From Actinospica robiniae DSM 44927 (GTDB lineage: Bacteria; Actinomycetota; Actinomycetes; Streptomycetales; Catenulisporaceae), in assembly GCF_000504285.1 (NCBI RefSeq), contig NZ_KI632511.1, forward strand, positions 6,988,154-7,052,153: DNA of 64,000 nt, given 5' to 3'. Below, piece by piece: positions 1 through 64,000 of the stretch; within the stretch, counting starts at the first letter, position 1; the number at the start of each line of letters is the position of its first letter. A program made the position numbers and the translations under genes. The notes beneath the pieces were generated by a model. That model did no database searches. It was given only the letters and a program-made list of their open reading frames with translations, and was not told where the DNA came from.

Positions 1-1
1 C

Positions 2-1510
2 GTCCTCCCGCCGCTGCCCGACGCGCTGCGCGAGCTGCCCCGCCGCGTCGGCGCCGACCTGTCCGGACATGCCGCCGACTATCTGACCGGAGTGCGCTCG
101 GGGCTGATCGTCGCGGCCTGCGGCTGGCTGCTGGCGGCGGCTCTCACGCTCACGCTGTGGGCCACCGCGGCCCCGGACGGAGCCGATCCGTGGGTCCCGG
201 TCCGGATCAGCGGCCAGCTCTGGCTCGCCGCGCACCACGTGCTGATGCACGCCGTCGACGGCCCGTTCGGTCTCAGCCCCCTGGGATTCACGCTGATGCC
301 GCTGCTCGGGCTGTTCGCGGCCGGGCGCCGGACCGCCCGCCGCAAGCCCGAGTTCGTGCCGCGGGCGACGCTCGGCGCCGCGGTCGGCTACGCGACCGCG
401 GCCTTCGTCGTCGCGACCTGCAGCGCGGACGCGGGCCTGCACCCGCAGTACGCGCAGGTGTTCTTCTACCCGGCCGTGCTGGCGTTGGCAGGCCACGGGG
501 CCGGGGCCGTCGACGCGATCAGGGAGCTGATCCCGGGGCCCACGGTGCGGCGGTTGCCCCCGCGCGCGGCCCGCGGCGCGGCGGTCGCGTTGTCCGTATG
601 GCTCGGCGCCGCCGCGTTCGCGTCCGCGGCGGCCGTCGTCGTCCACGCCGACGCCCTCGCCGAGGTGCGCCGGGCGACCGGCGGCGGGATGGCCGGCGAG
701 AGCGGGTTGTTCCTGATCGACCTGGCGTTGGTGCCGAACGCGGTGCTGTGGGCGGGGGCGCTGCTGCTCGGCCCGGGGTTCGCGCTCGGCACCGGCACCA
801 GCGTGACGATGTTCGACGTCGTGCGCGGTCCGCTGCCCGGATTGCCGCTGCTGGCCGCCGCTCCGGCCTCGCAGCACCCGAACGCGTGGTGGCTCTCGCT
901 GCTCCTCGTGCCGCTGCTGGCCGGCGCCGCCGGCACGTGGGTGATCGCCCGGTCGGTGCGGGAGTGGTCGGACCGGGTCGCCGCGGCCGCGGTGATGGCG
1001 GCGCTGTGCGGACTGGTCGCGGGCGTGCTGGAGATGTACGCGGGCGGGCCGGTCGCGTTCGGCCCGATGTCGCTGGTCGGATCCACCGCGTGGCTGGTGG
1101 GCGTGCTGACGACGCTCGAGTTCGGGCTGGCCGCGAGCATGGTGCTGGGGCTGCGCTACCTCCTGCCGAGGCTCGCGCTGCCTTCGCTGCCCACGTTGCC
1201 GTCCATGCCGTCCATGCCCTCACGGCCCTCGATGCCGGCCATGCCCTCGCTGTCCTGGCCCTGGCGGCGCGAACGCGGGCCGGAGCTGATGTACGGATGC
1301 GAGGTCGTCTCCGTCGGCGATGACGAGGATGTCCCGGTGTACGTCGTCGCGCAGCGGCAGGAAGCGCCCGCGGTCGTCACACCCGTGCCCGTGCCGGAGC
1401 CCGTGCCCGAGCCTGCGGCCGTCGCCGAAGAACCGGCCGCCGAGGCACCCGTGGCCGAGCCCGAGCCCGCCGAGCCCGCCGAGCCCGAGGCCGCTCCCGA
1501 AGAGCCCTGA
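2..1510 (+). CDS. PerM-like cell division membrane protein (DUF6350), 5' partial
   Basis: The frame is open to the left window edge, so the start lies upstream; the GTG at 92 is only an internal candidate. The visible protein has about eight hydrophobic segments over roughly residues 30-385. A repeated Pro-Ser-Met segment follows (1180-1260), then a soluble acidic tail rich in Pro, Glu and Ala. The motif WLAAHH followed by SPLGFTLMPLL is typical of the DUF6350 family annotated as PerM in actinobacteria, where it commonly lies just upstream of purN, as here. A role in division or envelope is known only by family annotation. The Met-Pro-Ser repeat probably forms an extended linker. Identity is fairly sure; function is inferred. 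Confidence 0.82.
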   Translation, partial: VLPPLPDALRELPRRVGADLSGHAADYLTGVRSGLIVAACGWLLAAALTLTLWATAAPDGADPWVPVRISGQLWLAAHHVLMHAVDGPFGLSPLGFTLMPLLGLFAAGRRTARRKPEFVPRATLGAAVGYATAAFVVATCSADAGLHPQYAQVFFYPAVLALAGHGAGAVDAIRELIPGPTVRRLPPRAARGAAVALSVWLGAAAFASAAAVVVHADALAEVRRATGGGMAGESGLFLIDLALVPNAVLWAGALLLGPGFALGTGTSVTMFDVVRGPLPGLPLLAAAPASQHPNAWWLSLLLVPLLAGAAGTWVIARSVREWSDRVAAAAVMAALCGLVAGVLEMYAGGPVAFGPMSLVGSTAWLVGVLTTLEFGLAASMVLGLRYLLPRLALPSLPTLPSMPSMPSRPSMPAMPSLSWPWRRERGPELMYGCEVVSVGDDEDVPVYVVAQRQEAPAVVTPVPVPEPVPEPAAVAEEPAAEAPVAEPEPAEPAEPEAAPEEP

Positions 1511-1521
1511 GACGCCGGCCC

Positions 1522-2439
1522 CTACTGCGCCTTGACCACGACGGACGAGGCGACCTTGTCGCTCCAGGTCTGCGACTTCTTGTCCCACAGCGGCCAGAGG
1601 TAGTTCAGCAGCCCCGGAATGACGCAGATCACCCAGAACACGACGTTCATGAACAGGCGCAGCAGGCCGTAGCCGCCGCCGACGACCTGCCCGTCGACGT
1701 AGCGGGCGAGCCGGATGTGCATCATCCGCTTGCCGGTGGACTGGCCGGTCTGCCCGGCCTGGTAGGCGTTGTAGAGCGCCCAGATGCCGCCGATGACGGT
1801 GATCACCCAGCTCACCGCGCGGCCGCTGGTGTTCCAGTCGGAGTACGAGGCCTCCAACAGGTCGATGCCGACCGCGGCGACCAGGTTGTCGATCAGCCAC
1901 GCGACGACGCGCTGACCCCACCCGGCGTACGGCGGCATGCCGGCGGGACGGTCCGAGGGGAAGCCGTACTGGCCGCCGTATTCCGGCGGCGGGGGAGGGT
2001 AGCTGTATCCGGGCTGCTGGTCGTACCCGGGCGGCGGCTGCCGGCCGTATCCGGGCGGCTGTTGACCGTAGCCCGGCTGGTGGGAGTTGTTGTTGGCGTA
2101 CGTCGGCTGGCCCTGCTGCTGCTGCCCTTGCCACTGCGGCTGGCCCTGCCACTGTCCCTGCGGCTGTGTCTGCCCCTGCCCCTGGGTCGGCTGCTGTCCG
2201 TAGCCGGAGAGCGGGGGCGGCACCGCGTCGTGCGCCGTCGGGTTGCCCGCCTCGTCGAAGCGCGGCTGCTGCTGGTGGTCGTGCGGCGCCTCGTCCTGGT
2301 CTGCGGCGGGGTTCCACACCGGCGAAGGCTGCTGCGGCTCTGGCTGTGGCGGCGAGGGCTGCGCGTCGTCCGGCGCCTCGGCGGATGACGCGTCCTGATC
2401 TTCGGGCTGCTCCGGCGTCGGATTCTCGGGCGTCGTCAC
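1522..2439 (-). CDS. RDD-family membrane protein with Pro/Gln-rich N-terminus
   Basis: 305 residues from a GTG at 2439, preceded by a good ribosome site (GGAGG five bases upstream). Residues 1-165 are low-complexity, rich in Gln, Pro, Gly and Tyr. The C-terminal 130 residues form the RDD domain: RVVAWLID near residue 170, a second helix with a Trp-rich loop, then RLFMNVVFWVICVIPGLLNY and the terminal WSDKVASS typical of the family. RDD proteins are small transmembrane proteins of mostly unknown function, some linked to ion or osmolyte transport. The next gene on this strand lies 100 bases upstream, so co-transcription is possible. The end converges on the PerM-like gene 11 bases away. Confidence 0.88.
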   Translation of the reverse strand: MTTPENPTPEQPEDQDASSAEAPDDAQPSPPQPEPQQPSPVWNPAADQDEAPHDHQQQPRFDEAGNPTAHDAVPPPLSGYGQQPTQGQGQTQPQGQWQGQPQWQGQQQQGQPTYANNNSHQPGYGQQPPGYGRQPPPGYDQQPGYSYPPPPPEYGGQYGFPSDRPAGMPPYAGWGQRVVAWLIDNLVAAVGIDLLEASYSDWNTSGRAVSWVITVIGGIWALYNAYQAGQTGQSTGKRMMHIRLARYVDGQVVGGGYGLLRLFMNVVFWVICVIPGLLNYLWPLWDKKSQTWSDKVASSVVVKAQ

Positions 2440-2450
2440 CGTGGCCTCCA

Positions 2451-2475
2451 GATCTGTTCGTCCGTCAAACAGATC
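2451..2475. promoter_or_regulatory. Inverted repeat in the leader of the RDD gene
   Basis: GATCTGTT and AACAGATC form a perfect 8-bp inverted repeat around a 9-base centre. It lies next to the Shine-Dalgarno of the RDD gene on the minus strand. It could be a dyad operator of TetR type or an RNA hairpin that affects the ribosome site. The sequence shows the dyad only; function is inferred. Confidence 0.4.
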
Positions 2476-2539
2476 CTGCGCCGATCATGCGGCCCTCGCC
2501 TCTCGGATTACTCCGTCGGAGGACGGGTCGGCGGCCGGC

Positions 2540-2974
2540 TCAGAGGAACCCGAAGCGGTGCAGCTGCCAGAGCCAGCTCACCGCGGCCACCGCGATCAGC
2601 GGCCACAGCCGCCAGGCGCGCGGCAGCCCGGCCCAGGACCGGACCGGGTCGACCGAGAGGATCGGCGCAGCCAGGAAAAGCAGCGCGGCGAGGACCGTGA
2701 ACGGATTGGCGGTCAGAGCGGCGTACCAGTGGCCCGCGCCCGCCTCCATGAACACCGTCGTCGAGCCGCACAGCGGGCACGGCACGCCGGTCAGCCGGCG
2801 CAGTGGGCACAGCGCACCCGGATCGTGGTGCTCGTGCACCCAGGCCGCGCCGAGCGAGGCGACCGCGACGAGGGCCAGCCGCTCGGCCGAGACGCCGAGG
2901 CGGACGGCCGGGCGCCTCGCCGGCAGACGGATCCACCGCGCGGCCGGCACCGGACCCGGGCCGCCGGCGGCCAT
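2540..2974 (-). CDS. DUF2752 membrane protein
   Basis: 144 residues. The family core CPLCGSTTVFMEAG lies near residue 85, flanked by hydrophobic helices. A short HHDPGALCPL segment supplies another Cys, so the protein has two CPL motifs that could bind metal or form disulfides. DUF2752 proteins are small inner-membrane proteins of unknown function. The ATG at 2974 directly abuts the stop codon of the upstream minus-strand gene, so the two are almost certainly translationally coupled. In Streptomyces a DUF2752 protein also accompanies purN-region membrane genes. Confidence 0.88.
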   Translation of the reverse strand: MAAGGPGPVPAARWIRLPARRPAVRLGVSAERLALVAVASLGAAWVHEHHDPGALCPLRRLTGVPCPLCGSTTVFMEAGAGHWYAALTANPFTVLAALLFLAAPILSVDPVRSWAGLPRAWRLWPLIAVAAVSWLWQLHRFGFL

Positions 2975-3961
2975 CTAGTTCTGCCTGCTGTAGCTGTTCT
3001 CGTAGTTGGTCACGCACTGGTTCTGCAGCGCGATCGTCGTCGCCGAGCGCATGCAGTGCGCGAACTGGTTCAGCTGGGCGTAGAAGATCATCGAGTAGGC
3101 CAGGATCATCAGCGAGATGAACGCGGCGATCGAGCTCCACACGATCGCCCCCACCGCCTCCGGCGCGCGCTTGTTCTTGCGCATGGCCTCGCGCTGCGCG
3201 AACACGCCGAGCCAGAGCCCGGCCAGGGCCAGCACGATGGCGACCGCGGCGCTGATCAGGAAGGTCGGGAAGACGGCGATGTTCGAGTACGCGTACCAGA
3301 GCGCGATCAGCATGCACGCGGTGGCGCCGAGGGCCAGGCCCCTGGCCCAGCGGGTGCGCAGGTCCAGCGGGCCGCGCGGCTCCTCGGCCGCGCCCGGGCG
3401 CTGCTGGCCCTGGCGGGAGAGGTCGGGGCGCTGCTGCGGCGGGCCGTAGCGGTTCGGGCCGTGCCACGGCGAGGGACGGCCCTGCGGTCCGGGGCCGCCG
3501 GGGCCCTGCGGAGGCTGCGGCCGGTAGCCCGGACCGCCCTGGTTCTGGCCGTTCTGGCCGCCCTGGCCCGGCCCGCCGCGCCCGGGCAGCTGCCCGGTCC
3601 AGGCCGGCACGCCGGGCCGGTCCTGCGGTTGGTCCTGCGGTTGATCCTGGGGTTGGTCCTGCGGCCGGCCGCCCTGGCCGCCGGGCTGGTCCTGCTTGTC
3701 GGGGCCCTGGCCGGGCCGGGCCGGCCCGTTCGGCGGCGCGCCCCAGCCGCCCGGACCCGGGCCCGGCGCGTTCCCGGGGCCCTGCCCCGGCTTGGCCGGA
3801 CCGCCCGGACGCCCGAGGTACCACGGAGCCGGCTCCGGCTGCTGGTCTGACCAGCGCGGCGGCTGCTTGCCCTGGGGCGCGCGGCCCCCGCCCGCGGGCG
3901 CGTCCTGCTTGCCCTCCACCGGCTCGGTGGGCTCGGTCTGGCTGGGCGAAGGGTCGGTCAC
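2975..3961 (-). CDS. Gly/Pro/Gln-rich protein with three C-terminal membrane helices
   Basis: 328 residues from a GTG at 3961 with GGAG about 11 bases upstream. A longer reading to a GTG at 4030 is possible but has no better ribosome site and would include a rare TTA codon. Residues 1-200 are disordered, rich in Pro, Gly and Gln, including a repeated QDQPQ tract. Residues about 215-310 hold three hydrophobic helices with a basic loop (REAMRKNKR). The last part carries two Cys. No enzyme motif is visible; the layout (disordered cytosolic tail plus short membrane domain) is common among actinobacterial proteins of the DUF4190/dispanin type. The stop touches the next gene. Function unknown. Confidence 0.75.
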   Translation of the reverse strand: MTDPSPSQTEPTEPVEGKQDAPAGGGRAPQGKQPPRWSDQQPEPAPWYLGRPGGPAKPGQGPGNAPGPGPGGWGAPPNGPARPGQGPDKQDQPGGQGGRPQDQPQDQPQDQPQDRPGVPAWTGQLPGRGGPGQGGQNGQNQGGPGYRPQPPQGPGGPGPQGRPSPWHGPNRYGPPQQRPDLSRQGQQRPGAAEEPRGPLDLRTRWARGLALGATACMLIALWYAYSNIAVFPTFLISAAVAIVLALAGLWLGVFAQREAMRKNKRAPEAVGAIVWSSIAAFISLMILAYSMIFYAQLNQFAHCMRSATTIALQNQCVTNYENSYSRQN

Positions 3962-4092
3962 GGTGTCCTGGGCTCCGTCTAAGTCGCTGATTGGCCCTCT
4001 CACGGTATCCATAGATATCGTTGGGCGCACATCCGCGTCCCGCTCGAAGGCGCGGTCTGGTCACAGAATCTCACAGAAAGGGAGCCGCGGTC

Positions 4093-4731
4093 GTGGCCTC
4101 CACTCTGACTGTCTTACCGAGCCATACCCCCGCACGCCTCGTCGTGTTCGTCTCGGGGTCCGGCACCAACCTCCAAGCCCTGCTCGACGCCTGCCGGGAC
4201 CCCGCTTACGGGGCCGAGGTGGTCGCCGTCGGCGCCGACCGGGACGGGATCGCCGCCCTCGATCGCGCCGCCGCGGCGGGCGTGCCCACCTTCGTCCACC
4301 GGGTCAAGGACTACCCGCACCGCGCCGACTGGGATCGCGCGGTGCGCGACGCGGCCGTCGCTTACGAGCCCGACCTGCTGATCAGCGCCGGATTCATGAA
4401 GCTGTTCGGCGCCGAGTTCCTGGCCGCCTTCCCGCAGCGCGTCGTCAACACCCATCCCGCCCTCTCGCCCGCCTTCCCGGGCATGCTGGCGCCCCGCGAC
4501 GCGCTCGAGTACGGCGTCAAGATCACCGGCGCCACCTTGTTCATGGTCTCCGACGGCATCGACGACGGCCCGGTGATCGCCCAGCGGGCCGTGCCGGTCG
4601 AGGACGGGGACGACGAGGCCGGCCTGCACGAACGGATCAAGATCGCCGAGCGCGCCATGCTCGTCGAGAGCGTGGGCCGGATGGCCCGCGGCGGCTGGAG
4701 CATCACGGATCGGAAGGTGACGGTGCCGTGA
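4093..4731 (+). CDS. purN: Phosphoribosylglycinamide formyltransferase (GART)
   Basis: 212 residues. Transfers a formyl group from 10-formyl-THF to GAR, the third step of purine synthesis, in the cytosol. The GTG at 4093 is chosen because GGGAG lies about 9 bases upstream and the protein then starts close to the family start; the frame is also open to 4021. The GSGTN phosphate-binding loop is at residues 22-26. The catalytic Asn-x-His occurs in [10 protein letters not shown] near residue 119, followed by FPG, and the catalytic Asp is in DGIDDGPVI near 157. Its stop overlaps the start of a 26-codon mini-ORF that leads to purH, so purN-purH form an operon using the formyl donor made by folD nearby. 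Confidence 0.97.
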
Positions 4732-4808
4732 GCGAGCTTGCGAGCGATCCGATGAACACAGCGACTGCGCGAATGCGCCTGCCGAGCGCTGGCGAGGCGG
4801 CCTCATGA
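4728..4808 (+). CDS. 26-residue mini-ORF linking purN and purH (SELAS type)
   Basis: A GTG overlapping the purN stop (GTGA) opens 26 codons that end in a TGA overlapping an ATG for purH (ATGA). The peptide begins V-S-E-L-A-S-D and has no other features. The first 19 bases after the initial base, TGAGCGAGCTTGCGAGCGA, are identical to those of a second mini-ORF at 39341, which also sits stop-to-start between two operon genes. It may be a translated coupling linker or a small inserted repeat that happens to preserve coupling. Whether the peptide is made or useful is unknown. Confidence 0.45.
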
Positions 4809-6427
4809 GCGGAGACACGCGATCTGCCGGAACCAGCGCGAACACCCGGAACACACTGAGCGGAGCGGACACGGTGAAGATCAAGCGGGCGCTGGTCAGC
4901 GTCTACGACAAGGCCGGACTCGAAGACCTCGTGCGCGGCCTGCACGAGGCCGGCGTGGCGATGGTGTCCACCGGCAAGAGCGCCGCCCTGATCCGCGGCC
5001 TGGGGCTGCCGGTGACCGAGGTGGCCGAGTTGACCGGCTTCCCCGAGTGCCTGGACGGCCGGGTCAAGACCCTGCACCCGAAGGTGCACGCGGGCATCCT
5101 GGCCGACCGCCGGCTGCCGGACCACGTCGCGCAGCTCGAGCAGCTCGGCATCGAGCCGTTCGACCTGGTGGTGAGCAACCTCTACCCGTTCCAGCAGACC
5201 GTCGCCTCCGGCGCCACGCAGGACGAGTGCGTGGAGCAGATCGACATCGGCGGCCCCTCGATGGTGCGCGCCGCGGCGAAGAACCACCCCACCGTGGCCA
5301 TCGTGGTCAACCCGGCCCGCTACGGCGACGTGCTCGCCGCGCTGGCCTCGCCCGAGGGCGGGTTCAGCCTGGAGCAGCGCAAGCGGCTGGCCGCCGAGGC
5401 CTTCGCGCACACCGCGGCCTACGACGCGGCCGTGGCCTCCTGGTTCGCCCGGGACTACGCCCCGGCCGACGACTCGCCCTTCCCCGAGTTCCTGGCCATG
5501 CCCTACCAGCGCTCCTCGGTGCTGCGCTACGGCGAGAACCCGCACCAGGGCGCGGCGCTGTACCTGGCCCAGGAGAGCGGGGACACGCTGGCCGAGGCGG
5601 AGCAGCTGCACGGCAAGGAGATGTCCTTCAACAACTACGTGGACGCCGACGCCGCGCTGCGCGCCGCCTACGACTTCGCCGACCCGTGCGTGGCGGTCAT
5701 GAAGCACGCCAACCCGTGCGGGATCGCGATCTCGGCCGAGGGCGTGGCCGACGCGCACCGCAAGGCGCACGCCTGCGACCCGGTCTCCGCGTTCGGCGGG
5801 GTCATCGCGGTCAACCGGCCGGTGACCGTGGAGATGGCCCGCCAGGTCGCCGACATCTTCACCGAGGTGCTCATCGCCCCGGAGTACGAGGACGGCGCGG
5901 TGGAGATCCTGGCCGCCCGCAAGAACATCAGGCTGCTGCGCACCCCGGCCAAGGCCCGGCGGGTGCGTGAGTTCCGCCAGATCTGCGGCGGCCTGCTGGT
6001 GCAGGAGGGCGACCTCTACCAGGCTCCGGGCGACGACCCCGCCGCCTGGCAGCTGGCGGCCGGCCCGGCCGCGTCCGACGAGGTGCTGGCCGATCTGGCC
6101 TTCGCCTGGCGGGCGGTGCGCGCGGTCAAGTCCAACGCGATCCTGCTCGCGCACGGCCAGGCCTCGGTCGGCGTGGGCATGGGCCAGGTCAACCGGGTCG
6201 ACTCGGCCCGCCTGGCGGTGGCCCGGGCCGGCGAGCGGGCCGCGGGCTCGGTCGTCGCCTCGGACGCGTACTTCCCGTTCGCCGACGGCCTGCAGGTGCT
6301 GATCGACGCCGGGGTGCGCGCGGTGGTGCAGCCGGGCGGCTCGGTCCGGGACGCCGACTCCATCGCGGCCGCCGAGGCCGCCGGGGTCTCGATGTACCTG
6401 ACCGGCACCCGGCACTTCGCGCACTGA
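4805..6427 (+). CDS. purH: Bifunctional AICAR transformylase/IMP cyclohydrolase
   Basis: 540 residues from the ATG at 4805, which overlaps the mini-ORF stop. A GTG at 4874 (GGAG about 9 bases upstream) would give 517 residues, closer to the usual 520 or so; the start is uncertain. The N-terminal MGS-like cyclohydrolase domain (about residues 24-220) starts with RALVSVYDK and includes [13 protein letters not shown] and [17 protein letters not shown]. The C-terminal transformylase domain carries KHANPCG, the folate/AICAR catalytic motif, near residue 300, and FADGLQVL plus QPGGSVRD at the end. It catalyses the last two steps to IMP in the cytosol. A strong hairpin 14 bases downstream ends the operon. 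Confidence 0.97.
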
Positions 6428-6440
6428 GCTGAAGAACACT

Positions 6441-6473
6441 GATCGGGGCCGCGCCGGCGGCGCGGCCCCGATC
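6441..6473. terminator. Hairpin terminator between purH and the DUF4190 gene
   Basis: A perfect 15-bp stem (GATCGGGGCCGCGCC and its complement) with a 3-base loop. It lies between convergent genes and can serve both. There is no U tract, as usual for actinobacterial hairpins. Confidence 0.85.
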
Positions 6474-6489
6474 GGGAAGTGCCGGGGCG

Positions 6490-6927
6490 TCAGAGCTTCA
6501 GGTGGTCCTTGACGCACTGCGTGTAGGCGGCGTTGTCGTTCCTGTCCACGGACTTGCACGAGTTGGCCGCGTTGGCGGCCGCGACGAGCAGCAGCGTTCC
6601 GGCGATGAGGCCGACGGCGCTGAGGATGATGCCGGCGATGCCGATGCCGCGCTTGAGGTTCTTCCGGCGGGCGCCGACGATCCCGATGATGCCCAGGATC
6701 AGGCCGACCAGGGCCAGGAGCGGGCCGATGCCGATGGCGATGGCGGGCAGCGAGACGATGCCGAGGACGAGCGAGCTGATGGCCAGTTTGCTGGTGCGCG
6801 GCGGCCCGGAGATCTCGGGGTAGCCACCGAGGCCGCCGTCGCCCGGGTACGCGTAGCCGCCCGAGTACTGCGGCAGCGAACCGGTCGGCTGCGGTTCCTG
6901 GGGCGCGTTCCCCCACTGGTCGGACAT
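6490..6927 (-). CDS. DUF4190-type small membrane protein
   Basis: 145 residues. The ATG at 6927 starts MSDQWGN, preceded by GGAGAG; a longer frame to 7062 has no support. A Gly/Tyr/Pro-rich cytosolic segment (1-45) precedes two hydrophobic helices joined by a basic turn (GARRKNLKRGIG): SKLAISSLVLGIVSL with GPLLALVGLILGIIGIVG, then IAGIILSAVGLIAGTLLLV. This is the DUF4190 pattern. A short tail contains two Cys (SCKSVD and YTQCV). Function unknown. It is transcribed divergently from folD, with 125 bases between the starts. Confidence 0.8.
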   Translation of the reverse strand: MSDQWGNAPQEPQPTGSLPQYSGGYAYPGDGGLGGYPEISGPPRTSKLAISSLVLGIVSLPAIAIGIGPLLALVGLILGIIGIVGARRKNLKRGIGIAGIILSAVGLIAGTLLLVAAANAANSCKSVDRNDNAAYTQCVKDHLKL

Positions 6928-7052
6928 CGGCTCTTCACTCTCCGTGAAATCAGTCGGCTGAACGTGCGATCGGAACTCGAGCCTAGAACACGCCCGCCGG
7001 GTTCGGATAGACAGCAGGGCGTGTGAATGAACCGAATGCGAGGATGGGCGAT

Positions 7053-7910
7053 ATGACGGCAACGGTGTTGGACGGCTGGGCGACGGCCAAGGAGATCCGC
7101 GCGGACCTCGCCGCCCGGGTGGAGCGGCTCAAGGAGCACGGGGTGGTCCCGGGGCTCGGCACGGTCCTGGTGGGCGACGACCCGGGCTCGCACGCGTACG
7201 TCTCGATGAAGCACCGCGACAGTGCTCTGATCGGGATCGAGTCGATCGACCGGCGGCTGCCCGCGACGGCCACCCAGGCCGAGGTCGAGGCCGTGGTGGC
7301 GGAGCTCAACGCGGACCCGGCCTGCCACGCGTACCTGGTGCAGCTGCCGCTGCCCAAGGGCCTCGACGAGTTCCGCGTGCTCGAGCGGATCGACCAGGCC
7401 AAGGACGCCGACGGCCTGCACCCGCTGAGCCTGGGCAAGCTCGTGCTGAACGAGCCGACGCCGCTGCCGTGCACGCCCTGGGGCTGCGTGGTGCTGCTGC
7501 GCCGGTTCGGGGTGGAGCTGCGCGGCGCGGAGGTCGTGGTGGTCGGCCGCGGCACCACCGTCGGCCGACCGCTGGGCCTGATCCTGACCCGCCGCAGCGA
7601 GAACGCGACCGTGACGCTGTGCCACACCGGCACGCGGGACCTGGCCGCGCACACCCGCCGCGCGGACGTGATCGTGGCCGCGGCCGGCGTCCCGCACATC
7701 ATCACCCCGGACATGGTCAAGCCGGGCGCCGCGGTGCTCGACGTCGGTGTCGCGCACGTGGAGGGCAAGCTGACCGGCGACGTGCACCCGGGCGTGGCCG
7801 AGGTGGCCGGCTTCGTCTCGCCGAACCCGGGCGGGGTCGGCCCGATGACCCGCGCGCTGCTGCTGACCAACGTGGTCGAGGCGGCCGAGCGCGCGGCCGG
7901 CCTGCGCTGA
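7053..7910 (+). CDS. folD: Methylenetetrahydrofolate dehydrogenase/cyclohydrolase
   Basis: 285 residues from the ATG at 7053, which has GAGG 9 bases upstream and gives the normal family length; in-frame starts at 7023 and 7044 are less likely. Interconverts 5,10-methylene-, methenyl- and 10-formyl-THF with NADP. The catalytic region [15 protein letters not shown] has the conserved Tyr and Lys. [37 protein letters not shown] (dinucleotide site) and [14 protein letters not shown] follow in order. It supplies formyl donor to PurN and PurH encoded just upstream. In Streptomyces folD is directly followed by DUF3017 and mdh; here about 5.5 kb of other genes separate them. Confidence 0.97.
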
Positions 7911-7927
7911 CGGACCGATGGAACGGC

Positions 7928-7972
7928 GAACCGGCCGTGGCCTACACGAACTGTGTCGGCCACGGCCGGTTC
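7928..7972. terminator. Hairpin terminator after folD
   Basis: GAACCGGCCGTGGCC pairs perfectly with its complement at 7958-7972. The 15-base loop contains a further ACAC/GTGT pairing, so the stem can extend. It lies between convergent folD and the secreted-protein gene. Confidence 0.82.
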
Positions 7973-7996
7973 CGTTCTCCGGGTGCTAGCGGGTGG

Positions 7997-9667
7997 CTAG
8001 CGGGTGCAGCCCGGCGCCACGGACACGCCGCGCAACACGTCGCCGGTGGCCGCGGTCTCCAGCGTGGAGTAGTGCTCGTTGGCCGGCTGGGTGGTGGCCG
8101 AGACCGAGTCGGTCACGGCGACCAGCTTGTTCGGGTCGGCGCCGTAGTCGGACACGCCGCCGATGGAAGTGGTCACGCCGTAGAGGGTGACCGTCCCGTT
8201 CCGGTTCACCGTGCCGGTGAAGTTGCGGATGCCGTCCACGGCCGGGGTCCACGGCGTGCCGGTGATCGCGTTGATGCCGGTCGGCAGGCCCTTCGCGGTG
8301 TACGGCACGCCCAGGCCGAGGCCGGTGTTCAGGGTGTAGTCGTACGTCCAGGTGCCGTTCACCAGCGACCACTTCTGGATGCCGGCCAGGTTCTGCGCAG
8401 CCGCGTCCGTGTACAGGCCGGTGGTGGCGTCGTAGGTGTCGGTGCCGTTGCCCGAGTCGGCGACGTAGAGCGTGGTCGAGTTCGCGAACCACAGCGCGCC
8501 GAAGTCGGCGGCGTTGCTCGAAGCACCGGTGTCCGGGGTCTTGAGCGACTTGGCCAGGCCGGTCGGGAAGCCGGAAAGGATGCACATGTTGTCGGTCGGC
8601 TGGCCGGTCTCGGCGTCGTACGCGTCCGCGGCGGTCGGCAGCGGCGCCCCGGCCGCCGGCGTGCCTGTGCCGGCCGGGCAGGCGGTGCCGGTGGTGTCGA
8701 CGAAGTACACGGTGTCGACGCCGTTGCTGCCGGAGCCCTTGGTGTAATACAGGACATTGCCGTACACGGCCACGCCGGCGAAGTTCGTGTCCTTACCGAG
8801 CTTGTCCGCCTTGGTGACGCCCGGAAGCTCGGTCACGCTGAAGCCGCCGGCCGGGGTCGGCTGCCCGGGATTCTGCGCCTGCTCGGGCTTGTGGGCCGGG
8901 GTGACCAGTTGCGCGCCGGTGCCGGAGATGAGCCCGGGCACCGAGGTGCCGCTGCCGTTGTTGGAGTTGCCGGCGGTGTAGTACAGGCCGGTGGCGTCGT
9001 CCAGGACCGCGGCGCGGCCGTTGTCCCCGCTGTAGGCGTTGGTCTCGGTGAAGGAGAACTTGCCGTTCTCGTCGAGCTCGCCGACGGCCCGGTAGACCGA
9101 CTGGGCGTCCGGGTTGGTCGGGTCGACGACGCCCGGGGTGTTGCCGTTCGAGGCGTCGATCGTGTTCGCCGGGACCGCGTAGCCCATGAACGTGACCGCG
9201 TCGCCGCGGGTCGAGAGGTTCAGCGCGCCCTCGGACTTCGAGGAGAAGCTGCCGGTCAGCTGGTCGTGGCCGCGGCTCGAGGCGCCCGGGGCGCCGGTCG
9301 GCACGGCGATCGAGCCGAGCACCCGGCCGGAACCGCTGACCTGGTCCAGGTAGATCGGCGCGGTCACCCCGAAGTTCGGGTCGACCGAGACGTTGTCCCA
9401 CACGTGCGCGAAATCGCCGTCGGCGATCGCGGTCGCGCCGGTCGGCAGCACGCTCACGCCGGCGGTGAGCAGGCGCGCGGTGCCGGTGTAGTGCAGTCGG
9501 CTGACCAGCAGGCCGCCCGGGATCAGCGCGCCCTTGCCGCCCGCGGCGGCCTGGGCCGTCCCCCCGGACGCGCCGACCACGCACGCGCCGAGCGCCAGCG
9601 ACGCGGCCACCCCGATCGCCCCGCGCCGCACCCGCCGGGACGGGCGGCTCGAAACTCCCTCGAGCAT
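7997..9667 (-). CDS. Secreted protein of unknown function, probable beta-propeller
   Basis: 556 residues. The ATG at 9667 has AAGGG about 6 bases upstream. A long twin-basic-rich signal peptide (SRPSRRVRRGAIGVAASLAL) ends near residue 42 at TAQA-AAGG, so export, possibly by Tat, is likely. The mature part is rich in Gly, Thr, Asn and Asp with recurring short strands such as ATGLYYTAGNSNNG and NVLYYTKGSGSNGVDTVYFVD, which suggests a repeated beta-sheet or propeller fold. Three Cys lie in the last 250 residues, one near the C-terminus (PGCTR). No catalytic motif was recognised. It is a single gene, bounded by hairpins on both sides. A Kelch/NHL-like surface or binding protein is a guess. Confidence 0.75.
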   Translation of the reverse strand: MLEGVSSRPSRRVRRGAIGVAASLALGACVVGASGGTAQAAAGGKGALIPGGLLVSRLHYTGTARLLTAGVSVLPTGATAIADGDFAHVWDNVSVDPNFGVTAPIYLDQVSGSGRVLGSIAVPTGAPGASSRGHDQLTGSFSSKSEGALNLSTRGDAVTFMGYAVPANTIDASNGNTPGVVDPTNPDAQSVYRAVGELDENGKFSFTETNAYSGDNGRAAVLDDATGLYYTAGNSNNGSGTSVPGLISGTGAQLVTPAHKPEQAQNPGQPTPAGGFSVTELPGVTKADKLGKDTNFAGVAVYGNVLYYTKGSGSNGVDTVYFVDTTGTACPAGTGTPAAGAPLPTAADAYDAETGQPTDNMCILSGFPTGLAKSLKTPDTGASSNAADFGALWFANSTTLYVADSGNGTDTYDATTGLYTDAAAQNLAGIQKWSLVNGTWTYDYTLNTGLGLGVPYTAKGLPTGINAITGTPWTPAVDGIRNFTGTVNRNGTVTLYGVTTSIGGVSDYGADPNKLVAVTDSVSATTQPANEHYSTLETAATGDVLRGVSVAPGCTR

Positions 9668-9853
9668 GCGGTTCCCTTCTTCTCACGACTTCGCCTCCGG
9701 CGGACCGACGGGCCCGCCCGGGAAAGGTCACCGCCACGGGTTGGTGCGCACAGGGCGCGGGGGTGAACGGGGGGCGAAGTCTGGTCGAAGGAAACTGAGG
9801 AATGCCGCAAATCCCGGCGGTCTCAAGATTTTGTCTCAACATACGAACGAAAA

Positions 9854-9890
9854 CCGGCGGCCCGCCTCGTGGCGCGAGGCGGGCCGCCGG
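9854..9890. terminator. Hairpin terminator after glgB
   Basis: A 16-bp perfect stem (CCGGCGGCCCGCCTCG with its complement) and a 5-base loop, 16 bases beyond the glgB stop on the minus strand. Confidence 0.85.
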
Positions 9891-9905
9891 CAGTGCGAAT
9901 GCGGA

Positions 9906-12269
9906 TCAGCTCTCTGCTTCTGCTGCCTCCTCGGCTGACAGGTCGTCGGCCAGTTCGCTCGCCCCGGGATCCGCCGACGCCTCGAGCTCCGTCACCGGCA
10001 CGGCCCCGGTCGCGGCCGCGGCACCGTCCTGCGCCGCCGGCGGCGGCGCGGGCTCCAGCCACAGCACGCCCAGCGGGGGCAGGCGCAGCACGGCGTGCGC
10101 GGGCTGGCCCCACATCGGCTCGTCGCGCACCGGCACCCGGCCGAAGTTGCCGACGCCGCTGCCGCCGTACTGCTCCGCGTCGGTGTTGAGCACCTCGACC
10201 CACTCCCGGGCCTGCGCGGCCGACCACGGCAGCGGTATCCGGTGGCCCTCCCACGGCACCCCGGCGAAGTTGGCCACGCACACCAGCGGCGTGCCGTCCT
10301 TGGCCCAGCGCACGAACGCGAACACGTTGTGCTCGGCGTCGTCGGCGGACAGCCAGCCGAAGCCCGCGCTGCTGAAGTCCTGCTCCCACAGCGCCGGCCG
10401 GGCCCGGTAGGCCGCGTTCAGGTCCTGCACCGTGCGCAACACGCCGCGGTGCCCGGGCCGGTCGAGCAGGTACCAGTCCAGCCCGCGCTGCTCGGACCAC
10501 TCGGCGTCCTGGCCGAACTCGCCGCCGGAGAAGAGCAGCTGTTTACCCGGATGCGCCCACATGTAGGCGAACAGGGCCCTGAGATTGGCCAGCTGCTGCC
10601 AGCGGTCGCCCGGCATCTTGCGCAGCAGCGAGCCCTTGCCGTGCACGACCTCGTCGTGGCTGAGCGGGAGCATGAAGTTCTCGCTGTAGGCGTACATCAG
10701 CGCGAAGGTCATCTGGTGGTGGTGGTAGCGCCGGTTGAACGGCTCCTCGGCCAGGTAGTCGAGGGTGTCGTGCATCCAGCCCATGTTCCACTTCAGGCCG
10801 AAGCCGAGGCCGGAGAAGGCCGAGCCGTCCGGGTAGCGGTCGGTCGGCAGCGTCACGCCCGGCCAGGAGGTGGACTCCTCGGCGGCCATCATCACGCCGG
10901 GGACGCGCTTGTACACCGTCGCGGTCAGCTCCTGGATGAAGGAGACCGCCTCCAGGTTCTCCCGGCCGCCGTAGGCGTTCGGGTGCCAGGCGCCCGGCTT
11001 GCGCGAGTAGTCCAGGTAGAGCATCGAGGCCACCGCGTCCACCCGCAGGCCGTCGACGTGCATCTCCTCGCACCAGTAGATGGCCGAGGCCATCAGGAAG
11101 TTGCGCACCTCGTTGCGGCCGTAGTCGAAGACCAGGGTGCCCCAGTCCGGGTGCTCGCCGCGCCACGGGTCCGGGTGCTCGTACAGGCTGGTGCCGTCGA
11201 ACTGGGCCAGCGCCCAGGCGTCCTTGGGGAAGTGCGCCGGCACCCAGTCCACGATCACGCCGATGCCGGCCTGGTGCAGCGCGTCCACCAGCGCCCGGAA
11301 GTCGTCCGGGGTGCCCAGCCGGGCGGTCGGCGCGAAGTAGGAGGAGACCTGGTAGCCCCAGGACCCGCCGAACGGGTGCTCGGTCGGCGGCAGGATCTCG
11401 ACGTGCGTGAAACCCAGCTCATTGACGTAGGCGGGCAGCTGCTCGGCCAGCTCACGGTAGGTCAGCCCGGGCCGCCACGAGGCCAGGTGCACCTCGTAGA
11501 CCGACTGCGGGCAGGCGTGCGGATCGGTCGCGGCCCGCGCGCGCAGCCAGGCGTCGTCGTGCCAGCGGTATTCCGAGCGGGTGAGCACGGAGGCGGTGTC
11601 CGGCGGGGTCTCGGTCGCCTGCGCCAGCGGGTCGGCCTTCTGCCGCCACACCCCGTCGCGGCCGAGGATCTCGTACTTGTACCGGTGGCCGGGGCCGATC
11701 CCCGGCACGAACAGCTCCCACACTCCGCTCGAGCCGAGCGTGCGCATCGGGTGGGCGAGCCCGTCCCAGTAGTTGAAGTCGCCGATCAGCCGCACGCCCT
11801 GGGCGTTGGGCGCCCAGACCGCGAAACCGGCGCCCTCGGCCGTGGAGCCGTCGGGCGCCGTCAGGGTACGGATGTGGGCGCCGAGCGCCTCCCACAGCTG
11901 CTCGTGCCGGCCCTCGCCGATCAGGTGCAGGTCCACCTCGCCGAGCGCCGGCAGGAACCGGTAGCCGTCGAGCTGTTCCAGGCTGGACTCGCCGTAGTCC
12001 ACCCGCAGCCGGTAGGCGTCGTCGGCGCGGCCGGGCACCAGGCCGGCGAACAGGCCCTCGCCCTCCGGCCGCAGCGTGAACTCGCCGTCCTCCTGCAGCA
12101 CCGAGACGGCGTCCGCGAAGGGTCTCAGGACCCGGATGAGGCGGTGGCCGGTTCCGGCCGGGTGCGCGCCGAGGAGGGCGTGGGGATCGTGACACGCGCC
12201 GCCGAGCAGGGCGTCGCGGTCGTGGGCGGACAGGGGCTCGGCCTGCGCGGCCGGGGCCACGGTGGACAT
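9906..12269 (-). CDS. glgB: 1,4-alpha-glucan branching enzyme
   Basis: 787 residues from the ATG at 12269; a GTG 15 codons upstream is possible, and the frame stays open far upstream without meaning. Forms alpha-1,6 branches in glycogen. Two N-terminal domains (about 20-125 and a CBM48 module about 135-240 with [16 protein letters not shown]) precede a GH13 barrel. Catalytic motifs are [12 protein letters not shown] (nucleophile Asp), [10 protein letters not shown] (acid/base Glu) and [15 protein letters not shown] (third acid with conserved His). A C-terminal beta domain follows. A tail of about 45 residues rich in Ala, Glu and Asp is beyond the usual length. No other glycogen or GlgE-pathway gene is in the window, so it stands alone here. 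Confidence 0.97.
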
Positions 12270-12409
12270 GGTGCCGGGATGCCGGCTGAGAGTTTCACTG
12301 CTTCCCTTCACCCGTCCCACCCTGCCACGTATGTGCGCATAACGGGAGGCGGTGCTCTCGTGCCGGACGCCCGCCGGCCGGCGGCCCCGGATCCGGGGCC
12401 GCCGGCGCC

Positions 12410-12727
12410 TCACCCGGGCTCGGTGCCGCAGCGGCGGACCAGCAGATGGTCGAGCTCGCCCGCCTTCGCCTCCCTGACCAGCACGCCGAGCTGCTCGACG
12501 GACATCTGCACGTGCTGGCCGAAGTCGTCGGCGAGCACGATCCGGCGGGCCTGGTCGGCCTTCGGGTCGAGGAAGAGCTCGGGGCAGCCGCAGCTGCAGT
12601 CGCCGCAGAACACCTTGATGGAGCACAGTTCCGGGTGAGCCGGACGGACGAAGGAGGATGCGGGGACGGCGGAGGCGGGCGACGCGGGGAGGGTTGACGG
12701 CGCGTCGAAGCGGGAGTCGCAAGACAT
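12410..12727 (-). CDS. Small Cys-rich protein of unknown function
   Basis: 105 residues. The ATG at 12727 has GAGG 7 bases upstream. A Cys cluster C-x5-C-x2-C-x-C-x-C ([18 protein letters not shown]) lies at about residues 36-53; such spacing could bind zinc or an iron-sulfur cluster. The following part ([19 protein letters not shown]) is soluble and well conserved in appearance. A final Cys (RRCGTEPG) is near the end. No signal peptide or membrane segment. I do not recognise the family with certainty. The gene stands alone between glgB and the lapA-like gene, both on the same strand, with 140 and 272 bases of spacing. Confidence 0.7.
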
Positions 12728-12806
12728 TCGGGAACCTCGGGTCATCGCGGGGGGTGGGAGCGGGATACCGGACCTGCCCGTCGGTACTCCCAACGTAGGA
12801 CACCGC

Positions 12807-12850
12807 CCGCCCGCGGACCATGGCGCGCGCGGGGCGCGGCCCGCGGGCGG
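12807..12850 (-). terminator. Hairpin downstream of the LapA-like gene
   Basis: CCGCCCGCGG and its complement are separated by 24 bases. It lies about 150 bases past the LapA-like stop and upstream of the Cys-rich gene, so it may end lapA transcription. The loop is longer than ideal. Confidence 0.45.
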
Positions 12851-12999
12851 TTGGCTTCCGTACGTATCCGTTCGCCTCGCGCGCCAGGGTCCGTGCGGGC
12901 GAAGGGGTGGCGTGCGCCCCCAGTCCTGAGGTTTCGGGTGCGGACCTGGGCTCGCGCGGACGCGGCGGGGCGCGCGCGGCGTCCGCGCTACGCCTGGCG

Positions 13000-13278
13000 C
13001 TACATCTGGCGCCGGGCCCGGCGGCTGCGGCGCCAGGAGAGCAGATAGGACGCCAGCGCTCCGAGCACGAAGACCAGCAGCAGCACGATCCACAGCTTCG
13101 CGCTGACCCAGGCCACCCAGAAGTGGATGCGCACAGTGGCGTTGTTGATCGCGATGAACCAGATGGCCAGGGCGGTGATGATGATGCCCAGGGCGACCTT
13201 GGGCTTGGCCAGCTTGTCGGCCACACGCGAACCCGCGGTGGGCTTCTGGCCGGTCGGGGGGAGGTTGCCGGTGCTCAT
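13000..13278 (-). CDS. LapA-domain (DUF1049) membrane protein
   Basis: 92 residues from the ATG at 13278, preceded by GGAG and GAGG. After a short basic N-terminus come two helices, [20 protein letters not shown] and a second from about 65 to 82, joined by the short loop [11 protein letters not shown] typical of LapA-like proteins. The end is strongly basic ([12 protein letters not shown]). In Gram-negative bacteria LapA concerns LPS assembly; actinobacteria lack LPS, so the role here is unknown. The ORF extended to 13311 lacks a better start. Confidence 0.85.
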
Positions 13279-13427
13279 GACCTCGGCTCCTTCGAACGGG
13301 GTAATGATCATTCCCGCTTTCGGCGTCCGGAATGCCCCGACATCCGCCGAACGGCTGATCCGGCTGGCGAAACCGGCCCCGATCGGACGCGGCGGCGGGG
13401 GCCGTCCGGACGTGGTTCCATGGAGGC

Positions 13428-13688
13428 ATGGACGTAAGGCACGAGTGGCCGTTCGCCACCGTCTTCGCGGTGGCCGTAGTGGCCGTGGCCCTGATCGCGC
13501 TGGGCAATCTGCAGCACGGCGTGCTCATTCTGGGCTGCTCGCTGCTGCTCGGCTCCGGTCTGCGCTTCGCGCTGCCCACCCCGCGGGTCGGCCTGCTGGC
13601 CGTGCGCGGCCGCGGGGTCGACGTGGTCACCATGGGCCTGCTCGGCCTGGTGATGCTGATCCTCTCGCTCTTCCCGCTCGCGGGTTAG
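13428..13688 (+). CDS. DUF3017 membrane protein
   Basis: 86 residues with three hydrophobic segments: PFATVFAVAVVAVALIAL, then VLILGCSLLLGSGLRFALP, then GLLGLVMLILSLF. The middle motif GSGLRFALPTPRVGLLAVR is characteristic of DUF3017. In Streptomyces this protein lies between folD and mdh; here it is near icd/mdh but separated from folD. GGAGG lies only one base before the ATG, so the exact start is less certain. Function unknown. Confidence 0.88.
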   Translation: MDVRHEWPFATVFAVAVVAVALIALGNLQHGVLILGCSLLLGSGLRFALPTPRVGLLAVRGRGVDVVTMGLLGLVMLILSLFPLAG

Positions 13689-13713
13689 CCGCCGCGACCT
13701 GCACCTAAGCAGA

Positions 13714-13757
13714 CGGCCGTCGCCCGGATGGAGCAATCTCCATCCGGGCGACGGCCG
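13714..13757. terminator. Long hairpin terminator between DUF3017 and icd
   Basis: A 20-bp perfect stem with the 4-base loop CAAT, between convergent genes. Confidence 0.9.
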
Positions 13758-13798
13758 GTCTTCGGTGCTGCCCGCGAACGCCTAGCGGGGCATCGGCA

Positions 13799-17256
<3,458 letters not shown>

Positions 17257-17437
17257 CCCCGCGTCACCCAAGCGCCCGATCCCGTCCACACCCGGTTCAT
17301 CCCGGCGTGGGCGGGATTTGTCGTCTCATCAGTTCGGTAACGGAGTTTGCCGCCTTCTTGCCGCGGGCATACGAATGCGTTTGGCTGGGCCGGTTCCGCG
17401 ATGTCACAGCCGAAAAACAGGGGGCGTTGATCTTCCC

Positions 17438-18358
17438 ATGAGCAACCCGTACGACCCGTACTCCTCCGGTCAGCAGCCGCAGCAGCCGCAGCAGCCCGCC
17501 GACGCGGCCGCGCCCACGCAGTTCGTGCCGTTGCAGCAGCCGCAGCAGCCTGCCTACGGTGCTCCGCAGGGCGCGCCGCAGGACGCACAGGGTTGGAGCC
17601 AGCCGGGCGGCCAAGCGCCGTACGGTGCTCCGCAGCAGCAGCCTTACGGTGCTCCGCAGCAGCCGCAGCAGCCCTACGGCGCTCCGCAGCAGCCTTACGG
17701 CGCGCCCCAGCAGCCGCAGGTTCCCGCCTTCGGCGCGCCGCCGCAGCAGCCGGGCCAGCCCGCGTTCGGCCAGCCCGCCTTCGGCCAGGGGCCGCAGGGC
17801 CCTTACGGCTACCCCACCCCGGTCAGCGCGGTCAAGGCCAACCGCACCGGCGGAGCCAAGATCGCCGCCGCGATCTTCGGCACCATCGTCGGGCGGGTCG
17901 TGGTCCTCCTGGTGGTCGCCGCCTGTGTCGCCGGCTACCACTTCGCCACCGCGAACCCGGCCAAGCGCGACAACAACGGCCAGGTCAACAAGGCCGGCAC
18001 GCTCTCGGTGCTGGACCTGAAGGTCGGCGACTGCTTCGACCTGCCGTCCAGCGAGTCGGATGTCACCTCCGTCACCGCCATTCCGTGCACCGAGGCGCAC
18101 GACGCCCAGATCTACGCGGAGCCGAAGATCACCGAGTCCAGCTTCCCCGGCACGGACACGCTCGAGAGCGAGGGCAAGACCACCTGCGAGTCGGACGAAG
18201 CCACCGCCTCGCTCGCCTCGGACCTGCCGGACAGCATCACCGCGGAGTACTACTTCCCGGAGAACTCGGAGACCTTCGACGACGGCACCGACTACTTCAG
18301 CTGCGCGCTGACCTCGTCGAGCAAGGACCTGACCAAGTCCTACGTCACCGCCTCCTGA
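17438..18358 (+). CDS. Septum-formation-domain membrane protein with PYGAPQQ repeats
   Basis: 306 residues from the ATG at 17438. Residues 1-130 are Gln/Pro-rich with at least seven copies of an APQQPYG-like unit, encoded by near-repeats of GCTCCGCAGCAGCC. One membrane helix (about 145-170, VVVLLVVAACVAGYHFA) follows. The extracellular part has the Septum_form pattern LKVGDCFDLPSS, then VTAIPCTEAHDAQIYAEPKI with two Cys that probably pair, and later TTCESD and FSCAL. Such proteins are predicted envelope proteins of actinobacteria; the septum role is by domain name only. It lies downstream of mdh on the same strand with 181 bases between. The Shine-Dalgarno is distant and weak. Confidence 0.85.
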   Translation: MSNPYDPYSSGQQPQQPQQPADAAAPTQFVPLQQPQQPAYGAPQGAPQDAQGWSQPGGQAPYGAPQQQPYGAPQQPQQPYGAPQQPYGAPQQPQVPAFGAPPQQPGQPAFGQPAFGQGPQGPYGYPTPVSAVKANRTGGAKIAAAIFGTIVGRVVVLLVVAACVAGYHFATANPAKRDNNGQVNKAGTLSVLDLKVGDCFDLPSSESDVTSVTAIPCTEAHDAQIYAEPKITESSFPGTDTLESEGKTTCESDEATASLASDLPDSITAEYYFPENSETFDDGTDYFSCALTSSSKDLTKSYVTAS

Positions 18359-18423
18359 CGCCACGGGCTTCGGCCCGGACCGGGGGATCCGCGAGGGGCC
18401 GTGCGCGCCGTAGACTGGTGCGC

Positions 18424-18501
18424 ATGGCCCTTTCGCCTCCTTCGGAGTGCAATAGACCCGGCGGCTCGCCGCTCCCGTTCCCGGGGGTGCCGGGCCGGTG
18501 A
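18424..18501 (+). CDS. Proline-rich 25-residue mini-ORF (possible leader peptide) of the CNNM gene
   Basis: An ATG at 18424 opens 25 codons whose TGA overlaps the GTG of the CNNM/CorC gene (GTGA). Seven of 25 residues are Pro (SPPSE, RPGGSPLPFPG, VPG). A -10 element TAGACT at 18411-18416 places the expected transcript start at or next to the ATG, so the mini-ORF may be leaderless; the -35 region is poor. Proline-rich leaders regulate Mg2+ transporters in enteric bacteria, and the CNNM/CorC family includes Mg2+ transporters, so a sensing role is a reasonable inference. It may also only couple translation. Confidence 0.45.
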   Translation: MALSPPSECNRPGGSPLPFPGVPGR

Positions 18502-19874
18502 ACCCCACTGTCCTGTCCTGCCTCATCGTCCTGGCGCTGATCCTGATCGAGGCCCTGTTCGTGGCCTCGGAGATCGCGCTCGTCTCGCTGCGTGAGGCGC
18601 AGGTCCAGGAAATGGCCGAGTCCGGCCGCCGCGGCGCGATCGTCGCCCGCCTGGTGCGCGACCCCAACCGCTTCCTGGCCACCGTCCAGATCGGTGTCAC
18701 CCTCACCGCGCTGCTCTCCTCCGCCTACGGCGCGACCACGCTGTCCGAGCACGCCAAGAACGCGCTGGTCTCGGCGGGCCTCGGCTCCGGCCTGGCCGGC
18801 TTCACCGGCCTGGTGGGCGTGACCATGATCATCTCCTTCGTCACCCTGGTCATCGGCGAGCTCGCGCCCAAGCGGCTGGCCATGCAGCGGATCGAGCCCA
18901 CCGCCCGCGCCGTGGCGCCGTTCCTCAACGGCATGTCCCGGCTGTGCCGGCCGGTGATCTGGCTGCTCTCGGTGTGCACCGACGGGGTGGTGCGGCTGTT
19001 CGGCGGCGACCCCTCGGCCGCGCGCGAGCAGGTCAGCGAGGCCGAGCTGCGCCGCATGGTGGCCAGCAGCGACTCGCTGAGCAAGGACGAGCGGCGGCTG
19101 ATCGACGAGGTCTTCGGCGCCGGCGACCGGCAGCTGCGCGAGGTGCTGGTGCCGCGCACCGAGGTGGTCTTCCTGGACGGCTCCACCTCGATCCGGGTCG
19201 CCGCGGCCGAGATAGCCGGACACCCGCACTCGCGCTACCCGGTGATCGACCAGTCCGCGGACAACGTCGTCGGCTTCGTGCACGTGCGCGACCTGCTCAG
19301 CCCGGCCGCGGCCGAGCGGGAGGGCAACGTCTCCGCGCTGGCCCGCCCGGCGCTGTTCCTGCCCAGCACCAAGCACGTGCTCGACGCGCTCTCCGAGATG
19401 CGCCGCGACTCGTTCCACCTGGCCATCGTGGTGGACGAGTACGGCGGCACGGCCGGCATCGTCACCCTCGAGGACCTGGTCGAGGAGGTCATCGGCGACA
19501 TCCGGGACGAGTACGACAGCGCCCGCGCCGACGTGATCCGGCTGCGCGACGGCGGCCTGGACCTCTCCGGCCTGGTCAACCTGGACGAGGCGGCCGAGGA
19601 GATCGGCGTGCCGCTGCCCGAGGGCCCGTACGAGACGCTGGCCGGCTTCCTGATCGCCCAGCTCGGGCGGATGCCGAAGGCCGGGGACGTGGTCGTGCAC
19701 GACGATCTGCGCTTCACCGTGCACACCATGGACGGCCGCCGCGTCTCCCGGGTGCGGATAGTCCACACGGGCGACGAGGCGCAGGCCCTGGAGGCCGAGC
19801 TCGGCGGCGGCGAGGAGAACCGGAGCGGGGTGCCGGCGCCGGCGGAGGCCCAGGCCGTGATAGCGCAGCAGTAG
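18498..19874 (+). CDS. CNNM/CorC-family (hemolysin-like) membrane protein
   Basis: 458 residues from the GTG overlapping the mini-ORF stop. The N-terminal DUF21 domain (about 1-190) has four helices, with VASEIALVSLREAQ and the conserved LVIGELAPKRLAMQ. Two CBS motifs follow (about 205-330): VPRTEVVFLD, SRYPVIDQSADNVVGFVHVRDLL and FHLAIVVDEYGGTAGIVTLEDLVEEVIGDI (split over two stretches). A C-terminal CorC/HlyC transporter-associated domain closes the protein. Members transport or sense Mg2+/Co2+ (CNNM, CorC, PacL). The usual name hemolysin is misleading. trpS follows 103 bases later. Confidence 0.93.
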   Translation: MNPTVLSCLIVLALILIEALFVASEIALVSLREAQVQEMAESGRRGAIVARLVRDPNRFLATVQIGVTLTALLSSAYGATTLSEHAKNALVSAGLGSGLAGFTGLVGVTMIISFVTLVIGELAPKRLAMQRIEPTARAVAPFLNGMSRLCRPVIWLLSVCTDGVVRLFGGDPSAAREQVSEAELRRMVASSDSLSKDERRLIDEVFGAGDRQLREVLVPRTEVVFLDGSTSIRVAAAEIAGHPHSRYPVIDQSADNVVGFVHVRDLLSPAAAEREGNVSALARPALFLPSTKHVLDALSEMRRDSFHLAIVVDEYGGTAGIVTLEDLVEEVIGDIRDEYDSARADVIRLRDGGLDLSGLVNLDEAAEEIGVPLPEGPYETLAGFLIAQLGRMPKAGDVVVHDDLRFTVHTMDGRRVSRVRIVHTGDEAQALEAELGGGEENRSGVPAPAEAQAVIAQQ

Positions 19875-19944
19875 CCGCGGCGGCGGCCGCGCGCGGCGCC
19901 CCGACGGCGCCCCGGACGGCTGCCGACCCGGGCGGAGCGGGTGA

Positions 19945-21557
<1,613 letters not shown>

Positions 21558-21600
21558 CCGCACGCCCGCCACACTCGGTGACGCTGGGTAAGCTCTCCGT

Positions 21601-22518
21601 GTGGTCAAGCTGACGGCGGCGCGGATCGTGCGGCGCTCCTGGCACTGGTGGGGCGTGCGCGGCCGCCCGCACCCGGTCTACCGCACCTTCCACCGTTTCC
21701 AGCAGCGCCGCGGCACCCGGCTGGCCGCCGCGATGACCTACTCGGCGTTCCTGTCCCTGTTCCCGCTGCTGGCAGTGGCCACCGCACTCACCGCCGCCCT
21801 GCTCGGCCACAGCGGGGTCGAGACCGTCAACGAGCACATCCGCAAGCAGCTGCCCGGCATCGCCGGGGAGTCCTCGCTGAACGCGGTCGCCGCCAACGCC
21901 GCCACCGTCGGCGTCATCAGTGCCCTGATCCTGACCTGGACCGGGCTGTCCTGGGTCAACACCGCGCGCGGGAGCATGCGCGAGATCTGGGGCGTGGACG
22001 ACATGCCCGGCAACTTCGTCGTGCGCAAGGTGGCCGACCTGGCCTCGCTGGTGGGCCTGGGCCTGTCCGCCGCGGTCGTGCTCTCCGCCACCGTGCTCAC
22101 CTCGGGCCTGGCCGCGCACGTGCTGCGCTGGCTGCGGCTGGCCGACACCCAGTTCGCCCGCTCGGTGCTGTGGCTGATCGGGACGGTCCTGGGCATCGGC
22201 GCCGGGACCATCATGTTCGCCTACTTCCTCTCCGGCATCCCGCGGCTGTACATGCCGCACAGCGTGCTGTTCAGTACCGCGCTGGCCGCGTCCGTGCTCT
22301 TCGACATCACCAAGAGCCTGGTCGGCTCGTACCTCAGCTCGGTCGCCGGCCGCTCCCTCTACGGTGCGTTCGGCGTCCCCATCGCGCTGCTGGTCTGGTT
22401 CGACCTCACCTTCGTCACGACCCTGTTCCTCTCCGCCTGGACGGCCACCCGCACCGAGGACGCGCTCGAGGCCGAACGAGCGCATCTGGCGAAGTCCGAC
22501 CGGGTGAATCAGGGCTGA
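21601..22518 (+). CDS. YihY/virulence factor BrkB-family membrane protein
   Basis: 305 residues from GTG 21601. The family start TFHRFQQRRGTRLAAAMTYSAFLSLFPLLAVATALTA (in consecutive parts) is near residue 25. Then LTWTGLSWVNTARGSMREIWGV and about five further helices end at LLVWFDLTFVTTLFLSAWTA. Despite its older name as ribonuclease BN, the family consists of integral membrane proteins of uncertain function. Gap of 43 bases from the 2H gene, same strand, likely same transcript. Confidence 0.92.
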   Translation: MVKLTAARIVRRSWHWWGVRGRPHPVYRTFHRFQQRRGTRLAAAMTYSAFLSLFPLLAVATALTAALLGHSGVETVNEHIRKQLPGIAGESSLNAVAANAATVGVISALILTWTGLSWVNTARGSMREIWGVDDMPGNFVVRKVADLASLVGLGLSAAVVLSATVLTSGLAAHVLRWLRLADTQFARSVLWLIGTVLGIGAGTIMFAYFLSGIPRLYMPHSVLFSTALAASVLFDITKSLVGSYLSSVAGRSLYGAFGVPIALLVWFDLTFVTTLFLSAWTATRTEDALEAERAHLAKSDRVNQG

Positions 22519-22570
22519 GCACGGTCCCGCCTGAGCCGACTCGGCGGCGGCGAGGGGTTACCTGCGAGGT

Positions 22571-24019
22571 ATGACTCGCCGTTACCATCAAAAGCTTTTC
22601 AGTCCACCGCTGACCGCGGCCCTGGCCGCGTTGGCGATCGCCACGCTGTCCGGCACGCCCGCGTTCGCGGCCACCGACCATCTGCCGCACCTGCAACCCG
22701 TGGCGATCGGCAACCCCGTCTCCGGCAACGACGGGTTCACCGCGTTCGTCCACCACGACGCCTATGTCGCGTCCAACGAGAACGAGGGCACGATGGCCCT
22801 CGGTGGAAACCTCGTGCTGCGCGGCACGGGTGGCAACTACAACGTCGCCGCACACGAGCCGCCCACCGACGAGGCGTTCGTCGTCCCTGGCGACGACCGG
22901 CCGACCGGCCTGCTGATCGGCGGCGCAGTCAACTGGGCCGACAGCACCAGCCAGGGCATCGTGCAGGTGCAGAGCAACACCTATGTGAAGCTCGGCGACC
23001 AGACCGGCACCGACATCCTCGGCACCGGCGGCCCGACGCAGCTCGTACCGACCGGCGGCGAGCGCAACTCGACGCCGCGGGTCGAACTCACCACCGACCA
23101 GCCTGTCGATTCGATCGTCCAATCAGGGCTCATCGACTTCGATGCGGTATTCGACCTCTACAAGGCGCGCTCGCAGGCCATGGCGGACTGCCCGGACACG
23201 GTCATCCCGACCGAGGCGAACGACACCACCCCGCTCCCGCAGCCGTGGCCCGCCGGCACCCAGGCGTACCTCACCCTCGACACCTCGCACACGAACGTGT
23301 GGACCGTGACGAAGCAGCAGCTCTCGCTGCTGTCGAACATCACCCTGCGGAACCTGCCGACCGAGAACGGCCCGCTGGTGATCAACGTGCTCGACGACAG
23401 CGGCCACTTCGACTGGAAGGTCACCACGCTGGCCGGCTTCAGCGGCGACGCCGCGCCCTACGTGCTGTGGAACTTCCCGCAGACCACGAACCTCACGCTG
23501 TCCGGCTCGGCCAGCATCGACGGCACCGTCTACGCGCCCAGCGCCCGCCTCGTCGACCAGAACGACGGGAACATCCAGGGCAACGTGATCGTGGACACGC
23601 TCGTGCACGGCGACGCGACCCACAACGGCGGCGAGATCCACGACTTCCCGTTCAAGGGCATCGTCGACTGCGAACTCACGCCGACCGAGTCGCCCACCAC
23701 TGAGACCCCGACCATGACTCCGACCGAGACTCCCACCGAGACCCCGACCGAGACGCCCACCACGCCGCCGGCTCCGACCTGCACGGCCACCCCTGAGCCG
23801 ACGAAGACCTGGCCGACCGAGACCGCGGAGCCGACCCACTCGGGCAAGCCCGGCGAATGGCAGAACCGTCCCTGGCACCACCGCCGGCCGTGCGGCAAAC
23901 TGCCGCCGACCGGAGCGTCCGTCAGCCCCGGCGCGTTCTACCCGGCGCTGGGATTGGTCGCCGGGGGAGTGGTGATCCTCGGCGCGGCCCAGTACCGGCG
24001 CAGGGCCCGTAGGCACTGA
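22571..24019 (+). CDS. Choice-of-anchor A surface protein with LPPTG sorting signal
   Basis: 482 residues. The signal peptide (1-33) ends at AFA-ATDHL. The mature domain (about 35-375) is the choice-of-anchor A / collagen-binding-like beta domain: AIGNPVSGNDGFTAFVHHDA, NENEGTMALGGNLVLRG, FDAVFDLYKARSQAM and GSASIDGTVYAPSARLVD are typical. A wall-spanning linker of Thr-Glu-Pro repeats (TETPT units) follows. The end is a sortase signal: LPPTG at 444-448, a hydrophobic helix and RRRARRH. The product should be linked to peptidoglycan by a sortase; none is encoded in the window. It probably acts in adhesion. A second LPPTG protein is encoded convergently 87 bases away. Confidence 0.88.
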   Translation: MTRRYHQKLFSPPLTAALAALAIATLSGTPAFAATDHLPHLQPVAIGNPVSGNDGFTAFVHHDAYVASNENEGTMALGGNLVLRGTGGNYNVAAHEPPTDEAFVVPGDDRPTGLLIGGAVNWADSTSQGIVQVQSNTYVKLGDQTGTDILGTGGPTQLVPTGGERNSTPRVELTTDQPVDSIVQSGLIDFDAVFDLYKARSQAMADCPDTVIPTEANDTTPLPQPWPAGTQAYLTLDTSHTNVWTVTKQQLSLLSNITLRNLPTENGPLVINVLDDSGHFDWKVTTLAGFSGDAAPYVLWNFPQTTNLTLSGSASIDGTVYAPSARLVDQNDGNIQGNVIVDTLVHGDATHNGGEIHDFPFKGIVDCELTPTESPTTETPTMTPTETPTETPTETPTTPPAPTCTATPEPTKTWPTETAEPTHSGKPGEWQNRPWHHRRPCGKLPPTGASVSPGAFYPALGLVAGGVVILGAAQYRRRARRH

Positions 24020-24053
24020 TCCGTCCTGACGCGCATGTAATACCTACCTTCGA

Positions 24054-24081
24054 CGGCCGGGGCAGGATCCTGCCCCGGCCG
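24054..24081. terminator. Perfect palindrome terminator between the two LPPTG genes
   Basis: A 28-bp perfect palindrome (14-bp half: CGGCCGGGGCAGGA), with no unpaired loop except that forced by folding. It can end both convergent genes. Confidence 0.82.
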
Positions 24082-24105
24082 TTCGCGTGCCATGCGCACT
24101 ACCCA

Positions 24106-24495
24106 CTACCTCAGATCGCGACGCTTACGCCGAATGAGCAGCAGCGTCGTGCCGACGGCGAGCAGCACTCCGCCCGCCTGCATCACGTACTCGACGCGCA
24201 CACCGGTGGGCGGCAGCGTCAGCATCGCGACCAGCTGGGCGTCCGCGTCCGCGTCTGCATCGGTGACAGGGTGTCGGGCGGCGCAGACCGTGCCGCTGCC
24301 GGGAAGGTCGCGTGCGGCGAAAGTGCTCTCCGAGCACGTGATCCCGCTGATGTGGTCCACCACGGACGTGCCTGAGCCGGACGCGGCGGCCAAGGCGGCA
24401 GACGGCGAGAGCACGAGCGCCGCCGACAACGCGCAAGCTCCGGCAAGCGAATACGTCGCCGCTGGTCCGTGCAAGAATGATGTCGATCTCAACAT
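24106..24495 (-). CDS. Small secreted LPPTG-anchored protein
   Basis: 129 residues from the ATG at 24495; the frame also extends to 24639 but the shorter form starts just before the signal peptide (SLAGACALSAALVLSPSAALA). The mature part is only about 55 residues, with two Cys (GITCSES and GTVCAARH), likely paired, and an Asp-Ala repeat (DADADADAQ). A sorting signal follows: LPPTG at 94-98, a helix, and RRKRRDLR. It could be a small surface ligand or a partner of the larger LPPTG protein convergent to it. The ribosome site is weak, so the exact start is unsure. Confidence 0.72.
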   Translation of the reverse strand: MLRSTSFLHGPAATYSLAGACALSAALVLSPSAALAAASGSGTSVVDHISGITCSESTFAARDLPGSGTVCAARHPVTDADADADAQLVAMLTLPPTGVRVEYVMQAGGVLLAVGTTLLLIRRKRRDLR

Positions 24496-24631
24496 ACGCG
24501 TGAGGCTAGGTCGCCGCTTCCGCGTGTCGCCGCCAGTGAACTCTTTCGTGGCGTGTCGGCAGCGGGCGGGAGCCCGCCATCGGGCACTTATCCACTTGTC
24601 CGGGTGCATACCCAGTGATCGGATATCAGCC

Positions 24632-25444
24632 ATGGCCATGGCAGCCGTCCGCGAATCCTCGACACGCTACCGAGCCGCCGACGGCACCGAACTCCCGTTG
24701 CTGCTCTTCGAACCGGCCGAAGGCGCGCACGTCAGCGCGGGAGTCGTCCTGTTCCACGGAGGCGCCCTGCACAAGGGCTCGCCCGACTCGTTGGCAGCAC
24801 ACTGCCGAGAACTCGCATCGCGCGGAATCTTCGCCGCGTCCGCCGGCTACCGGCTCCTCGGCCAAGGCGCGGCAAGCATCGACGACTGCGTCGCCGACGT
24901 TCGTCGCGCGACCGCAGAGTTCCAGCGGCTAGCCGCCCTGCGGGGCATCGACCCCAACCGCCTCGCCGCCGGAGGCAGCTCGGCCGGAGCCCACCTCGCA
25001 CTCGTTGCAGCCATGGTCGCCGACACGTCGGCCGCCTCCATCCCCGCCGTTGCGACCCTCGTGGCCCTCAACCCGGCCGGCCTGGACCTGCGCTCCCTCG
25101 ACGCATCCGTCCACGCCCGCCTCGAGCGCCAGATCGGCATCGCCACCGGCCGACTCGCCGAGTACTCGATGATCGAGCACGTGCGCCTGGGCACCCCGCC
25201 GCTCCTGATCCAGCACGGCACCGCCGACGAAGTCGAGTCAATCGAGACCGTCCGCCGCTTCCGCGACGCACTGGTCCGCGCCGGAAACGTCTGCAAGCTC
25301 CTCGAATACCCGGACGCCAAGCACGCCTTCCACTACCCGGAGAGCGGCGCCCACTTCCCCACCGTCATCGAAGCCACCGCGAACTTCGTGCTCACGGCAG
25401 GCAAACTTCTACCGCGTGTAAAAACTGGAGGGGCGACGAGGTAG
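24632..25444 (+). CDS. Alpha/beta hydrolase (fold-3 / esterase-like)
   Basis: 270 residues from ATG 24632 (or 24638). Motifs are in esterase/lipase order: FHGGALHKGSP (oxyanion HGG) near residue 45, GSSAGAHLA (nucleophile elbow) near 117, QHGTADEVES (Asp) near 200 and KHAFHYPES (His) near 238. Substrate unknown; the small size and HGG motif fit carboxylesterases or dienelactone-like hydrolases. No signal peptide, so cytosolic. The start region has only GGAT as a weak ribosome site. Followed by a small membrane gene 10 bases later. Confidence 0.88.
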   Translation: MAMAAVRESSTRYRAADGTELPLLLFEPAEGAHVSAGVVLFHGGALHKGSPDSLAAHCRELASRGIFAASAGYRLLGQGAASIDDCVADVRRATAEFQRLAALRGIDPNRLAAGGSSAGAHLALVAAMVADTSAASIPAVATLVALNPAGLDLRSLDASVHARLERQIGIATGRLAEYSMIEHVRLGTPPLLIQHGTADEVESIETVRRFRDALVRAGNVCKLLEYPDAKHAFHYPESGAHFPTVIEATANFVLTAGKLLPRVKTGGATR

Positions 25445-25454
25445 CCTGTCTGTC

Positions 25455-25742
25455 ATGCGCTTGTCTCGCCGTGCCTCGTGGCTGCTGATCGCCTTCGCCG
25501 TCTGGTCGTGGATCATCTGGGTCACTCTGATCAAGAACATCAACAACGACCCGCGGGCGTGGAACGGCAACCACCCCACCGGCTTCCTGATGGTGCACGT
25601 CGTGCTGGCGATCATCTCGCTGGTCATGGGCACGGCGATCGGCTGGCTGGGCTGGAAGGGCCTGCGCGCGCTCAAGGCTCAGGACGGCAACGCGGTCGCG
25701 ACGCCGCAGCAGGCCGGCGAGCCCGACCGCGAGAAGGTCTGA
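25455..25742 (+). CDS. SCO4848-type small membrane protein
   Basis: 95 residues with two helices: RASWLLIAFAVWSWIIWVTLIKNI (about 6-29) and VHVVLAIISLVMGTAIGWLGW. The conserved FAVWSWIIWVT and GFLMVHVVLAI resemble the actinobacterial family named after S. coelicolor SCO4848, recalled from memory. The C-terminal tail is hydrophilic (QQAGEPDREKV). Function unknown. The inverted-repeat element begins 66 bases after the stop. Confidence 0.8.
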   Translation: MRLSRRASWLLIAFAVWSWIIWVTLIKNINNDPRAWNGNHPTGFLMVHVVLAIISLVMGTAIGWLGWKGLRALKAQDGNAVATPQQAGEPDREKV

Positions 25743-25807
25743 CTTCTCTGCCTCGACGAGGCGCCGCGGCGCGGGCCACGTGGGGGCTTGCCGGCGTGCG
25801 CTTCGCT

Positions 25808-25999
25808 TCGCCCTGGTTCGTGTGACCGCCCGCCCACCCGTTGCGTAGGTGGGTCGGCTGGGGTTTCAGGAAAAAGATCGCCTCCGGCGGGGGCCCTCGC
25901 TCGGAGAGTGCCGGAGGCTTACCGGCTGGGGTTCTGGGTGGTGGTGGGGTCGGGGCGGGTCTCTCTCCTCGCCCGGGCCCCGGAGGCAATCAGGAACCC
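25808..25999 (+). repeat. Left 192-bp inverted arm
   Basis: Matches the reverse complement of 26508-26699 at 191 of 192 positions. It contains an internal hairpin, GCCTCCGGC at 25880-25888 pairing with 25910-25918, and a homopurine/homopyrimidine-biased part (GGTGGTGGTGGGGTCGGGG). Confidence 0.95.
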
Positions 26000-26069
26000 G
26001 CCGGGAGGTCAAGCGGCGGTGGCTCCCGCCGTGCTGGTTTCTGCATCGCGCCGCTTGACCTCCCGGCGG
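25998..26069. repeat. 21-bp stem hairpin inserted in the left half
   Basis: 25998-26018 pairs perfectly with 26049-26069 (core CCGGGAGGTCAAGCGG), loop of 30 bases. This lies within a block of about 110 bases (26000-26108) that separates the two repeat modules in the left half but is missing from the right half. Confidence 0.85.
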
Positions 26070-26108
26070 CTTCCCGATCGGGCTTCGCCTGCCCGACCGA
26101 GGAGAGAG

Positions 26109-26154
26109 CCCCGCCCCTGGCGAGATCCCTGCGGGAGGTCGGTGGCCCGGTCCG
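26109..26154 (+). repeat. Inner 46-bp inverted arm, left copy
   Basis: Perfect reverse complement of 26465-26510. In the right half this module directly adjoins the 192-bp arm and shares three bases with it. Confidence 0.9.
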
Positions 26155-26246
26155 CTCCTGCCCGAACCCGATGCAGAATTCTTCAGCACATTCTCGCACC
26201 GGGTTGGGAGCCCTGTCGGATCGTGATGCCCGTTCGCTTCGCGGGG

Positions 26247-26287
26247 AAATCCTGCAGGCGGGGCTCCGCACATGTGATGCAGGATTT
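26247..26287 (+). terminator. Terminator-like hairpin with U tract
   Basis: AAATCCTGCA pairs with TGCAGGATTT over a 21-base loop that itself folds (GCGG/CCGC). On the plus strand it is followed by further T residues (five in a row), a classical intrinsic terminator layout that is rare in this GC-rich window. Confidence 0.5.
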
Positions 26288-26383
26288 TTCATAACCACTC
26301 CCATAAGGCTCCCGACACATCTCCATTCTACAGCGCGGCTCCGACAAAAGGAGTCTACGGGAACTCACGGGGATTATCGTGCG

Positions 26384-26412
26384 TTGAAATAGGTGGCAGA
26401 TGAGAGTTGAAT
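26384..26412 (+). promoter_or_regulatory. Candidate housekeeping promoter inside the element
   Basis: TTGAAA (26384-26389) and TTGAAT (26407-26412) with a 17-base spacer form a sigma-70-like promoter reading right. Transcription would start near 26420 at a GCGATTCG/CGAATCGC hairpin (26420-26427 with 26454-26461) and run into the right arm. Only a sequence match. Confidence 0.35.
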
Positions 26413-26464
26413 AGATCGCGCGATTCGCGCTAATGCAGAATACTGTATCGACTCGAATCGCTAC

Positions 26465-26510
26465 CGGACCGGGCCACCGACCTCCCGCAGGGATCTCGCC
26501 AGGGGCGGGG
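26465..26510 (-). repeat. Inner 46-bp inverted arm, right copy
   Basis: Reverse complement of 26109-26154 without mismatch; its last three bases overlap the start of the right 192-bp arm. Confidence 0.9.
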
Positions 26511-26699
26511 TTCCTGATTGCCTCCGGGGCCCGGGCGAGGAGAGAGACCCGCCCCGACCCCACCACCACCCAGAACCCCAGCCGGTAAGCCTCCGGCACT
26601 CTCCGAGCGAGGGCCCCCGCCGGAGGCGATCTTTTTCCTGAAACCCCAGCCGACCCACCTACGCAACGGGTGCGCGGGCGGTCACACGAACCAGGGCGA
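26508..26699 (-). repeat. Right 192-bp inverted arm
   Basis: Reverse complement of the left arm with one mismatch at 26673. It ends 31 bases before the stop of the minus-strand orphan gene. Confidence 0.95.
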
Positions 26700-26730
26700 C
26701 GCCCGGTACGCCTGAGTTCTGAGCTGTTCG

Positions 26731-27180
26731 TTATACATGGTCATCGGCGACCACCCACCAGCCGGGCTGATTCTCGCCTTGGGGCGGCTCGATGTCGTGT
26801 GCGGCGAGGTAGCAGTCCAACGTCGTCTTCCACTCGGGGTCGGTATCGCGCAACTTCGACAGTTCGATGGGGTTCCCGCGGCCGAAGTGGTCCGCCCACC
26901 AGGTTGGAGCGGCGGCGGCGCGCAGGTGCGGGCACACCACGTCGCCGTTATCGCTGCCGTGGTCTCCCATCAATGCGCCGATCGCGATCTCGGCCGCCAG
27001 TGTCTCTCTCCGCCCGTCATCGGACCGGAGTGAGTGAAGAGGCTTGCCGCACGCGGCGGCTACCAGCTGCTCAATCTGGTCGTCTTGCCACGTGAGTAAG
27101 GCGTAGAAGTCGTCCAGGGTGAACCCGAATTCTTCGGGCGAACTCCAGGAGTATTCGTAGAAGATCTCTGCTGTACCCAT
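26731..27180 (-). CDS. Orphan acidic cytosolic protein with a TTA codon
   Basis: 149 residues. The ATG at 27180 has a strong GGAGGGG ribosome site 6 bases upstream. The protein is acidic, Trp-rich (EWKTTLDC, TWWADHF, GWWVVADD) and lacks signal or membrane segments. Two Cys, no known motif recognised. Leu28 is encoded by TTA (27097-27099), the codon read by bldA tRNA in Streptomyces and often used in late or horizontally acquired genes. It adjoins the inverted-repeat element. Size and composition recall immunity-type proteins, but no toxin lies next to it, so that is only a thought. A longer frame upstream to 27678 lacks a supporting start. Confidence 0.75.
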   Translation of the reverse strand: MGTAEIFYEYSWSSPEEFGFTLDDFYALLTWQDDQIEQLVAAACGKPLHSLRSDDGRRETLAAEIAIGALMGDHGSDNGDVVCPHLRAAAAPTWWADHFGRGNPIELSKLRDTDPEWKTTLDCYLAAHDIEPPQGENQPGWWVVADDHV

Positions 27181-27426
27181 CTGATCCCCTCCCCTGGTCG
27201 GACATCGAGCCGCGGCCATCGCCGAGGTGACTCCAGGATGACATCGACCACTGACAGCTCTGGGGCCACCGTGCCCGCTGACGGCTGATCTCCCAGCCCA
27301 TGCTCCGAAGAGAACTCCGCCCGCGCCCGTCCTTCGGAACCGTTGACCGCTGACCGCCTCGGTGCCACCATCTGCTTCACCGTGGATGCTCCAAGCAGGG
27401 GCGGGCCGCGCTTGGGGAGGGGCGGG

Positions 27427-27894
27427 ATGGTCGGCGACGCTTACGACAGCGAGCCTTGGGAGGTGCCCGATCTCGGCTTGCCGCTGCCCGTCGTCGCGGC
27501 GAGGCCGGTGCCGGCGCATGCCGTTCCGCTGTGGCCGCTGGGGGTGCGGCTGATGGTGCGGGTGGTGGCGCTTTCTTGGCCGTTCTTCTGGGCGCTGCTG
27601 CGCTATATGCAGCAACCTGCCTACCCGCCTGCCGGCTGCGTGTCCGACTGTGTGGACCCCAAGACCGCCTACGCGCACGGGATCTTCCCGTGGCTCTTCG
27701 CTTACTCGGTCGTGTCGCTGCTGGGCGTGAACTCCGTCATCTTCCTGCTTCGCCAGCGGCGCGGGGGGACGGCTGCGGCGGACGACCTGCCCGTGCCGTT
27801 CATCGCCAAGTTCGCGACCTTCGTGGTGCTGTGCGGGGTCGCCTTCGCCATCGGCATACTGCGGGGCATGTCGATCTGGATCTACGGACGCTGA
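27427..27894 (+). CDS. Small membrane protein of unknown function
   Basis: 155 residues. The ATG at 27427 has GGGGAGGGG just upstream. Three predicted helices: about 40-60 (VRVVALSWPFFWALLRY), 88-110 (IFPWLFAYSVVSLLGVNSVI) and 128-150 (FIAKFATFVVLCGVAFAIGI). The loop after the first helix has two close Cys (AGCVSDCVD), which could pair outside the membrane. No family recognised. A strong hairpin separates it from the convergent sdh operon. Confidence 0.7.
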   Translation: MVGDAYDSEPWEVPDLGLPLPVVAARPVPAHAVPLWPLGVRLMVRVVALSWPFFWALLRYMQQPAYPPAGCVSDCVDPKTAYAHGIFPWLFAYSVVSLLGVNSVIFLLRQRRGGTAAADDLPVPFIAKFATFVVLCGVAFAIGILRGMSIWIYGR

Positions 27895-27914
27895 CGTAGC
27901 GCGAGCGCGGAACC

Positions 27915-27958
27915 GACGCAGCGGGGCGCGGAGAGTGCTCTCCGCGCCCCGCTGCGTC
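27915..27958. terminator. Hairpin terminator at the end of the sdh operon
   Basis: 21-bp perfect stem (GACGCAGCGGGGCGCGGAGAG begins it, less one base) with a 2-base loop, between convergent genes and 26 bases from the sdhB stop. Confidence 0.88.
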
Positions 27959-27983
27959 AGTCGATTCCAGCGTCAGCCCGGCC

Positions 27984-28715
27984 TCAGAACCGCCGGGTGA
28001 TCAGCGCGCGCTTGACCTCGGCGATCGCCTGGGTGATCTGGATGCCGCGCGGGCACGCCTCGGTGCAGTTGAACGTGGTGCGGCAGCGCCAGACGCCCTC
28101 GCGCTCGTTGAGGATCTCGAGGCGCTCCTCGGCCGCGTCGTCGCGCGAGTCGAAGATGAAGCGGTGCGCGTTGACGATCGCGGCGGGGCCGAAGTACTGG
28201 CCGTCCGTCCAGAACACCGGGCACGAGGTGGTGCACGCGGCGCACAGGATGCACTTGGTCGTGTCGTCGAAGCGGTCGCGGTCCTTCTGCGACTGCAGGC
28301 GCTCCTTCGTCGGCTCGTTGCCGTGCGCGATGAGGAACGGCTTGACGTCGCGGTAGGCCTGCAGGAACGGGTCCATGTCCACGACCAGGTCCTTGATCAC
28401 CGGCAGGCCCTGGATCGGCTCGACCGTGATCGGCTTGTCCGGGTTCAGGTCCTTGACCAGGCTCTTGCACGCGAGCCGGTTGCGGCCGTTGATCCGCATC
28501 GCGTCCGAGCCGCACACGCCGTGGGCGCAGGAGCGGCGGAAGGTCAGGGTGCCGTCCCGGTCCCACTTGATCTCGTGCAGCGCGTCCAGGATGCGCCAGG
28601 TCGGCAGCGCCTCGACCTGCCACTCGTCCCAGCGGTGCTCCTCGGTATCCGGGTCGTACCGCTTCACCCGGACGGTGATGGTCATCGCCTGAGGGTCGGA
28701 GGTTGCGGCCGGCAT
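27984..28715 (-). CDS. sdhB: Succinate dehydrogenase iron-sulfur subunit
   Basis: 243 residues. Carries electrons from FAD to quinone. The 2Fe-2S site is C63 and C68 with Asp71 in the third place (CAHGVCGSDAM) and C83; the Asp substitution is normal for SdhB. The 4Fe-4S motif CILCAACTTSCP and the 3Fe-4S motif CRTTFNCTEACP follow. The start lies one base past the sdhA stop, so the two are coupled. Last gene of the sdhCDAB operon. Confidence 0.98.
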   Translation of the reverse strand: MPAATSDPQAMTITVRVKRYDPDTEEHRWDEWQVEALPTWRILDALHEIKWDRDGTLTFRRSCAHGVCGSDAMRINGRNRLACKSLVKDLNPDKPITVEPIQGLPVIKDLVVDMDPFLQAYRDVKPFLIAHGNEPTKERLQSQKDRDRFDDTTKCILCAACTTSCPVFWTDGQYFGPAAIVNAHRFIFDSRDDAAEERLEILNEREGVWRCRTTFNCTEACPRGIQITQAIAEVKRALITRRF

Positions 28716-28716
28716 G

Positions 28717-30588
<1,872 letters not shown>

Positions 30589-30601
30589 GGTGGAGCGCGC
30601 C

Positions 30602-31042
30602 TCAGGCCTTGATGTCGGGGGTGAAGGTGAAGATGACGAGGCTGCCGAGGAACACCATCCAGATCGCCGCGGTGTAGAGCACCGTCTTGAGGGCGACCCG
30701 GGAGCCGTCGCGCTCCGCGTAGTCGTTGATCACGGTGCGCAGGCCGTTGGTGCCGTGCAGGGTGGCCAGCCACAGCGTGACCAGGTCCCAGACCTGCCAG
30801 AACGGGGAGGCCCAGCGGCCGGCCACGAAGGCGAAGTTGATCTTCTCCACGCCGCCGTCGAGCACGAGCATGATGAACAGGTGGCCGAGGACGAGGAAGG
30901 TCAGCAGCAGGCCGGAGAACCGCATGAACAGCCAGCTGTAGAGCTCGAAGTTGGTCCGGCCGGAGCGCGGGCTGCGGCGGGTGCGCAGCTTGGAGCCGGC
31001 GCCCGGGGTGCGCGGAGCCTCGATCGCGGGGGTCGTCGTCAT
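30602..31042 (-). CDS. sdhD: Succinate dehydrogenase membrane anchor subunit D
   Basis: 146 residues from the ATG at 31042 (GAGAGGGA upstream); the frame continues upstream through sdhC but without meaning. Three helices with conserved [21 protein letters not shown] (two parts), [20 protein letters not shown] and [11 protein letters not shown]. His residues in LGHLF and LHGTNGLR fit heme and quinone sites. Basic disordered N-terminus of about 30 residues. Confidence 0.93.
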
Positions 31043-31056
31043 GATGGCAATCCCTC

Positions 31057-31479
31057 TCAGTACCCGAAGATCCGGTGCAGCGAGTGCGCCAGGATGGGAT
31101 AGAACATCCCGGCCATCAGCACCACCCAGACGCCCACGACCCACCACAGCAGCTTCTTCTGGTGCCGCGCGCCCTTGGCCCAGAAGTCGACCGCGATGAT
31201 CCGCAGGCCGTTGAACGCGTGGAAGACGATCGCCGCGGTCAGGCCGTACTCGAGGAAGTTGGTGATCGGGTTCTTGTAGGTGCCGATCACGCTGTTGTAG
31301 TCGCTCTGCGAGACCCGCAGCAGAGAGGCGTCGAGTACGTGCGCGAACAGGAAGAAGAAGATCAGGACGCCGGTGATGCGGTGCGCCACCCAACTCCACA
31401 TGCCCTCGCGGCCGCGGTAGAGCGTGCCCTTCTTACCGGACCGGGAACTCGCTCCCGCGCCAGACGTTGTAGTGGCCAT
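31057..31479 (-). CDS. sdhC: Succinate dehydrogenase cytochrome b556 subunit
   Basis: 140 residues. First gene of sdhCDAB. WSWVAHRITGVLIFFFLFAH is the SdhC signature; the His in FLFAHVLDAS is the likely heme ligand. HAFNGLRIIAVDF follows in helix two, and WWVVGVWVVLMAGMF is helix three. The ATG at 31479 has GGAG 4-5 bases upstream. The divergent acyl-CoA mutase gene starts 282 bases away, so the region 31480-31761 must hold both promoters. Confidence 0.94.
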   Translation of the reverse strand: MATTTSGAGASSRSGKKGTLYRGREGMWSWVAHRITGVLIFFFLFAHVLDASLLRVSQSDYNSVIGTYKNPITNFLEYGLTAAIVFHAFNGLRIIAVDFWAKGARHQKKLLWWVVGVWVVLMAGMFYPILAHSLHRIFGY

Positions 31480-31672
31480 GGGCTCCGCCCTGCCCCTTTC
31501 CTGATCGTCGCGTCCTCGTCGGCCGTCAGGTTAACCACCCCTCGGGGTGGTCCGATGACCATCGGGCGGGTTTTGTGAGCGATCTCGCATCGGACATCGC
31601 GGACAAATCTCCTCACTAGTGGATCTCATGGGCGTGTGATTCGCACGACAGTGAGTCCTGTCGAGTGAGCCG

Positions 31673-31690
31673 GGCTACCCGTCGGTAGCC
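31673..31690. promoter_or_regulatory. Dyad GGCTACC-CGTC-GGTAGCC upstream of the mutase gene
   Basis: A 7-bp perfect inverted repeat with a 4-base centre, 71 bases before the mutase start and about 195 bases from sdhC. The layout resembles TetR-family operators that control acyl-CoA metabolism genes in actinobacteria, but a TTTCT run follows, so a weak terminator or attenuator cannot be excluded. Confidence 0.4.
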
Positions 31691-31761
31691 TTTCTCGGTA
31701 CGCTCCGAAACCGGGAGGCGACCCGCGCCTACCCCGCACCACCGCCCGGATGGGATCTTCG

Positions 31762-33348
<1,587 letters not shown>

Positions 33349-33387
33349 CCTGCGCGTACTTCAGTCGGGAGGCTCGGTCGGGAGGCC

Positions 33388-34230
33388 TCAGTAGCGCGAG
33401 GCTTCCCGGTAGAGCGACTGGATCGCGGGGGTGAACGCCGCCGCGTAGCTGATCGCGGGGCCGGCGCCGCCCTGCTGGTAGCCGCCGACGACGCCGACGA
33501 GCGTGCCGATGCCGGTCGAGGGGTCGACGTTCGTCAGCAGCGGGCCGCCGCTGGTGCCGGCGGGGAAGCCGTCGCACACGACCCGCAGCTGCGTGCGGGA
33601 GTGGAAGCCCATGGTGGAGCGGCAGACGAGCGGGGCCTGACCGTCGTCGGCGTAGCCGAGTTGGACGGTGAGGGTGCCCGGGGCGGGGATGGCACCGAAG
33701 CGCTCGGCCCCGGTGACCGTCTCCAGCGGACGCGGGTCGTCTTTGCGGAAGACCGTGAGGAAGGAAATGTCGAAGTCGGGGTTCCCGCCCTTCGACGCAC
33801 TCCACTGTTTGGCCCGGATCACGCGCGTCGGGTACCAGACGCCGTAGGGCGTCGAGCTGCCGTCCCAGCCCGGCAGATAGGCCACCGCCATGGGGCCGCC
33901 CACGGTCGCGCGCACGCCGGCGACGCAGTGCGCGGCGGTCGCGATCAGGTCTCCGTTGGGGCTGTCCACGGCGACGGCCGAGCACAGCCGCTTGCCCGGG
34001 GTGCCGTCGAGGTTCTGCCACACCAGCGCGCCGACCTGCGGCAGGCCGGCGAAGGCCGCCCCGGCCCGGGGCGAGGAGAGCGAGGTCGCGCTGACCAGGG
34101 CGGGCGGCGCCGGCAGATCCGGCGGAAGGGTGCCCGCGGTCGTGGTGCGCGCCGTAGCGGCGGCCGTGAGCGCACTGGCGGCCACGACCGGGGCGAGGAT
34201 CTTGGCGGAGAGCAGCGGGATCAGCGGCAC
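33388..34230 (-). CDS. Secreted trypsin-like serine protease
   Basis: 280 residues from GTG 34230. The N-terminal hydrophobic segment (about 5-28, LLSAKILAPVVAASALTAAA) acts as signal peptide. The chymotrypsin-fold triad is complete: His101 in IATAAHC, Asp154 in NPDFDISFL and Ser227 in GFPAGTSGGPLL. Cys pairs at 83/102 and 203/219 match the usual disulfides. It lies at the end of a short minus-strand pair with a Cys-rich mini-gene 63 bases upstream. Substrate unknown. The start has a suboptimal AGG site. Confidence 0.9.
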   Translation of the reverse strand: MPLIPLLSAKILAPVVAASALTAAATARTTTAGTLPPDLPAPPALVSATSLSSPRAGAAFAGLPQVGALVWQNLDGTPGKRLCSAVAVDSPNGDLIATAAHCVAGVRATVGGPMAVAYLPGWDGSSTPYGVWYPTRVIRAKQWSASKGGNPDFDISFLTVFRKDDPRPLETVTGAERFGAIPAPGTLTVQLGYADDGQAPLVCRSTMGFHSRTQLRVVCDGFPAGTSGGPLLTNVDPSTGIGTLVGVVGGYQQGGAGPAISYAAAFTPAIQSLYREASRY

Positions 34231-34293
34231 GGAGCCTGATGCCCCGTCAGGACCCCGGCTACTCTCCGCCGTACGAGTGAGATTCGGCTTTGG

Positions 34294-34446
34294 TCAGGTC
34301 CCCGGAGCACGCTCCGGAGCCGGCTCGATCCGGATTTCCTGCTTGTGCGAGCCGCAGCCGCACGGGTTGCACCGGCACGGGTTGCAGCTGCAACCCCGGC
34401 CGCTGCAGCCGCAGGCGGACTCCTGCGGGGTGGGGGATTGGGTCAT
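34294..34446 (-). CDS. 50-residue Cys-rich protein, metallothionein-like
   Basis: The ATG at 34446 has a strong GGGAGG site 5 bases upstream and encodes 50 residues. Eight Cys fall within residues 12-31, as C-x-C, C-x-C-x2-C-x-C-x2-C-x-C, with the run CSCNPCRCNPCGCGSH; one His follows. No signal peptide. N- and C-terminal parts are hydrophilic, rich in Pro and Glu. The CxC density fits a metal-binding (metallothionein-like) protein; a modified-peptide precursor is another possibility, though no maturation enzyme is nearby. A 12-bp palindrome sits 21 bases before the start. Too short for most gene finders. Confidence 0.65.
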   Translation of the reverse strand: MTQSPTPQESACGCSGRGCSCNPCRCNPCGCGSHKQEIRIEPAPERAPGT

Positions 34447-34466
34447 GGGGCCTCCCAGGGCACGCG

Positions 34467-34478
34467 CGAAAGCTTTCG
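34467..34478. promoter_or_regulatory. Palindrome CGAAAGCTTTCG upstream of the Cys-rich gene
   Basis: Perfect 12-bp palindrome, 21 bases from the start of the Cys-rich mini-gene and about 180 from the divergent M20 gene. It resembles LacI-family operators of the CGAAA-TTTCG class in actinobacteria. Which gene it serves is unclear. Confidence 0.45.
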
Positions 34479-34656
34479 GTTAGTGCGTTCCCGGCGGGCC
34501 GTTCCGCTACCCTCGGTGACCCCGGCGCACTCGGCGCATCCGAGGGCGGATTGCGGTGGCGCGAGATAGTCCTGTCGGATCATTTGTGGCCCCCGGAGGG
34601 GTCAACTGGGGGCAAAAACGCGTCTCAGAGACGATTGACGGGTCTACCGTTGGGGA

Positions 34657-35886
34657 ATGGTCAGGAACCTCGCTGTCCCGTATCACGAAGCGCCCGTGCA
34701 CCCCGCGAGCGCACTGACCGCCGCGCGTATCGCCGAGCTCATCGAGATCCGCCGCGATCTGCACGCCCATCCGGAACTCGCCCGCCAGGAGCTGCGCAGC
34801 ACCGCCGTGGTCGCGGAGCGACTGCGCCAGGCCGGGCTCGAGCCCCGCGTGCAGCCCAGCGGAGCCGGCCTGACCTGCGACATCGGCGCCCGCCCTGGCG
34901 AGGGCGCGGCGCACGCGGGCTTCTCCGGCCGCCTCGCCATCCGGGCCGACCTCGACGCCCTGCCGATCCAGGAGGCGCCGGGCCTGACCTTCCGCTCGGT
35001 CACCGACGGGGTCTCGCACGCCTGCGGCCACGACATCCACACCACCGTCGTGCTCGGCACCGGCCTGGCGCTGGCCGAGGCCGCGGCCCAGGGCCTGCCG
35101 GTCCCGCCGGTGCGGCTGATCTTCCAGCCGAGCGAGGAGGTCATGCCCGGCGGCGCGCTGGACATGATCGCGGGCGGCGCGCTCGAGGGCGTCGGCCGCG
35201 CGGTCTCGCTGCACTGCGACCCGCGGGTGGACGCGGGCCGGGTGGGCCTGCGCATCGGCCCGCTGACCGCCGCCTGCGACAAGCTCGCCGTGCGCCTGAG
35301 CGGCCCGGGCGGGCACACCTCGCGCCCGCAGCTGACGGTGGACCTGGTGCACGCGCTCGCGCACCTGGTCACCGAGCTGCCGGCGGCGCTCTCCCGCCGG
35401 GTGGACCCGCGGCACGGGCTGTCCCTGGTGTGGGGCTCGATCAACGCCGGCCAGGCGCCGAACGCGATCCCGCAGGCCGGCGAGGCGCACGGCACCGTGC
35501 GCTGCATGGACGAGCGGGCCTGGGTGGACGCACCGGACCTGGTGCTCGAGCTGATCGACTCCATCGCCTCGGTGTACGGCGCGAAGACCGAGCTCGACTA
35601 CGTCCGCGGGGTTCCGCCGGTGGTCAACGACGAGCCGACGATCGAGGACATGCGCGTGGCGGCCGGCCGGATCTGCGGGCCGGAGAACGTGGTGGTGGTG
35701 GAGCAGTCGCTCGGCGGCGAGGACTTCTCCTGGTACCTGCGGCACGTGCCCGGCGCGATGGCCCGCCTCGGCGTGCGCACCCCGGGCGACACGGTCCAGC
35801 GCGACCTGCACCAGCCGAGCTTCCTCGCGGACGAGTCGGCCATCGCCATCGGCGTGCGGTTCTTCACCGAACTGGCGATGGGCTGA
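34657..35886 (+). CDS. M20-family metallopeptidase/amidohydrolase
   Basis: 409 residues. Zinc amidohydrolase of the M20D type (aminoacylase or indole-acetyl-amino-acid hydrolase-like). Landmarks are RRDLHAHPELARQE near residue 32, IRADLDALPI near 100, SHACGHDIHTT near 124, FQPSEEVMPGGA near 152 and a lid/dimer domain with GPGGHTSRP near 217. The metal-site Cys in CGHD is typical of M20D. SLGGEDFSWYL closes the site. The ATG at 34657 lacks a well-spaced ribosome site (GGGG directly adjacent), so a downstream start or a leaderless transcript is possible. Substrate unknown. Confidence 0.93.
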   Translation: MVRNLAVPYHEAPVHPASALTAARIAELIEIRRDLHAHPELARQELRSTAVVAERLRQAGLEPRVQPSGAGLTCDIGARPGEGAAHAGFSGRLAIRADLDALPIQEAPGLTFRSVTDGVSHACGHDIHTTVVLGTGLALAEAAAQGLPVPPVRLIFQPSEEVMPGGALDMIAGGALEGVGRAVSLHCDPRVDAGRVGLRIGPLTAACDKLAVRLSGPGGHTSRPQLTVDLVHALAHLVTELPAALSRRVDPRHGLSLVWGSINAGQAPNAIPQAGEAHGTVRCMDERAWVDAPDLVLELIDSIASVYGAKTELDYVRGVPPVVNDEPTIEDMRVAAGRICGPENVVVVEQSLGGEDFSWYLRHVPGAMARLGVRTPGDTVQRDLHQPSFLADESAIAIGVRFFTELAMG

Positions 35887-36520
35887 GCGACCGTGGATCC
35901 GACCACGGCGGGCCGGGCGGCTTGAGGCTGCGCGGCCCGGAAAACGGGTGACGGCGGCGCGGGGGCGCGGTGCCGTGCTTCGGGGGAATCCACGTGACGC
36001 AACGGCCGTGACCGCGCCCGCATCATTGCGAGATCGATTGCCGGGGAAGCCGTCGGCGGCGCCCCGCGAACGGCCCGTCAGGCCGGCCGCGGCCGTCGGC
36101 GGACGGCCGATGCCGACCTGACGGATGCTCACCTCAGCCCCGAGATCCCAGCTCCGGGCCGTACACCGACCCCGCCCGGCGCCGCCCCGAGTTCCGGGTC
36201 TATCCGCGCGCGACGCCTCTTGGTAACGTTTTCCGAGCCGAGGCCGCGAGGCCCCTCCGAAGACACTATTCGTGACGGAATGCTCGCGGGTTGTGATGGG
36301 TTTCGGGTCCGCCCCGTACCGTGCATCACGGATTCATCTCGACTTTCCACCGGAGCCATCTCGTTCCGTGCAATTCCGGAGGGACCAGCTCAAAACGAAC
36401 CCCCTCGGGATCTATTCTCTGCACGTGGTCGGACTCGGCCAAGACTTCTCTCAGGTTTCCCAGCGTCGTGCGACAGCCCCCTCGGGCCGGGGCGTTGGGC
36501 CGTACTCAGGAGGCAACAGG
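35887..36520. other. 634-base gene-free leader region before the nucleoside transporter
   Basis: No ORF with convincing start or codon use. A short hairpin (CCGTGG at 35891, CCACGG at 35903) may end the M20 gene. GGTAACGTTTTCC at 36222-36234 is a partial dyad of LacI/CytR type. TATTCT near 36410 could be a -10 element. A good ribosome site, GGAGG, ends the region before the lipoprotein gene. Such a long leader may carry regulation of nucleoside uptake, but no known riboswitch was recognised. Confidence 0.4.
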
Positions 36521-37630
36521 GTGAAGAAGACGCTCAAGCTCGGCGCCGCGCTCGCCGCGGTAGGCCTCGCGGCATCGGCGTGTGGCTCGGCTCCGGTCTC
36601 TACCTCGGGCGGCAGCACCAGCGGAGGCAGCGCATCCGCGGCGGCGGCCAACTGGAGCGCCTGCATGGTGACCGACACCGGCGGTATCGACGACCACTCG
36701 TTCAACGCCGAGTCGTGGGCCGGCATGCAGGACGCGGCCAAGGCGTCCGGCGGCAAGGTCTCGGTCTCGTACGTCCAGTCGACCACGGAAAACGACTACA
36801 CGAGCAACATCTCGAACCTGGTCGCCAAGGGCTGCAAGTACATAGTCACGGTCGGCTTCGCCATGGCCGACGCCACCACCGCTTCGGCGAAGAAGAACCC
36901 GAGCCAGCAGTACGCGATCGTGGACAACGCCTCCTCCGGCACCCAGATCCAGGGCCTGGAGTTCAACACGGCGCAGGGCGCGTTCCTCGGCGGCTACTTC
37001 GCGGCGGGCATGACCAAGACCGGCAAGGTGGCCACCTTCGGCGGCGCCAAGTACCCGACCGTCACCGTCTACATGGACGGCTTCTGGGAGGGCGTGCAGT
37101 ACTACAACCAGCAGCACCACACCAAGGTCCAGGTCCTCGGCTGGAGCGAGAAGACCCAGCAGGGCACCTTCGACACCTCGGCCAACCCCTTCGGTGACCA
37201 GGCCGGCGGCAAGCAGATCGCGCAGACCTTCCAGAGCCAGGGTGCGGACATCGTCTTCCCGGTCGCCGGCGGCACCGGCATCGGCGCGCTGCAGGCCGCG
37301 CAGGCGAGCAACGGCAAGCTGAACGCGATCTGGGTCGACGACGACGGCTGCGAGTCCAACGCCAGCTACTGCTCCTCGATCATGACCTCGGTCACCAAGG
37401 GCATCGCCACCGCGGTGAACACCTCGGTCACCGACGCCTACAACGGCAAGTTCTCCTCCACCGCGTTCATCGGCACGCTGGCCAACGGCGGAACCGGCCT
37501 CGCGCCGTTCCACGACTGGTCCTCGAAGGTGCCGGCGGCGCTGCAGACGGAGCTCGGCACCGTGAAGCAGGCCATCATCGACGGCAGCATCAAGATCACC
37601 TCGACGAGCCAGCCGACCGCGTCCTCCTGA
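36521..37630 (+). CDS. BMP-family nucleoside-binding lipoprotein
   Basis: 369 residues from the GTG at 36521 with GGAGG 9 bases upstream; the frame runs on upstream without merit. Lipoprotein signal with the lipobox LAASAC, Cys21 as lipidation site, then a Ser/Gly linker. The mature part is the basic membrane protein (Bmp/Med) fold: VTDTGGIDDHSFNAESWAGM, YIVTVGFAMADATTASAKKN, GAFLGGYFAAGM and VFPVAGGTGIGALQAAQ. It captures nucleosides outside the membrane for the ABC transporter encoded by the next genes, as in BmpA/PnrA-type systems. 127 bases, unusually AT-rich, separate it from the ATPase gene. Confidence 0.94.
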   Translation: MKKTLKLGAALAAVGLAASACGSAPVSTSGGSTSGGSASAAAANWSACMVTDTGGIDDHSFNAESWAGMQDAAKASGGKVSVSYVQSTTENDYTSNISNLVAKGCKYIVTVGFAMADATTASAKKNPSQQYAIVDNASSGTQIQGLEFNTAQGAFLGGYFAAGMTKTGKVATFGGAKYPTVTVYMDGFWEGVQYYNQQHHTKVQVLGWSEKTQQGTFDTSANPFGDQAGGKQIAQTFQSQGADIVFPVAGGTGIGALQAAQASNGKLNAIWVDDDGCESNASYCSSIMTSVTKGIATAVNTSVTDAYNGKFSSTAFIGTLANGGTGLAPFHDWSSKVPAALQTELGTVKQAIIDGSIKITSTSQPTASS

Positions 37631-37757
37631 CCCGGTCGCTAGCTCGCCCCGTCGGGTGCGCGGCGCGCTGCGCACCCGACGGATGTGCTCGACGGAAGCC
37701 CGGCACATCAAAAAGTAGTCAATGAAGACGAAGCAAGCTTGAGAGACGGGTGAAGCG

Positions 37758-39340
<1,583 letters not shown>

Positions 39341-39344
<4 letters not shown>

Positions 39345-39418
39345 GCGAGCTTGCGAGCGAATCATTCGGCGCAGTGCACGCGTGCGGCCCCGCGATCGCT
39401 CGAGAGGTGACACGATGA
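39341..39418 (+). CDS. 25-residue mini-ORF between ATPase and permease genes (SELAS type)
   Basis: The ATG overlaps the ATPase stop (ATGA) and the TGA overlaps the permease ATG (ATGA). The peptide begins M-S-E-L-A-S-E. Its first 19 bases after the initial base are identical to those of the mini-ORF at 4728, while the rest differs. Both copies preserve translational coupling in unrelated operons. The peptide is hydrophilic with one Cys. It may be a neutral inserted repeat, a linker peptide, or a regulator; not known. Confidence 0.45.
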
Positions 39419-40689
39419 GCACGCAGGAATCGAACGACGCCCCCGTGGCCGCCGCCGAGCCGGAGAACCCGGAGACCGCGCCGTCCAGTTGGGGGCGGCT
39501 GGCCCGCAACGTCTTCACCGCGCAGAGCACGCCGCTGGTGACGCTGCTCGCGATCGTGCTGGCGCTGCTCGTCGGGGCGATCCTGATCGTCATATCCGAC
39601 GCGGCGGCGATGCGCGAGCTGGGCTACTTCTTCTCCCGGCCCTCGGACTTCTTCGACACCGCCTGGCACGACGTCTCGCACGGGTACTCGGACCTGTTCA
39701 AGGGCTCGATCTTCAACCCGGCCTTCGTCAACGGCACCCCCTCGCAGTTCTTCGGGCCGATCACCAACACGCTCGAGGACGCGACCCCGCTGATCTTCGG
39801 CGGCCTCGCGGTGACGGTCGCCTTCCGCGGCGGCATGTTCAACATCGGCGGCCAGGGCATGACCATCGCGGGCGCGATCCTGTGCACCTACGTGGCCTTC
39901 TCCTGGACCGCGCTGCCCGGCGCGCTGCAGCTGACCGTGGCGGTGCTGGCCGGCATCGTCGGTGGCGTGCTGCTCGGCGCCCTGGTCGGCTGGCTCAAGG
40001 CCAAGCGCGGGGCGCACGAGGTGGTCGTGACGATCATGCTCAACTACATCATGTTCTTCTTCCTGTCGAACTACCTGCTGACCACCTCGGCCTTCCACGA
40101 CCCGACCAAGGCCGGTCAGTCGATCTCCAAGCCGGCCGGGCCGAACGCGGTGCTCCCGCACCTGTTCGGCTCCGAGCTGAGCACCGACTTCGGCCTGGTG
40201 ATCGCGCTGGTGGCCACCGCGATCACGGCCTGGTTCTTCCGCCGCTCCAAGCTGGGCTTCGAGATCCGCGCGGTGGGCCTGAACCCGGCCGCGGCCCGCA
40301 CCGGCGGCATCAGCGTGGCGCGGGTGCAGATCTGGGCGATGGTCATCTCCGGCGGCCTGATGGGCCTGATCGGGGTCACCCAGGTGCTGGGCCTGAACAA
40401 CCCGAACAACAACTCGCTGAGCCCGAACATCGACGCCGGGCTCGGCTTCAACGCGATCACCGTGGCACTGCTCGGCCGCACCAAGCCCTGGGGCGTGGTG
40501 CTGGCGGCGCTGCTCTACGGCGCGTTCCAGGCGGGCGGCTCGGTGATGCAGGCGAACGACCAGATCTCGACCGACATCATCAACGTCATCGAGGCCCTGA
40601 TCGTCATCTTCGTCTCCGCCCCGCAGCTGATCAAGGAGATCTTCCGGCTTCGCTCGCGCGACGCCGCTACCGCTGGAGCCGCCGCGTGA
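39415..40689 (+). CDS. Nucleoside ABC transporter permease 1
   Basis: 424 residues from the ATG overlapping the mini-ORF stop. BPD_transp_2 family with about ten helices. Conserved permease segments are LTLEDATPLIFGGLAVTVAF-like (NTLEDATPLIFGGLA), GMFNIGGQGMTIAG, KAKRGAHEVVVTIMLNYI (coupling region) and GLNPAAARTGGI. A 30-residue hydrophilic N-terminus precedes the first helix. The stop overlaps permease 2 (GTGA). Works with the BMP lipoprotein, the double ATPase and permease 2. Confidence 0.94.
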   Translation: MSTQESNDAPVAAAEPENPETAPSSWGRLARNVFTAQSTPLVTLLAIVLALLVGAILIVISDAAAMRELGYFFSRPSDFFDTAWHDVSHGYSDLFKGSIFNPAFVNGTPSQFFGPITNTLEDATPLIFGGLAVTVAFRGGMFNIGGQGMTIAGAILCTYVAFSWTALPGALQLTVAVLAGIVGGVLLGALVGWLKAKRGAHEVVVTIMLNYIMFFFLSNYLLTTSAFHDPTKAGQSISKPAGPNAVLPHLFGSELSTDFGLVIALVATAITAWFFRRSKLGFEIRAVGLNPAAARTGGISVARVQIWAMVISGGLMGLIGVTQVLGLNNPNNNSLSPNIDAGLGFNAITVALLGRTKPWGVVLAALLYGAFQAGGSVMQANDQISTDIINVIEALIVIFVSAPQLIKEIFRLRSRDAATAGAAA

Positions 40690-41966
40690 CCACCGCCACC
40701 ATCACCCCGCACGCCGAGATCGCGCAGAGCGCGACGGACCGCACGAAGCTGAGGTCGGGCATCGCCCAGGTCCTGGTGGGCGCGTTCGGGCTGTGGGCCT
40801 TCGGTCTCGGCACCCGCACCGGCGACGGCGTGCACACGCTGATCGGCTTCGGCCAGAACCCCGGCACCTACCAGCTCTCGATCCCGGCGAAGGCGCTCGC
40901 GCTCGCGCTGGCGGCGCTGGCCGTGCTGTGCGGCCTGGCCACCGCGTTCGCGCCGGTGTCCAAGGCGGCGCAGCGCTGGATCGCCGCGGTCTACTTCGTC
41001 GCGATGGTGCTCGCCTTCCTGGTGTGGGCGGCGGCCGGGCAGTCGGCCGGGCTGCCGGTGCCCAGCGTCGTGCTGCAGACCGCGCTGGCCACGGTGCCGC
41101 TGGTGCTCGGTTCGATGAGCGCGCTGCTGGCCGAGCGCTCCGGCGTGGTCAACATCGCGGTGGAGGGCCAGTTCCTGGCCGGCGCCTTCACCGCCGCGCT
41201 GACCGCCTCGATGACCGGCAGCGTCTGGGTGGGCCTGATCGCCGGCATGGCCGCGGGCGCCGCGATGAGCATGCTGCTGGCCTTCTTCGCCAACCGCTAC
41301 CTGATCGAGCAGGTCGTGCTCGGCGTCGTGATCAACGTGCTGGCCGCCGGCCTGACCGGGTTCTTCTACGACCGGCTGATGGCCACCAACGGCGCCGAGT
41401 ACAACACCCCGCCGCTGTTCACGCCCTGGCGCATCCCGGGCCTGGCCTCGATCCCGGTGATCGGGCCGCTGTTCGACCAGAACATCGTGTTCTACGCGGC
41501 GTACCTGGTCGTCCCGCTGCTCTGGTACATGCTCTACCAGACCCGCTGGGGCCTGCGCACCCGGGCCGTGGGCGAGCACCCGCTGGCCGCCGACACCGTC
41601 GGCATCAAGGTGCTGGGGCTGCGCTACCAGAACCTGCTCTACTCCGGCCTGCTCTCGGGCCTGGGCGGGGTGTGGTTCACCGTCGGCAACACCGGCCAGT
41701 TCGGCAAGGACATGAGCGTGGGCAAGGGCTACGTCGCCATCGCGGCCCTGATCGTCGGGCGCTGGACTCCGCTGGGCGCCTTCGGGGCCTCGCTGATGTT
41801 CGGCTTCGCGATCTCGCTGCAGTACTTCCTCTCCCCGCTCAACACGCCGATCCCGAGCGCGTTCCTGCAGATGGCGCCGTACGCGATCACCATCTTCGTG
41901 GTCGCCGTCATCGGCGCGAAGGCGCGGCCGCCGGCGGCGTCGAACAAGCCGTTCAAGAAGGGCTGA
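40686..41966 (+). CDS. Nucleoside ABC transporter permease 2
   Basis: 426 residues from the GTG overlapping the permease 1 stop. Same family as permease 1: LLAERSGVVNIAVEGQFLAGAF, ANRYLIEQVVLGVVINVLA, TRWGLRTRAVGEHPLAADTVGI and VAIAALIVGRWTPLGAFGASL (each in parts) are the hallmarks of the second NupC/YufQ-type permease. An N-terminal pair of extra helices precedes the core. The stop is 4 bases before cdd, so uptake and deamination are co-expressed. Confidence 0.94.
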   Translation: MTTATITPHAEIAQSATDRTKLRSGIAQVLVGAFGLWAFGLGTRTGDGVHTLIGFGQNPGTYQLSIPAKALALALAALAVLCGLATAFAPVSKAAQRWIAAVYFVAMVLAFLVWAAAGQSAGLPVPSVVLQTALATVPLVLGSMSALLAERSGVVNIAVEGQFLAGAFTAALTASMTGSVWVGLIAGMAAGAAMSMLLAFFANRYLIEQVVLGVVINVLAAGLTGFFYDRLMATNGAEYNTPPLFTPWRIPGLASIPVIGPLFDQNIVFYAAYLVVPLLWYMLYQTRWGLRTRAVGEHPLAADTVGIKVLGLRYQNLLYSGLLSGLGGVWFTVGNTGQFGKDMSVGKGYVAIAALIVGRWTPLGAFGASLMFGFAISLQYFLSPLNTPIPSAFLQMAPYAITIFVVAVIGAKARPPAASNKPFKKG

Positions 41967-41970
41967 GCCG

Positions 41971-42369
41971 ATGGTCGAGGTCGACTGGGCGGCCCTGCGC
42001 GACGCGGCACGCGACGCGTTGCAGTACTCGTATTCGCCGTACTCGGACTACCCGGTCGGCGCCGCCGCGCTGGTGGACGACGGCCGGGTGGTCTCGGGCG
42101 CGAACATCGAGAACGCCTCGTACGGCGTGACGCTGTGCGCCGAGTGCTCGCTGGTCTCCCACCTGCGGATGTCCGGCGGCGGCCGGCTGGTGGCCTTCGC
42201 CTGCGTGGACGGGCAGGGCAACTGCCTGATGCCGTGCGGGCGCTGCCGGCAGCTGCTCTACGAGTTCGGCGGCGACGAGCTGCTGGTGGACACCCCGCGC
42301 GGGATCCAGCCGATGACCGAGGTGCTGCCGCAGGCCTTCGGTCCGCAGCATCTCGCCGTGCGGGACTGA
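41971..42369 (+). CDS. cdd: Cytidine deaminase
   Basis: 132 residues. Deaminates (deoxy)cytidine to (deoxy)uridine. SPYSDYPVGAAAL near residue 22, GANIENASYG near 45, the catalytic TLCAECS (zinc Cys and proton-shuttle Glu) near 55 and the second zinc pair in MPCGRCRQ near 90 are all present. Four bases after the permease stop, followed by deoA after 33 bases. This is the standard salvage order. Confidence 0.97.
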   Translation: MVEVDWAALRDAARDALQYSYSPYSDYPVGAAALVDDGRVVSGANIENASYGVTLCAECSLVSHLRMSGGGRLVAFACVDGQGNCLMPCGRCRQLLYEFGGDELLVDTPRGIQPMTEVLPQAFGPQHLAVRD

Positions 42370-42402
42370 CAACTTCAAGCTAGGCAAGGCATCAGGAGCG
42401 CT

Positions 42403-43701
42403 GTGGACGTCATCGACATCATCATCGCCAAGCGGGAGTCGCGGGAGCTGACGGACCGGCAGATCGACTGGCTCATCCCGGCCTACACCGCGGGGACCGT
42501 GGCGGACGAGCAGATGTCCGCGCTGGCGATGGCGATCCTGCTCAACGGGATGAGCCGGCGCGAGGTCTCCCGCTGGACCGAGGCGATGATACGCACCGGG
42601 ATCCGGATGGAGTTGCCCGGACTCGGCCGGCCCACCACCGACAAGCACTCGACCGGCGGCGTGGGCGACAAGATAACGCTGCCGCTGGCCCCGCTCGTGG
42701 CCTCCTGCGGCGCGGCGGTGCCGCAGCTGTCCGGTCGCGGGCTCGGCCACACCGGCGGCACGCTGGACAAGTTCGAGTCCATCCCGGGCTGGCGGGCGCA
42801 GCTGTCCGAGGCGGAGATGCTCAGTGTGCTGCGGGAGACCGGAGCGGTGGTGTGCGCGGCCGGGGACGGACTGGCCCCGGCGGACAAGAAGCTCTACGCG
42901 CTGCGGGACGTGACCGGCACGGTGGAGTCGATACCGCTGATCGCCTCCTCCATCATGTCCAAGAAGATCGCGGAGGGCACCGGCGCGCTGGTGCTGGATG
43001 TGAAGGTCGGCTCCGGCGCGTTCATGAAGGACCTCGACCGGGCCCGCGAACTGGCCGAGACGATGGTCTCCCTCGGCACCGACCACGACGTGAAGACGGT
43101 GGCGCTGCTCACCGACATGAGCACGCCGCTCGGCCTGACCGCGGGCAACGCGCTGGAGGTGCGCGAGTCGGTGGAGGTGCTGGCCGGCGGCGGCCCGGCG
43201 GACGTGGTCGAGCTGACTCTGGCACTGGCACGCGAGATGCTGGCCAACGCCGGGATCGACGGCGTGGACCCGGCCGAGAACCTGCGCAACGGCAAGGCGA
43301 TGGACGTGTGGCGGCGCATGGTCCGGGCGCAGGGCGGAGACCCGGACGCGGAGCTGCCGGTGGCGCGGGAGCAGCACGTGCTGACGGCGCAGAGTTCCGG
43401 CACGCTCGTCTCCCTGGACGCGCTGCAGGTGGGCGTCGCGGCCTGGCGGCTGGGCGCCGGCCGGGCCCGCAAGGAGGATCCGGTGCAGGCCGGGGCCGGT
43501 GTGGTGATGCACGCGAAGCCGGGCGACGAGGTGAGCGCCGGTCAGCCGCTGCTGACGCTGAACACGGACACCCCGGAGCGCTTCGACGCGGCGCTGGCGG
43601 CGCTCGAGGGCGCCTGGCGGATCGAGCGGGCCGGCTCCGGCCGGGCGCGCGAAGCCGAGGCGATCCGATCTCGCCCACTCATCCTGGATCGCATCGCCTG
43701 A
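42403..43701 (+). CDS. deoA: Thymidine (pyrimidine-nucleoside) phosphorylase
   Basis: 432 residues from GTG with AGGAG 5 bases upstream. Splits thymidine or uridine with phosphate. The signature SGRGLGHTGGTLDKFES lies near residue 112; DKHSTGGVGDK (phosphate site) near 80; KKIAEGTGALVLDVKVGSGAF near 187. C-terminal PYNP domain from about 345. It yields deoxyribose-1-phosphate, which after isomerisation is the DeoC substrate (deoC is 12 kb away). Confidence 0.97.
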   Translation: MDVIDIIIAKRESRELTDRQIDWLIPAYTAGTVADEQMSALAMAILLNGMSRREVSRWTEAMIRTGIRMELPGLGRPTTDKHSTGGVGDKITLPLAPLVASCGAAVPQLSGRGLGHTGGTLDKFESIPGWRAQLSEAEMLSVLRETGAVVCAAGDGLAPADKKLYALRDVTGTVESIPLIASSIMSKKIAEGTGALVLDVKVGSGAFMKDLDRARELAETMVSLGTDHDVKTVALLTDMSTPLGLTAGNALEVRESVEVLAGGGPADVVELTLALAREMLANAGIDGVDPAENLRNGKAMDVWRRMVRAQGGDPDAELPVAREQHVLTAQSSGTLVSLDALQVGVAAWRLGAGRARKEDPVQAGAGVVMHAKPGDEVSAGQPLLTLNTDTPERFDAALAALEGAWRIERAGSGRAREAEAIRSRPLILDRIA

Positions 43702-43717
43702 CCAGTACTATCTCCTT

Positions 43718-45376
43718 ATGGCGTTGGCGTTTATCGAGGACGACCTGCGGAACGCGGCCGGCCCGATGGGATTCGAGCGCGGACTCAACTACCGCGACTG
43801 CGTGGAAGAACTCGACATCGGCCCGGACGCGGTCGACGCCATCGTCGTGGGCTCCTTCGAGTACGACGTCACCCTCAGCCGGGAGCGCGGTGCGCTCGCG
43901 GGGCAGTGCTCGTGCCCGTGGGGGCAGGAGGGCAACTTCTGCAAGCACTGCGTGGCCGTGGGCCTGGCCGTGCTCGCCGCCTGGGCGGCCGGCGGCCCGA
44001 CCGCCGCGACCGGCCCGGCCCGGCCCGACCTCGATGCCTGGCTCGAGTCGCTGACCGAGGCCGAGCTGCGCGAAGAACTGCGGGTACTGATACGCGGCGA
44101 CCGGGAGCTGCGGCGCCGGTTCGAGCTGCGGGTGGCGCAGGCGGGGCAGGACGCCGGGCAGGTGCACGGCCTGGTGCGCCAGCTGCTGCGGCGCGGCGGG
44201 CGCGAGTTCATCGACTACGAGGACGGCGACGCGTACGCGGTCCGGGTGGAAGAGGCCGGACACGCGATCGAGGGCCTGATCGAGGCGGGCGCGGCCGAGG
44301 AGGCCATGCTGGTGTGCCGGGAGGCGGCCGGCTTCGCCATCGAGGCGCTGGCCACGGCCGAGGACGCGAACGGCTCGATCTACGCCGCGGTCACCGACCT
44401 GCTGCCGCTGCACCTGCGCGCCGCCCGGGCCGCCCGGCCGGATCCGCTGGAGCTGGCCCGGCACCTCGCCGAGCACAACCTGGCGGACGAGCTGGACCTG
44501 GGCCACGACGTCGGCGAGTACACGGACCTGTTGGGGGCCAAGGGTTTCGCGCACCTGCGCGACGTGGTCGCCGCGGCCTACGAGCGCAATCCCAAGGGGG
44601 CCCGGGAGCGGCGGTTCATGGAGGAGCTCGTCCGCCGCGGCGGCGACCTCGACGAGCTCGTCACCCTGCTCTCCCGCGACCTCGACTCCTACGGCCGCCA
44701 GCACCTGCGGATCGCGATCGACCTCGACGGGGCCGGCCGGGACGAGGAGGCGCTCAAGTGGGCGGAGACCGGACTGCGCGAGAGCACCGGCTTCGTCGGC
44801 ACCGACCTGGTCGAGTTCGTGGCGCTGCGCTATACGCAGGCCGGCCGGTTCAAGGATCTGCTGCGGCTGCGGCGGGAGCGCTTCTCGGCCGAGCTGACCG
44901 TCTCGCACTACGAGCTGCTGCGCGAGACGGCTACGGCGATGGGCCTGTGGGAGGCCGAGCGCGGCCGGGCGATGGCGCTGCTGCGCCGGGACGCGGCAAA
45001 GCAGGGTCCGCTGGCGCGCTACGGCATGGGCCCGGTGCTGATCGACGTGCTGATCGCCGAAGGCGACTTCGAGGGCGCCTGGGAGCAGGCGCGCAGGGGT
45101 TCGAGCGAGCCGCAGCGACTCAAGCTCGCGGCGCTGATCCGGCAGGGCCGGCCGGCCGAGGCGCTCGAGGTGTATCAGCGTGCGCTCGAGTCCCTGCGGA
45201 CGCAGACCGGCGAAGAGGCCTACCGCCGCGTCCTGGAGCTGCTGCAAGGCGTCCAGGCCTGCCACGCGGTGCTCGGGACTCCGGGCGGGTTCGCGGCGTA
45301 CCTGGCCGCCTTCCGGACGGAGCAGAAGCGCAAGCGCAATCTGATCCGGCTCCTGGACGCGGCGGGTCTGGCCTGA
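43718..45376 (+). CDS. SWIM zinc-finger protein with long helical repeat domain
   Basis: 552 residues. SWIM motif at residues 64-77: C64-x-C66, then C75-x-H77 (CSCPWGQEGNFCKHC). The rest is Leu/Ala/Arg/Glu-rich helical, with TPR-like features (ALKWAETGLRES, RPAEALEVYQRAL). SWIM domains bind DNA, RNA or protein; similar proteins occur in Streptomyces next to nucleoside genes, function unknown. Starts 16 bases after deoA, so probably in the same transcript. Confidence 0.85.
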   Translation: MALAFIEDDLRNAAGPMGFERGLNYRDCVEELDIGPDAVDAIVVGSFEYDVTLSRERGALAGQCSCPWGQEGNFCKHCVAVGLAVLAAWAAGGPTAATGPARPDLDAWLESLTEAELREELRVLIRGDRELRRRFELRVAQAGQDAGQVHGLVRQLLRRGGREFIDYEDGDAYAVRVEEAGHAIEGLIEAGAAEEAMLVCREAAGFAIEALATAEDANGSIYAAVTDLLPLHLRAARAARPDPLELARHLAEHNLADELDLGHDVGEYTDLLGAKGFAHLRDVVAAAYERNPKGARERRFMEELVRRGGDLDELVTLLSRDLDSYGRQHLRIAIDLDGAGRDEEALKWAETGLRESTGFVGTDLVEFVALRYTQAGRFKDLLRLRRERFSAELTVSHYELLRETATAMGLWEAERGRAMALLRRDAAKQGPLARYGMGPVLIDVLIAEGDFEGAWEQARRGSSEPQRLKLAALIRQGRPAEALEVYQRALESLRTQTGEEAYRRVLELLQGVQACHAVLGTPGGFAAYLAAFRTEQKRKRNLIRLLDAAGLA

Positions 45377-45385
45377 GTTCTGAGG

Positions 45386-45413
45386 GCTCAGCGCTCAGTG
45401 CTTAGTGCTCAGT
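45386..45413. repeat. Four tandem heptamers (GCTCAGY-type)
   Basis: GCTCAGC, GCTCAGT, GCTTAGT, GCTCAGT follow without gap, with a further GCTCAGT at 45425. It lies in the 50-base space between the convergent SWIM and kelch genes. Confidence 0.75.
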
Positions 45414-45426
45414 GCGTGGACAGGGC

Positions 45427-47367
45427 TCAGTACGTGAACGAGTAGGCGGCGAGCGAGGAGATGCCGTTGGCGGACACGTACAGGCTGTACGTGCCGTGCG
45501 GCAGGCTCGAGGGCACGGTGAAGTCGGTCGTCTCCGCCTCACCCGGGGTGCTCGTCGCCATCGTGCTGAAGTTCGAGGTCTTGGCGTAGTAGACGTTGCC
45601 GGCGGAGTTCTTGAGGTAGACGATCGGGAAGTTCTGCGGGTCCTGATAGTCGTCCTCGCCGACCGTCACCAGGCCGGTGAGCTGGGTGCCGGTCAGATGA
45701 TAGGAACCGCCGCCGTTCGCGGAGACGGAGCCGACGGTCGGGCGCCAGGAGTTCTGCGGCGTGCCGACCGGGGTGTAGATCCAGTCGCGGTCGCCCGCGG
45801 CGGCGAGCACCTGGCCGTTGGGCAGGTTGATGAAGTTGACCGCCTGGCCCGAGCCGTCCGGCGGCTCCGCGATCTGGGTGAAGGCGTTGGTGTTCGGGTT
45901 GTACTCCTGAAGCATCGGACCCGACGCCGAACCGCAGGCGTTGGTGAGCCAGCTGCACTTGATCGTGTCGACCAGAACGTCGCCGTTGACCTCGGGCACC
46001 GTGTACGAGTCGTCGACGTAACTGCCGTCGAGCATGCCCGGGCCCTGGGCCCAGCTGCCGGACGAACTCGCGGTGCTGCCCGGCGTGTAGACGGCCGAGG
46101 AGTTGCCGCCCATGACCAGGATCTTGCCGTTGTACATCAGGGTCGTCATGGCCGGGTCCACCGAGCCGTTCTCGAACCCGGAGGGCGCGGCCGGGAGCTT
46201 GATCCAGGTCTGCGTGCTCGAGTTGTAGCGGTACTGGCCGCCCGCGCTCATCGCCACGACGGAGTCGTCCGGCAGCGTCACCCAGCCGTCCTCACCGGCC
46301 GAGGCCGGCCGGGACCCGGCGGCGGTCCAGGAGTTGGTGCTGGGGCTGAAGATCTGCGTCTTGGCCTGCTCCTCGTCCGAGGCGACGATGCTGCCGTTGG
46401 CCAGGGTCGCGCTGCCGGTGTCGTAGAGGTTGCCGTACAGGCCCTCCTGGCCCAGCGACCAGGTGTTGGTGGCCGGGTTGTAGAGCTGGACCGCATTGTG
46501 GTCGTTGGCGGAACTGCCGGAGGGGTATTCGTAGACGTACTCGCCGCCGGCCTGGTAGAAGCGGCCGTCCGGCAGGATGTGCTCCTGCGCCGCGCCCAGG
46601 CCGTAGGGGCTCGAGGCGAGGGTCTGCCAGGTGCCGTTCGCGTAGCTGCCCTGCGCGTCGGGCACCAGCTTGACCCACTGGCTCAGGTTCGAGCCGTTCG
46701 ACAGGATGCTGCCGTCGGTCATCAGCCACAGGAACGTCGCGGCTCCGCCGGTGGAGGGGTTGACCGGCGCGGCCTGCCACGTGCCCTGGTTGGCCGGGGG
46801 AGGGGAGGAAGTGCTCGACGACGGGCTCGGCGAGGCCGACGCGGACGCCGACGCGGACGCCGAGGGCGACGGCGAAGCGGACCGCGACGCCGAGGCCGAC
46901 GCCGAGGGGGACGGCGTCGAGCTCGCCGAGGACGAGGTCACCGTGCCGGTGCAGGCGACGCCGTTGAGCGAGAGCTGGCTCGGGCTCGCGTTGCTGCCGG
47001 AGTAGGAGCCGTTGAAGCCGAAGCTCAGGCTCGCGCCGGTGGCGACGGAACCGTCGTAGGAGACGTTCGTCGCGGTGACGTTCGCCCCGGACTGCGTGTC
47101 GGTGGCGTTCCAGATCTGGGTGATCTGCTGGTTGCCCGGGAAGGCCCAGGTGACGTTCCAGGAGCTGATCGCGCTGCCGAGATTGGTGACCGACACGGCG
47201 GCGCCGAAGCCGCCGGGCCAGCTGGAGGAGACGGTGTAGCTCGCCTGGCAGCCGCTCGCGGCGCTGGCGGGCAGGTCGTTCGCGCCGATCAGGACGCCGG
47301 CGCCGAGCAGCGCGGCGGTGGCGGCGGCGAAGCCGCGCCCCAGCCGCGTGCGCGTTGGACCTCGCAT
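45427..47367 (-). CDS. Secreted CBM2-kelch protein (galactose-oxidase-like fold)
   Basis: 646 residues from the ATG at 47367 with AAGGGGA upstream. Signal peptide 1-37. CBM2-type cellulose/chitin-binding domain (about 38-135): CQASYTVSSSWPGGFGAAV, aromatic SSWNVTW and WNAT, final VACTG. A Ser-Ala-Pro linker (138-190). A kelch propeller (about 195-530) with repeats YNPATNTWS, FSPSTNSWT, YNSSTQTWIK and YNPNTNAFT. A C-terminal beta-sandwich like galactose oxidase. The Cu ligands of galactose oxidase could not be assigned, so enzyme activity is unproven. A LacI-type palindrome upstream fits control by polysaccharide-derived sugars. Confidence 0.85.
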   Translation of the reverse strand: MRGPTRTRLGRGFAAATAALLGAGVLIGANDLPASAASGCQASYTVSSSWPGGFGAAVSVTNLGSAISSWNVTWAFPGNQQITQIWNATDTQSGANVTATNVSYDGSVATGASLSFGFNGSYSGSNASPSQLSLNGVACTGTVTSSSASSTPSPSASASASRSASPSPSASASASASASPSPSSSTSSPPPANQGTWQAAPVNPSTGGAATFLWLMTDGSILSNGSNLSQWVKLVPDAQGSYANGTWQTLASSPYGLGAAQEHILPDGRFYQAGGEYVYEYPSGSSANDHNAVQLYNPATNTWSLGQEGLYGNLYDTGSATLANGSIVASDEEQAKTQIFSPSTNSWTAAGSRPASAGEDGWVTLPDDSVVAMSAGGQYRYNSSTQTWIKLPAAPSGFENGSVDPAMTTLMYNGKILVMGGNSSAVYTPGSTASSSGSWAQGPGMLDGSYVDDSYTVPEVNGDVLVDTIKCSWLTNACGSASGPMLQEYNPNTNAFTQIAEPPDGSGQAVNFINLPNGQVLAAAGDRDWIYTPVGTPQNSWRPTVGSVSANGGGSYHLTGTQLTGLVTVGEDDYQDPQNFPIVYLKNSAGNVYYAKTSNFSTMATSTPGEAETTDFTVPSSLPHGTYSLYVSANGISSLAAYSFTY

Positions 47368-47395
47368 CGAGATCCCCTTTCGGGTAGCCGAAATT

Positions 47396-47407
47396 GTTAG
47401 CGCTAAC
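47396..47407. promoter_or_regulatory. LacI-type operator GTTAGCGCTAAC
   Basis: Perfect 12-bp palindrome, 29 bases upstream of the CBM2-kelch start. Same class as operators found before glycoside hydrolase genes in actinobacteria (CebR/CelR-like share the central GCGC). Confidence 0.65.
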
Positions 47408-47561
47408 CTCGACGTCGGTCCCGAAAGGGTCAATTTTCGATGGGGTCTGTGGCAGGGTCTTGCGTCGCGCCAGCAGCGGCCCGGTCCGATCCGTTCGTAC
47501 ACCGCGGGCTGAAAACTACATGCTGCGGCATGGATCTTAACCGGTTCTTAGCAGGTCCCGC

Positions 47562-47595
47562 CGGACCGCGCCGGAGTTCTCCCCGGCGCGGTCCG
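47562..47595. terminator. Hairpin after add
   Basis: 13-bp stem (CGGACCGCGCCGG) with 8-base loop, 15 bases past the add stop on the minus strand. Confidence 0.75.
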
Positions 47596-47610
47596 ACGGC
47601 GCCCGCGGGC

Positions 47611-48741
47611 TCAGCCGCGCAGGTTCTGGTAGTCCTCGATGATCAGGTCGGTCAGCTCTTCCCGGCGGTCCTGCGGCAGGAACGCCGCCTCGATCCCGTT
47701 GAGCGCCATCAGCTCCAGGTCCGACAGGTCCCAGTCGAACGCCTCCACCAGCAGCCCCAGCTCGCGCGACATCGAGGTGCCGCTCATCAGCCGGTTGTCG
47801 CAGTTCACGGTGAGGGTGAAGCCGAGCTCGCTCAGCCGCTGGATCGGGTGCGCGGAGATCTTGTCGGCGATCCCGGTCTGCAGGTTCGAGGTCGGACACA
47901 CCTCGAGGGTGATGTGGCAGTCGCGCACGTACGCGGCCAGCCGGCCGAACTCGGCCGTGCCGTCCTCCGGCGAGACCGTCACGTCCTCGATCAGCCGCAC
48001 ACCGTGGCCGAGCCGGGCCGCGCCCTGGCGCACCGCCGCCGCCACCGACTCGGGGCCGTCCGCCTCGCCCGCGTGGATGGTGAACCGGAAGAACTGCTCG
48101 CGCAGGTAGCGGAAGGCGTCCGCGTGCAGGTCGGGGCTGAAGCCCAGCTCCGGCCCGGCGATGTCGAACCCGGACACGCCGGAGTCCCGGTGGCGCACCG
48201 CGAGCTCGGCGATGCGCAGGCTGTGGCCCGGCTCGGTGTTCTGCCGCATCGCGGTCACCAGCGTGCCGCTCTGGATCGGGTGCCCGGCGTTGCGGGCCGC
48301 CTCCTCGCCGTCCCGGCAGCCGGCGTTGACCGCCTCGACCACCTCGTCCAGGCTCAGCCCGCCGCGCAGGTGCTGTTCCGGCGCGTAGCGCAGTTCGGCG
48401 TAGACCACGCCGTCGGCCGCGAGGTCCTGGACGGCCTCGGCCGCCACCCGGCGCAGCGCCTCAGCGCTCTGCATCACCGCCACGGTGTGGTCGAAGGTCT
48501 CGAGATAACGAACCAGGGAACCGGAATCGGCGGCGTCGCGGAACCAGGTGCCCAGTGCCGCCGGGTCGGTGGTCGGCAGCGAGCCCTCGTACCCCGCGGT
48601 CTGCGCCAGCTCGACGATCGTGGCCGGCCGCAGGCCGCCGTCGAGATGATCGTGCAGCGCCACCTTGGGCGCCCGGCGGATCTGATCCTCGGTCAGTGCC
48701 GGCGCGTCGCCGGACCCGAAGTGCGCGTTGTTCTCGGTCAT
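47611..48741 (-). CDS. add: Adenosine deaminase
   Basis: 376 residues. Converts (deoxy)adenosine to (deoxy)inosine. Zinc motif HDHLDGG near residue 30; HAGEAD (His, Glu) near 219; conserved His in RLGHGVRLIED; CPTSNLQTG near 295; catalytic Asp in VNCDNRLMSGT near 315. ATG 48741. In Streptomyces add lies next to deoA on the same region; here it is on the other strand, 3.9 kb beyond deoA. Product feeds the purine nucleoside phosphorylase at 59.7 kb. Confidence 0.96.
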   Translation of the reverse strand: MTENNAHFGSGDAPALTEDQIRRAPKVALHDHLDGGLRPATIVELAQTAGYEGSLPTTDPAALGTWFRDAADSGSLVRYLETFDHTVAVMQSAEALRRVAAEAVQDLAADGVVYAELRYAPEQHLRGGLSLDEVVEAVNAGCRDGEEAARNAGHPIQSGTLVTAMRQNTEPGHSLRIAELAVRHRDSGVSGFDIAGPELGFSPDLHADAFRYLREQFFRFTIHAGEADGPESVAAAVRQGAARLGHGVRLIEDVTVSPEDGTAEFGRLAAYVRDCHITLEVCPTSNLQTGIADKISAHPIQRLSELGFTLTVNCDNRLMSGTSMSRELGLLVEAFDWDLSDLELMALNGIEAAFLPQDRREELTDLIIEDYQNLRG

Positions 48742-48780
48742 CGGACCAGGGTACGCGAGTACGCACCGGTCCGGCCCCCA

Positions 48781-49395
48781 CTACTGGGCGGGCGAGGCCT
48801 GCCCGAAGGTGCTCGTCGGCGAGGCGCTCTGGTCCGCGGCGTTGGGCAGGTACGGCGGCGCGCCCAGGTCGAGGAAGTCCTCCCAGCAGATGTTCCAGGT
48901 CAGCTTGGCGTTGCCGTAGACCGTGGCCACCGAGGGCGCGGGCAGGTTCGCCTGGATCGAGCACACTATCTGCGCCCGCTCCTGCCGGCCGAGCTCATCC
49001 GAGAACTGATACGCCCAGGCCTCTCCCTGCGCGGTCAGGTCCACTATCTTCAGGCCGTCCGGGATCGCGGAGCTGTAGCCCTTGGCCAGCTCCTGCTTGG
49101 TCGGGCCGCCGATCACCGCGTCCACCACGGTCTGCTGGTCCACCGGCGTGGACGCCAGCCGGGTGACCGAGGCCAGCCGGCCCTCGCGGTAGAAGTAGAG
49201 GGAGTAGGCGTACTCGCCCGCGCTCGGTCCGGCGCCGGGCAGGTTCCCGGCCGCCTGCGCGGCCGGCGGAGCGCCGACCACCTGCACCCCGGTCGACTCG
49301 ATCCCGCAGCCGGCGGTGGCCAGCAGCGCGGCGGCGCCGGCGGCCGACGCGAGCCCGCGCCGTCGCGCGCGACCCGCGTGCAGCGATGCCCTCAC
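48781..49395 (-). CDS. Lipoprotein with GerMN-like domain, partner of the AfsQ-type system
   Basis: 204 residues from the GTG overlapping the kinase stop (GTGA) with GAGGAG 4 bases upstream; an ATG at 49413 is less likely. Lipobox LLATAGC, Cys30. The mature domain (about 55-175) is GerMN-like: EYAYSLYFYREGRLASVTR, STPVDQQTVVDAVIGGPT. The tail is disordered. It probably modulates or senses for the kinase, as the lipoprotein that follows afsQ2 in Streptomyces. Coupled last gene of the operon. Confidence 0.88.
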   Translation of the reverse strand: MRASLHAGRARRRGLASAAGAAALLATAGCGIESTGVQVVGAPPAAQAAGNLPGAGPSAGEYAYSLYFYREGRLASVTRLASTPVDQQTVVDAVIGGPTKQELAKGYSSAIPDGLKIVDLTAQGEAWAYQFSDELGRQERAQIVCSIQANLPAPSVATVYGNAKLTWNICWEDFLDLGAPPYLPNAADQSASPTSTFGQASPAQ

Positions 49396-50957
49396 CGGCT
49401 CCTCGCCTCCCATTGGCGCACCTCGTGACGTCCGGACGCCGAGAGCAGGCTCTCCGCGCGCTGATCGGGGATGTCCCCCGGCGCCGGGCGGTGTCGGGGA
49501 AGTCTGAAGGTGAAGACGGCTCCGCCCTCCGGGCGGTTCCGCGCGGCGAGCTCGCCGTCGTGCAGCCGGGCGTTCTCCCACGCGATGGCCAGGCCCAGGC
49601 CGCTGCCCTCGCTGCGGCCGCGGGCCTTGTCCGCCTTGTAGAAGCGCTCGAAGATGTGCGGCAGCGCGTTGGCCGGGATGCCCGGGCCCTGGTCGGACAC
49701 CTCGATCAGCACCATGTCGGGGTACTCGTGCACGGTCAGGTCCACCGGCTCGCCGCCGTGCTTGAGCGCGTTGCCGCACAGGTTGGCCAGCACCACGTCG
49801 ATCCGGCGCGCGTCCACCAGCACCGGCAGTACGGCCGGGGCGTGCACCCGCACCTTCTCGGTCCAGCCGCGGGCCTCGATCGTCGCCTCGATCAGCTCCG
49901 GCAGGTTCATCTCCTCCACCCGCATGCCCGCGGTGCCCGCGTCCATCCGGGAGATCTCCATCAGGTCCTCGACCAGCCGGGCCAGCCGCTTGGTCTCGTT
50001 GGCGATCAGGTGCGCCGCGGAGACCGTGGTCGGGTCGGCGTCCTCGACGTCCTCGAGCACCTCGGTCACCGCCGTCATCGCGGTCAGCGGGGTGCGCAGC
50101 TCGTGCGAGACGTCCGCGACGAAGCGGCGCGAGGCCGCGTCCATCGCGCGCAGCTCCTCCATCGACTGCGCCAGCGCCCGGGCGGTCTCGTTGAAGGTGC
50201 GCGAGACCTCGGCGAGCTCGTCGGTGCCGCTCACGTCGAGGCGCACCTCGAGGTCGCCGTGGCCGAGCCGGCGCGAGGCCATGCCGAGGCGGCGGATCGG
50301 CAGCAGGATGTTGCGGGAGGCGAAGAAGGCCACCACGGTGGCGCCTATCAGCGCCAGCAGGGTGGAGACCGCGCCGATCAGCACCAGGTTGTCCAGCACG
50401 TGCTGTTCCTGGCTCAGGTCGGTGAAGGTGAACACCTGCATGCCGGTCTTGTCCAGCGCCGCGCCGGTCAGCACGTACGGGACGCCGTCGATCGTGGTGC
50501 GCTCCTGCACCATGTGCGCGCTCGCGGCCGCGCGCAGGTCCGCCGGCACCTCGGTCAGGTTCGGGTTGCTCGCGACCGAACCGACCGCCGGGCTCAGCAC
50601 CAGCACCGCGTAGCCGTTCTTGGCCATCAGGTTGGAGAGCGTGTGCAGGGCGGCGTTGACCTGGGCGTCGTTGCTCCCGCCGGAGGCCCCCGCGGCCTCC
50701 AGCTCGGCGCCGTACGCGGAGAAGTCCTCGTTGAGGTTGCTCACCGCGGTCTGCTGGGTGCGGTCGAGCATCGCGGTGCGGCTCAGGTAGTACGAGGCGC
50801 TGGTGATGATGACGGCGGTGATCACGGCCACCGCGGCGAAGCCCGCGAACAGCCGCGGCCGGATCCCGGTCAGCCGCAGGCCGCGCCGGTGCAGCCCGCG
50901 GCGCCACCAGCCCACGCCGTGGCGCGCGGAGCGCCCGGCGTCCGAACGCCGGCTCAC
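49392..50957 (-). CDS. afsQ2: AfsQ2-like sensor histidine kinase
   Basis: 521 residues from GTG 50957 (GGAG about 7 bases upstream); GTG 50966 is an alternative. Two helices (about 30-55 and 190-215) frame an extracellular domain of about 135 residues. Then come HAMP (about 215-265), the H box FVADVSHELRTPLTAM near 295, N box VVLANLCGNALKHGG, G1 VSDQGPGIPA and G2 SEGSGLGLAIAW. Position between AfsQ1-like regulator and lipoprotein, with a divergent SigQ-like sigma factor, matches Streptomyces afsQ1-afsQ2. The natural signal is unknown; in Streptomyces it relates to nitrogen and antibiotic control. Confidence 0.9.
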   Translation of the reverse strand: MSRRSDAGRSARHGVGWWRRGLHRRGLRLTGIRPRLFAGFAAVAVITAVIITSASYYLSRTAMLDRTQQTAVSNLNEDFSAYGAELEAAGASGGSNDAQVNAALHTLSNLMAKNGYAVLVLSPAVGSVASNPNLTEVPADLRAAASAHMVQERTTIDGVPYVLTGAALDKTGMQVFTFTDLSQEQHVLDNLVLIGAVSTLLALIGATVVAFFASRNILLPIRRLGMASRRLGHGDLEVRLDVSGTDELAEVSRTFNETARALAQSMEELRAMDAASRRFVADVSHELRTPLTAMTAVTEVLEDVEDADPTTVSAAHLIANETKRLARLVEDLMEISRMDAGTAGMRVEEMNLPELIEATIEARGWTEKVRVHAPAVLPVLVDARRIDVVLANLCGNALKHGGEPVDLTVHEYPDMVLIEVSDQGPGIPANALPHIFERFYKADKARGRSEGSGLGLAIAWENARLHDGELAARNRPEGGAVFTFRLPRHRPAPGDIPDQRAESLLSASGRHEVRQWEARSR

Positions 50958-50994
50958 CGCGCACACTCCGCTCGGCGCCGCACCGTGCCGGGGC

Positions 50995-51681
50995 TCACCG
51001 CGGCGGGTCCAAGCGGTATCCGATGCCGCGGACGGTGCGGATCAGCTGCGGGTCGCCGGGCACCAGCTCGACCTTGGCGCGCAGCCGCTGCACGCAGGCG
51101 TCCACCAGCCGGGAGTCGCCCAGGTAGTCGTGGTCCCACACCAGGCGCAGCAGCTGCTGCCGGGAGAGCGCCTGGCCGGGCCGGCGGGAGAGCTCGACCA
51201 GCAGCTTGAGCTCGGTCGGGGTGAGCGAGATGGGCACCCCGGCGCGCGAGACGATCATGGCGGAGCGGTCCACCGACAGGTCCCCGAACACGGCCACGTC
51301 CGCCTGGTCCGGCGAGGATCCGCCGTGGCGCCGCAGCACCGCGCGGATCCGCGCGTCGAGCACCCGCGGCTGCACCGGCTTGACCACGTAGTCGTCAGCG
51401 CCCGACTCCAGCCCCACCACGACGTCTATGTCGTCGCTGCGCGCGGTCAGCAGGATGATCGGGACCTGGTCCGTGCGCCGGATCCGGCGGCACACCTCGA
51501 AGCCGTCGAGACCGGGCAGCATCACGTCGAGCACGACCAGCTCGGGACGCTGGGTCTGCCACAGCTCCAGACCCTCCTCACCGGTGGCGGCGGTCGTCAC
51601 GCGGTGACCCTGGCGGGTCAGCGCGAGCTCGATCGCCATCCGGATGGAGGGATCGTCTTCGACGAGCAGGAGACTAGGCAC
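50995..51681 (-). CDS. afsQ1: AfsQ1-like OmpR-family response regulator
   Basis: 228 residues. The receiver has acidic pocket VEDD (8-11), phospho-Asp in VVLDVMLPG near 53, the Thr in LLTAR near 81 and Lys in VVKPVQ near 103. C-terminal winged helix: LTPTELKLLVELSRRPGQAL and SRLVDACVQRLRAKVE. Very close to remembered Streptomyces AfsQ1, including VVGLESGADDYVVKPVQ. Start GTG 51681. Divergent from the sigma factor gene with 248 bases between. Confidence 0.93.
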   Translation of the reverse strand: MPSLLLVEDDPSIRMAIELALTRQGHRVTTAATGEEGLELWQTQRPELVVLDVMLPGLDGFEVCRRIRRTDQVPIILLTARSDDIDVVVGLESGADDYVVKPVQPRVLDARIRAVLRRHGGSSPDQADVAVFGDLSVDRSAMIVSRAGVPISLTPTELKLLVELSRRPGQALSRQQLLRLVWDHDYLGDSRLVDACVQRLRAKVELVPGDPQLIRTVRGIGYRLDPPR

Positions 51682-51929
51682 CTACCCATTTTTACCGATG
51701 AAACGCCTGTCTGCGGTAGCCGTACGCGTGGTCCGAGATCTGAATCGCATCAGCTTCGACGCAGCGTGACCGCCCGGACGCTACGGGTGAGATTGCGGCG
51801 GCCGAAGATCACCTGGCGTGTCCGGGCTCGCACCCGAGGTGACCGGCTCGCGTCGCGCGCCCGGCCCTGTGGCAAAGCTGTGACGCGAAACAGACTGGGC
51901 GATGAAGAGCGGGGACCAGGGTAGTAGCC

Positions 51930-52562
51930 ATGAGCTTCCCAACTCTGACCCTTCCTGTCCCCGCCGAGAATGCAGACGCGCCCCCCGGCGCGCGCGGTTC
52001 CCGGACGATCGATAACGCTTCGGCCACGATTCCCGGAGATTTCGCCGCGTACGTCGCCGAACGCCGTTCCGCCCTGCTGCGCACCGCCCACCAGGTGGCC
52101 GGCGACCGCACCGAGGCCGAGGACCTGCTGCAAGAAGGCCTGCTCAAGACCTACCAGGCCTGGCACCGGATCGAGGACAAGGCCGTCGTGGGATCCTACC
52201 TGCGCCGGACCATGACCAACCACCAGATCTCCCAGTGGCGCAAGCGCCGGGTGGAGGAGTACCCCACCGACGAGCTGCCCGAGCGCCCCTACGACGGCGA
52301 GTCGATGACCCAGGTGGAGATGCGGGTGGCGGTCGCTCGCGCCCTCGGCCGGCTCTCCGCCCGCGACCGCGAGGCGCTCTCCCTGCGCTACTACGGCTCG
52401 TACACGGACACCGAGATCGCCGAGCGTATGGGCGTGTCCGTCGGCACGGTGAAGTCCGCGCTGTGGCGGGCGCTGCGCAAGCTGCGCGACGACCCCTCGC
52501 TGCGGCCGCTGGCCGGGTACGTCACCTCCGACGCGCAGTGGCTCGAGCCCGCCGCGGCCTGA
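51930..52562 (+). CDS. sigQ: SigE-family ECF sigma factor (SigQ-like)
   Basis: 210 residues. Sigma region 2 (about 45-110): YVAERRSALLRTAHQVAGDR, AEDLLQEGLLKTYQAW. Region 4 (about 130-190): LSARDREALSLRYYGSYTDT, MGVSVGTVKSALWRALRKLR. The compact SigE-family (SigE40-type) pattern and the divergent position beside afsQ1 equal sigQ of Streptomyces. No anti-sigma gene is next to it; AfsQ1 control of sigQ is known in Streptomyces and inferred here. Confidence 0.88.
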   Translation: MSFPTLTLPVPAENADAPPGARGSRTIDNASATIPGDFAAYVAERRSALLRTAHQVAGDRTEAEDLLQEGLLKTYQAWHRIEDKAVVGSYLRRTMTNHQISQWRKRRVEEYPTDELPERPYDGESMTQVEMRVAVARALGRLSARDREALSLRYYGSYTDTEIAERMGVSVGTVKSALWRALRKLRDDPSLRPLAGYVTSDAQWLEPAAA

Positions 52563-52698
52563 GCGGCGTTTAAGAACCCGGAGACGGGTGACCCGGTGCG
52601 ACCGGGCGACTGCGCTGACGCGGGTTTAAAGACCACCGCCGATTCTGCAATCCTTGGCAGGTCAGAAGAAAACCGAACTGCAGGGAAACCACGTTCTC

Positions 52699-53556
52699 AT
52701 GACAGAAGCGATCAAGAGGCTGCGTGAACCCGCGGCCCTGGGGGCCGCGCTCTTCGCGGCGCTGTCCGAACTCGCCGCGGTGATCGTGCTGCTGTTCACC
52801 GGCAACGGCAGCTTCTCCGACATCGCGGCCGGCCAGGCCTCGGCCCTGTTGAGCTTCGAAGTGGCCCTGGCCCTGGCGATCGCGGTGTACCTGGCCAACC
52901 ACGCCGGCGCTCCGCTCGGCAAGGCCCGGCTGGTCACCCTGATCTCGCTGATCACCGCCGCGGCCGGCGGCCTGTTCGGCCTGGTCGCGTTCTTCGCCGG
53001 GCTGGGCGCCACGGGCAGCGGCACGGACAAGTTCGCCTACTTCCTGCGCGGGGTGGCCGGCCTGATCGTGCTGGGCCTCGCGGCCTGGTACACCTGGCTC
53101 ACCTGGCAGTCCGCGCACGCCCCGGCCCCGGCGCAGGTCGGCGGCTTCCGCGGGCCGCAGGGCGGCGGCGGCCAGGGCGGCCCGCAGCAGCCGCAGCCGG
53201 GCGGTCCGGCCCCGGCCGGGTTCAACTGGAGCCCCGGCCAGGCCAACGACCAGACCGCGTACCTGCCGCCGCAGAACCCGGCCGGCCCGCCGACCCTGCA
53301 GGCGCAGCAGTCCGCGACCGGCTCGTACTCGGTCCCGGGCGGTCAGGGCGGCCAGGGTGCTCCGGGCGGCGACCAGCGCACCCAGATGATCCCGCCGGTG
53401 CCGCCGACCATGCAGGAGTACGCGCCGTCCCCGCAGCCGTGGCAGCCGGCCGGCCAGAACCCGCCGCAGCCCCCGCCGACCCGGCCGATGCCGCCGGAGG
53501 GGCAGGGCGACCCGAACCAGCAGCAGCCTCCGTTCGGCGTGGGCAACTGGCAGTAG
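52699..53556 (+). CDS. Four-helix membrane protein with Pro/Gln/Gly-rich tail
   Basis: 285 residues from ATG 52699; a TTG at 52654 would add 15 residues. Four hydrophobic helices (about 10-30, 45-65, 75-100, 113-135) are followed by about 145 residues of Pro/Gln/Gly-rich cytosolic tail (GGPQQPQPGGP, QPPQPPPTRPMPP). No enzyme or binding motif. Function unknown. A 25-bp-stem terminator follows. Confidence 0.75.
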   Translation: MTEAIKRLREPAALGAALFAALSELAAVIVLLFTGNGSFSDIAAGQASALLSFEVALALAIAVYLANHAGAPLGKARLVTLISLITAAAGGLFGLVAFFAGLGATGSGTDKFAYFLRGVAGLIVLGLAAWYTWLTWQSAHAPAPAQVGGFRGPQGGGGQGGPQQPQPGGPAPAGFNWSPGQANDQTAYLPPQNPAGPPTLQAQQSATGSYSVPGGQGGQGAPGGDQRTQMIPPVPPTMQEYAPSPQPWQPAGQNPPQPPPTRPMPPEGQGDPNQQQPPFGVGNWQ

Positions 53557-53570
53557 GCCTCGCACGCGAC

Positions 53571-53624
53571 GACACCGCGGGCCCGGCACCTCGGATCACT
53601 CCGAGGTGCCGGGCCCGCGGTGTC
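53571..53624. terminator. Very long hairpin terminator
   Basis: 25-bp perfect stem with a 4-base loop (TCAC), between convergent genes. The strongest hairpin of the window. Confidence 0.92.
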
Positions 53625-53666
53625 TCCGACGGCGCCTCAGCGTTTCCGACGGCGGCTGAACGCGTC

Positions 53667-54641
53667 TCAGCCGCCGACCGGGTGCCAGACCGTCTTGGTC
53701 TCCAGGAACGCGGTCAGCCGCAGCGTGCCCGGGTGCGCGGACCAGTCGGCCGGCGCGGCGGACGGGCGCAGCACCCGCTTGAGGTTCTCCGCGGCCGCCT
53801 GCTCGAGCTCGACGGCGAAGCCCGGGTCGGTGATCCCGGCCAGGTCCAGCCCGTCCACGTCGAGGTGGTCGGCCAGCGGCTTGCCGAGCTCGGCCGGGCG
53901 CCCGGTCAGGATGTTGACCACGCCGCCGGGCAGGTCGGAGGTGGCCAGCACCTCGGCCAGGCTGATCGCGGGCAGCGCGGCAGAGTCCGGCGCCACCAGC
54001 ACCGCGGTGTTGCCGGTCGCGATCGCCGGCGCGAGCACCGAGACCACGCCGAGCAGCGACGGGCGCTCCGGCGCGAACAGCGCCACCACCCCGGTCGGCT
54101 CGGGCGAGGAGACGTTCCAGAACGGGCCGGAGACCGGGTTGGCGGCCGAGCGGATCTGCCCGATCTTGTCGGTCCACCCGGCGTACCAGACCCAGCGGTC
54201 GATCGCCGCGTCGACCTGCGCCGCCGCGGCGGCCTCGGTCCCGCCCTCGACCGCGCGCACCTCGGCGACGAACTGCTCGCGGCGCCCCTCGAGCATCTCG
54301 GCCGCCCGGTAGAGGATCTGGCCGCGCAGATAAGCGGTGGCGCCGGACCAGCCGGAGACCGCGCCGCGCGCCTTGACCACCGCGTCCCGGGCGTCCTTGC
54401 GCGAGGCGAGCGCGGCGTTCGCCAGGAACGCGCCGTCAGCCGAGCTCACCTGGTAGCTCCGTCCGCTCTCCGAGCGGGGGAAGGCCCCGCCGATGAACAG
54501 TTTGTAGGTCTTGCGCACGGCGAGCCGGGAGGCCGGAGCCTCGGCCGGGGGCTTCGGCGCCGCCGCGGCAGGTGCCGTTGCCTTACCGCTCTTCGGCGCA
54601 GTCTTCGCCGTCTTCTCGGTCTTCTCGGTCTTCTCAGACAT
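53667..54641 (-). CDS. Truncated aldehyde dehydrogenase-family protein lacking the catalytic half
   Basis: 324 residues. After a Lys/Thr/Ala-rich N-terminus (1-40) it has the ALDH N-terminal NAD-binding part (YKLFIGGAFPRSESGRSY, EPTGVVALFAPERP, AISLAEVLATSDLPGGVVNILTG in parts). It stops before the region with the catalytic Cys and its GQxC motif, and the usual LELGG motif is also missing. The ATG lies inside the end of the complete aldehyde dehydrogenase gene (8-base overlap), so the two are coupled. Streptomyces also has a short ALDH beside deoC and the full enzyme, suggesting a kept, possibly structural or regulatory partner and not fresh decay. Confidence 0.85.
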   Translation of the reverse strand: MSEKTEKTEKTAKTAPKSGKATAPAAAAPKPPAEAPASRLAVRKTYKLFIGGAFPRSESGRSYQVSSADGAFLANAALASRKDARDAVVKARGAVSGWSGATAYLRGQILYRAAEMLEGRREQFVAEVRAVEGGTEAAAAAQVDAAIDRWVWYAGWTDKIGQIRSAANPVSGPFWNVSSPEPTGVVALFAPERPSLLGVVSVLAPAIATGNTAVLVAPDSAALPAISLAEVLATSDLPGGVVNILTGRPAELGKPLADHLDVDGLDLAGITDPGFAVELEQAAAENLKRVLRPSAAPADWSAHPGTLRLTAFLETKTVWHPVGG

Positions 54642-56067
54642 CGAGGTAGGCCTCCAGTCCCTGCAGACCGCCTTCGCGGCCGTAGCCCGACTCCTTGTAT
54701 CCGCCGAACGGGGAGGCCGGATCGAACTTGTTGAACGTGTTCGCCCACACCACGCCGGCCCGCAGCCGCTTGGCCATGGACAGGATCCGCGAGCCCTTCT
54801 CCGTCCACACGCCCGCGGACAGCCCGTACGGGGTGTTGTTCGCCTTGGCGACCGCCTCGTCCGGAGTGCGGAAGGTGAGCACCGAGAGCACCGGCCCGAA
54901 GATCTCCTCGCGGGCGATCCGGTGGGTGGCCGAGACGTTGGTGAACACGGTCGGGGCGAACCAGAAGCCCTGCGCGGGCAGCTCGCAGGCCGGGGACCAG
55001 CGCTCGGCGCCCTCGGCCTCGCCCGCCGCGGTCAGCTCGGTGATCCGGGCCAGCTGCTCGGCCGAGTTGATCGCGCCGATGTCCGTGTTCTTGTCCAGCG
55101 GGTCGCCGAGGCGCAGCGTGGCCATCCGCCGGCGGAGCGCGTCGAGCAGCTCGTCCTGGATCGACTCCTGCACCAGCAGCCGGGATCCGGCGCAGCAGAC
55201 CTGGCCCTGGTTGAAGAAGATCGAGTCGATGACCCCCTCCACGGCCTGGTCGATCGGCGCGTCGTCGAACACGATGTTCGCGGCCTTGCCGCCGAGCTCC
55301 AGGGTCAGCTTCTTGTCGGTGCCGGCCACGGTGCGGGCGATCGCGCGGCCCACCGCGGTGGACCCGGTGAACGCCACCTTGTCCACGCCCGGGTGCGCCA
55401 CCAGCGCCGCGCCGGTCTCGCCGGCGCCGGTCACGATGTTGACCACGCCGGCCGGCAGATCGGCCTCGCGGCAGATCTCGGCGAACAGCAGCGCGGTCAG
55501 CGGCGTGGTCTCGGCCGGCTTGAGCACGACCGTGTTGCCGCAGGCCAGCGCGGGGGCGATCTTCCAGGCCAGCATCAGCAGCGGGAAGTTCCACGGGATG
55601 ACCTGCGCGGCCACCCCGAGCGGCCGCGGCGCCGGGCCGTGGCCGGCGTACTCGAGCTTGTCCGCCCAGCCCGCGTAGTGGAAGAAGTGCGCCGCCACCA
55701 GCGGCACGTCCACGTCCCGGGTCTCCCGGATCGGCTTGCCGTTGTCGATCGACTCGAGCACGGCGAGCTCGCGGGCGCGCTCCTGGATGATCCGGGCGAT
55801 CCGGAACAGGTACTTGCCGCGCTCGGCGCCCGGCATCCGGGACCAGGTGCGCTCGTACGCGGTGCGGGCCGCGGCCACGGCGCGGTCCACGTCCGCCGCG
55901 GAGGCCAGCCCGATCTCGGCCAGCACCTCCTCGGTGGCCGGGTTCACGCTCTTGAAGACCCCGCCGGTGGCCGGGACGAATTCGCCGCCGATGAACAGGT
56001 CGTAGCTCGGCTTGACATCGACGACCGCGCGCGACTCGGGCGCGGGTGCGTAATCGAAGATCCCCAT
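54634..56067 (-). CDS. Aldehyde dehydrogenase
   Basis: 477 residues from the ATG at 56067; the frame is open 1.7 kb upstream over deoC but that is a shadow. NAD(P)-dependent oxidation of an aldehyde to acid. IPWNFPLLMLAWKIAPALACGN, TGSTAVGRAIA, LELGGKAANIVFDDAP (catalytic Glu) and FFNQGQVCCAGSR (catalytic Cys) are all intact, then EEIFGPVLSV. It lies 8 bases after deoC, so its likely substrate is acetaldehyde from the DeoC reaction. Coupled to the truncated family member that follows. Confidence 0.93.
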   Translation of the reverse strand: MGIFDYAPAPESRAVVDVKPSYDLFIGGEFVPATGGVFKSVNPATEEVLAEIGLASAADVDRAVAAARTAYERTWSRMPGAERGKYLFRIARIIQERARELAVLESIDNGKPIRETRDVDVPLVAAHFFHYAGWADKLEYAGHGPAPRPLGVAAQVIPWNFPLLMLAWKIAPALACGNTVVLKPAETTPLTALLFAEICREADLPAGVVNIVTGAGETGAALVAHPGVDKVAFTGSTAVGRAIARTVAGTDKKLTLELGGKAANIVFDDAPIDQAVEGVIDSIFFNQGQVCCAGSRLLVQESIQDELLDALRRRMATLRLGDPLDKNTDIGAINSAEQLARITELTAAGEAEGAERWSPACELPAQGFWFAPTVFTNVSATHRIAREEIFGPVLSVLTFRTPDEAVAKANNTPYGLSAGVWTEKGSRILSMAKRLRAGVVWANTFNKFDPASPFGGYKESGYGREGGLQGLEAYLDV

Positions 56068-56075
56068 GTTGTGTC

Positions 56076-57098
56076 TCAGTCCACCGTCACGTAGTTCGGG
56101 CCGGAGTAGCGCCCGGAGGAGAGCTTCTGACGCTGCAGCAGCAGGTCGTTGAGCAGCGAGGAGGCGCCGAAGCGGAACCAGTCCGGGTCCAGCCAGCCCT
56201 CGCCCAGGGTCTCGTTGACCGTCACCAGGTACTTGAGCGCGTCCTTGCTGGTGCGGATGCCGCCGGCGGGCTTCATCCCGACCTTGCGCCCGGTCGCGCC
56301 GGTGTAGTCGCGCACGGCCTCGAGCATCAGCAGCGTCACCGGCAGCGTCGCGGCCGGGTTCACCTTGCCGGTGGAGGTCTTGATGAAGTCGGCCCCGGCC
56401 AGCATGGCCAGCCAGGAGGCCCGGCGCACGTTGTCGTAGGTCGCCAGCTCGCCGGTCTCCAGGATCACCTTCAGGTGGGCGGGCCCGCAGGCCGCCTTCA
56501 CCGCGGCGATCTCGTCGAAGACCTCGGCGAAGTGCCCGGACAGGAAGGCGCCGCGGTCGATCACCATGTCGATCTCGTCGGCTCCGGCGGCGACCGCGAA
56601 GGCGGTGTCGGCCAGCTTCACCTCGAGGCTCGCCCGCCCGGACGGGAAGGCGGTGGCCACCGAGGCCACACGGATGCCGGTTCCCGCCAGCTGCTCCTTG
56701 GCCACGGCGACCATGTCCGGGTACACGCATACCGCGGCGGTGGAGGGGCAGGCGGGGTCGGCCGGATCGGGGCGGCGGGCCTTCGCGCACAGCGACCGGA
56801 CCTTGCCGGCCGTGTCCGCGCCCTCCAGCGTGGTCAGGTCGATCATCCGGATCGCCAGGTCGATGCCCGCGGCTTTCGCCGTGGTCTTGATCGACCGGGT
56901 GCCGAGCCGGGCGGCGCGGGCCTCGAGGCCCACCTTGTCCACCCCGGGCAGGCCGAGCAGGAAGCGGCGCAGGGTCGCCGGGGTCGCCGCCGCCCCGCTG
57001 GGGTCGGCGACCGGCGAGCGGCCGTGCCGGTCGGCCCCGCTCGGATCGGGTTCTGCGTGCGGCTGCGTCGCCGCCTGGATGGTGCTCACGCCTCCCAC
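56076..57098 (-). CDS. deoC: Deoxyribose-phosphate aldolase
   Basis: 340 residues from GTG 57098 (GGAG 10 bases upstream); GTG 57089 lies one base after a GGAGG and would be 337 residues. Splits deoxyribose-5-phosphate to glyceraldehyde-3-phosphate and acetaldehyde. AGADEIDMVIDRGA (Asp), ADFIKTSTGK (Schiff-base Lys), GMKPAGGIRTSKDAL (second Lys) and the end FGASSLLNDLLLQRQ are all conserved. The first 45 residues are a variable, charged extension. Heads an operon with two aldehyde dehydrogenase genes. Confidence 0.95.
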   Translation of the reverse strand: MGGVSTIQAATQPHAEPDPSGADRHGRSPVADPSGAAATPATLRRFLLGLPGVDKVGLEARAARLGTRSIKTTAKAAGIDLAIRMIDLTTLEGADTAGKVRSLCAKARRPDPADPACPSTAAVCVYPDMVAVAKEQLAGTGIRVASVATAFPSGRASLEVKLADTAFAVAAGADEIDMVIDRGAFLSGHFAEVFDEIAAVKAACGPAHLKVILETGELATYDNVRRASWLAMLAGADFIKTSTGKVNPAATLPVTLLMLEAVRDYTGATGRKVGMKPAGGIRTSKDALKYLVTVNETLGEGWLDPDWFRFGASSLLNDLLLQRQKLSSGRYSGPNYVTVD

Positions 57099-57216
57099 AG
57101 TAAACGTTCTCCGAGCGTGCCGTGCACCCCCCTGGGGGCCGAGGACGCGGCCGTTGCCGAACCGTCGCCGAGGGCCGCATGGACCCGCGGTGCCCGGGTG
57201 GGGCAGAATCCAGATC

Positions 57217-57900
57217 ATGACATCCCCTGCCACTTCGCCGGGATCGGCCGAGAAACCCACGGTCTACCGCGGTGTGGGCGCGCTGATCGGCGGCGCGCTC
57301 GTGACCCTGTTCTGCCTCGGCGGGGCGATCGACCTGCTCGTCGAGGAGGGCGGCGCGGACCTGGTCGGCGCGGCCGTGCTGGTCCTGGTGGCCGTGCTGG
57401 CCTTCGCCTTCGGCGTCTACCCGGCCGCCTTCGCGCGCGAGGACGGGCTGGTGGTGCGCAACCCGCTGCGCACGATCACGGTGCCGTGGCCCGCGGTGAC
57501 CAAGCTGGTCGCGCGGCTCTCCTTCGAGGTGCACACCGAGCAGTCCCGCTACACCGTGTGGGCCGTGCCGGTCTCGCTGCGCGATCGGCGCAAGGCCGAG
57601 CGGGCCCGGCTGCGCGAGCGCGTGCGCAACGAGCGCGAGCTGTCCAGGGGCCGGCGCAACGCGAGCTACGGCGTGGACCAGGGTCCGCCCCGCCGCGGCG
57701 GCGGGTTCGAGGATGTCGAGAAGCTCTCGTTCGCCGACCAGGCGGTGACCGAGATGAACGAGCGCATCGAGCGCCACCGCGAGCTGGAGAAGAACCGGCC
57801 CGGCGCGCAGCCGGCCGCCGCCGCCCGCCCGAGCCTGGTCACGCTCGTGCCGCTGGCCGCCGCGGTCGTCTTCCTCATCGTCGCGGCGATCGTGCGCTGA
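57217..57900 (+). CDS. Membrane protein with bacterial PH domain
   Basis: 227 residues from ATG 57217. Helices at about 20-40 and 45-68, then a small PH-like domain (about 70-110: DGLVVRNPLRTITVPWPAVTKL) facing the cytosol, a long charged basic/acidic segment (120-200) and a C-terminal membrane helix (about 206-226). Similar proteins lie between deoC and the phospho-sugar mutase in Streptomyces. Function unknown; PH-like domains in such proteins may bind lipid or protein. Confidence 0.82.
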   Translation: MTSPATSPGSAEKPTVYRGVGALIGGALVTLFCLGGAIDLLVEEGGADLVGAAVLVLVAVLAFAFGVYPAAFAREDGLVVRNPLRTITVPWPAVTKLVARLSFEVHTEQSRYTVWAVPVSLRDRRKAERARLRERVRNERELSRGRRNASYGVDQGPPRRGGGFEDVEKLSFADQAVTEMNERIERHRELEKNRPGAQPAAAARPSLVTLVPLAAAVVFLIVAAIVR

Positions 57901-57914
57901 GAACCCTGCCGAGA

Positions 57915-57963
57915 CGAACGCGCGGCGGGCCCGGACGATGCGTCCGGGCCCGCCGCGCGTTCG
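57915..57963. terminator. Hairpin terminator between PH protein and phospho-sugar mutase
   Basis: 23-bp perfect stem, loop ATG, between convergent genes and 10 bases from the mutase stop. Confidence 0.92.
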
Positions 57964-57973
57964 GGCACTGCCG

Positions 57974-59701
57974 TCAGGCTTCCAGCAGCGGCTGCAGCGA
58001 CTCCTTGATCGCCGCCAGCCGCTCGGCCGAGTCGGCCTCCAGGTAGCACTTGAGCTTCGGCTCGGTCCCGGACGGCCGGATGATCACCCGCGCGCCGCCC
58101 TCAAGGCTCAAGCGCAGCCCGTCCGTCGGCGGCAGCCCGCCCGCACCCTGCGACAGGTCCTCGAACCGGCTCACCGCCAGGCCGCCGAGCTCCTTCGGCG
58201 GGTCCTGACGCAGCGCGGCCATCATCCGCGCAATCACGTCCAGGTCCTGCACCCGCAGCGAGAGCTGGTCGGTGCGGTGCGGGCCGTACTTCGCGTCCAG
58301 GTCGGCCAGCGCCTCGAGCAGCGTGCGGCCGGACTGCTTGAGCTTCGAGGCGTACTCGGCGACCATCAGCGCCGCGGTGATCCCGTCCTTGTCCCGCACG
58401 CCGCCCGGGTCGACGCAGTAGCCGAGCGCCTCCTCGTACCCGAAGGCCAGGCCGGGCACCTTGGCCAGCCACTTGAAGCCGGTGAGCGTCTCCTGATATC
58501 CGAGCCCGTGCGCGGCCGCGATCTTCCCGAGCAGGCTGGAGGAGACGATGCTGGTGGCGAAGATCCGCTCCTCGGGCTCGACCTTCGCCTCGGCCTCGTC
58601 CTCGTCCGCCTCGGCCGCGTACTGCTCGGCCAGGTACTCGCCGAGCAGCCCGCCCACCTCGTCGCCGCGCAGCATCCGCCAGCCGCCGCCGGGCAGCGGC
58701 ACCGCCACGGCGCAGCGGTCGGCGTCCGGGTCGTTCGCCACCACCAGGTCGGCGTCCTCGGCCGCGGCGAGCTCCAGCGCCAGGTCGATCGCGCCGGGCT
58801 CCTCCGGGTTGGGGAACGCCACGGTGTGGAAGGTCGGATCAGGCTCCTGCTGCTCCGCCACCGGGACCGGGCGCGGGAATCCGGCCCGCTCGAAGGCGTC
58901 GAGCAGCACCTGCCCGCCGACGCCGTGCATCGCGGTGGAGACGACCTTGAGCGCGGACCGGCGTGCGAGCGCCGCGTCCTCGTCCATGTCAGAGGTCTGC
59001 ACCGTGCCCACGGCGCGGTTCAGGTAGGCCTCGAGCAGCGTCTCGTCGAGGGTCTCCCAGTCCCGGCCCTCGCCGTCCCCGTTGCCGCGCGGCAGCGAGT
59101 TGATCGGTCCCACCGCGGCGATCGCGTCGGCGATCTCGCTGTCCGCGGGCGGGGTGATCTGCGACCCGTCGCCCAGGTAGACCTTGTAGCCGTTGTCCCG
59201 CGGCGGGTTGTGGCTCGCCGTGACCATGACGCCGGCGCACGCGCCGAGGTGGCGGATCGCGAAGGCCAGCACCGGCGTCGGCAGCGGACGCGGCAGCATC
59301 TGCGCGCGGATGCCCGCGCCGGTCATGATCTCGGCGGTGTCCCGGGCGAACACGTCCGAGTTCTTCCGCGCGTCGTAGCCCACCACGACCGGCTCGTCGA
59401 TGTGCCCGTTCGCCTTCAGGTACGCGGCCAGCCCGGCCGCGGCGCGGGTGACCACGACCCGGTTCATCCGGTTGGGTCCCGCGCCGAGCTCGCCGCGCAG
59501 CCCGGCCGTGCCGAACTCGAGCGTCCCGTCGAAGCGGTCGGCCAGCTCCGCGTACGCGGACGGGTTGGTGGCCGAGCTCAGCAGCCCCTCCAGCAGCCCG
59601 CGCAGCTCGGCCCGGGTCTCCTCGTCAGGGTCCTGATCCATCCAGGCCTCGATCTCGCCCAGCAGCTCGGAGATCTCGGAGGTCTCGCCTGTCTCACTCA
59701 T
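57974..59701 (-). CDS. Phospho-sugar mutase (phosphoglucomutase/phosphomannomutase family)
   Basis: 575 residues. Alpha-D-phosphohexomutase fold with four domains: phospho-Ser in MVTASHNPPRDNGYK near residue 165, Mg site ANDPDADRCAV near 315, sugar loop FGYEEALGYC near 415 and phosphate loop IRPSGTEPKLK near 540. The FGTAGLRGELGAGPNRMN start marks the phosphoglucomutase/phosphopentomutase-like subgroup (PGM2). Because it is 13 bases downstream of the purine nucleoside phosphorylase gene, use of (deoxy)ribose-1-phosphate is plausible. ATG 59701 with GAGGAG upstream. Confidence 0.94.
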   Translation of the reverse strand: MSETGETSEISELLGEIEAWMDQDPDEETRAELRGLLEGLLSSATNPSAYAELADRFDGTLEFGTAGLRGELGAGPNRMNRVVVTRAAAGLAAYLKANGHIDEPVVVGYDARKNSDVFARDTAEIMTGAGIRAQMLPRPLPTPVLAFAIRHLGACAGVMVTASHNPPRDNGYKVYLGDGSQITPPADSEIADAIAAVGPINSLPRGNGDGEGRDWETLDETLLEAYLNRAVGTVQTSDMDEDAALARRSALKVVSTAMHGVGGQVLLDAFERAGFPRPVPVAEQQEPDPTFHTVAFPNPEEPGAIDLALELAAAEDADLVVANDPDADRCAVAVPLPGGGWRMLRGDEVGGLLGEYLAEQYAAEADEDEAEAKVEPEERIFATSIVSSSLLGKIAAAHGLGYQETLTGFKWLAKVPGLAFGYEEALGYCVDPGGVRDKDGITAALMVAEYASKLKQSGRTLLEALADLDAKYGPHRTDQLSLRVQDLDVIARMMAALRQDPPKELGGLAVSRFEDLSQGAGGLPPTDGLRLSLEGGARVIIRPSGTEPKLKCYLEADSAERLAAIKESLQPLLEA

Positions 59702-59714
59702 GCCTTACATCTCC

Positions 59715-60530
59715 TCAGATCCGGCCGAGGACGTCGCGCAGCAGCACGCCCATCCGGCTCGCCGCGGCGTTCCCGGCGTCGATGACTTCCTGCGCGCTCA
59801 GCGGATGGCCGGTCATGCCGGCGGCGGCGTTGGTCACCAACGAGATGCCGAGCACCTCCATACCCGCTTCGCGCGCCGCGATCGCCTCGAGCACGGTGCT
59901 CATGCCGACCAGGTCGGCGCCGAGCGTCCGCAGCATCTTGATCTCGGCCGGCGTCTCGTAGTGCGGCCCGGTCAGCTGCGCGTACACGCCCTCGACGAGC
60001 GAGGGGTCGACCTCGCGGCACAGCGCGCGCAGGCGGCGGGAGTAGAGATCGGTCAGGTCCACGAAGTTGGCGCCGGTGATCGGCGAGCGCGCGGTGAGGT
60101 TCAGGTGGTCGCTGATGAGCACCGGCTGCCCGACGACGTAGTCGGCGTTGATGCCGCCGCAGCCGTTGGTGAGCACGACGGTGCGGCATCCGGCCGCCGC
60201 GACCGTGCGCACGCCGTGCACCACCTTGGCCACGCCGTGCCCCTCGTAGAAGTGCGTGCGACCCAGGAACACGGCCGCGAGCTTGCCGGACTCGGCCAGC
60301 CGCACGCCCCTGATCTTGCCGGCGTGGCCCAGCGCGGCGGCCGCGGTGAAGCCGGGCAGCTGCGTCACGCTGAACTCGGCCTCGGTCTCCCCGAGCGCGT
60401 CGGCCGCGGGCACCCAGCCCGAGCCCATCACCAGGGCCAGATCGGGCACACCGCCGAGCAGGTCCACGAGCCTCTTCGCGGCCCGGGCGGCCGCCTCACG
60501 CGGGTGTTCGGAAATCGTTTCCTCAGTCAC
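59715..60530 (-). CDS. Purine nucleoside phosphorylase (trimeric type)
   Basis: 271 residues. Releases purine bases from (deoxy)inosine and guanosine with phosphate. [13 protein letters not shown] near residue 34, RTHFYEGHG (phosphate His) near 92, TNGCGGIN, then [19 protein letters not shown] and [15 protein letters not shown], and VTNAAAGM (base-site Asn) show the class of human PNP and PunA. The GTG at 60530 overlaps the MFS stop by 8 bases. Operon: MFS, PNP, mutase. Takes inosine made by Add. Confidence 0.96.
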
Positions 60531-61806
60531 GCGCTAGAGCATACGTCGCTACCTTCTCCGGCTCGACGGTGCTCCAGTCCGGCGCGTCGCCGAGGCGCAT
60601 CGTCCACACGTCCTTGAGCGCGAGCGTCGCCAGCACCGCCACCGTGGTGACGATGAACGCGATCAGCTCGGTGTGCGGGGCGCCGAGATGCGCCGAGAGC
60701 GGCCCGGCGGCCAGCGCGCCGACCGGCATCGCGAGGGTGGAGCCGAGCCCGTCGTACGCCGAGACCCGGGCCAGCCGGTCCGGCCGGACGAACCGGGCCA
60801 GCGAGACGTTCCAGCTCACCACCAGGAACTCGTTGCACACCCCGGCGAACGCCCAGACCGCGAGCAGCGCCCACATCGGCCACAGCTCCCCGATCGCCAG
60901 ACAGGACAGGCCGAAGGCCGCCGGCAGCCCCGCCACCGCGAGCATCGGCCGCTTCGGCATGCGCCGCAGCGCCGCCGCGCCGCCGACGATCAGCCCCACC
61001 GAGAACGCCGCGTTGAGCCAGCCCCACGCGGCCGGCCCGCCCAGATGCTGCCGGGCTATCGCCGGTCCGAGCACGTACAGCCCGCCGTACCAGCAGGCGT
61101 TGATCACCAGGTATTCGAGCACTGTCGCCCACACCCAGCGCAGCGAGCGGAACTCGTGCCAGCCCTCCCGCAGCTCGTGCCACACGCCCGGCGCGTCCTG
61201 GGGGCGGATGTTGGCCTGCGCCTGCAGCGAGGTCAGCAGCGGCACCGTGCCGAGCATGGCCAATCCGCACACGGACAGTGCCCAGCCCGGCCCGACCGCC
61301 GCCACCGTCACTCCGGCCACGGCCGCGCCGCCCATCGACGCGCCGTTCATCACCAGCCGGGACAGCGCGTTGGCCGACTGCAGCTCGTCCGACGGCACGA
61401 TCTTCGGCAGCAGCGCCGTCGAGGCCGGCCAGAACAGCGAGATGCCGGTGCCGGTGCAGACCTCGAGCACCATCATCAGCGGCAGGTTCGCCGCGTGCAG
61501 CAGCACCAGCAGGCCGAAGACGCCCTCGCCGAGAGCCACCAGCACGTTCGCGGCGATGATCACCGACTGCGGCCGGAACCGGTCCGCGGCCACCCCGCCG
61601 AAGAGCATGAAGACCAGCGAAGGGGCGAGCTGGGCGGCCAGCACATAGGAGAGGTCCGCGGTCGAGCCGGTCACGTCCAGCACCGCGAACGAAGCGCCCA
61701 CCAGCGAGAAGGCGAAGCCGAGCGGAGCCAGCAGGCGGTCGCCGAGCAGTATCCGGAAGTCCCGGTGCCGCAGCACGCCGAAATCCTCGCGCAGGGACCT
61801 GGACAT
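60523..61806 (-). CDS. MFS transporter (EntS/MFS_3-like)
   Basis: 427 residues with 11-12 helices. [20 protein letters not shown] at the start, [15 protein letters not shown] between helices 2 and 3 and [16 protein letters not shown] near 350 are typical of the MFS_3 (EntS-like) exporters. ATG 61806 with GAGG 7 bases upstream. Overlap with PNP suggests movement of a purine or nucleoside, but the subfamily exports varied small molecules, so the substrate is unknown. Confidence 0.88.
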
Positions 61807-61946
61807 CGCTTACCTCATCGCTCTCTCGGTGCAGGCGGACGCGGCCGGCCGAGGAGCGGCCGTGCCGGGAACCTCGGAGGCTAGCGCCGCTCCGCCGGGC
61901 CGGGCCAGCGGATTTCCGAGGACCGCCGCATGGGACAATAGAGCAC

Positions 61947-63338
61947 GTGACTCGAATCGTGATCATCGGCGGCGGACCCGGCGGCTATGAGGCGGCGCTG
62001 GTGGCCGCCCGACTCGGCGCCCAGGTGACGGTGGTGGACCGGGACGGCGTCGGCGGCGCCGCGGTGCTCACCGACTGCGTTCCGTCCAAGACGCTGATCG
62101 CGACCGCCGACGTGATGACCACCATCCAGGACGCCCCCGCGCTCGGCGTCGACGGCGGCACCGTCACCACGGTGGACCTGGCCCGGGTCAACGAGCGGGT
62201 GCTCGCGCTGGCCGCCAAGCAGTCCGAGGACATCACCGAGGACCTGGTCAAGGCCGGGGTGGAGATCGTGCGCGGCTTCGCCAAGCTGGCCGCGGACGGC
62301 GGCGGCACCGTCGCGGTCGAGGTGGCCGCCCCGGACGGCGAGGACCTCCTGCTCGAGGCCGACGCGGTGCTGCTGGCCACCGGCGCCCGCCCGCGCGAGA
62401 TGGCCTCGGCCCAGCCCGACGGCGAGCGCATCCTGACCTGGACTCAGCTCTACCGGCTCGAGGAGCTTCCGGCCGAGCTGATCGTGGTGGGCTCGGGCGT
62501 CACCGGCGCCGAGTTCGCCGGCGCCTACCAGGCCCTCGGCTCCCAGGTCACCCTGGTCTCCTCGCGCGACCGGGTGCTGCCCGGCGAGGACGAGGACGCC
62601 GCGCGGGTGCTCGAAGAGGTCTTCCAGCGCCGCGGCATGCGCGTGCTCGGCCGCTCCCGCGCCGCCTCGGCCGTGCGCGAGGGCGACCGCGTCGTGGTCA
62701 CCCTCGAGGACGGGCGCACCGTCACCGGCACGCACGTGCTGATGGCCGTCGGCTCGCTGCCGAACACCGAGGGCCTCGGCCTGGCCGAAGCCGGGGTGCA
62801 GACCACGCCGTCCGGCCACATCGTGGTCGACCGCGTCTCGCGCACCACCGCCTCGAACGTCTACGCCGCCGGAGACTGCACCGGCCTGCTCGCGCTCGCC
62901 TCGGTCGCGGCGATGCAGGGCCGGATCGCGGTCTACCACGCGCTCGGCGAGGCGGTCTGGCCGATCAACCTCAAGCGGGTGTCCGCGAACATCTTCACCT
63001 CGCCGGAGATCGCCACCGTCGGGCGCACCACCTTCAACGCGGAGAGCGGGGACCCGCGCTTCGACGTGGTGAAGCTGCCGCTGGCCACGAACCCGCGGGC
63101 CAAGATGCTCGGTTTCATGGACGGCTTCGTCAAGCTCTACGCCCGCCCCGGCTCCGGCACCGTGCTCGGCGGTGTGATAGTCGCTCCGCGTGCCAGCGAG
63201 CTGATCCACTCCGTCTCGATGGCGGTGGACCTGCACCTGACGGTGGACCAGGTCGCCTCGGTGTTCACGGTCTACCCGTCGCTGTCCGGCTCCATCGCCG
63301 AGGCCGCGCGCCGGCTGCACAGCGACCACGAGGACTGA
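61947..63338 (+). CDS. NAD(P)H-quinone dehydrogenase (LpdA-like flavoprotein)
   Basis: 463 residues. Family of lipoamide dehydrogenase: FAD GGGPGGYEAA, NAD VVGSGVTGAEFA, ASNVYAAGDCTG, C-terminal dimer domain. But the redox disulfide is absent: the GGTCLNxGCIPSK motif reads GGAAVLTDCVPSK with one Cys, and the usual active-site HxHPT end is missing (VYPSLSGS). This matches mycobacterial LpdA-type quinone reductases. The GTG is 3 bases after a CAATAG -10-like element spaced for a leaderless transcript. Role in redox balance inferred from family. Confidence 0.92.
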   Translation: MTRIVIIGGGPGGYEAALVAARLGAQVTVVDRDGVGGAAVLTDCVPSKTLIATADVMTTIQDAPALGVDGGTVTTVDLARVNERVLALAAKQSEDITEDLVKAGVEIVRGFAKLAADGGGTVAVEVAAPDGEDLLLEADAVLLATGARPREMASAQPDGERILTWTQLYRLEELPAELIVVGSGVTGAEFAGAYQALGSQVTLVSSRDRVLPGEDEDAARVLEEVFQRRGMRVLGRSRAASAVREGDRVVVTLEDGRTVTGTHVLMAVGSLPNTEGLGLAEAGVQTTPSGHIVVDRVSRTTASNVYAAGDCTGLLALASVAAMQGRIAVYHALGEAVWPINLKRVSANIFTSPEIATVGRTTFNAESGDPRFDVVKLPLATNPRAKMLGFMDGFVKLYARPGSGTVLGGVIVAPRASELIHSVSMAVDLHLTVDQVASVFTVYPSLSGSIAEAARRLHSDHED

Positions 63339-63363
63339 GGGCCGTCCCCGATGGGAACGGCCC
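63339..63363. terminator. Hairpin terminator between convergent genes
   Basis: GGGCCGT pairs with ACGGCCC, then one mismatch and three more pairs, loop GAT. Directly follows the quinone dehydrogenase stop. Confidence 0.65.
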
Positions 63364-63389
63364 CCGCTCGCGCAGCTCGCTGAGTTTCC

Positions 63390-64000
63390 TCAGTCTTTGA
63401 TCTCGCAGAGTGTGGCGCCTGCGGTGACGGTGGCGCCGACTTCGGCGGTCAGGCCGACGATGGTGCCTGTTTTGTGGGCGTTGAGGGGTTGTTCCATCTT
63501 CATGGCCTCGAGGACGACGATCAGTTCGCCGGCTTCGACTTGTCGGCCTTCTTCGACGGCGACTTTCACGATGGTGCCCTGCATGGGGGAGGTCAGGGCG
63601 TCGCCGGTGGCGGCGGTTTTCTTCGCGCCGGTGCCGGCGCGTTTGGCGGCTTTCTTCGCGCCGGTGGCGGTCGGGGTGCCGGCGTTTAGGCCGAGGCCTG
63701 CGGGCAGGACGACCTCGATGCGTTTGCCGCCGACCTCCACGGTGACCGTCTCGCGTCCGGTCTCCTCAGCGGGCTCGCCCAGGGGGCCTGGGTAGGGGGG
63801 GATGGTGTTGTCGAACTCGGTTTCGATCCAGCGGGTGTGGACGGTGAAGGGCTGGGCGGGGTCGGTGGGGGCGAAGGCGGGGTCGTGCACGACGGCGCGG
63901 TGGAAGGTGAGGGCGGTGGCCATGCCCTCGAGTTCGAATTCGGCCAGGGCGCGGCGGGAGCGTTCGAGTGCTTCGGTGCGGGTGCGGCCGGTGATGATGA
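63390..64000 (-). CDS. Acyl-CoA (acetyl/propionyl-CoA) carboxylase alpha subunit, C-terminal part
   Basis: Frame open to the right window edge; the last 203 codons are visible, the ATG at 63923 being internal. The start of the segment ([24 protein letters not shown], seen in two stretches) is the end of a biotin carboxylase C-terminal domain. The rest is an Ala/Lys-rich linker ([16 protein letters not shown]) and the biotinyl carrier domain with [20 protein letters not shown] and biotinyl Lys in [13 protein letters not shown]. Supplies carboxylated biotin for malonyl- or methylmalonyl-CoA synthesis with a beta subunit outside the window. Codons prefer C endings more than the neighbours. Confidence 0.95.

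Follow-up and report, generated by a model that had tools for sequence, protein, structure and literature searches.

Anatomy of the inverted-repeat locus

The locus lies in a 64,000-nucleotide stretch of Actinospica robiniae DNA, analysed as a whole (the window), between a 95-aa gene on the plus strand (25455–25742, ending in TGA) and a minus-strand gene whose 3′ end is at 26731. The 192-bp arms of the original prediction (25808–25999 and 26508–26699) do match at 191 of 192 positions, and they extend to 25805–25999 and 26508–26702, where 193 of 195 positions match (mismatches at 25807 and 25834). A second, inner pair of 49 nt (26106–26154 and 26465–26513, 98% identical) had been overlooked; with it, the true arms are 25805–26154 (left, plus strand) and 26465–26702 (right, minus strand). 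Segments 25805–25999 and 26106–26154 of the left arm pair with the right arm, and the intervening 26000–26105 is unpaired, its right-arm partner having been deleted. The right arm of this copy thus lacks approximately 106 bp present in the left, apparently lost between short CCCGCC repeats; the missing part is most of a hairpin that other copies carry in both arms. The folding z-score of the locus is −42.7.

As a consequence of this loss, the “508-bp centre” described originally resolves into a centre of approximately 310 bp (26155–26464) plus unpaired arm sequence. The low GC content noted for it is real (0.63 over the 508 bp and 0.548 in the inner centre, versus 0.712 for the window). The centre has no ORF of note, and tblastn searches of the window copy with DUF222-HNH proteins (see below) gave chance-level matches only. 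It does contain two copies (26170–26190 and 26276–26296) of an imperfect dyad motif, GATGCrGAAnnnTTCyGCATC, that recurs across a dispersed family of related elements.

Both outer ends of the window copy (approximately 65 bp) are unrecognisable. The anatomy of the family suggests that a decayed left outer end probably occupies 25743–25804, directly after the TGA of the 95-aa gene, and the family terminal motif is not recognisable there. On the right, 26703–26733 may be the decayed counterpart: read inwards it gives TATAACGAACAGCTCAG, which by eye bears a faint likeness to TA-AC-GCGA..TTGATGATCAGCTGAG. The feature is best read as an old, end-worn, non-autonomous copy of an Actinospica mobile element family.

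A dispersed family in the A. robiniae genome

With the window element as query, 195 matches were found in its own 9.92-Mb single-contig genome, so the arms are far from single-copy and the suggestion of a MITE-like dispersed element is borne out, as a non-autonomous family. The family terminal motif GCGAnTTGATGATCGGCTG occurs 169 times at ≤3 mismatches (14 for the control), and a 20-mer from the arm hairpin, of which a full copy has four sites, occurs 362 times at ≤1 mismatch. These pattern counts, together with scored matches, indicate a family of roughly 80–90 scattered copies. At nearly all of the 39 loci first examined a plus arm precedes a minus arm. One typical full copy measures 1456 bp (~1.45 kb) and has arms of ~490 bp, and other copies match it along their own length at 82–88%; the arms of the window copy are 73–80% identical to those of the family.

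Diverged relatives (71–79%) are present in both same-genus genomes, in neither of which the hairpin 20-mer has a match; they lie mostly at the ends of draft contigs, so copy number there is not assessable. Beyond the genus, the arm hairpin pattern had no exact match in a contig database, with single one-mismatch matches in three genomes of the order. Searches of plasmids with the element and of phages with its protein returned no match.

The dyad motif is found in the centres of family copies and also, as VKNPA/MKDPA-type codons, inside the HNH genes described below; a related form, TGCGAAATTTCGCA, occurs in the sister species A. acidithermotolerans. The motif could be a protein-binding site.

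Target site and evidence for movement

Upstream of the terminal motif the sequence follows the pattern YTA-NN, with T at 82 of 87 ends, A at 74 of 87, and a preceding Y (C or T) at 80 of 87. Reading inwards from either end gives the same pattern, so the target is YTAR and TA is duplicated. The absence of a clear target duplication, as originally noted, holds for the worn window copy and not for the family, which has TA on both sides. With flanking genes called by a simple custom codon model, the target TA falls within the stop codon (TAG/TAA) of an adjacent gene at 23 of 52 sites; 3′ ends make up 73 of the 103 gene ends next to the elements, and at 25 of 51 sites the neighbouring genes are convergent. 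The window contains only 27 YTAR sites, four of them within genes and three in stop codons, and this scarcity, combined with removal of harmful insertions, explains much of the bias towards 3′ ends.

Two copies, L070 and L071, share 99.3% identity across 1449 bp and sit in unrelated flanks, which is strong evidence that the family has moved by transposition. The ten differences between them all fall in the first 144 bp, a clustering that suggests a gene conversion tract between dispersed copies. At the orthologous site in A. acidithermotolerans, the distance from the 95-aa gene to sdhB is 0.5 kb, compared with 2.3 kb in the window; the site lacks the element together with two small genes, and so represents an absence rather than a clean empty site.

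The original prediction took the near identity of the arms to imply recent origin, gene conversion or selection, but near identity is not a property of the family: the two arms of a gene-less copy differ on average by 15%, the same as between copies (identity 0.850 within a copy; 0.846 between copies for the same side and 0.844 for opposite sides). The family arms act as a single pool, as expected from an amplified founder with equal arms, and arm homogenisation as a general rule was rejected on these values. The window copy is exceptional in combining 99% identity between its own arms with its divergence from other copies, for which arm-to-arm gene conversion is the likeliest origin. The gene-bearing copies L132, L138 and L139 have arm identities of 93–98%, two gene-bearing copies reaching 98%.

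A conserved hairpin in each arm

Each family arm contains a hairpin of ~165 bp, which in the left arm of the window copy occupies 25952–26117 (plus strand; DNA fold z = −10.4). Much of its stem is 97–99% conserved, compared with 81% for the loop and about 85–90% elsewhere. When 16 hairpins drawn from three genomes and several subfamilies were aligned, both sides had changed at 22 of the 58 pairs and pairing held in 92.4% of cells; covariation scored 0.256, versus 0.088 for shuffled and ≤0.053 for slid alignments. The covariation shows a maintained hairpin, although not necessarily an RNA, because templated copying between the stem strands could give the same changes; an Rfam search for known structured RNAs gave no match up to E = 1. 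The proposal of a structured RNA or DNA locus was in this sense partly right, in that a hairpin in each arm is conserved with compensatory changes. Hairpin identities correlate with those of the proteins encoded by gene-bearing copies (r = 0.79 over 21 non-independent pairs).

A hairpin in a genome of the same taxonomic family (L130, 2911–3076) has a similar outer stem (CTCTCCTCGGTCGG...) and a different inner stem; no arms or HNH gene were found around it.

Gene-bearing copies encode a DUF222-HNH protein

The original statement that there is no transposase and no convincing ORF is correct for the window copy and does not extend to the family, which has gene-bearing relatives with the same arms; the idea of a remnant of a larger mobile element has accordingly held up. 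The A. robiniae genome contains 13 loci encoding a protein with DUF222 and an HNH endonuclease motif, 12 of which are flanked on both sides by family arms and the remaining one on a single side; at two of the 13 the gene is interrupted, and some arms are split by insertion sequences (ISs). Gene-bearing copies of the main subfamily are ~2.6 kb long. In A. acidithermotolerans at least one DUF222 and HNH endonuclease gene likewise lies between arms, which are 88% identical (L123). In more than one subfamily no more than ~10 bp separate the end of the gene from the downstream arm, and the position of the gene between the arms is constant across subfamilies whose proteins share only 38–46% identity, implying that the association of gene and arms is old. 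Values of dN/dS between gene copies, where divergence suffices, are 0.15–0.36, indicating that the gene has been under purifying selection. Gene-less copies retain a stretch matching the gene leader at 71–73%, as expected for internal-deletion derivatives of gene-bearing copies. A lone perfect end motif at 1767929, considered as a candidate autonomous element, proved to be a truncated remnant.

Among solved structures the HNH motif is nearest to the HNH domains of IscB and Cas8f, over ~40 residues only. An AlphaFold model of the protein built from two sequences had a mean pLDDT of 45, too poor for use.

Of 80 actinobacterial genomes sampled, 32 contain DUF222, frequently at high copy number; it was found in none of 11 other genomes of the taxonomic family and order sampled with the genus. 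In 16 other actinobacterial genomes, 40 DUF222 loci were examined and none has inverted repeats around the gene; the same test detects the arms at once in L132, L138 and L139. On present evidence, the combination of arms and gene thus appears to be an arrangement specific to Actinospica, and the gene family itself is widespread.

Comparison with known systems

In kind, the window feature belongs with the non-autonomous inverted-repeat elements that duplicate TA. The family resembles MITEs and Correia/RUP-type elements in having many dispersed gene-less copies with terminal inverted repeats and a short TA target duplication (the ends and duplication being unrecognisable at the window copy), and in preferring gene ends and intergenic sites. 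As MITEs do with autonomous elements, gene-less copies share arms and gene leader with the gene-bearing copies, which are only presumed to be autonomous. MITEs are usually under ~600 bp, and the family differs from them and from Correia/RUP elements in being much longer, with its ~490-bp arms and inner hairpin, and in that its gene-bearing relatives encode an HNH nuclease rather than a DDE transposase. Correia/RUP-type elements duplicate TA and are mobilised by IS630-type transposases. Foldback elements and IS-derived long inverted repeats share the very long inverted arms and short centre; unlike foldback elements, the Actinospica family has a covarying conserved hairpin in each arm and an HNH endonuclease in its gene-bearing form. 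IscB and other HNH nucleases linked to IS200/IS605 share the nearest HNH motif and structured ends, whereas here no RuvC domain was matched, there is no TnpA partner, and TA is duplicated. A REP-type element, another of the early suggestions, was wrong on size, architecture and target: REP/RAYT systems consist of 20–40 nt palindromes with a Y1 (HUH) transposase, and the present family has a DUF222-HNH gene.

The REP13E12 loci of Mycobacterium tuberculosis, which are of the DUF222-HNH type, are the closest comparison for the gene. Like the gene-bearing copies (the window copy being gene-less), the “13E12 repeat family” combines DUF222 and HNH in one protein, and it shares genomic repetition and gene conversion between copies (PMC13061034). 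REP13E12 repeats are described as gene-conversion hotspots without a defined biological function (PMC13061034). A difference is that neither long inverted arms nor arm hairpins were seen at loci of this type elsewhere (0 of 40 across the 16 genomes, M. tuberculosis not being among them), whereas 12 of the 13 genes here are armed. In the literature searched, with most subscription papers outside its scope, we found no description of REP13E12/DUF222 copies bounded by inverted repeats, nor of a large gene-less REP13E12 family.

Proposed mechanism and alternative explanations

We consider it probable that the window copy belongs to an Actinospica mobile family that is mobilised by its DUF222-HNH nuclease, the gene-less copies being moved in trans. 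In the proposed mechanism, the protein would recognise the arm hairpin, the end sequence, or both, and cut the DNA there; the element would then be inserted at a YTAR site, duplicating the TA. Copies that had lost the gene and kept the arms would be moved in trans, giving rise to the ~1.45-kb majority, with the hairpin as the putative substrate of the HNH protein. Where the target TA lies in a stop codon (TAG or TAA), the stop would be restored by an element beginning with G or A, such that these insertions would leave the gene intact.

The stronger proposal, that DUF222-HNH is the mobilising enzyme of a new transposon class, hairpin-armed and TA-inserting and lacking any transposase of the DDE, HUH, tyrosine or serine type, is a tentative one, which we rate at somewhat below an even chance. 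Against the main reading given above, DUF222-HNH genes elsewhere have spread without arms, and here the gene may therefore be a passenger. The single locus among the 13 with only one detectable arm, and the window copy, with neither gene trace nor terminal motif, also count against that reading.

The main alternative, which we regard as unlikely though of real weight, is that the family is of MITE type and that a TA-specific DDE transposase (IS630/Tc1-mariner or IS5/IS427 type) moves it in trans, with DUF222-HNH as a passenger or a colonising homing endonuclease. TA duplication, found at the family ends, is the signature of IS630/Tc1-mariner elements, and mobile DNA is known to carry HNH nucleases as passengers, which favours this explanation, as do five PF13358 matches in the genome and the frequency with which ISs land in family elements. 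However, the gene-bearing copies hold DUF222-HNH between the family ends rather than a DDE transposase of their own, and among the end motifs listed no other sequence combining family ends with a transposase was found. The IS630 copies that could be read terminate in GTGCCGTATCAGGC, which differs from the family ends, and IS630 was rejected as mobilising partner on this ground. The constant position of the gene between the arms across highly diverged subfamilies is also unlike that of a chance passenger.

A dispersed structural element with a host function, either a bidirectional terminator between convergent genes or a chromosome-organising site, could account for the excess of 3′ and convergent flanks, the conserved hairpin and the repeated dyad motif in the centre. 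We think this very improbable: the location is largely explained by target scarcity and loss of harmful insertions, while precise TA flanks, near-identical copies at unrelated sites and gene-bearing versions fit mobile DNA, which also predicts the absence of the element from the orthologous site in the sister species. An assembly fold-back, suggested by arms that are 99% alike in the window copy against 85% in other gene-less copies, is scarcely credible given that these arms differ at two positions and by the ~106-bp deletion and that the same architecture recurs ~80–90 times, with many unrelated flanks, in one closed contig.

The DUF222 family is common in Actinobacteria, and in Actinospica its gene lies between defined ends, in a family that has moved and that has gene-less derivatives and a conserved hairpin. 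This arrangement makes the DUF222 family open to experiment as a mobile system whose candidate substrate and target are definite; should the HNH protein turn out to be what mobilises the element, it would represent a new class.

Insertion sequences and chromosomal distribution

Other ISs accumulate in family copies: 19 of the 45 DDE_Tnp_1 transposase genes sit within them (e.g. L036, L089, L058, L084 and L093), compared with ~0.6 expected by length. Two IS630-type copies with CTAG-flanked ends GTGCCGTATCAGGC were also located (L081, 7142–8374, and L082, 1731–2963), one of them inside a family copy. Along the chromosome, only approximately two copies were seen between ~4.97 and 7.01 Mb (at 5.34 and 6.44 Mb), and the remainder is densely populated.

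Follow-up and report, generated by a model that had tools for sequence, protein, structure and literature searches.

The question raised by this locus is whether a very short, cysteine-dense open reading frame in the window (the whole 64,000-nucleotide stretch of DNA analysed here) is a gene at all and, if so, which function its product might fulfil. A previous sequence-only reading had placed here a 50-residue protein with eight Cys in 20 residues, CxC/CNPC motifs and a His, provided with a ribosome site and a proper start and stop. Translation recovers every one of these elements at the coordinates originally given, on the minus strand, which that reading had left unnamed; the plus strand of 34294–34446 encodes no such protein in the same frame.

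34294–34446, minus strand: coding sequence of the predicted 50-aa Cys-rich metallothionein-like protein (ATG at 34446–34444, TGA at 34296–34294)
34351–34413, minus strand: Cys core, residues 12–32 (CGCxxRGCxCNPCRCNPCGCG), with His34 two residues beyond
34451–34456, minus strand: Shine-Dalgarno-like GGGAGG, 4 nt before the ATG, read from the sequence

The 50-aa product (MTQSPTPQESACGCSGRGCSCNPCRCNPCGCGSHKQEIRIEPAPERAPGT), translated from minus-strand positions 34446 to 34294, carries all of its Cys within residues 12–31 (exactly 20 residues), arranged as CxC-x4-CxC-x2-CxC-x2-CxC (spacing x1 x4 x1 x2 x1 x2 x1), and contains a single His, His34.

Cysteine density, conservation and selection

At least eight Cys in 20 residues were encountered in two of the 3580 start-to-stop open reading frames of at least 30 aa within 464 kb of genome (the window plus 20 sampled stretches), namely the small gene and an open reading frame at 2087–2203. 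The latter (plus strand, TTG start) packs 11 Cys into 20 residues over a CTG-rich stretch; it resembles the reverse strand of a coding region rich in Gln, Pro and Gly and is probably spurious. Since a second, unsupported Cys-dense frame is present in the same sample, this density is rare, yet no proof of a gene.

A. durhamensis and A. acidithermotolerans, the two further Actinospica genomes sampled, each have an ortholog in the corresponding position (78 and 69% identical, with E-values of 5e-24 and 1e-20 in a search of the window genome and 59 relatives). The sequence-only reading had named a broken frame or a loss of Cys in relatives as evidence against the gene; neither was observed, as frame, start, stop and all Cys are kept in all three species. 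In addition, ribosome sites precede the orthologs (GGGAGGG in A. durhamensis, AGAAGGG in A. acidithermotolerans). Across the three species, 31 of the 50 alignment columns are invariant, including 8/8 Cys, His34 and both CNPC motifs, and the 19 variable columns contain neither Cys nor His (p = 0.008, under a naive column model only). Conservation extends to the Asn-Pro, Gly, Arg and His-Lys-Gln residues, which are conserved as much as the Cys.

In each pairwise comparison of these three species the dN/dS of the small gene is below 1 (0.23 for the window genome and A. durhamensis, 0.24 for the window genome and A. acidithermotolerans, 0.42 for A. durhamensis and A. acidithermotolerans) and is the lowest of the six frames. 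Using as a yardstick the neighbouring M20 gene, for which dS is 0.27 and dN 0.06 between the window genome and A. durhamensis, the evolution of the small gene falls within ordinary bounds. GC-rich genomes do hold many unused open reading frames, such as the Cys-dense one at 2087–2203, and the frame studied here could in principle be another; conservation in three species, the lowest dN/dS in this very frame, the shared start and stop and the ribosome sites make such an origin barely credible. Taken together, we regard this conservation as proof, at the level of sequence comparison, that the small gene is real, and the claim of an overlooked gene is thus borne out by its Actinospica orthologs along with its rare Cys density.

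Neighbouring genes and the promoter region

The small gene lies in an interval flanked by two plus-strand genes, which it shares with a protease gene in the window genome.

31750–33348, plus strand: methylmalonyl-CoA mutase (Pfam MM_CoA_mutase), on the far flank of the interval
33388–34230, minus strand: secreted trypsin-like serine protease, downstream (Trypsin_2, 34.9 bits against a Pfam cut-off of 27.6 bits)
34657–35886, plus strand: M20-family amidohydrolase, divergent, direct neighbour of the small gene in each of the three species

The mutase is also located near the M20 gene in A. durhamensis and in a genome of another genus of the family (G004), as determined by tblastn. Wider neighbours include succinate dehydrogenase, methylmalonyl-CoA mutase and a BMP-type ABC transporter, and neither a metal-homeostasis gene nor a peptide-maturation enzyme was found among the neighbours scanned with Pfam.

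The adjoining secreted protease, to which the sequence-only reading had drawn attention, is indeed present on the same strand, with a score above the cut-off and the H, D and S of its triad visible, and starts 63 nt after the small gene in the window genome. A serine protease 60% identical over 235 aa occupies the locus in A. acidithermotolerans. In A. durhamensis the protease is replaced by an unrelated, convergent, secreted-looking frame of 250 aa (L026:6332-7051), and the interval between mutase and M20 gene is therefore a variable spot. As a partner the protease does not hold, since it follows the small gene in two of the three species only. This arrangement bears on two alternative explanations. 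The first takes the product as the precursor of a Cys-rich peptide that is secreted or modified and is cut by the neighbouring protease, as its adjacency in the window genome might suggest. We consider it highly improbable, given that the protease is absent from the A. durhamensis locus, that no signal-like stretch was seen by eye at the N-terminus of this hydrophilic protein (GRAVY -0.8), and that the scanned neighbours lack a maturation enzyme. The second alternative, a leader peptide whose Cys codons would attenuate the following gene in response to the supply of cysteine, is in keeping with a short, Cys-rich frame followed at close distance by a same-strand gene in the window genome; mycobacterial polycysteine open reading frames are reportedly attenuating leader peptides of this kind. 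This, too, appears very unlikely: a convergent gene takes the place of the downstream same-strand gene in one of the three species, the frame contains no consecutive Cys codons, and the conserved non-Cys residues described above would be unneeded for attenuation.

Upstream of the small gene, three features of the divergent region require consideration.

34467–34478, no strand assigned: 12-bp palindrome CGAAAGCTTTCG, judged ordinary
34589–34619, minus strand: conserved non-coding block GTTTTTGCnnCCAGTTGACCCnnnnGGGGGC in the divergent promoter region, from the alignment
34645–34650, plus strand: TACCGT, a hexamer resembling a -10 element, 6 nt ahead of the ATG of the M20 gene

The palindrome pointed out earlier does exist, but it is one of 66 perfect 12-bp palindromes in the window (291 in a 400-kb genome sample) and is not kept in the aligned Actinospica relatives. 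The 210-bp divergent region as a whole is well conserved across Actinospica in the alignment, and a DNA search for it gave no match in the other 11 family genomes. Allowing up to three mismatches, the conserved block occurs once per genome in all three Actinospica species, always at this locus, and this single occurrence provides no evidence of a regulon. The sequence CTACCGT.GGGGAATG at the M20 start (34644–34659, plus strand) is kept in G004 (L072:1424-1440), and its TACCGT hexamer is likely a leaderless-type promoter of the M20 amidohydrolase. A promoter scan returned no sigma-70-type site and one weak terminator-like site; two Rfam microRNA matches (E 0.4 and 0.88), far below the gathering score, were judged to be chance. 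Inverted repeats are found upstream of the small gene in each species, none of them shared between species.

The promoter of the A. acidithermotolerans ortholog contains a CsoR-operator-like element, GGGGTATCGGTAATACCCC, at -41 to -23, with half-sites reversed relative to the normal operator (TACCCCnnGGGGTA). The corresponding inverted pattern, GGGGTATN{4,8}ATACCCC, picked after the element had been seen, is present at one place in A. acidithermotolerans (the small-gene promoter), at one in the window genome and at none in A. durhamensis, and was contained in 2 of 100,000 Markov shuffles of the A. acidithermotolerans intergenic region. The single site of this inverted arrangement in the window genome precedes, near 698,693, a gene of the CsoR family; this site agrees with the A. 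acidithermotolerans element at 17/20 positions with one gap (hand count). The element is thus found in one of the three species and is absent from the window's own small-gene promoter. Searching for the CsoR family itself yielded seven genes in the three Actinospica genomes, five of which carry TACCC...GGGTA elements at most 150 bp ahead of the CsoR domain that was matched (element positions recomputed by hand for L117, with its short left flank; the nearest element lies farther away in L116 and L120), and no such element occurs in the 464-kb genome sample. At L118:1360-1500, three clustered TACCC...GGGTA elements stand before a CsoR-family gene without the copper-site His, which presumably resembles a persulfide-type sensor. 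We therefore treat the CsoR-like element as a lead toward possible metal or persulfide control of the small gene.

Such control would suit a redox or thiol-stress protein, acting as a thiol reservoir or as a persulfide/zinc redox switch under a CsoR/CstR-like sensor. In agreement with this idea, a CsoR-family gene with a similar upstream site lacks the copper-site His between two Cys, which we take to fit the persulfide-sensing CstR. We nevertheless judge this explanation unlikely, as the shared CsoR-like site is restricted to one of the three species, and the dense CxC/CxxC spacing of this small protein, with small residues in between, is a hallmark of metal-thiolate clusters.

Distribution within and beyond Actinospica

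Matches to the small protein at E ≤0.1 were obtained in 31 of 60 genomes, with values better than 1e-5 in the three Actinospica genomes only. For the weak matches L009, L010, L013 and L017 the DNA on the match strand shows no comparable short Cys-rich gene; the other weak matches among the 60 genomes were dismissed as chance or low complexity without reading the DNA. At the order level, matches at E ≤0.01 came from 10 of 293 genomes, and the seven of these with E-values of 0.004–0.01 were likewise dismissed without reading the DNA. When the GTDB genome collection was scanned for two peptide patterns, 88 stretches came back, of which two belong to relatives, namely A. durhamensis CSCA 57 and A. 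acidithermotolerans MGRD01-02; the scan perhaps excludes the own genome by design, and diverged relatives with neither pattern would escape it. Querying 396 phylum genomes with the core returned, at E ≤0.001, the window's own genome as the sole match. The Cys pattern was found at 25 loci in 14 of 394 class genomes; of the 25, 6 were translated and 10 scanned for Cys-dense open reading frames, and these look like repeats of 15 bases, for the most part within frames that are long or interrupted, rather than short genes. Neither plasmids nor viral contigs contained a match to the small protein.

M20 orthologs are present in all 14 family genomes, which permitted a comparison of the same locus throughout. 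An open reading frame scan of the 14 M20 loci detected the small protein in the three Actinospica genomes only; the remaining 11 have no comparable frame there, the densest (6 Cys in 20) lying inside the M20 gene. A permissive tblastn of these 11 loci, with composition correction off, produced numerous short alignments with E-values as low as 3e-6, which were rejected as homologs because both the Cys spacing and an open reading frame of this type are missing from the aligned stretches. In G004 (6.8 Mb) mutase and M20 gene are adjacent, with about 200 bp between them and no small gene. Among the genomes searched, the small gene is restricted to Actinospica, and its absence from this interval elsewhere indicates that it either originated within the Actinospica lineage or disappeared from the others.

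Predicted metal binding and likeness to known metallothioneins

The product has sequence attributes of a metallothionein: 50 aa, a high Cys content, a CxC/CxxC arrangement and Cys positions conserved among orthologs. Family searches gave no match for it in Pfam or PHROGs (E up to 1), nor any NCBIfam family for the three orthologs (E up to 1); no chain among the PDB sequences matched, and a search of all three Actinospica genomes for the prokaryotic metallothionein family PF02069 was negative at E up to 0.1. In the open-licence literature we found no paper treating both Actinospica and metallothionein. Given this lack of a family match, the predicted function rests on composition and layout.

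On this basis, the small gene, itself real, probably encodes a metallothionein-like protein of the cytosol that would act as a metal-thiolate buffer, with Cu(I) as the likelier main ligand. The two suggestions of the sequence-only reading accordingly part ways, with the metallothionein-like assignment upheld by Cys layout and conservation and the peptide precursor set aside. The four CxC units (separated by x4, x2 and x2) and the nearby His would be unfolded without metal; the 20-residue core could then wrap a small metal-thiolate cluster, allowing the protein to buffer or sequester soft metal ions. Cu(I) is favoured because the CxC-rich layout closely parallels that of short fungal Cu-thioneins. 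A rival to the copper part only is a zinc/cadmium-type metallothionein, in which the eight Cys and His34 would hold about three divalent ions, as in the mammalian beta domain or in the Zn3Cys9His cluster that a Pseudomonas metallothionein forms according to part of PMC7387436. The invariant His beside the last CxC, taken with the lack of any closer homolog, keeps this alternative in consideration, and we hold it to be quite possible, if somewhat less than probable, as PF02069 gives no match in the Pfam scan or in the three Actinospica genomes and the CxC-rich layout is more like that of Cu-thioneins (PMC4755600).

We infer that the gene is expressed, that its product binds metal, the identity of that metal, and a role in metal buffering in acidophilic soil bacteria. 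Actinospica is described as an acidophilic genus in PMC9308616, and we infer a connection between the predicted role and an acidic habitat, in which metals are more available.

In genomes of a sister, Catenulispora-like genus (g2), a 90-aa Cys/His protein, MAVCEVCGNDYYMSF..., is present in 10/10 cases (match regions L107-L110) and has no match in the three Actinospica genomes or in G004. It resembles PF02069 weakly, below the cut-off, and is a candidate metal-binding protein of that genus; unlike the small protein, to which its sequence is unrelated, it shows zinc-ribbon-like spacing. A tentative and rather doubtful extension of our model would see the small gene as a genus-specific Cu metallothionein that arose or was acquired between mutase and M20 gene, became fungal-like by convergence, is CsoR-controlled in at least one species and may replace the Cys/His protein of the sister genus.

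The review PMC7558416 calls bacterial metallothioneins rare and mentions the SmtA type and MymT, the latter a non-annotated Cys-rich actinobacterial open reading frame tied to copper resistance. The small protein shares with MymT its small size, its Cys-richness and its initially unannotated status in an actinobacterium, whereas no NCBIfam model matched it. MymT is controlled by the CsoR-family copper sensor RicR, and its Cys spacing presumably differs from that of the small protein. With SmtA/BmtA (PF02069) it has small size in common and, as we assume for the SmtA motif, a CxC-x2-CxC stretch, but not a family match. If our assignment is correct, the small protein would add to these a further type, marked by a Cys spacing of its own and found in acidophilic actinomycetes, and its absence from this position in the sister genera sampled would offer a clean case for the birth and convergence of such proteins. 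The small gene also illustrates that small Cys-rich genes can escape family libraries.

Judged by sequence, the closest layout appears to be that of the short fungal copper thioneins, whose pattern is given in PMC4755600 as X2-[CXC]-X5-[CXC]-X3-[CXC]-X2-C-X3 with 7 Cys. In common with the metallothioneins of Neurospora crassa and Agaricus bisporus (Binz-Kagi family 8), the small protein has a CxC array with 7–8 Cys in about 20 residues. It differs by one more Cys, by shorter spacers (4, 2 and 2), and by the addition of a fourth CxC, two CNPC motifs, a His and N- and C-terminal extensions, so that it departs from the family-8 pattern and is similar in kind rather than a member. As no PDB chain matched by sequence, its likeness to the fungal Cu-thioneins is likely convergent.
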